A stretch of DNA of 20,073 bases from a virus. Shown here one piece after another: positions 1 to 20,073 of the stretch (the stretch's first letter is position 1; every line of letters starts with the position of its first letter). The notes below the pieces were generated by a model, which had not been told where the DNA came from, searched no databases, and saw only the letters and a list, made by a program, of their open reading frames with translations. The translations under genes and the position numbers were made by a program. Location: IMG/VR virus record IMGVR_UViG_3300010158_000403, positions 1 through 20,073 of that record, one strand, 5' to 3'.

Positions 1-451
1 GGCTGTAGAATCCGGTAACAGAGCCTGGGTAAACTGATCGAATGCCTTCGCTAATGCAGCGTGATCTGAGCATAGCTCGTGGAAATTTTTGCCACCCACT
101 GCCTGGTTTAACAAGTCCAATACTTCGGGCCTGTTCAATAGTCCAAGTGACGCTAAGAGTTCCACCATTCGGATGGCTAAAAGTCCCGGTGACACGTTCA
201 TCTGTATATACCTCCCAGTTAACTTTACCGCCGGCTGCCTGAAACCTCGCCATCATGGCATCGGCCTTGAGTGCAGGACGGCCTTGAATAACGTGATAAT
301 CACGAGCCGCGGTGGCGAATGCGTGGCCTTCAGCCTGTGCGACCATGCCAAGTGCTAACACCTGATTAATGTCTGTTAAACCGAATAATCGGCTATCTGC
401 AATAGCTTTAGCCATCTGTTGCATATCTGCAAACGGTACGATGTTACTCAT
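1..451 (-). CDS. RecT-like single-strand DNA annealing protein (C-terminus off the left edge)
   Basis: Reading leftward from the ATG at 449-451 gives about 150 codons without a stop before the window edge, so only the N-terminal part is present. It contains ARDYHVIQGRPALKADAM and later PRAMLRSRCISEGIRSVYPG, two blocks I know from phage proteins annotated as RecT-type recombinases. Such proteins anneal complementary single strands during recombination. The neighbour two genes upstream is a YqaJ-type exonuclease, the usual partner in a Red-like pair, which strengthens the call. The start overlaps the end of the upstream gene by 8 bases, so translation is probably coupled. The fold cannot be confirmed from half a protein; it could instead be a related single-strand binding accessory. 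Confidence 0.6.
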   Translation of the reverse strand, partial: MSNIVPFADMQQMAKAIADSRLFGLTDINQVLALGMVAQAEGHAFATAARDYHVIQGRPALKADAMMARFQAAGGKVNWEVYTDERVTGTFSHPNGGTLSVTWTIEQARSIGLVKPGSGWQKFPRAMLRSRCISEGIRSVYPGSVTGFYS

Positions 452-680
452 GTGATTCCCCAGCAATTGCAACATTTTTGCGAGCCTTCATCATTGCGTC
501 TGCTATGTCATAACACCATGTAGCCTGAGATTGATCTACGATTAATGGTTTTTTTCCAGTTTCATAAAAAAAATCTGTGTTTATCATTGCCTGTGCCGCA
601 AAATAATCACGCAGCGTCATACCAACAAATGTTTGATTCAATATTTGAGTGGGAAATGCTGGTTGATGTTCGTCTTTCAT
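444..680 (-). CDS. Small phage protein with GMTLRDYFAAQAM motif
   Basis: A 78-residue protein of unknown function. Residues 20-32 (GMTLRDYFAAQAM) are a motif I have seen in many short proteins from proteobacterial phages and prophages, so this is very likely a real gene. No catalytic residues, signal peptide or membrane span are visible. It starts at 680 behind an ATAAGGGGATAAAAATG ribosome-binding site. It sits between the YqaJ-type exonuclease and the RecT-like gene, and its stop overlaps the start of the latter. The position suggests co-expression with the recombination pair, but nothing in the protein itself shows a recombination role. Confidence 0.75.
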   Translation of the reverse strand: MKDEHQPAFPTQILNQTFVGMTLRDYFAAQAMINTDFFYETGKKPLIVDQSQATWCYDIADAMMKARKNVAIAGESHE

Positions 681-690
681 TTTTATCCCC

Positions 691-1590
691 TTATTTAATT
701 AAGAAACGGCGTGAGCCAGCTGCTTCGATGACAAACTGCTTGTACAGGTCTGGCATTGCTTGCTTGAACAACTCTGTTGAGAACTTTGCACTAGATTTAG
801 AACTCTTCCAGCTCACCAACGTCGAGCCATCAATACTTCTGATTTCTTCGTTATCAGTCATATAGTTTCTAATCTGTACTTCCCAACCGTCGTAAACGGT
901 CTCCAGCTCCTTTATTTTGCCTTTGAGTACCTTTAGCTGTTCGATGGCGTGTTCAACGTCCTGCGTGGCTGTAATCACGCCAGCGGTGCTAACTGGATAG
1001 ACCAGTTTAGTTTGATCGACTGTTTCAGGTGTGGGCAAGGTGCCTAGTTTTACATGACTCCAGTTAACGGCCATCTTTTGAATGAGTTCAGTCTTTTCTG
1101 CTTCTGAAATCTCAAAGACATAGTGCTTAAACTCTTGGCCGCCAAATAAGACTGCAAAGCAGACTTTGTTGACGTTGTGCACCGCTGCCTCGTGAACCAA
1201 CTGTGCATAGTCGGCTGGCGGGATGCGACCTTGCTCAAAGTCGAACTTGTTGCGTGTGGCAGCGTTGTAGTTTTTGGCTTCAACCAGGATTGTTCCATCA
1301 GCCGTAATCCCGTCGAAATGAGAGCGAAACCAACTTTCAGTAGGATGAGTCAACATATAGTCAGCATCTTTGACCTCCACCTTCATAGCGTTCTGAGCAA
1401 GTCTGAGAATCGTTGGCTGCATGACATGGCCCATCTGCACGGCCTCAACCTCTGAGAGGTCTGGTACGTCTTGCTTACCTTGCTTGATGAGAATTTGGTC
1501 AATAGCTTTACCGTTAGCTGCTTGGCGTGTATCTGATGCCCACCAGGCGCTGTTGCGTACTGATGGTTCAAAATCGTTTCTATCGTTCAT
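691..1590 (-). CDS. YqaJ-type viral exonuclease
   Basis: A 299-residue protein resembling the YqaJ/lambda-exonuclease family of the PD-(D/E)xK superfamily, which degrades one strand of double-stranded DNA to make substrate for an annealing protein. Visible elements in order are RNSAWWASDTR (12-22), a GHVMQPTILRLA helix (54-65), HFDG with Asp93, the catalytic ILVEAKNY with Glu104 and Lys106, and YAQLVHEAAV with Gln130. The region from about 210 to 250 looks helical and may be a coiled coil. Length is normal for the family. The gene overlaps its upstream neighbour by four bases (ATGA). With the RecT-like gene just downstream it would form a phage recombination module. Confidence 0.88.
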   Translation of the reverse strand: MNDRNDFEPSVRNSAWWASDTRQAANGKAIDQILIKQGKQDVPDLSEVEAVQMGHVMQPTILRLAQNAMKVEVKDADYMLTHPTESWFRSHFDGITADGTILVEAKNYNAATRNKFDFEQGRIPPADYAQLVHEAAVHNVNKVCFAVLFGGQEFKHYVFEISEAEKTELIQKMAVNWSHVKLGTLPTPETVDQTKLVYPVSTAGVITATQDVEHAIEQLKVLKGKIKELETVYDGWEVQIRNYMTDNEEIRSIDGSTLVSWKSSKSSAKFSTELFKQAMPDLYKQFVIEAAGSRRFLIK

Positions 1591-1871
1591 GTCACATCCT
1601 TATTTAAGTTTCTCAGTTTTACTTCATTCAACACTTCTTGATCGGTAGCATATTTGTACCAAGGAGGACGTTCACCTTTAGATTTCTCCAACTGGTTTAA
1701 AGCCTCCCCAGTTAAGTAACCGTTTTTCACCATTTGTCTAATAAAAAAAACACAGTCTTCAACAACATCTTCACGAATTAACTTTGCAAACCGTGCAAGC
1801 GGAATCGAATGTGTTGTGTGACAAGCCGGCAAGTTTGCTTCCATAGCCAAATATCGTAATCTTGTATTCAT
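1587..1871 (-). CDS. Hypothetical protein, 94 aa
   Basis: I do not recognise this protein. It is mostly predicted helical, with a mixed charge pattern and no membrane span or metal-binding cluster; the segment REDVVEDCVFFIRQMVKNGY (about 34-53) looks like a helical pair. Reality is supported by tight packing: the start at 1871 shares a base with the end of the upstream gene, and the stop overlaps the exonuclease start in an ATGA junction. A GAGGGGATTGTAATG ribosome-binding site precedes it. A regulatory or recombination accessory role would be a guess from position only. Confidence 0.7.
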   Translation of the reverse strand: MNTRLRYLAMEANLPACHTTHSIPLARFAKLIREDVVEDCVFFIRQMVKNGYLTGEALNQLEKSKGERPPWYKYATDQEVLNEVKLRNLNKDVT

Positions 1872-2164
1872 TACAATCCCCTCGCTTTATCAATTGCGGA
1901 TCTCGCTTTATCAACCCATGCCCACATTTCTGCATCCGTCATCACAACGCCTTGAGCTGGATACGTTTCTAATGCGTCGAGCAAATCCGGTGCCGCGGCA
2001 ATCAAACGTGCATTTGCCTCGGCTTGAGCGAGTGTTGAGCGTTTGTCACCTTTAACACGGGCAATATCTGCAAACCCCCCGGATGATCCACGGTCTCTGA
2101 CAACAAATTGACCTTCTTGACTAGCGGCTCTGAAGTGCCACGGTCCTGGTGTATGCTTGTTCAT
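1871..2164 (-). CDS. HTPGPW-type small phage protein
   Basis: A 97-residue protein of a very common phage type recognised by the N-terminal HTPGPWHF (4-11) and the central block ANARLIAAAPDLLDAL (about 51-66). Proteins with this pair are scattered through early regions of proteobacterial phages and prophages, and their function is not known to me. The C-terminal part is helical with basic residues. The gene overlaps its upstream neighbour by four bases, so it is part of the same leftward operon. Confidence is high that it is coding and low for any function. Confidence 0.85.
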   Translation of the reverse strand: MNKHTPGPWHFRAASQEGQFVVRDRGSSGGFADIARVKGDKRSTLAQAEANARLIAAAPDLLDALETYPAQGVVMTDAEMWAWVDKARSAIDKARGL

Positions 2165-2634
2165 TTCGTCACCTCGTCTAGTGCGTTAATTTCCCATCTA
2201 ATTTTGCCTTCTGAATGCACAGGCTGCCAAACACGATTACCTCTGCTCGTCCACCCTTTACCTTCTTTCCATGCGGGAGATACGGCAACAATTTTAAAAC
2301 CTGCACCTTTTAATGACGATCCTGTTTCAGATACTTTGGTGTAAGTAATCAATCGTTTTCCACCCATAGCAGACCAAACACGCCAAGAGCACCGGTACAA
2401 AAAAGAACAAGTATTCTTTGGTGCTTCATCTAATACAGTTAACCTTGTAACCTCCATCGTCGCACCATCGTCTAAACGTCTAGCTACAGGTCTTCCAACT
2501 ATTGCCACGCCAACAAGATAAATTTCTTGTATTGCGCCAATGCTAAATTTGTGGCCTTGCACTTTTTTATTATGTCGATGGTGTAAAACAGTAAATGCGT
2601 TTGCATCGGCAAGAGTTAACGGTATTACGGTCAT
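2161..2634 (-). CDS. XF1762-like (GNAT-like) phage protein
   Basis: A 157-residue protein that I match from memory to the XF1762 family, which is common in phage early regions and is thought to have an acetyltransferase-like fold. Visible hallmarks are the N-terminal PLTLADANAFTVLHHRHNKK (5-24), then HKFSIGA and the ARRLDDGATMEVTRL segment, and an ITYTKVSETGSSLKGAGFK block that resembles the cofactor-binding part of GNAT folds. No substrate can be named. Its start at 2634 has a strong GGGAGGTGACGAA ribosome-binding site and overlaps the end of a possible 8-codon ORF. It ends overlapping the HTPGPW-type gene. Confidence 0.75.
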   Translation of the reverse strand: MTVIPLTLADANAFTVLHHRHNKKVQGHKFSIGAIQEIYLVGVAIVGRPVARRLDDGATMEVTRLTVLDEAPKNTCSFLYRCSWRVWSAMGGKRLITYTKVSETGSSLKGAGFKIVAVSPAWKEGKGWTSRGNRVWQPVHSEGKIRWEINALDEVTK

Positions 2635-2701
2635 TTCGTCACCTCCCTATCGTTCATTTTTTATCCTTAAAAAACTTAACTTTGCGGCTATGTGATTTCA
2701 T
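2631..2701 (-). other. Two coupled mini-ORFs (15 and 8 codons) ahead of the XF1762-like gene
   Basis: Between the HTH gene and the XF1762-like gene lie two tiny reading frames. The first, 2701-2654, would encode the basic MKSHSRKVKFFKDKK. Its TGA overlaps the ATG of the second, 2657-2631, which would encode MNDREVTK and whose TGA overlaps the next gene's ATG. The second has an AAGGA site seven bases upstream. The chain of ATGA junctions could carry ribosomes into the downstream gene. The second ORF begins with the same ATGAACGATAG as the exonuclease gene, so it may be a duplicated start rather than a gene. Translation is unproven. Confidence 0.25.
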
Positions 2702-2714
2702 AAATACGCCGAGT

Positions 2715-2957
2715 TCAGGGAAATACCAAAATTGTTTGCGGCGATGGCGCATCTTCATGTTTACGCACCTCTAGGTGATATTGCGCGACTATCTTGCCGT
2801 CAGGAAGAATAAGTGACTTGGTTTTAATGTCGTGGCCTTGTTCGCGTAATTCTTTGATCCTGGCCGCTAGTCTGAAACATCCGCACCCATGAAGCGCCTC
2901 TAGGGGCGTTAAGGGGCGTTGTTCCAGAGCCTGTAAAATCCATTGGCTCTGGGACAT
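2715..2957 (-). CDS. Small helix-turn-helix protein
   Basis: An 80-residue protein that resembles the short winged-helix family of phage proteins of the form ILxxLexRPLTPLEALxxxGCFRLAARIxELRxxGH. Here ILQALEQRPLTPLEALHG (8-25) is followed by CFRLAARIKELREQGHDIKT and a wing-like YHLEV. DNA binding is the likely role, with the CFRLAARI helix as the recognition candidate. It could regulate the leftward operon, but no target site can be assigned. The start at 2957 lies two bases past the end of the upstream gene. Confidence 0.75.
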   Translation of the reverse strand: MSQSQWILQALEQRPLTPLEALHGCGCFRLAARIKELREQGHDIKTKSLILPDGKIVAQYHLEVRKHEDAPSPQTILVFP

Positions 2958-2959
2958 GG

Positions 2960-3169
2960 TTAGACCTCTTCTTTTGGTTCAAAGTATTTAGCTTTGGCAC
3001 CACAACCAACGTGATTCCACGACCGCTCGCTTTCGGCGAACATATCGTTGAATTTGACTAGGCCGGTGACAAGTGAGATTCCATCTGGGCGATGACACTT
3101 GATGTCTTTGAGATGTTTGCAATCTTTGCAAAGTTTGACGTCTTGCTGAACTTCTGTAACCTGATCCAT
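2960..3169 (-). CDS. Small Cys-rich, possibly zinc-binding protein
   Basis: A 69-residue protein with CKDCKHLKDIKC (14-25) and a later NHVGCG, giving four well-spaced cysteines. This pattern is frequent in short phage proteins and suggests a single zinc site, though no metal binding is shown. The start has an ATAAGGGGTATAAG ribosome-binding site. It is the first gene after a 96-base gap that carries a promoter-like element, so it probably heads a sub-operon running to the recombination genes. I do not know its function. Confidence 0.65.
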   Translation of the reverse strand: MDQVTEVQQDVKLCKDCKHLKDIKCHRPDGISLVTGLVKFNDMFAESERSWNHVGCGAKAKYFEPKEEV

Positions 3170-3204
3170 CTTATACCCCTTATGTAAGAACCTGATTGAG
3201 TTGA

Positions 3205-3240
3205 ACTACACACACAGTATACATCAAATAATCAACTAAT
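3205..3240 (-). promoter_or_regulatory. Candidate leftward promoter for the 3169-to-left operon
   Basis: In the 96-base gap between 3170 and 3265 the minus strand reads TATACT (3221-3216), four bases, then GTGTAGT (3211-3205). The same TATACT-N4-GTGTAGT arrangement occurs in the control region at 7280-7264. A -35 box is weak (TTGTGT at long spacing), so an activator or a strong initial region may matter. It is placed correctly to drive the genes from 3169 leftward. A stretch rich in A and T lies upstream. Confidence 0.45.
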
Positions 3241-3265
3241 ACACAACTATTTATTCAATTTAAAG

Positions 3266-4111
3266 TTAATCACCACAAAAACACGCAATACCTTCTTCGT
3301 CTGGATCAATTAAAGATATTTGATCTTTCGTAAATTGCAACATCGATGCATAACCTGGACGATCTTTTCTAAATGTCGCACCATCGGGACGGGACGCTAA
3401 CGCTAACGCTTCCATCTGTGCCCACCAAACCGCCCTCTCTGGCTTCTCAGCAATTAACGTAGCAACTTGATTCATCGGTTTAAGAAAACACAAATCACAA
3501 TTACCCGCTAGTGTGCGGCCTTTATATGTTGGTAAATCCAAGTTAAATGCTTGTTTATCCCAAAATTCACTAATGTTTTGCATTGTCACACCGGCTGTAT
3601 AAAGCGGAATCCTACGTTTGTCTGAAATCTTAGTTGCCCGTCTCGCCTCATCGTAGCGGAGCCCTATCCAAGAGGCGTTTTCTAACTCTGATTTAGAACA
3701 ATCGTTAAAGAGTCCTGATTGTTTTAAAAAACACGCCATCGTGCGTATCTTTAGCTCTGAAGTACAGAACCTAGTGACAGGATTTGGTAAATAGTTTCTT
3801 TTACGAATGATGGCCTCGAACGGTTCACCATTTCGCGAGGCCGTCTCATACGTCACCTCTTTGTATCGTTGTAATGGGTCTTCATGGTCTTGGTACTCAA
3901 TCCAATGTATTTTGACACCCCAGTTCACAGAACAATCATTGACAAACTTTAAGGTGTTTTCTTCCTCTTTTCCTGTATTTGCAAAACATACGATACCGTC
4001 ATCAGGCATCTTCCCATCATGCGCCTGTAAGACCTGATACAGCATATACGCCGAGGTTCTACCGCCAGAGAAGCTGATACACGTTGGTTCAGTTATCACA
4101 TATGGATTCAT
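3266..4111 (-). CDS. PP-loop enzyme, PAPS reductase-like
   Basis: A 281-residue member of the PAPS reductase/adenine-nucleotide alpha-hydrolase superfamily. The pyrophosphate-binding loop is SFSGGRTSAY (13-22), followed by FANTGKEEE (43-51), RFCTSELK (115-122), GLRYDEARR (150-158), GNCDLCFLKP (203-212) and a terminal CFCGD. Cys116, Cys205 and Cys208 resemble the cysteine set of DndC-like and phage PAPS reductase proteins, where it may hold an iron-sulfur cluster. Phage members are often near DNA methyltransferases, as here, so a nucleic-acid or nucleotide modification role is possible; sulfate reduction is also possible. The substrate cannot be told from sequence. The ribosome-binding site is TATAGGGGCATTAG. 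Confidence 0.85.
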   Translation of the reverse strand: MNPYVITEPTCISFSGGRTSAYMLYQVLQAHDGKMPDDGIVCFANTGKEEENTLKFVNDCSVNWGVKIHWIEYQDHEDPLQRYKEVTYETASRNGEPFEAIIRKRNYLPNPVTRFCTSELKIRTMACFLKQSGLFNDCSKSELENASWIGLRYDEARRATKISDKRRIPLYTAGVTMQNISEFWDKQAFNLDLPTYKGRTLAGNCDLCFLKPMNQVATLIAEKPERAVWWAQMEALALASRPDGATFRKDRPGYASMLQFTKDQISLIDPDEEGIACFCGD

Positions 4112-4284
4112 CTAATGCCCCTATAACCACTTGTCTCTTCCCGAAAACCCCCCTACCCCATGACAGGATAAGTGAGTATCGGCTCTTCCCCCATTACGGG
4201 ATACGCATGGTAACCATCGGCTACACCCCTGGGCTTGCGTATTCAACCAGCCCCACGGATTGTTACGGATTTGCACCGGCTCGT
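4112..4284 (-). other. Non-coding stretch with pseudoknot potential upstream of the PP-loop gene
   Basis: No reading frame here has a start codon and a ribosome-binding site in the expected place. On the minus strand a GGGCT/AGCCC stem (4253-4249 with 4235-4231) has ATACGCA in its loop (4242-4236), which can pair perfectly with TGCGTAT (4207-4201). That is an H-type pseudoknot with a 6-base first loop, no second loop and a 23-base third loop. Further small hairpins lie on either side, including one closing around GTGCAAATC near 4270. A leader RNA controlling the PP-loop gene is one reading; a decayed gene is the other. Confidence 0.35.
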
Positions 4285-4524
4285 CTAACTACAACGGCTT
4301 ACCGTGTAGACCCTTCTCTCGACGGCCACCAGGTCTAGGTGCACCATTAACGCAGTCGGTACGGTTGCCGTGAACAATAAAAAAGCCGCTATGGTGTGCA
4401 TCCTGGTGACGAATCCCTTGCGAGATTTCCCTTTTCGGGCAAGATACACAACATAACGGCTTGCTTGATCGTCACAATCAACGCCTGATTTATAACACGG
4501 TATTTTTACTTCAGCAACCCCCAT
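4285..4524 (-). CDS. Small gene with possible frameshift (KIPCYKSGVDC N-terminus)
   Basis: A 79-codon frame starting at 4524 and overlapping the end of the methyltransferase by 19 bases. Its first 19 residues, containing VKIPCYKSGVDCDD, resemble the start of short Cys-rich phage proteins I have seen elsewhere. After that the frame becomes unconvincing. The -1 frame is open from 4471 to 4289 with no usable start codon, and encodes PLCCVSCPKRE, two histidines and GAPRPGGRREKGLHGKPL, which looks more like protein. A single-base error, a real mutation or a -1 shift near 4470-4475 would join the two into a protein of about 79 residues. The function is unknown. Confidence 0.4.
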   Translation of the reverse strand: MGVAEVKIPCYKSGVDCDDQASRYVVYLARKGKSRKGFVTRMHTIAAFLLFTATVPTALMVHLDLVAVERRVYTVSRCS

Positions 4525-5531
4525 GCTGTTCTAGCCACTTCTGGTACCTGTCCATTTCCAATGGCTTTAAGTCTGTCCACCCTAGCGGCCACCCCATGAG
4601 CCACTCGACCCACGTTGGGTTCAAAGTGCCACCAGACCCCTCTTCCAACTCCCCACGCCTCGCTTGAGCCTCCAAACACTTGCTGGCTTGACTCTCCTCC
4701 TGCAATCGGTATTTGTGTTCCGATGACGTTGGTGTTGGTAACATCTTGACCTTTGTCGGCAAATCCAGCTCTTGACCCTTGTTGCTTCTGCCGCTGCTCC
4801 CCTTGTGATCCCGTGCTTGAGGTGTCGGCCATTTCACTTTCTCCCCCAACCCTTGTTGTTTCGAATTGGGGCCTCTGGGCTTCCAATCTGTTGCCATTGG
4901 TGTAGGCCACATTTGACTTGGCGGTGGGTACGCCACTTGTTCCCTCAATGTTGAATGTGTTGATCGGCCTTGCCTGTTGTTCTCGTGTTGTTTTTTTAGC
5001 GCCTCTGGAGTCCTGGGTGGCAGAGAATCCATGCAATTTGGTGTTAGCCAATATCCAGATTCGTTCTCTTTTGTGGTTTGCACCAACGTCGGCAGCGGAT
5101 ACAACGCCCCACTTTGCATCGAACCCCAACGTGGAAAGGTCTGCAAGGACAACTCCCAGTCCTCTAGTAGTGAGCATTGGGCTGTTTTCCACAAAGACGT
5201 ATTGGGGTCTAACCTCGCCAATGATGCGAGCCATGTGTTTCCACATACTAGATCGGGTGCCTGTAATTCCTGCGCCTTTTCCTGCGGCTGAAATGTCCTG
5301 GCACGGAAATCCCCCCGATACAACGTCAACAATTCCTGCCCAAGGTCGTCCGTCAAAGGTCTGAACATCATCCCAAATCGGGAAAGGCGGGAGAATCCCG
5401 TCGTTTTGCCGTGCGACAAGTACGCTTGCTGGGTATGGGTCCCATTCAACAGCACAGACGGTTCGCCATCCAAGCAAGTGTCCCCCAAGTATGCCTCCCC
5501 CAGCGCCTGCGAAAAGAGCCAACTCATTCAC
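4506..5531 (-). CDS. C5-cytosine DNA methyltransferase
   Basis: A 341-residue Dcm-type enzyme that transfers a methyl group from S-adenosylmethionine to C5 of cosine bases' parent cytosine in DNA. Motif I is ALFAGAGGG (5-13), motif IV SGGFPCQDIS with catalytic Cys77, motif VI FVENSPM (Glu115), motif VIII HKRERIW (153-159) and motif X AIGNGQVP (323-330). The variable region, about 162-300, is hydrophilic with recurring ADTNG-like units at about 162, 209, 235 and 265. It must start at GTG 5531-5529, only four bases from GGGGAG. No partner nuclease is visible, so self-protection against host restriction is the likely role. Almost the whole gene is overlapped by another open frame (4511-5527). 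Confidence 0.92.
   Translation of the reverse strand: MNELALFAGAGGGILGGHLLGWRTVCAVEWDPYPASVLVARQNDGILPPFPIWDDVQTFDGRPWAGIVDVVSGGFPCQDISAAGKGAGITGTRSSMWKHMARIIGEVRPQYVFVENSPMLTTRGLGVVLADLSTLGFDAKWGVVSAADVGANHKRERIWILANTKLHGFSATQDSRGAKKTTREQQARPINTFNIEGTSGVPTAKSNVAYTNGNRLEAQRPQFETTRVGGESEMADTSSTGSQGEQRQKQQGSRAGFADKGQDVTNTNVIGTQIPIAGGESSQQVFGGSSEAWGVGRGVWWHFEPNVGRVAHGVAARVDRLKAIGNGQVPEVARTAWGLLK
4511..5527 (-). CDS. Overlapping 338-aa protein in an alternative frame of the methyltransferase gene
   Basis: This frame runs 338 codons without a stop inside the methyltransferase gene. It begins MSWLFSQALGEAYLGDTC, contains SLWKTAQCSLL (111-121) and FPRWGSM (131-137), has W/L-P-T-P units at 207, 233 and 263, and ends near NPTWVEWLMGWPLGWT (303-318). 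I recognise these blocks from annotated phage and prophage proteins of unknown function. Its ATG (5527-5525) lies eight bases from GGGGAG and forms an ATGA junction with the upstream gene. That is better initiation context than the methyltransferase GTG. Against it: related database entries may themselves be shadows of the enzyme, and other frames here are also rather open. Function unknown. Confidence 0.55.
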   Translation of the reverse strand: MSWLFSQALGEAYLGDTCLDGEPSVLLNGTHTQQAYLSHGKTTGFSRLSRFGMMFRPLTDDLGQELLTLYRGDFRARTFQPQEKAQELQAPDLVCGNTWLASLARLDPNTSLWKTAQCSLLEDWELSLQTFPRWGSMQSGALYPLPTLVQTTKENESGYWLTPNCMDSLPPRTPEALKKQHENNRQGRSTHSTLREQVAYPPPSQMWPTPMATDWKPRGPNSKQQGLGEKVKWPTPQARDHKGSSGRSNKGQELDLPTKVKMLPTPTSSEHKYRLQEESQASKCLEAQARRGELEEGSGGTLNPTWVEWLMGWPLGWTDLKPLEMDRYQKWLEQHGGC

Positions 5532-5820
5532 GATTCTCCCCTTGGGTCTGGGCTAACACTTGGGCCCGGTGTTCTCTAAAAGTCTTCCTAATGTCGGTAG
5601 CTTCACTTTTTGTATATTTCCAATTGGGATCAAGCAATCCTGTGCGAGCCTGGGGAAAACTTATGGCATCGAGAACCGGCTGCTCATCCTCACTTTGCAA
5701 GGCGCGCGTGGGGGATTTTTCATCTATATGTGTGCGCCCATACCATCTCACACACAACGCACCGAACAGAATGACCGCCAGGACAGCGTAAAAGATAAAA
5801 ATGTAGTCATAAATATTCAT
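5524..5820 (-). CDS. Small single-span membrane protein
   Basis: A 98-residue protein with one hydrophobic segment at about residues 6-24 (YIFIFYAVLAVILFGALCV), followed by a charged tail with little predicted structure. This suggests an N-terminal membrane anchor with the rest on the cytoplasmic side, since Arg and Lys follow the segment. The stop TGA overlaps the ATG of the 338-aa alternative frame and lies just past the methyltransferase GTG. An AAAGGAT ribosome-binding site precedes the start. I do not recognise a family; superinfection exclusion or another envelope function is possible but unsupported. Confidence 0.65.
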   Translation of the reverse strand: MNIYDYIFIFYAVLAVILFGALCVRWYGRTHIDEKSPTRALQSEDEQPVLDAISFPQARTGLLDPNWKYTKSEATDIRKTFREHRAQVLAQTQGENRE

Positions 5821-5840
5821 GTTTATTCATCCTTTAAATA

Positions 5841-5862
5841 AGCGTTTTAAGACGTTAACGCT
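5841..5862. repeat. Inverted repeat upstream of the membrane-protein gene
   Basis: AGCGTT (5841-5846) and AACGCT (5857-5862) form a perfect 6-bp inverted repeat with a 10-base spacer, 21 bases upstream of the start at 5820. The same layout of short arms around a 10-base spacer occurs at 7345-7368 with different arms. It may be an operator for a dimeric regulator. No clear promoter boxes could be placed around it. Confidence 0.35.
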
Positions 5863-5891
5863 AGAATTGATACTTGGATAGCTAAGACGAT

Positions 5892-5915
5892 AAAAAAGGG
5901 CTGCAATAGCCCTTT
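5892..5915 (-). terminator. Intrinsic terminator after the 73-aa gene
   Basis: On the minus strand AAAGGGCT, a 5-base loop ATTGC and AGCCCTTT form an 8-bp stem that runs straight into a T tract. It begins 28 bases past the stop at 5943. It should end transcripts coming from the control region, so the genes from 5820 leftward need their own promoter or antitermination. Confidence 0.75.
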
Positions 5916-5942
5916 AAAGTGATTCTAGAATAGGTTACTACG

Positions 5943-6164
5943 CTAGTTCCACGCTACCGCTTGGCCATTTTCATCTGTGCCGTGAGTTAAATATATTTTC
6001 TTAAATGGCCAACCTTTAACCATTATTGCGTTGGGTTTTGTTTTACCCCTATGCTCAAAATATTGTTTTGCATTAGGCGCATGATGCTCGTTTGTTGTTT
6101 TGGGTGTAGGTGCATAATCATAAGTCATCATGCCGTTTGTAATGTCAATGTGATAAATAGTCAT
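5943..6164 (-). CDS. Hypothetical protein, 73 aa
   Basis: A 73-residue protein I do not recognise. It is polar, rich in His, Lys and Thr, and has no membrane span or cysteine cluster. The C-terminal half (WPFKKIYLTHGTDENGQAV, about 52-70) looks like beta structure. The start at 6164 has a TTTAGGGGTATGAC ribosome-binding site of the type shared by the early genes, and the gene sits directly ahead of a terminator, so it closes the operon from the control region. Confidence 0.6.
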   Translation of the reverse strand: MTIYHIDITNGMMTYDYAPTPKTTNEHHAPNAKQYFEHRGKTKPNAIMVKGWPFKKIYLTHGTDENGQAVAWN

Positions 6165-6173
6165 GTCATACCC

Positions 6174-6254
6174 CTAAATAAAAAGACACATAATAAAAGC
6201 CACGGCCATCAAGGCCAGGGCAATAGCATCATTCAATAGTTGTTTGTTTGTCAT
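6174..6254 (-). CDS. 26-aa membrane peptide
   Basis: A short frame starting at the ATG 6254-6252 with AAGAGG six bases upstream and ending in TAG at 6174. The product starts MTNKQLLNDAIALALMAVAF and ends IMCLFI, so nearly all of it after residue 8 is a single hydrophobic helix. It fills the otherwise empty space between two genes, and its stop lies within the ribosome-binding site of the next gene. Good spacing, strong site and membrane-helix composition argue that it is real. Function is unknown. Confidence 0.55.
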   Translation of the reverse strand: MTNKQLLNDAIALALMAVAFIMCLFI

Positions 6255-6269
6255 GTTAGGCCTCTTGAG

Positions 6270-6458
6270 TCAATAATCGGATTGCAATACAAGTTTGCAA
6301 ATTTCAGCTTCAGCAAGCAGATCGTCATGCTTTTGAAGTTCAATTTCGGCACGTTTGGCATCGTTAAAAATGTGTTTGTGAAGCACATAATCGTCATAGT
6401 GTTGTTTAGCTTTGAATCTACAGTTACTTATGCGGGAAAATAATTGTGTTTTAGTCAT
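6270..6458 (-). CDS. Hypothetical protein, 62 aa
   Basis: A 62-residue protein with no family I recognise. It is helical and charged throughout (for example AKRAEIELQKHDDLLAEAE at about 34-52), possibly a short coiled coil. The start at 6458 has an AATAGGGGTTAATT ribosome-binding site identical in type to its neighbours, and it follows the 250-aa gene by 13 bases. It is probably expressed with that gene from the control region. Confidence 0.6.
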   Translation of the reverse strand: MTKTQLFSRISNCRFKAKQHYDDYVLHKHIFNDAKRAEIELQKHDDLLAEAEICKLVLQSDY

Positions 6459-6471
6459 AATTAACCCCTAT

Positions 6472-7224
6472 TTATGCTGCAAGCTTGATCTGAATAACAC
6501 GGTTTTTGTGACCTAATGCATGATCTGCTATCACAATATTTTTGGCAGCTTTCATTTGACCGGCACAAAGTAAGCAATTATCACAAGTGGTTTTCTTACC
6601 AGACTCTGCACTCGCTGGACACGATGACTCATTAGCAAGTTTATCAATACCTATAGATACCCTAAACGTACGATACGACAGCTCTTGAGCTGCCAAAGCT
6701 TGCTCTTTAGTATCTGCACTGGCCATAACCAACGTTGACCACCCAAAATGATCAAAGCCTGGTGTTTGCCACTGGTGAGTATATCCAACGTGATCAAGAG
6801 TGTATTGAGTAAGTGTTTGCCACAATGCTACTGGTGCAGCCGCTCCATCACCATAAGTACCGATACGAAGCTTTTTACCGGCCAGTATGAGTGCTAATTG
6901 TTTAGGTGATACTTTGACGTACCGGCCACGTTTATAAGCTTTGTAAACAGCTAATACACTTCGACCTACGTTGACGTAACAGGGTGGTTTGCCGGTAACC
7001 TTAGCGTTAATTGGTCTATGCTCGCATTCACCACATATTGCTTGATCTGCACCAGTGGTAAGAGCTGTGACCGGATCGATATCAGACCTAATGATAAAGC
7101 TTTGCACCAGGGCGCCGGTTTTATCGTTTTTGCTCTTGCTGTGAACCTTATTGATGATGACTACTATCGGATCACCAGTGAGCTTTGATTTACCTTCATA
7201 TGCTATGTAGCCTAATACTTTCAT
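6472..7224 (-). CDS. Cys-rich phage protein of unknown function, first leftward gene
   Basis: A 250-residue protein. It resembles a family of phage proteins I have seen in proteobacterial phages, with the recurring blocks DKTGALVQSFIIRSDIDP (about 35-52), AICGECEHRP (63-72), a YGDGAAAPVALW segment near 123-134, and a C-terminal CPASAESGKKTTCDNCLLC cluster. The two cysteine clusters suggest zinc binding. No catalytic motif is evident and I cannot name a function. As the first gene leftward from the control region, behind two candidate promoters and a TTAGGGGTTATACG ribosome-binding site, it is likely expressed early, possibly for host takeover. Confidence 0.75.
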   Translation of the reverse strand: MKVLGYIAYEGKSKLTGDPIVVIINKVHSKSKNDKTGALVQSFIIRSDIDPVTALTTGADQAICGECEHRPINAKVTGKPPCYVNVGRSVLAVYKAYKRGRYVKVSPKQLALILAGKKLRIGTYGDGAAAPVALWQTLTQYTLDHVGYTHQWQTPGFDHFGWSTLVMASADTKEQALAAQELSYRTFRVSIGIDKLANESSCPASAESGKKTTCDNCLLCAGQMKAAKNIVIADHALGHKNRVIQIKLAA

Positions 7225-7248
7225 CGTATAACCCCTAATGTTTAAACC

Positions 7249-7364
7249 TAATGAGTGATGAATACTACACGCCTAGTATATATGATTAATTGATTATGTA
7301 ATGAGTAATACTCTCAAATACTCACAATATTCTACTAGGTGTTTACACTAATAAGTAATACTTA
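7249..7364. repeat. Three TAATRAGTRAT motifs at 50-bp spacing
   Basis: TAATGAGTGATG starts at 7249, TAATGAGTAATA at 7299 and TAATAAGTAATA at 7349, so the copies are exactly 50 bp apart. Copies two and three extend into palindromes, GAGTAATACTC (7303-7313) and TAAGTAATACTTA (7352-7364). The middle copy abuts the -35 box of the candidate leftward promoter. The pattern suggests operator sites for a dimeric regulator arranged on one helical face. Confidence 0.55.
7264..7302 (-). promoter_or_regulatory. Candidate leftward early promoter
   Basis: On the minus strand ATTACA (7302-7297) and TATACT (7280-7275) are separated by 16 bases and match sigma-70 boxes at four and five of six positions. Transcription would start near 7268, within GTGTAGT (7270-7264), giving a leader of about 45 bases before the gene at 7224. 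The GAGTAATACTC palindrome touches the -35 box, well placed for control. Confidence 0.5.
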
Positions 7365-7368
7365 GTGT
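7345..7368. repeat. Inverted repeat ACACTAA / TTAGTGT
   Basis: Seven-base arms at 7345-7351 and 7362-7368 surround a 10-base spacer, overlapping the third of the 50-bp spaced motifs. The layout fits a regulator half-site pair spaced about 1.6 helical turns apart. No regulator can be assigned. Confidence 0.4.
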
Positions 7369-7416
7369 CGTTATAATTATATCTAGTTATCAATTATTCT
7401 AATTATTATAAGGGAC

Positions 7417-7445
7417 ATAGTAATCTAGTTAACTATAGTTATCAA
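7417..7445 (-). promoter_or_regulatory. Second candidate leftward promoter
   Basis: On the minus strand TTGATA (7445-7440) and TACTAT (7422-7417) are separated by 17 bases, matching sigma-70 boxes at five and four positions. A transcript from near 7410 would run through all the 50-bp spaced motifs before reaching the gene at 7224. The surrounding DNA is so AT-rich that chance matches are likely. Confidence 0.3.
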
Positions 7446-7576
7446 CAGGCGACCCGAGCGCAGCAAAGGGCAAGGCAACAGAGGTATGCTACTCACTACT
7501 CTAATCAATTCACACAAGGGGCCACTGGCCATCTTGTATATATATAACTGGATACATATATTATTGTCGACCTAGT

Positions 7577-7636
7577 CGCATACTCGATATGGTCATGGGT
7601 AGCACTCGCATACGCTAGACGCGCATACTCTAGACG
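7577..7636. repeat. Iteron-like CGCATAC repeats
   Basis: CGCATAC begins at 7577, 7607 and 7622, spaced 30 and 15 bp, so all copies fall on a 15-bp step. The last two are full 15-bp tandem units differing at one base (CGCATACGCTAGACG and CGCATACTCTAGACG). A weak relative lies at the skipped position 7592. Such arrays usually bind a replication or partition protein. Confidence 0.5.
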
Positions 7637-7734
7637 CGACAGCCAGGCACCTAGATGCAGCGTGGCCGGCGATGGGCGGGGAGGGCGGCTGGAGGGTGCA
7701 CCTCTCCTTTCCCCCCCCAAAGAAAAATAGGCTT

Positions 7735-7764
7735 TTGCGTAGCATCTGTTATTATTTGTATATT
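7735..7764 (+). promoter_or_regulatory. Weak candidate rightward promoter
   Basis: TTGCGT (7735-7740) and TATATT (7759-7764) are separated by 18 bases. A start near 7771 would leave only about a dozen bases before the ATG at 7784 and would cut into its ribosome-binding site, so the true rightward promoter may lie further upstream. Confidence 0.25.
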
Positions 7765-7783
7765 GAGTTAGGGGGTGTAGTAG

Positions 7784-7996
7784 ATGATACAAGTAGATAA
7801 AGATATACCGGTGCCTACTAGACGAAATAGGACGATATATCCCTATGAAGACATGGAGATTGGGGATAGTTTCTTTCTTGAGGATATGCCGTTACAGCAG
7901 GTGTGTAATAGCAATCTGAGGGCTGGTAAGCGATATGGGAAGAAGTTTAGTGCCAGGACTGAGAACGGGGGGGTACGGGTATGGAGGATCGTTTAA
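7784..7996 (+). CDS. Small phage protein, first rightward gene
   Basis: A 70-residue protein of a type common in phages, with an N-terminal IPVPTRR, a central YPYEDMEIGDSFFLEDM (20-36) and a C-terminal GGVRVWRIV (62-70). The pattern suggests a compact beta-rich fold, possibly nucleic-acid binding because of the basic RAGKRYGKKF segment, but no function is known to me. The start has a TTAGGGGG site. It overlaps the next small gene by 16 bases. As the first gene rightward it may be made before the packaging genes. Confidence 0.7.
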   Translation: MIQVDKDIPVPTRRNRTIYPYEDMEIGDSFFLEDMPLQQVCNSNLRAGKRYGKKFSARTENGGVRVWRIV

Positions 7997-8142
7997 ATGA
8001 CTTATTGGATAAGTTGATGTTGGTTCATCTGGAGCGGGTGTTAGACCTATTAGAGGATGAAGACAACGATGATGACGCTGAGGTGTATGAGGCGGCTAAG
8101 AAATTGTTTGTTTACTTTGGAGGTGAGTTAGATGAGTATTAA
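7981..8142 (+). CDS. Small acidic protein, 53 aa
   Basis: A 53-residue frame starting at ATG 7981, within the end of the preceding gene, and stopping at TAA 8140-8142, overlapping the next start by 11 bases. A GGGTATGG context offers only a weak ribosome-binding site, so translation is probably coupled. The product (LNDLLDKLMLVHLERVLDLL at about 5-24, then an acidic EDEDNDDD patch) is amphipathic and helical. Short helical proteins with LLxKLxxxHxERxxDLLED are common just ahead of phage terminases and may be small terminase-like, but I cannot show this. Confidence 0.6.
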   Translation: MEDRLNDLLDKLMLVHLERVLDLLEDEDNDDDAEVYEAAKKLFVYFGGELDEY

Positions 8143-8359
8143 TGTGAACGGTGCAGAGGTGATTGAGGAGTTGATCCAGACGGCTGAAGAGGCTGCGAGG
8201 AAACAGTACCTTGATCGTGTGTGGGCGATGAATAAGACTGAGATGTTTGGTGAGTTGATGCGTGTGCACACTGAGAGCAATCGGTTGTTGACTGTGGCGC
8301 AGGGTCAGATTCAGGGATTGCAGGAGCAGATTTTGAAGTATGCAAGACCCGTACACTAG
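8132..8359 (+). CDS. Helical protein, 75 aa, upstream of terminase
   Basis: A 75-residue, mostly helical protein. Residues 9-25 (EVIEELIQTAEEAARKQ) and 49-69 look amphipathic, the latter with heptad spacing that could form a coiled coil. A GGAGGT site lies 5 to 10 bases upstream of the start, one of the strongest here. It overlaps both neighbours by 11 to 20 bases. Position among small genes ahead of the large terminase makes a packaging role thinkable, but no family is recognised. Confidence 0.65.
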   Translation: MSINVNGAEVIEELIQTAEEAARKQYLDRVWAMNKTEMFGELMRVHTESNRLLTVAQGQIQGLQEQILKYARPVH

Positions 8360-8561
8360 GCAATTGTTGCGAACTCGCGTTGATTTGATGATACAGATGC
8401 AACGTGCTTTAGCTTGCCGAACCAAGAAGCAAAAGATTAAGCTCGCACGCGAGTGGAAAGAGAAATACTCTGAGAATATGTACAAAGAGTTGATTGCGTG
8501 TGCAAAAGATAAGCGTGTACGCGCCAACATTGTGAACTGGGAAAATGATGGCCGCATTTAA
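8340..8561 (+). CDS. Basic helical protein, 73 aa, upstream of terminase
   Basis: A 73-residue, strongly basic, helical protein (for example RTKKQKIKLAREWKEKY at about 27-43, then KDKRVRAN). Nucleic-acid binding is plausible from charge alone. It begins inside the previous gene and its end overlaps the start of the large terminase by 17 bases. Small terminase subunits usually sit in this place, but the usual HTH plus oligomerisation core is not evident in so short a protein, so the small subunit remains unassigned among these genes. Confidence 0.65.
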   Translation: MQDPYTRQLLRTRVDLMIQMQRALACRTKKQKIKLAREWKEKYSENMYKELIACAKDKRVRANIVNWENDGRI

Positions 8562-10326
8562 TCTGCAACAGTTCTACAACTTTTGTAAGCAGCTCAAGAT
8601 TGAAACTAAAGAGCAGGGCTTACGCAAGATGGATAACTTGCTTGGCACCCAGAAGTATGTGATGAGTGAGATTGCCAAAGGACTAGAAGAAGATGTGCAC
8701 TTCTTTACTATCCTAAAAGGCCGCCAGTTAGGGATTACTACAATCTCCTTAGCGCTTGATCTGTACTGGCACTTTATCAACCCTGGTCTTCAAGGCACGC
8801 TCACAACGGATACAGAAGAGAATCGAGATATGTTTCGCTCGACTCTTGCCATGTACATGGAAGGCTTACCGAAAGAGTACAAGATACCTGTGATTGCACA
8901 TAACCGCACACAGATGAGTCTGAAGAACCGCTCTCGATTGTTTTATCAGGTCGCAGGAACAAGAAGCAAGGGAACGCTAGGCCGTGGAAAAGCAATCACA
9001 TTCCTACATGGGACTGAAACTTCATCATGGGGTGACGAGGAAGGACTTGCCTCGCTACTGGCGTCTTTGGCTGAAACCAACCCAATGCGAATGTACATCT
9101 TTGAGTCTACTGCCCGTGGATTTAATATGTTCCACGATATGTATACCACTAGTAAAAGAGCACGCACGCAGCGCGCCATTTTTTGTGGCTGGTGGCGTAA
9201 TGAACTGTATTCACTGGACCCTGAAGGTCAGACATACAAAGTGTATTGGGATGGCAGACTAACAGGTGAAGAAAAAGAATGGGTGCGTGACATTAAGAAA
9301 CTCTATAGCGTAGATATCAACTCGCGCCAAATAGCGTGGTGGCGCTGGAAACTCCTTGAAGGTATTAAGGATGACTCTTTGATGTACCAAGAGTTTCCTC
9401 CTACTGAAGACTACGCCTTTGTGATGACCGGTACGTCATACTTCTCAAACGCTAGGTGCACAGATGCCGCTAAGATTGCTAAGAAAACAACGTGCGACTA
9501 TTACCGATACTCCTTTGGTGCAAACTTCCAAGACACCAACGTGCTCAAGTCTACAGAACGCCTTGCTTCTCTCAAGGTCTGGGAAGAACCAATTGACACG
9601 GCCTACTACGTCATTGGTGCTGACCCTGCTTACGGTAGCTCTGATTGGGCTGACAGGTTTTGCATCCAAGTGTATCGCGCCTATTCCGATGGCTTGGAAC
9701 AAGTGGCGGCGTTTGCCACCTCAGAGATGAACACCTACCAGTTTGCGTGGGTTATTGCCCACTTAGCAGGTGCCTACAAAAACTCTACCCTTAACTTAGA
9801 AGTCAACGGACCAGGCCAAGCCGTCATCAACGAACTGCGTAACCTTAAGCGCTTGGCTGCCAACATGGGCAACTCTATGGGTGCCTCGCTTATGAACGTC
9901 TATGCCTCCATGACCAACTACATCTGGAGAAAGAACGACTCGCTAGGCGGTATGTCTTCAAGCATGGGCTGGCTTACCACCTCTGCTACCAAAGAACGGA
10001 TGCTGTCCTACATGAAAGACTATTTTGAGCGCGGCATGATGGATATTTTGGATATGGATACCATTGAAGAGATGAAGACCGTGGTGCGTGATGGCGGGTC
10101 AATAGAAGCCTCTGGACGCAACAAAGATGATCGAGTCATTGCAAGTGCCTTAGCTGCTGCTGCCTTTGCTGAACAGGTGCAACCTCAGTTAATTGGACGC
10201 AAGATCAGCCGCTTAGTGTCTAAGGTAGAACAAAACTTTACCCCTGAACAACTCTCTGTCGGGCGTAACGTGGGTGATTATTTAAAGAAGATTGGTGTCT
10301 ATGGTAATGAAAACAATCCACACTAA
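8545..10326 (+). CDS. terL: Terminase large subunit
   Basis: A 593-residue DNA-packaging motor protein with an N-terminal ATPase and a C-terminal RNase H-like nuclease. The Walker A variant is KGRQLGITT (58-66). A Walker B-like AITFLHGTETSSW provides the acidic residue, and FESTARGF is the coupling motif. The nuclease half shows VIGADPAYGSSDWAD (catalytic Asp), NLEVNGPGQAV and KDDRVIASALAAAA (second and third acidic positions). The ATG at 8545 is followed by another at 8548, and either may be used. Length is typical. It cuts and pumps concatemeric DNA through the portal, which is encoded three genes downstream. Confidence 0.93.
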   Translation: MMAAFNLQQFYNFCKQLKIETKEQGLRKMDNLLGTQKYVMSEIAKGLEEDVHFFTILKGRQLGITTISLALDLYWHFINPGLQGTLTTDTEENRDMFRSTLAMYMEGLPKEYKIPVIAHNRTQMSLKNRSRLFYQVAGTRSKGTLGRGKAITFLHGTETSSWGDEEGLASLLASLAETNPMRMYIFESTARGFNMFHDMYTTSKRARTQRAIFCGWWRNELYSLDPEGQTYKVYWDGRLTGEEKEWVRDIKKLYSVDINSRQIAWWRWKLLEGIKDDSLMYQEFPPTEDYAFVMTGTSYFSNARCTDAAKIAKKTTCDYYRYSFGANFQDTNVLKSTERLASLKVWEEPIDTAYYVIGADPAYGSSDWADRFCIQVYRAYSDGLEQVAAFATSEMNTYQFAWVIAHLAGAYKNSTLNLEVNGPGQAVINELRNLKRLAANMGNSMGASLMNVYASMTNYIWRKNDSLGGMSSSMGWLTTSATKERMLSYMKDYFERGMMDILDMDTIEEMKTVVRDGGSIEASGRNKDDRVIASALAAAAFAEQVQPQLIGRKISRLVSKVEQNFTPEQLSVGRNVGDYLKKIGVYGNENNPH

Positions 10327-10699
10327 AGCTGAATTGCTGAAAATAATTCACAGATTCTTATCTGACCATGATCGGGGAATCAGCATAAGATTGTTTGCTG
10401 AACTTTGTGGTGTTGATGAAAGACACTTAAAAGATGTATTTTTATATCAAGTTCATCCATTAACAGAATACATTCAACGCCGAGTTAGCAAAGCGTGGGA
10501 TGAGTGGCGCGGTGGTCATGTGGCCATTATGAGAAACCAAGACAATACAAAGTTTGTACAGTACCGCAAGACCCCTAAGTCCTTGGCAATGCGCGGCTAT
10601 GGGCTACAAGTTGTTGGGGGCGAGATCAAGTTAAAACTTGGTATCAAAAACCGCGCAGACTATTCCGACACACTTGCCGACCAATTAGGGGATAAATAA
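10301..10699 (+). CDS. Helix-turn-helix protein between terminase and portal
   Basis: A protein of about 132 residues, starting at ATG 10301 or 10307 inside the end of the terminase gene; a TTG at 10292 is also in frame. SIRLFAELCGVDERHLKDVFL near the N-terminus looks like a helix-turn-helix, and the middle is basic and aromatic. The last third (GGEIKLKLGIKNRADY) resembles a beta hairpin. It may bind DNA during packaging or regulate late genes. I know no named family. Base composition at its start is more AT-rich than in the terminase. It shares one base with the next gene. Confidence 0.7.
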   Translation: MVMKTIHTKAELLKIIHRFLSDHDRGISIRLFAELCGVDERHLKDVFLYQVHPLTEYIQRRVSKAWDEWRGGHVAIMRNQDNTKFVQYRKTPKSLAMRGYGLQVVGGEIKLKLGIKNRADYSDTLADQLGDK

Positions 10700-11265
10700 T
10701 GGCTCGCATACTTAGAGATTACAAATGTCAAGAACACGGGTTCTTTGAAGGTTTTGAACCCATTTGCCCAGAGGGGTGCATTGATGAACTGGTTTTACAA
10801 GTCTTTCTTAAAAGCCCTGGCTTTGTTTCAGCCAAGTCCAAAGCTGCCGACAAGAACCTCCAAAGCCTTGCCACCGAGTTTGGAATGTCAGACATTAAAT
10901 CCACCCGTGTTGGTGAGAGCCAAGCCGGCTACCTCAAGCGCAACAACAAGTTCAGCGAAAAAGAGTACGCCGAAGCCGAGAAGTACGCCACCCCTAAAAA
11001 GCGTGGCCGCCCCCGTAAAGATGCCCAGAACCAACCTGCACCGCAACAAGACGCGCCGCGCGAAGCCCGTGCTGGTGACGCAGCAATCTGGGGAGGCGGG
11101 TTCCAAGGAATGAATATGCAATCCGTGCTTGCCGGCCAGTTTGGCAAATCTGTGAACGGTGAATCTGTGGGCTTGACACCACGCAGTGCTGGGATCAATA
11201 ATGGGCCTGTAGTCCACCCCCAAGGTACAATCCGTGATCCGGACAACTTGCAGATCAAAAAATGA
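10699..11265 (+). CDS. Zinc-finger and AT-hook protein, 188 aa
   Basis: The N-terminus YKCQEHGFFEGFEPICPEGC carries Cys10, His13, Cys23 and Cys27, a likely zinc-binding set. The middle holds KKRGRPRKD (100-108), a classic AT-hook that inserts Arg-Gly-Arg into the minor groove of AT-rich DNA. A Gln/Pro-rich linker and a low-complexity Gly-rich tail follow. The protein therefore looks DNA-binding, which is unusual between terminase and portal. It has a TTAGGGGATAAATA ribosome-binding site and overlaps the portal start by four bases. It could load packaging machinery or travel in the particle. Confidence 0.75.
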   Translation: MARILRDYKCQEHGFFEGFEPICPEGCIDELVLQVFLKSPGFVSAKSKAADKNLQSLATEFGMSDIKSTRVGESQAGYLKRNNKFSEKEYAEAEKYATPKKRGRPRKDAQNQPAPQQDAPREARAGDAAIWGGGFQGMNMQSVLAGQFGKSVNGESVGLTPRSAGINNGPVVHPQGTIRDPDNLQIKK

Positions 11266-12884
11266 GAATCCCATCATCACCTAATGAGCGCGAGGATTTC
11301 TACTTAGACCTGATGCAGAAGTGCATGGTGTCTAGAGAAGAGCGCAAGGGTGATTATGCAATCAATCGTGCTTACTACCTGTTTGGCGCAGGGCCGGAAG
11401 AACCACCCGCGTACTTCAACAAAGTAAATCCGCACCTTGATCAACTTACATCTTTTCTGTATTCCGCTGAATCCACCCGCTTTAGTATCGCGCTGGGTGC
11501 TTCAGTCAAACACGATGAACACCGCAAAACACCTAGTCTTACGTTGGCACTTAATGACGAATGGCTAAACTCTAACGCTGACCAAGTCTTCTCTACTGCG
11601 CTGACTTGGGCGTTGGTCTACAACACCACCTTTGTCAAACTAGTCTACAACAACGGTATTCACCCGTACATGATTGAGCCTAGTGCAATGGGTGTGTTGC
11701 GCGAGGACTTGCCCTATACCAACCGGCAAGAAGCTATCTGCCAACGTTATTACATCACCCGTTCTGAACTGTACTCACGCTTGTACTCGCACCCTAAGCG
11801 CGAGGCTATTGTAAAGCGGGTGACTACAGGCATCAAAGTATCTGAGTCTGACATACCAGATGCAGTCAATCGGATCGTTCTTTCTCAAAGCAATCCCACC
11901 ATGTATGGCCAAGTCAACATGGATTTGTACGGACAAAACCGTTACAAAGCGCGTATTGCCGAAGACACCGTTGAGATGCACGAACTGTGGGTCTGGAACG
12001 ATGAAACAATGGACTATCAAGTTGTCACAATGGCAAGCCCTGATGTCATTGTCTATGACCGCCCAGGCGCATCGTTGTTCTTAAAAGGCGAATGCCCGTT
12101 TACGCAACTCTGCCCAAATCCTTTATACGATTATTTCTGGGGTGCCTCTGAGGTTCAGAAGTTACAGTTGCTCCAAGCCTTGCGTAACAACCGTATGGCA
12201 GAGGTTCTTGACCTGTTATCTAAGCAAGTAAACCCACCTACAGCTTTGTCGGGTTTTACTGGCATCTTAGATGAGAAGAACTTTTCGTTAAACCGCGCCG
12301 GTGGTTTGCTTGCAAGTGATATGCCAAACTCTAAGGTTGAGCGGCTTGCACCAGAGATGCCAAGCAATCTGTTTGAAGTTATCCATGAAATTGATGGAAT
12401 GTTTAGCGAAGTGTCGGGTATTAGCAACGTTTTATCAGGCAAAGGCGAGGCTGGAGTACGTTCTACTGGCCACGCAAGTCAATTAGCCCGTCTAGGCTCG
12501 AGTAGAGCTAAGAAACGTGCATTGATTATTGAAGATAGCCTTGAAAAGGTTGCAACACTTTATCTCAAGCTCATACAAGCCTACGATCCTACGCATTTTA
12601 GTGATACAGAGGGTGTACCTTTTATTGCAGAGCAATTTACTAAAGATTTTGTAGTAAAAGTTGATGCACACTCAAATTCACCGATATTTACTGAAGATAC
12701 TAAGCAATTGGCGTTCCAGTTGCATAAAGTCGGGGCAATTAGCAAAGAATCGCTGCTTGATCTGACAGAACCACCTATGAAGCAGTTGTTAAAAGATCAA
12801 CTCAAACAAATGGAAGCTAAACAGGCTGCATCACCCAAACCAGAGGGTGCACCTAAGCCTAAAGCGGTTCCAAAGGCGGCGTAA
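11262..12884 (+). CDS. Portal protein
   Basis: A 540-residue protein at the usual place after the terminase and before the capsid. Its layout fits podovirus-type portals: an N-terminal helical part with NRAYYLFGAGPEEPPAYFNK (about 29-48), a wing and clip region around 180-300, a stem and crown with ALRNNRMAEVLDLLSK (about 306-321) and SGISNVLSGKGEAGVRSTG (about 386-404). The tail is Lys/Ala/Pro-rich and disordered. Twelve copies would form the ring through which DNA enters and leaves. No ATPase or protease motif is visible. Confidence 0.88.
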   Translation: MRIPSSPNEREDFYLDLMQKCMVSREERKGDYAINRAYYLFGAGPEEPPAYFNKVNPHLDQLTSFLYSAESTRFSIALGASVKHDEHRKTPSLTLALNDEWLNSNADQVFSTALTWALVYNTTFVKLVYNNGIHPYMIEPSAMGVLREDLPYTNRQEAICQRYYITRSELYSRLYSHPKREAIVKRVTTGIKVSESDIPDAVNRIVLSQSNPTMYGQVNMDLYGQNRYKARIAEDTVEMHELWVWNDETMDYQVVTMASPDVIVYDRPGASLFLKGECPFTQLCPNPLYDYFWGASEVQKLQLLQALRNNRMAEVLDLLSKQVNPPTALSGFTGILDEKNFSLNRAGGLLASDMPNSKVERLAPEMPSNLFEVIHEIDGMFSEVSGISNVLSGKGEAGVRSTGHASQLARLGSSRAKKRALIIEDSLEKVATLYLKLIQAYDPTHFSDTEGVPFIAEQFTKDFVVKVDAHSNSPIFTEDTKQLAFQLHKVGAISKESLLDLTEPPMKQLLKDQLKQMEAKQAASPKPEGAPKPKAVPKAA

Positions 12885-13042
12885 TGGCAAGTCAAGTACA
12901 ACCTAAAGCAGATCAACCAAGGGTTTCTACGGAGTCCCTTAAAAGAGGTGAAAATTCACCGAGTTTGCAGTATCGTGTGAATGCAATCAAAGAACCGCGT
13001 AACGTCACAACAAGAAGTTACGGTCGTAGCAAACGTTCATAG
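12884..13042 (+). CDS. Basic protein, 52 aa
   Basis: A 52-codon frame whose ATG shares a base with the portal stop (TAATG). The product is polar and basic, with TRSYGRSKRS at the end, and has no hydrophobic core, so it is probably disordered. I do not recognise it. The start depends on coupling with the portal gene, since the upstream sequence is poor in purines of the right kind. It precedes two even shorter basic ORFs. Confidence 0.5.
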   Translation: MASQVQPKADQPRVSTESLKRGENSPSLQYRVNAIKEPRNVTTRSYGRSKRS

Positions 13043-13051
13043 GAAAATATC

Positions 13052-13084
13052 ATGGCACGCAAAGCTCGCAAAAGCTGTCGTTAA
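13052..13084 (+). CDS. Basic micro-ORF, 10 aa
   Basis: An ATG behind TAGGAAAATATC opens a 10-codon frame, MARKARKSCR. Six of ten residues are basic or cysteine. It is too short for confident calling, but the ribosome-binding site is placed well and a similar peptide follows about 80 bases later. Confidence 0.35.
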   Translation: MARKARKSCR

Positions 13085-13162
13085 GAATACCTGTTCAGGG
13101 TATAAAAGGGGTTGGCTGCCTTCCCTTAAATTTGGTGGCCGTCATTCTTCAAGGAGTGCACT

Positions 13163-13201
13163 ATGCGTAAATCGCGTAAAGGCCGTAAATCACGCAAGTA
13201 A
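13163..13201 (+). CDS. Basic micro-ORF, 12 aa
   Basis: An ATG seven bases after AAGGAG, one of the best ribosome-binding sites in the late region, opens a 12-codon frame, MRKSRKGRKSRK. Eight of twelve residues are Lys or Arg and none is hydrophobic after Met. The sequence looks like a protamine-like DNA-neutralising peptide, which is inference. A longer 76-codon frame overlaps it but has no ribosome-binding site. Confidence 0.45.
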   Translation: MRKSRKGRKSRK

Positions 13202-13225
13202 TTGTGTGTAGCCGCTAGTCCTGCC

Positions 13226-13256
13226 GGAGGGTCGGGAACCAAAAAAATCACCCTCC
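13226..13256. repeat. Hairpin GGAGGGT / ACCCTCC
   Basis: A perfect 7-bp stem (13226-13232 with 13250-13256) around a 17-base loop containing seven A, just ahead of a promoter. It has no T tract on either side, so it is not a standard terminator. It could be a weak terminator, a processing site or chance. Confidence 0.35.
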
Positions 13257-13259
13257 CTC

Positions 13260-13287
13260 TTGACAAACGCGTACAGAGGATTATTCT
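13260..13287 (+). promoter_or_regulatory. Candidate rightward promoter for capsid genes
   Basis: TTGACA (13260-13265) is a perfect -35 box, and TATTCT (13282-13287), 16 bases on, matches four of six -10 positions. Transcription would start near 13294, leaving about 20 bases with an AGGA site before the ATG at 13313. It would raise expression of the scaffold and capsid genes over the upstream packaging genes. Confidence 0.6.
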
Positions 13288-13312
13288 GTCGCAAATTACT
13301 TAGGAATTGATT

Positions 13313-13870
13313 ATGGCTGTACCACCAGATCAGTTGATGAAGTTGATGGCAGGTCAAAAAGACAAAGCCACGCCTGGAGGCTTACCCCCGCCTTCTGAGA
13401 ACACGATGGGAATGTCTGATGGCGCAACGCCTCCAATGGGTGCACCCATGTCAACTCCCGAGCCTAAGATGGGAAACCGCGAAGCCTCGATGATTAATCT
13501 TGGCATGGCGCAAGATATGCTCGAACAAGCCTTGCCAGCCATTGGTTCTCAAACGCCTGAAGGCGAAAAAATCATTGCAGCGATCCGCGCAATCACTGGC
13601 GTTATTGGTCCGCGTAAAGCCAAGACCGGCGAACTACAACAGTCTGAAATTTTGCAACTGTTGCAGAACTTGCCACAGGCCGGCGGTATGTCACCGCAAA
13701 TGACAGAGATGAACAAGAAACCTTTAGTACCTGGAATGCCACCTGGCGGCACACAACCATTGCCACCCGTGGGCGGCCCTGCCCCAACTCCACCACCTCC
13801 TGCCCCACCAGGCGGCGGTGCCGGTGGAATCCCTCCCCTTCCAGGCGGCGGTATGCCGCCCCCAATGTAA
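13313..13870 (+). CDS. Pro/Gly-rich virion-region protein, 185 aa
   Basis: I start it at ATG 13313 because TAGGA lies seven bases upstream; an in-frame TTG at 13307 is less likely. The N-terminal 50 residues and the C-terminal 50 are dominated by Pro, Gly and Met, with runs such as PPPPAPPGGG. The middle (about 55-125) is helical, with INLGMAQDMLEQALPAIG and SEILQLLQNLPQ. This looks like a short helical bundle flanked by disordered arms. Similar proteins occur next to capsid genes in uncultured podoviruses; I cannot name a function. An assembly or internal head protein is possible. Confidence 0.7.
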   Translation: MAVPPDQLMKLMAGQKDKATPGGLPPPSENTMGMSDGATPPMGAPMSTPEPKMGNREASMINLGMAQDMLEQALPAIGSQTPEGEKIIAAIRAITGVIGPRKAKTGELQQSEILQLLQNLPQAGGMSPQMTEMNKKPLVPGMPPGGTQPLPPVGGPAPTPPPPAPPGGGAGGIPPLPGGGMPPPM

Positions 13871-13880
13871 AGGAATCAAA

Positions 13881-14066
13881 ATGGATTTGTTTAAACCACG
13901 CGGTGCATCAAGCCCACGCAACCCTACTGATAACAACCAAAAAAATGGTCAGATTATCAATACACCACGTTACTCACAATTTGGCGGCTTAACCTCCGCA
14001 CCTAAAGCCGGCTACAAAAACATGATGACCATGTCGCGTCCTGGCGATACCAAAAAAGTTATTTAA
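13881..14066 (+). CDS. Small protein, 61 aa, before scaffold
   Basis: Starts at ATG 13881 behind AAAGGAATCAAA. The product is polar, with MDLFKPRGASSPRNP at the N-terminus and PKAGYKNMMTMSRPGDTKKV near the end, and is rich in Asn, Gly and Pro, so largely unstructured. An upstream in-frame start at 13818 would overlap the previous gene by 53 bases and is unlikely. I do not recognise a family. It lies between the Pro/Gly-rich and scaffold-like genes in a run of virion genes. Confidence 0.65.
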   Translation: MDLFKPRGASSPRNPTDNNQKNGQIINTPRYSQFGGLTSAPKAGYKNMMTMSRPGDTKKVI

Positions 14067-14085
14067 CAGCAGTTAGGGGATAGCC

Positions 14086-14616
14086 ATGAGTTTAGAAGAC
14101 ATTTCACTAGAACAGCGCGACCAACTTGCAATGCTGATGAAAGACTTGTCAGACAATCCTTCCACGCGGAAAGAAACGTTACGACTAGTCAAGCAATTGC
14201 GTCCAAGTATGTCGGTGCCTGAGTTGGATTTGGAAGACAAAACCAATACGGCTTTGGAGCAGATGCGTTCTGAGAATGAAAAGATTCGCGGTGAACTCAT
14301 GGAAGCCCGTCAATTAGAATCGCTTGAGAAAAAGCGTGCACAATTGATTGCAAACGGCAAAGCCCGTAACGACGAAGACATTAAAGAGATTGAGAAAGTG
14401 ATGCTTGAGAAGCGTATTCCAGATCACGAAACGGCAGCGGAATATTGGGATTGGATGAAACAATCTGCTCAACCAACGCCTACTGGTTACAATCCAAGCG
14501 CACTTGGTAAGTTTGATTTATCGAAGTACATGAAAAATCCAATTGGTGCGGCACGCAATGAAGCAGCGGCAGCTCTAAACGAGTTACGCGGCAACCGCCG
14601 GCCAATCGGAATTTAA
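14086..14616 (+). CDS. Putative scaffold / head assembly protein
   Basis: A 176-residue, highly charged, helical protein directly ahead of the major capsid gene. Residues about 50-110 (for example NTALEQMRSENEKIRGELME) have coiled-coil character, and the C-terminus (ARNEAAAALNELRGNRRPIG) is a basic helix, a layout typical of phage scaffolds, whose basic tail binds the capsid protein. No protease motif is present. The assignment rests on position and composition, not on recognised homology. The start has a TTAGGGGATAGCC ribosome-binding site. Confidence 0.6.
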   Translation: MSLEDISLEQRDQLAMLMKDLSDNPSTRKETLRLVKQLRPSMSVPELDLEDKTNTALEQMRSENEKIRGELMEARQLESLEKKRAQLIANGKARNDEDIKEIEKVMLEKRIPDHETAAEYWDWMKQSAQPTPTGYNPSALGKFDLSKYMKNPIGAARNEAAAALNELRGNRRPIGI

Positions 14617-14681
14617 ATGGCAGTGCTAGGGGATAAGTTTGTGGGACGGCTTATGCCGTTTGTTAACTCAGGAGATTTATT
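14617..14681 (+). promoter_or_regulatory. Capsid leader with short ORF and hairpin
   Basis: The 65 bases ahead of the capsid gene hold a CTAGGGGATAAG site and a 5-bp hairpin ACGGC-TTAT-GCCGT (14646-14659). A 24-codon frame from ATG 14617 ends at 14691, ten bases inside the capsid gene, so ribosomes on it could influence capsid initiation. The capsid start itself has CAGGAG eight bases upstream. No promoter boxes are clear. Confidence 0.35.
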
Positions 14682-15692
14682 ATGCCTATAGGCGGCGGAA
14701 TTCTACCTGCAAGTGGCTCAAGTCAGTACAACGAACTTACTTACGTCACACGCAGAGCATTTATACCCAAGCTGGTAGTTCAGCTTTATAACTCAACCCC
14801 TTTGATGGCTGCGCTTATTGCAAACAGCCAACAAGCATCAGGTGGTGTGAGCCAAGTCACAGTCCCAGTTCAAGGTGCACAGTTTGTAAACGCACAGTGG
14901 TCTGATTACTCTGGTTCTTTTAGCCAGCCATCAGTCCAGCAAGGTGCATTCAACGCTGAGTTCAACTTGAAGCTCATGATTGCCCCAGTACCATTCTTAG
15001 GGATGGAAGGTGCGGTTCAACAAGACTACGCAATTATTCCTCTGATCGAAGCGCGTATGAATGACGCAACTAACGTGATGATGGATGCAATGGCCACAGC
15101 CTTGTACACCAACTACACCAACACTCAACAGTTTATTGGTTTGCCAGGCGCAATTGATGACGGCACTAATATGACAACGTATGGCAACATCAACCGCTCG
15201 ACTTACACTTGGTGGAAGTCAAAGGTTTATGCAGCCGGTAACGTGAACCCAACCCGTCAAAACATTCTTCAGTACATTTCAGGCACCGTTAAAAACGGCG
15301 CAGAAGTGCCTACTTTTGGTGTGTGCGGTTTTGGTACATGGACACTGTTGGCTCAAGACTACGTTGGTCAAGAACAATATGTGATTACTCCAGGCTCTGG
15401 ATTTGACGGCGATAACAACGGCCCACAAGCAGCGTTTCGTGCTTTGATGGTTGCCGGTGTGCCAATCTATCCCGATCCATATTGCCCAGAGGGCACGGTT
15501 TATTTCATCAACAGCAATTACCTCTCACTGTACATTCATGAGCAAGGCTCATTTGTGTTTACCGGCTTTGAATCGACTTTGCCTAATTGGCAGATCGGTT
15601 ACGTTGGTGCGGTGTTGATGATTGCGGAATTGGTTTCTACCAAGCCCAAGTCGATGACCCGTGTGTCTGGCTACAACTCAATCTCGATCTAA
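14682..15692 (+). CDS. Major capsid protein (HK97-like fold expected)
   Basis: A 336-residue protein placed after the scaffold-like gene. Features typical of HK97-fold capsids are the N-terminal helical arm leading into LTYVTRRAFIPKLVVQLYNS (about 18-37), an E-loop-like section around 55-90 (VSQVTVPVQGAQFVNAQW), a long spine helix LIEARMNDATNVMMDAMATAL (about 121-141), and a P-domain-like C-terminus ending KPKSMTRVSGYNS. It would form the icosahedral shell. No delta-domain or protease site is obvious, in keeping with a separate scaffold. Its strong GGAG ribosome-binding site suits high expression. Confidence 0.85.
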   Translation: MPIGGGILPASGSSQYNELTYVTRRAFIPKLVVQLYNSTPLMAALIANSQQASGGVSQVTVPVQGAQFVNAQWSDYSGSFSQPSVQQGAFNAEFNLKLMIAPVPFLGMEGAVQQDYAIIPLIEARMNDATNVMMDAMATALYTNYTNTQQFIGLPGAIDDGTNMTTYGNINRSTYTWWKSKVYAAGNVNPTRQNILQYISGTVKNGAEVPTFGVCGFGTWTLLAQDYVGQEQYVITPGSGFDGDNNGPQAAFRALMVAGVPIYPDPYCPEGTVYFINSNYLSLYIHEQGSFVFTGFESTLPNWQIGYVGAVLMIAELVSTKPKSMTRVSGYNSISI

Positions 15693-15703
15693 GGAGAACA
15701 GTC

Positions 15704-16057
15704 ATGGCACTTGGTTTAAATAAAATCCTTATTTCAGGCGCAGGGGCAAACACTCCTGGTGCGTATCCACAGTACACCTCAATCTCTGCAAACAATACAA
15801 CGGTTTTGGTTCCTGCCGGTACGTTCTGGTTGTTCCCAACCGCCAACGTTACGATTGAAGCTGTGTCGGCTTACAACACCAACACTGCTTGCACAACGCC
15901 TTCAACATGGTCTACCTTTATTGCAAATAATACTGGTGGTTTTTTTGTGTCTGACGGTGTGAACTTTCGTGCAAACGTTATTGTTGCAACTAACACCACA
16001 ATCACTCTGGCAACTGTCAATGGTGGTCAGGCTGTTTCTGGCACTTATAACAGTTAA
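15704..16057 (+). CDS. Beta-rich virion protein, 117 aa
   Basis: Starts at ATG 15704 behind AAGGAG, eight bases upstream; an earlier in-frame start would lie over 100 bases inside the capsid gene and is rejected. The product is rich in Thr, Ala, Asn and Gly with alternating hydrophobic residues (NTTVLVPAGTFWLFPTANVT at about 30-49), as in beta-sandwich decoration proteins. Its place right after the capsid gene suggests a head decoration or minor head protein. I have no family match. Confidence 0.65.
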   Translation: MALGLNKILISGAGANTPGAYPQYTSISANNTTVLVPAGTFWLFPTANVTIEAVSAYNTNTACTTPSTWSTFIANNTGGFFVSDGVNFRANVIVATNTTITLATVNGGQAVSGTYNS

Positions 16058-16066
16058 GGAGCGGCT

Positions 16067-16534
16067 ATGTCTAACGCAGATGCAGTTGCACAACTAACGC
16101 TTGATAGCTTTGGCTATGGGCGTGTTGCACTCATCAGAGCTACGCCTCTTAACACCACTGGCAATGCTGTCATCACCATCCCTTTTTTAGGGGGTGGTTT
16201 GACAAATGGTGGTGGAGTTGCTAACTCTGGCGGTGTAATTGTTCGTAGAATTACGATTCAAAACCCAAGCGGTAGCGTATCGTCAGCAAACATTGCTATT
16301 AGCGTTCAAAGCAACGGAAATATCGCATCAGCCAATGCTGTTGTGGCCAACGTTGTTCTGAGCACCATTACCGCAACAGGTATGTATCAAGACTTGACTG
16401 TTGCCGGTGCGTATGGCGCAAATACTGCTGTTTCTGGCAGTACAACTTCTGCTTTGTACGTTAACGTAAACACTGCAAGCGGTAATAACAACACTGTTGA
16501 TATTGCTGTTTTTGGTCAAGTTGTGAGTTTCTAA
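16067..16534 (+). CDS. Beta-rich virion protein, 155 aa
   Basis: A 155-residue protein with regular beta strands and small residues, for example VALIRATPLNTTGNAVITIP (20-39), GGVIVRRITIQNPSGSVSSA (about 55-74) and a C-terminal VDIAVFGQVVSF. The composition is like its upstream neighbour and typical of capsid decoration or head fibre proteins. The ribosome-binding site is TTAAGGAGCGGCT. It ends directly against the next gene's start. Function is inferred from place and composition only. Confidence 0.65.
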   Translation: MSNADAVAQLTLDSFGYGRVALIRATPLNTTGNAVITIPFLGGGLTNGGGVANSGGVIVRRITIQNPSGSVSSANIAISVQSNGNIASANAVVANVVLSTITATGMYQDLTVAGAYGANTAVSGSTTSALYVNVNTASGNNNTVDIAVFGQVVSF

Positions 16535-16870
16535 ATGTCTTCAATATTTGTAATCAATCGTTCTGACAAAAAACTTAAAGACGGTTATGCCGGTGTGTTT
16601 TATGAGTTTTTACCTAATCAAGTTGTAGAAGTACCGCTTGAAGTGGCGCAACACGTTTTTGGTTACGGAATTGAGAACAAAGAACCTTTTCTGGCTAGGC
16701 TTGGTTGGGTGAAGACCGCGAATGAATTAGATGAAGGCTTAGAGCGTTTGTCTAAGTGGGAATTACTCACTGAGAAACCAAAAAAGAACGATTCGTTATC
16801 CCCGATCGTGGAGCCAGTACCCTTGCGGCCTGTAAGGGCTGCGGGGGGAAAAGTCCTTTCAGCAGCGTAA
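16535..16870 (+). CDS. Small head-neck region protein, 111 aa
   Basis: A 111-residue protein starting at the base after the previous stop (TAAATG). It reads KDGYAGVFYEFLPNQVVEVP (15-34) then EVAQHVFGYGIENKEPFLARLGW (about 36-58), blocks I associate with small proteins in the neck-gene cluster of podoviruses. The fold is probably a small beta barrel with a helix; the final 30 residues are Pro- and Lys-rich and disordered. A role at the head-to-tail joint is plausible but not shown. Confidence 0.65.
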   Translation: MSSIFVINRSDKKLKDGYAGVFYEFLPNQVVEVPLEVAQHVFGYGIENKEPFLARLGWVKTANELDEGLERLSKWELLTEKPKKNDSLSPIVEPVPLRPVRAAGGKVLSAA

Positions 16871-16884
16871 ACGATGGAAAGTAA

Positions 16885-17766
16885 ATGTCACAAACTTTAT
16901 CCGGTTACATCACGGATGTTAGACGTTTGCTGCATGATGCCAATGCGAACTTTTACACGGATCAGCAGCTAACCGACTACATCAATTCCGCGCGTGAAAG
17001 AACCGTGCGAGATACTGGTGCGTTACGCGCTATCCAAGTCACTCAAGTCCCGCCCCCTCCAGGCACCACAATTAACAGTGTAACTGCGACAAATCCTGTC
17101 GCATGGGCAGCTTCCACTTCATACAACTTAAATCAGTTTGTATTCTCAAACATTTTTGTGTATCAAGTGACCACGGCTGGCACCAGTGGCACAACCGCGC
17201 CTCCGTACCCTGCTGGCAGCAACAATAACTATTCCAACTACCCACCGTCTACTGAATTCTTTAACGGTGGTGTTGGTTTGACCTATGTGTCTAACGTTGA
17301 GCAGATACCGTTTTCAACTTTGCCACAAGGACAATACACGCTTGATATTTTAAATATCAACTTGTACTGGGGTAATACGCGAGTGCCATTGGACTATTTA
17401 GCGTGGTCTGACTTTAATGCACGACTGCGGTTTTGGCAAAACTACATTGGCCGGCCTCAAGCGTTCTCTGTGTACGGTCAAAACACGATTTATCTTGGCC
17501 CAGTACCCGATCAGGTCTATCAAATTGAGATGGATACGGTGATTTTGCCAACAGCCTTGACGTTGGCTGCGCCAACCGTTGCAGACTCCATTCAAGACCC
17601 CTATACAACGTGTGTGAAGTTTTATGCAGCCTATTTGGCTAAGTATTACGAACAATCGTTTGGTGAATCGGAGATTTACAAGCAAGAGTATTTAAACCAC
17701 GCAAGGTCTGTGCTGAACACAGTCTTTACGCGGCGTATTCCATCTCTTTATAGCAACATCGGATAG
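16885..17766 (+). CDS. Head-tail adaptor (P22 gp4-like) with inserted domain
   Basis: A 293-residue protein whose ends resemble the neck adaptors of podoviruses. The N-terminal helix block ITDVRRLLHDANANFYTDQQ (9-28) continues with LTDYINSARERTVRDTG. The C-terminus (DPYTTCVKFYAAYLAKYYEQ at about 240-259) is helical. Between them, at about 64-136, sits a Trp/Tyr-rich segment, WAASTSYNLNQFV through TTAGTSGTTAP, that resembles a short carbohydrate-binding-type module seen in phage and chitinase proteins. The adaptor would bind under the portal and form the upper tail tube. The insert may be exposed on the particle. Confidence 0.75.
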   Translation: MSQTLSGYITDVRRLLHDANANFYTDQQLTDYINSARERTVRDTGALRAIQVTQVPPPPGTTINSVTATNPVAWAASTSYNLNQFVFSNIFVYQVTTAGTSGTTAPPYPAGSNNNYSNYPPSTEFFNGGVGLTYVSNVEQIPFSTLPQGQYTLDILNINLYWGNTRVPLDYLAWSDFNARLRFWQNYIGRPQAFSVYGQNTIYLGPVPDQVYQIEMDTVILPTALTLAAPTVADSIQDPYTTCVKFYAAYLAKYYEQSFGESEIYKQEYLNHARSVLNTVFTRRIPSLYSNIG

Positions 17767-17768
17767 AA

Positions 17769-19763
17769 ATGGCTGCGGCAGAGCAAAAAAAATCATATCA
17801 AGTTATTAAAACCTTTAGGGGTCTTGATACTCAAGCTAACCGCACGGCAATCAAAGAAGATGAGTTTTCTTGGCTTGAAAATGCACAACCTATTGGTTAT
17901 GCAAACTTAAAAATCATTCCCAACTATTCAACCGTCAGCTCGAGCGGCAACACGGTTGTTTGGGCAAATACAACTACAACACTATCGTCTGCAAACATTG
18001 ATATTAAAGATTATGTTGTTGCGTTTCAGGCTGATGGTAGCGCACAGTATTACAGCCCAACAGATGGCTCTAAGGGTAACGTAGCAGTCACAGGAACGTT
18101 TAGCAACACAGGAATGCAAGTTGCTCAATGGAAAAATGAGCGTTTATTAATTCTTGATCCTGCTAAGGGTTACTACTCATGGGATGGTAACAACGTAGTC
18201 AATGTTGGTTCGGTTGGTATTATTGCAGTGACCAATGGTGGCTCTGGCTTCACCAATGTGCCAACAGTCACAATTAGCGCACCCAATGATGCAAATGGCA
18301 CGCAAGCCAATGCGGTAGCAACTGTATTGTCTGGTGTTGTGCAAACCGTATCATTAAATGACGGTGGTTCTGGCTATCTTGCCAACAGCGTACCAACCAT
18401 TACAATTTCTGGTGGTGGTGGCTCAAATGCTACGGCTATTGCAGGTGTTATCACCTTTGCAACTGGCACGGCCTCGGCGGCTGTGGTGTCTGGTGGTACA
18501 GGTTACACCAACGCTGCAAACACAGTGATTACGTTCTCAGGTGGGGGCGGCTCGGGTGCTGCGGGTACTGCGGTGCTCAAAGGCGGCCAGATCATCACAA
18601 TTGTTATTACAAACCCTGGCTCTGGTTACACGAACGCGGCTAACTTGGTCGTGACCGCATCTGGAGGCGGTGGTAGCGGTGCAAAGCTCAAAGGAATTGT
18701 TAACAAAGATGTAAACGTTGGAATTGCGTCTTTTAGTGGACGGGTGTGGATTGCAGCCGGTAGAACCATTTATTACAGCGCAGCAAACTCATATACAGAC
18801 TTTACAAGCGTATCCGCGGGAAGTTTAGTCTTAACAGACGAAACCTTGCATGGAAACATCCAACAAATTGTTTCTGCTAACAATTTCTTGTATATCTTTG
18901 GTGATGACTCAATTAACGTGATTTCAAACGTTAATGTGAACACCAACGGTATTACGTTGTTTACAAACACCAACGTGTCGGCATCTGTTGGTTCTAAGCG
19001 GCCATACGCCATATTTCCGTATTTCCGCTCTGTGCTGTTTTTAAACGACTACGGAATCTACGCTTTAGTGGGATCGACAACTTCTAAGCTCTCAGATCCG
19101 CTAGACGGTATATTTCCTAATATTGACTTTACTTACCCAATTTATGCGGGACAAGTGTTGGTCAATAACATTTTGTGCGCTGCATTTAACTTTAGATACT
19201 ACGATTCAATCTTTACCCAGACCTATCGCTACATCCAAGCAATATTTTTTGAAAAAAAGTGGTTCATCACCAGTCAAGGTAATAGCCTAGCTTACATTAC
19301 TTCTGTACCCGTAGGTGGAAAAATTGCCTTATACGGTGTGTCAGGAACAACGCTTTATAAGCTCTACAACGATGCGACTACCCCAATTACTAGCAGAATC
19401 CAAACTGCGCTCATGCCAATGGGTGATCCGATCAGAACAAAACAGGCTTTAAAGATTGGTGTGGAAGCGACTGCTGCTGCTAACGCTACTGTTTCTATGT
19501 CGGCTACGGTAGATAGTGAAAACAACTCTAGTCCAGCAACAACTCTGTCCTCTGTGGTTTCTTGGCAAAATAGCGGATTACAAACTATTCCTTGGTCAAA
19601 CAACTCAGGAACGGTTATTGGGTGGGGTACTTCTGGCTACGCTTTATACAAAACTGATGCAAAACAGTATGGTAAATACTTAGGAATTACAGTAACATCA
19701 AGTAGCCCGAACTATACGCTAAATGGCTTCGAGTTTGAACATGAATTAAGAGTGAGGTTCTAG
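17769..19763 (+). CDS. Tail hub / packaged-DNA stabilisation protein (P22 gp10-like propeller)
   Basis: A 664-residue protein resembling the beta-propeller tail hubs of podoviruses, which close the portal channel and anchor fibres. The start KTFRGLDTQANRTAIKEDEF (14-33) is the usual hallmark of this family. Propeller-like strands with WKNERLLILDPAKGYYSWDG (121-140) stop at about 150, are interrupted by four repeats of about 42 residues (150-308), then resume at VGIASFSGRVWIAAGRTIYY (317-336). The rest carries the remaining blades and a C-terminal beta domain ending LNGFEFEHELRVRF. The GTG start of the next gene overlaps its stop by one base. Confidence 0.75.
   Translation: MAAAEQKKSYQVIKTFRGLDTQANRTAIKEDEFSWLENAQPIGYANLKIIPNYSTVSSSGNTVVWANTTTTLSSANIDIKDYVVAFQADGSAQYYSPTDGSKGNVAVTGTFSNTGMQVAQWKNERLLILDPAKGYYSWDGNNVVNVGSVGIIAVTNGGSGFTNVPTVTISAPNDANGTQANAVATVLSGVVQTVSLNDGGSGYLANSVPTITISGGGGSNATAIAGVITFATGTASAAVVSGGTGYTNAANTVITFSGGGGSGAAGTAVLKGGQIITIVITNPGSGYTNAANLVVTASGGGGSGAKLKGIVNKDVNVGIASFSGRVWIAAGRTIYYSAANSYTDFTSVSAGSLVLTDETLHGNIQQIVSANNFLYIFGDDSINVISNVNVNTNGITLFTNTNVSASVGSKRPYAIFPYFRSVLFLNDYGIYALVGSTTSKLSDPLDGIFPNIDFTYPIYAGQVLVNNILCAAFNFRYYDSIFTQTYRYIQAIFFEKKWFITSQGNSLAYITSVPVGGKIALYGVSGTTLYKLYNDATTPITSRIQTALMPMGDPIRTKQALKIGVEATAAANATVSMSATVDSENNSSPATTLSSVVSWQNSGLQTIPWSNNSGTVIGWGTSGYALYKTDAKQYGKYLGITVTSSSPNYTLNGFEFEHELRVRF
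18216..18692 (+). repeat. Four in-frame protein repeats inside the tail hub gene
   Basis: Residues 150-308 contain four copies of a unit built on GGSGYTNAPTVTISGGGGSG, at residues 157, 199, 242 and 283, so the period is about 42 residues (126 bases). Copies three and four are closest. They are rich in Gly, Ser, Thr and Asn and look like a stacked beta-solenoid or stalk inserted into the propeller. Similar repeats occur in other phage tail proteins. Confidence 0.7.
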
Positions 19764-20073
19764 TGACTAAACCCGTATCTTCAGTACCAAATACCTTTGC
19801 TTCGGCAACGACCACAATTCCGTTATCGTACTTAGATAGCGATTTTACGACTGTTGTTGGGTATCTTAACGACCTTAATAACTACAGTAACTATGTGGCT
19901 GATACGGGTACTGCCAATGCAGTCCTTTTAAACTATCCATCAGGGATTACCACTACTACAATTGCTACTGGTACTTTCCTGCAATTTAAAGCTGGTACTG
20001 CCAATACAGGCACAACCACACTCCAGGTTCAAGTTAATAGCTCAACAATTCTGACGGCTACGACTATTTTGAA
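19763..20073 (+). CDS. Tail protein, N-terminal part (right edge)
   Basis: A GTG at 19763 with GAGG six bases upstream opens a frame that stays open for 103 codons to the window end. The N-terminus (TKPVSSVPNTFASATTTIP, then LDSDFTTVVGYLNDLNNYSNY) and the following ADTGTANAVLL block are ones I associate with N-terminal parts of phage tail fibres or tailspike-like proteins. The segment has the alternating Thr/Ala strands of a fibre. It would attach to the hub encoded just upstream. The receptor-binding part lies outside the window, so host specificity cannot be judged. Confidence 0.65.
   Translation, partial: MTKPVSSVPNTFASATTTIPLSYLDSDFTTVVGYLNDLNNYSNYVADTGTANAVLLNYPSGITTTTIATGTFLQFKAGTANTGTTTLQVQVNSSTILTATTIL

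Follow-up and report, generated by a model that had tools for sequence, protein, structure and literature searches.

In M.EcoHK31I, the small gene is nested inside the large one in another frame, and the multispecific C5-methyltransferases of Bacillus phages (SPR, phi3T) carry tandem recognition domains of about 38 residues each between motifs VIII and IX. M.EcoHK31I (YGGCCR) is a two-polypeptide C5-methyltransferase whose large chain contains motifs I-VIII and X as well as the predicted recognition domain, only motif IX being left to the small one (PMC3404938). In M.AquI (CYCGRG), also made of two polypeptides, one chain contains motifs I-VIII and the other motif IX together with the distal recognition region (PMC3404938). 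Moreover, cut fragments of other C5 enzymes are able to complement each other (PMC3404938; PMC3439449). The window analyzed here, that is, the whole stretch of a virus record of 20,073 bases, contains a locus that we read, with a probability of roughly three in four, as a two-subunit C5-cytosine DNA methyltransferase whose catalytic and recognition genes are superposed in different frames, its translation, assembly and activity being untested.

The closest precedent is M.EcoHK31I, and the locus would work like that enzyme without being a member of its kind. The likeness, based on sequence resemblance and position only, consists of a large chain that has motifs I-VIII and X but leaves motif IX to a separate one. 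The two differ in recognition: M.EcoHK31I keeps the predicted domain on its large chain, and here the large chain evolves neutrally in that region, the module array being on the +1 chain. M.AquI is similar in having motifs I-VIII on one chain and the recognition region with motif IX on another, but its small chain also has motif X, which in the window is in the main frame. The M.AquI type, defined by a small chain with distal recognition region, IX and X, is thus not met by the window, and it is met by three relatives (L175, L182, L270); motif X is on the small chain in L274 as well. The SPR and phi3T enzymes share tandem recognition domains of similar size, as judged without sequence comparison, but have everything in one chain and one frame. 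Likewise, the single-chain C5-methyltransferases of actinophages (DLane gp65-type) show related modules, an EWMMGWPxGWVT element and motif X, but in a single continuous frame. ORFs hidden in another frame of a phage methylase gene are also known from the ShiLan-type out-of-frame HNH endonucleases, which are, however, inserted homing endonucleases and no part of the enzyme (PMC11855218). A search of the open-access literature gave no description of this methyltransferase/+1 overlap, nor did a keyword search of the GeneTack frame-transition survey and of a Paenibacillus phage paper turn up any mention; an earlier description is not excluded, including in subscription papers on M.EcoHK31I. What is apparently new is the recognition array in an overlapping frame, together with its spread across many phages.

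Both ORFs lie on the minus strand, to which all window coordinates below refer, and overlap almost fully, at the place and with the sizes (341 and 338 aa) reported in the preliminary description. The methyltransferase frame (4506-5531, GTG start at 5531), regarded here as the catalytic chain or alpha, matches PF00145 (E 1.9e-31) and phrog_363 (E 3.6e-68). It contains motif I (FAGAGGG, 5493-5513, invariant in A3), motif IV (PCQ, 5298-5306, invariant in A3), motif VI (ENS, 5181-5189, conserved in A3), motif VIII (HKRERIW, 5055-5075, aligned with M.HhaI) and motif X (AIGNGQVP, 4542-4565, GN invariant in A3), all present and conserved as expected of a C5-cytosine methyltransferase. The earlier statement that this frame has all the core motifs was nevertheless wrong, as an element resembling motif IX is found in the other frame. 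Because of this and of the neutrality of residues 166-290, the main frame does not by itself unite motif IX and a recognition region with the catalytic motifs, and it is named a catalytic chain rather than a complete enzyme. The overlapping +1 gene (4511-5527, ATG at 5527 right behind an in-frame TGA), the proposed recognition subunit or beta, gave a match to phrog_1008 (E 2e-31), a family labelled 'DNA methyltransferase', perhaps through the shared locus; Pfam and NCBIfam hold no family for it. Near the methyltransferase, a 157-aa protein (2161-2634) weakly resembles the Mom family, below the cut-off (PF25680, E 2.3e-4); in phage Mu, Mom modifies DNA and counters restriction. A PAPS-reductase-like protein (3266-4111; PF01507, E 0.0018, below cut-off) adjoins the methyltransferase.

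Relatives of both frames were found in all 159 viral loci fetched, at least 80 of them with the +1 protein and at least 79 more with the methyltransferase alone (L081-L159), at identities of 37-60% for the +1 protein and mostly 49-69% for the methyltransferase. The loci within each set are related to one another, their E-values hold relative to the candidates, and the counts of relatives are lower bounds. The +1 frame is uninterrupted inside in 115/115 unique relatives, methyltransferase-only fetches included, and, when read from the methyltransferase start, stays open to 20 codons or fewer from the end in 112 of them; two of the remaining three genes leave the contig, and L108 terminates slightly earlier. 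Synonymous shuffling of the methyltransferase gene yielded a mean of 6.6 +1 stops and not one stop-free version in 2000, and the sole +1 stop counted in the real sequence is the TGA within the start GTGA, immediately 5′ of the +1 ATG. The +2 frame shows a mean of 19 stops over the 115 relatives. Frequent stops in the alternative frame of homologues, which would have refuted dual coding, are thus missing from every locus fetched by the methyltransferase alone. A query with the methyltransferase of Paenibacillus phage Diva, in whose record the inner ORF is labelled 'g49 internal gene', reached more distant genes (L250-L329, 64 unique). Over the stretch scanned, 46 of them lack any +1 stop and the other 18 contain 1-3, where 5.5 would be expected; several of the stops counted are simply where the alternative ORF itself terminates, and at least L297 is truly broken. 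A scan of species genomes with a +1 profile added at least 80 loci, all matching in both frames, from Proteobacteria, Verrucomicrobia, Planctomycetes, Spirochaetia and others, and the layout is identical in relatives from Lactobacillus, Stenotrophomonas and E. coli. In the latter species, 4 of 5426 genomes match the query, and a prophage copy with both frames (L422, E. coli PT62, 2515-3258) is annotated only as DNA cytosine methyltransferase. The overlap recurs wherever this methyltransferase subfamily occurs, as had been guessed from the single sequence.

The +1 protein starts with MSWLFSQAL, and its N-terminal region (residues 1-158; 5054-5527), conserved in A1 and A2, has no assigned function. 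The SQALGEA at its start is, as previously noticed, the +1 reading of the motif I FAGAGGG. The W/L-P-T-P units also noticed in this frame form an array of modules of about 35 residues, which in the window comprises four recognition-like units starting with WLTPNCMD (4910-5050), WPTPMATD (4832-4909), WPTPQARDHKG (4742-4831, a type common to L003 and L010) and LPTPTSSEHK (4625-4741). Across 113 proteins, the middle part consists of 1-6 units starting with [WFLM]PTP or similar, with shuffled WPTPxAxD modules; the 331 modules have a median length of 35 aa and represent 107 types, arranged in 76 architectures. The array thus shows what marks the multispecific modular methyltransferases, a tandem series of exchangeable modules, about 38 residues each, at the recognition position. 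The C-terminal end (4568-4624), LNPTWVEWLMGWPLGWTDL in the window, is a nearly invariant LNPxWVEWLMGWPxGWTDL resembling motif IX of C5-methyltransferases, which in M.HhaI reads ...ARVMGYP...; calling it motif IX is an inference drawn from where it lies and what it resembles. The likely function of the +1 protein would be to provide target recognition together with motif IX. On the other hand, its structure predicted alone reached a mean pLDDT of only 57.7 without a meaningful Foldseek match, and a profile search of PDB sequences with the protein gave no significant match.

Further hints come from the actinophage DLane gp65-type enzymes, in which motifs I-VIII, LPTP modules, EWMMGWPxGWVT and motif X follow in this order in one chain. 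Of the in-frame modules of these fused methyltransferases, 74/118 are related to modules of the +1 proteins (best, 88% over 24 aa), as against 0/68 of the out-of-frame readings. Profile alignments pair the main frame with the fused-chain motifs I-VIII (E 3.9e-36) and the +1 frame with the fused-chain modules (E 3.8e-10, probability 96.7); in addition, an HMM of the +1 C-terminus matches the fused chains at EWMMGWP, and phrog_1008 matches both the +1 protein and the fused chains. When a fused chain was modelled, the structure matched M.HhaI (Z 22.9, 252 residues) and EWMMGWPTGWVT reached a pLDDT of 97-98; the modules came out poorly here too, and no recognition fold is therefore demonstrated. 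Other layouts also exist. In the swapped variants L175, L182, L270 and L274, the modules, the IX-like element and motif X are all in the +1 frame and the main frame stops past motif VIII, and in some actinophages (L381, L385, L412, L420) the modules are in +1 and motifs IX and X in the main frame, which indicates that the split point varies. These variants look like repeated frame switching, the direction of which has not been worked out. Among actinophages, an association of a +1 ATG at motif VI with modules lying in +1 (15/40 vs 4/38) is suggestive only. About 250 nt past the methyltransferase start, L344 shows an extra in-frame stretch after motif VI, absent in relatives, an insertion that is perhaps like the out-of-frame HNH insertions reported in phage methylases.

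Selection was followed in each frame with a self-written, simplified two-frame dN/dS count on disjoint pairs, excluding stop-creating changes, and not with a published program; alignments are uncertain in the variable region. At 80-90% identity, differences at codon positions 1, 2 and 3 are 0.20, 0.11 and 0.20 in the methyltransferase and 0.09, 0.05 and 0.32 in the flanking genes, that is, the third codon positions of the methyltransferase are strongly suppressed compared with those of its neighbours. The depression of synonymous variation that dual coding would demand is also seen in dSN, which is 0.24 at methyltransferase-synonymous sites vs 0.42 in flanking genes. Over 33 pairs, the methyltransferase frame has an NN/SN of 0.29 and the +1 frame an NN/NS of 0.39 (bootstrap 0.36-0.43), vs 0.71 for a pseudo-alternative frame of the flanking genes. 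Along the gene, the methyltransferase and +1 ratios are 0.10/0.43 for residues 1-55, 0.13/0.80 for 56-110, 0.19/0.34 for 111-165, 0.99/0.28 for 166-290 and 0.33/0.38 for 291-342. No +1 constraint is therefore detectable by NN/NS in residues 56-110, and in residues 166-290 (4662-5036) the methyltransferase frame is neutral and the +1 frame constrained, a pattern that reappears in two other groups (0.82/0.35 in the Diva group and 1.1/0.17 in the genome group). It is reversed in the fused actinophage genes where modules sit in the main frame (0.32/0.89), and just past motif VIII the constraint is back on the +1 side (0.70/0.34); over residues 1-110, where fused actinophages have no open +1 frame, the +1 ratio is 0.96. 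Purifying selection in both frames, the mark of an overlapping gene pair, is thus met overall and divided by region. As a result, the near full-length dual coding proposed in the preliminary description is borne out by the stop counts against shuffles and by selection in both frames, with the restriction that the two frames are not both selected along the whole length, only the alternative one being under selection in about 166-290.

The two-subunit reading implies that the main frame would give the catalytic chain, equipped with motifs I-VIII and X, and that the +1 frame, from its own ATG four bases on, would give a separate chain with an N-terminal region, recognition modules of about 35 residues and a motif-IX-like element. 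Both chains would assemble into one enzyme that may methylate one or several sequences in the phage DNA, and this methylation would in turn protect it from host restriction. As far as sequence data alone can demonstrate, protein-level selection acts on both frames, and the modules and the motif-IX-like element are inside one methyltransferase chain in actinophages and in the +1 frame here. The assembly of the chains, their multiple specificity and their anti-restriction role are inferred, and the idea of several targets per enzyme with protection from restriction leans on the analogy with the Bacillus phage enzymes and on the phage setting. The model is supported, among other things, by the middle region, neutral in one frame and constrained in the other in all three groups. 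Counting against it are the lack of expression, binding or activity data, the absence of detectable +1 constraint over residues 56-110, the poor structure model of the +1 protein, the variable split point and a few genomes with an interrupted methyltransferase and an intact +1 frame.

These genomes bear on the possibility that the +1 gene is real and its protein acts apart from the methyltransferase, for instance in anti-restriction or regulation, sharing only the locus. The methyltransferase frame is interrupted in about nine of the 80 genome loci, and the conserved N-terminal region of the +1 protein has no recognised fold or family, both in keeping with a separate function; the intactness of +1 in these loci is biased, however, because the +1 protein was the query. 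A single stop in the methyltransferase catalytic region with an intact +1 frame is seen in L198, L204, L221 and L230 (prophage or metagenome-assembled), which could be pseudogenes, sequencing errors or cases of a +1 protein kept alone, and in L174 and L227 the methyltransferase frame ends just past motif VIII, in the stretch that is neutral elsewhere. A protein working on its own is, in any case, hard to reconcile with modules and a C-terminal element related to the recognition position of single-chain methyltransferases, with a methyltransferase frame that has no conserved recognition region of its own, and with a motif X that moves to the +1 chain in the swapped forms, and we regard it as unlikely.

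The start region informs on how the +1 chain would be made. The two starts of the window read GTGAATG and are preceded by AAGGGGAG (5536-5543), a Shine-Dalgarno-like sequence 4 bases 5′ of the GTG and 8 bases 5′ of the +1 ATG. The +1 ATG is present in 112/115 genes, with an in-frame stop immediately 5′ of it in 106/113, and at the same site the methyltransferase codon is ATG or GTG in 76 genes, TTG in 11 and something other than a start codon in the remaining 28. These 28 all have an upstream in-frame methyltransferase start, several with an AAGGAG-like sequence between the starts. In 84% of genes the +1 ATG has a Shine-Dalgarno-like 4-mer in front of it, vs 25% at random internal positions; for the loci without NTG this holds in only 12/25. 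Furthermore, five loci (L018, L019, L099, L135, L156) encode the start motif, MSWLxS[QK]A or MAWLISKA, 5′ of the methyltransferase homology, indicating that it is kept as protein even without the FAGAGGG overlap; in L130, MTWLISQA is located past an extra stretch. Translation of the +1 gene from its own ATG is inferred from these data. A single polypeptide could instead arise by programmed frameshifting, with ribosomes passing into +1 past motif VIII and returning ahead of motif X, which would join the modules to the catalytic chain, as is the case in the actinophages, and the existence of both split and fused forms would fit this. Such a mechanism would nevertheless require two shifts in the window form, because its motif X is in the main frame, and it leaves unexplained both the conserved ATG directly behind an in-frame stop (slippery sites were not systematically searched) and the constraint on the first 55 +1 codons (0.43), when fused actinophages show 0.96 over 1-110; it appears very improbable. 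The notion that base composition and conserved methyltransferase motifs alone keep the +1 frame open, without a product, can practically be discarded, even though SQALGEA overlaps FAGAGGG, the first WPTP overlaps residues past motif VIII and other frames of the locus are also somewhat open, given the 6.6 stops expected from shuffles, the start motif found 5′ of the methyltransferase homology in five loci, and the selection tests, in which third-position suppression and main-frame neutrality in the module region reject it.

A last point is related to the significance of two superposed genes that we interpret as the subunits of one methyltransferase. It seems reasonably likely, short of confidence, that they represent a widespread class of phage C5-methyltransferases with an exchangeable multi-target specificity array in an overlapping gene of another frame, and that the single-chain and swapped forms record repeated frame switches between catalysis and recognition. 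If so, what is annotated as a methyltransferase in hundreds of phages and prophages may be half an enzyme, the second gene being usually overlooked or labelled 'DNA methyltransferase', and cloning of the main-frame gene alone would yield no activity or a wrong one, since it would be without the recognition part. The dual coding is long and recurrent, selection can be measured in each frame and the single-chain actinophage forms offer a natural control, and the locus makes directly testable how one stretch of DNA serves both catalysis and recognition.
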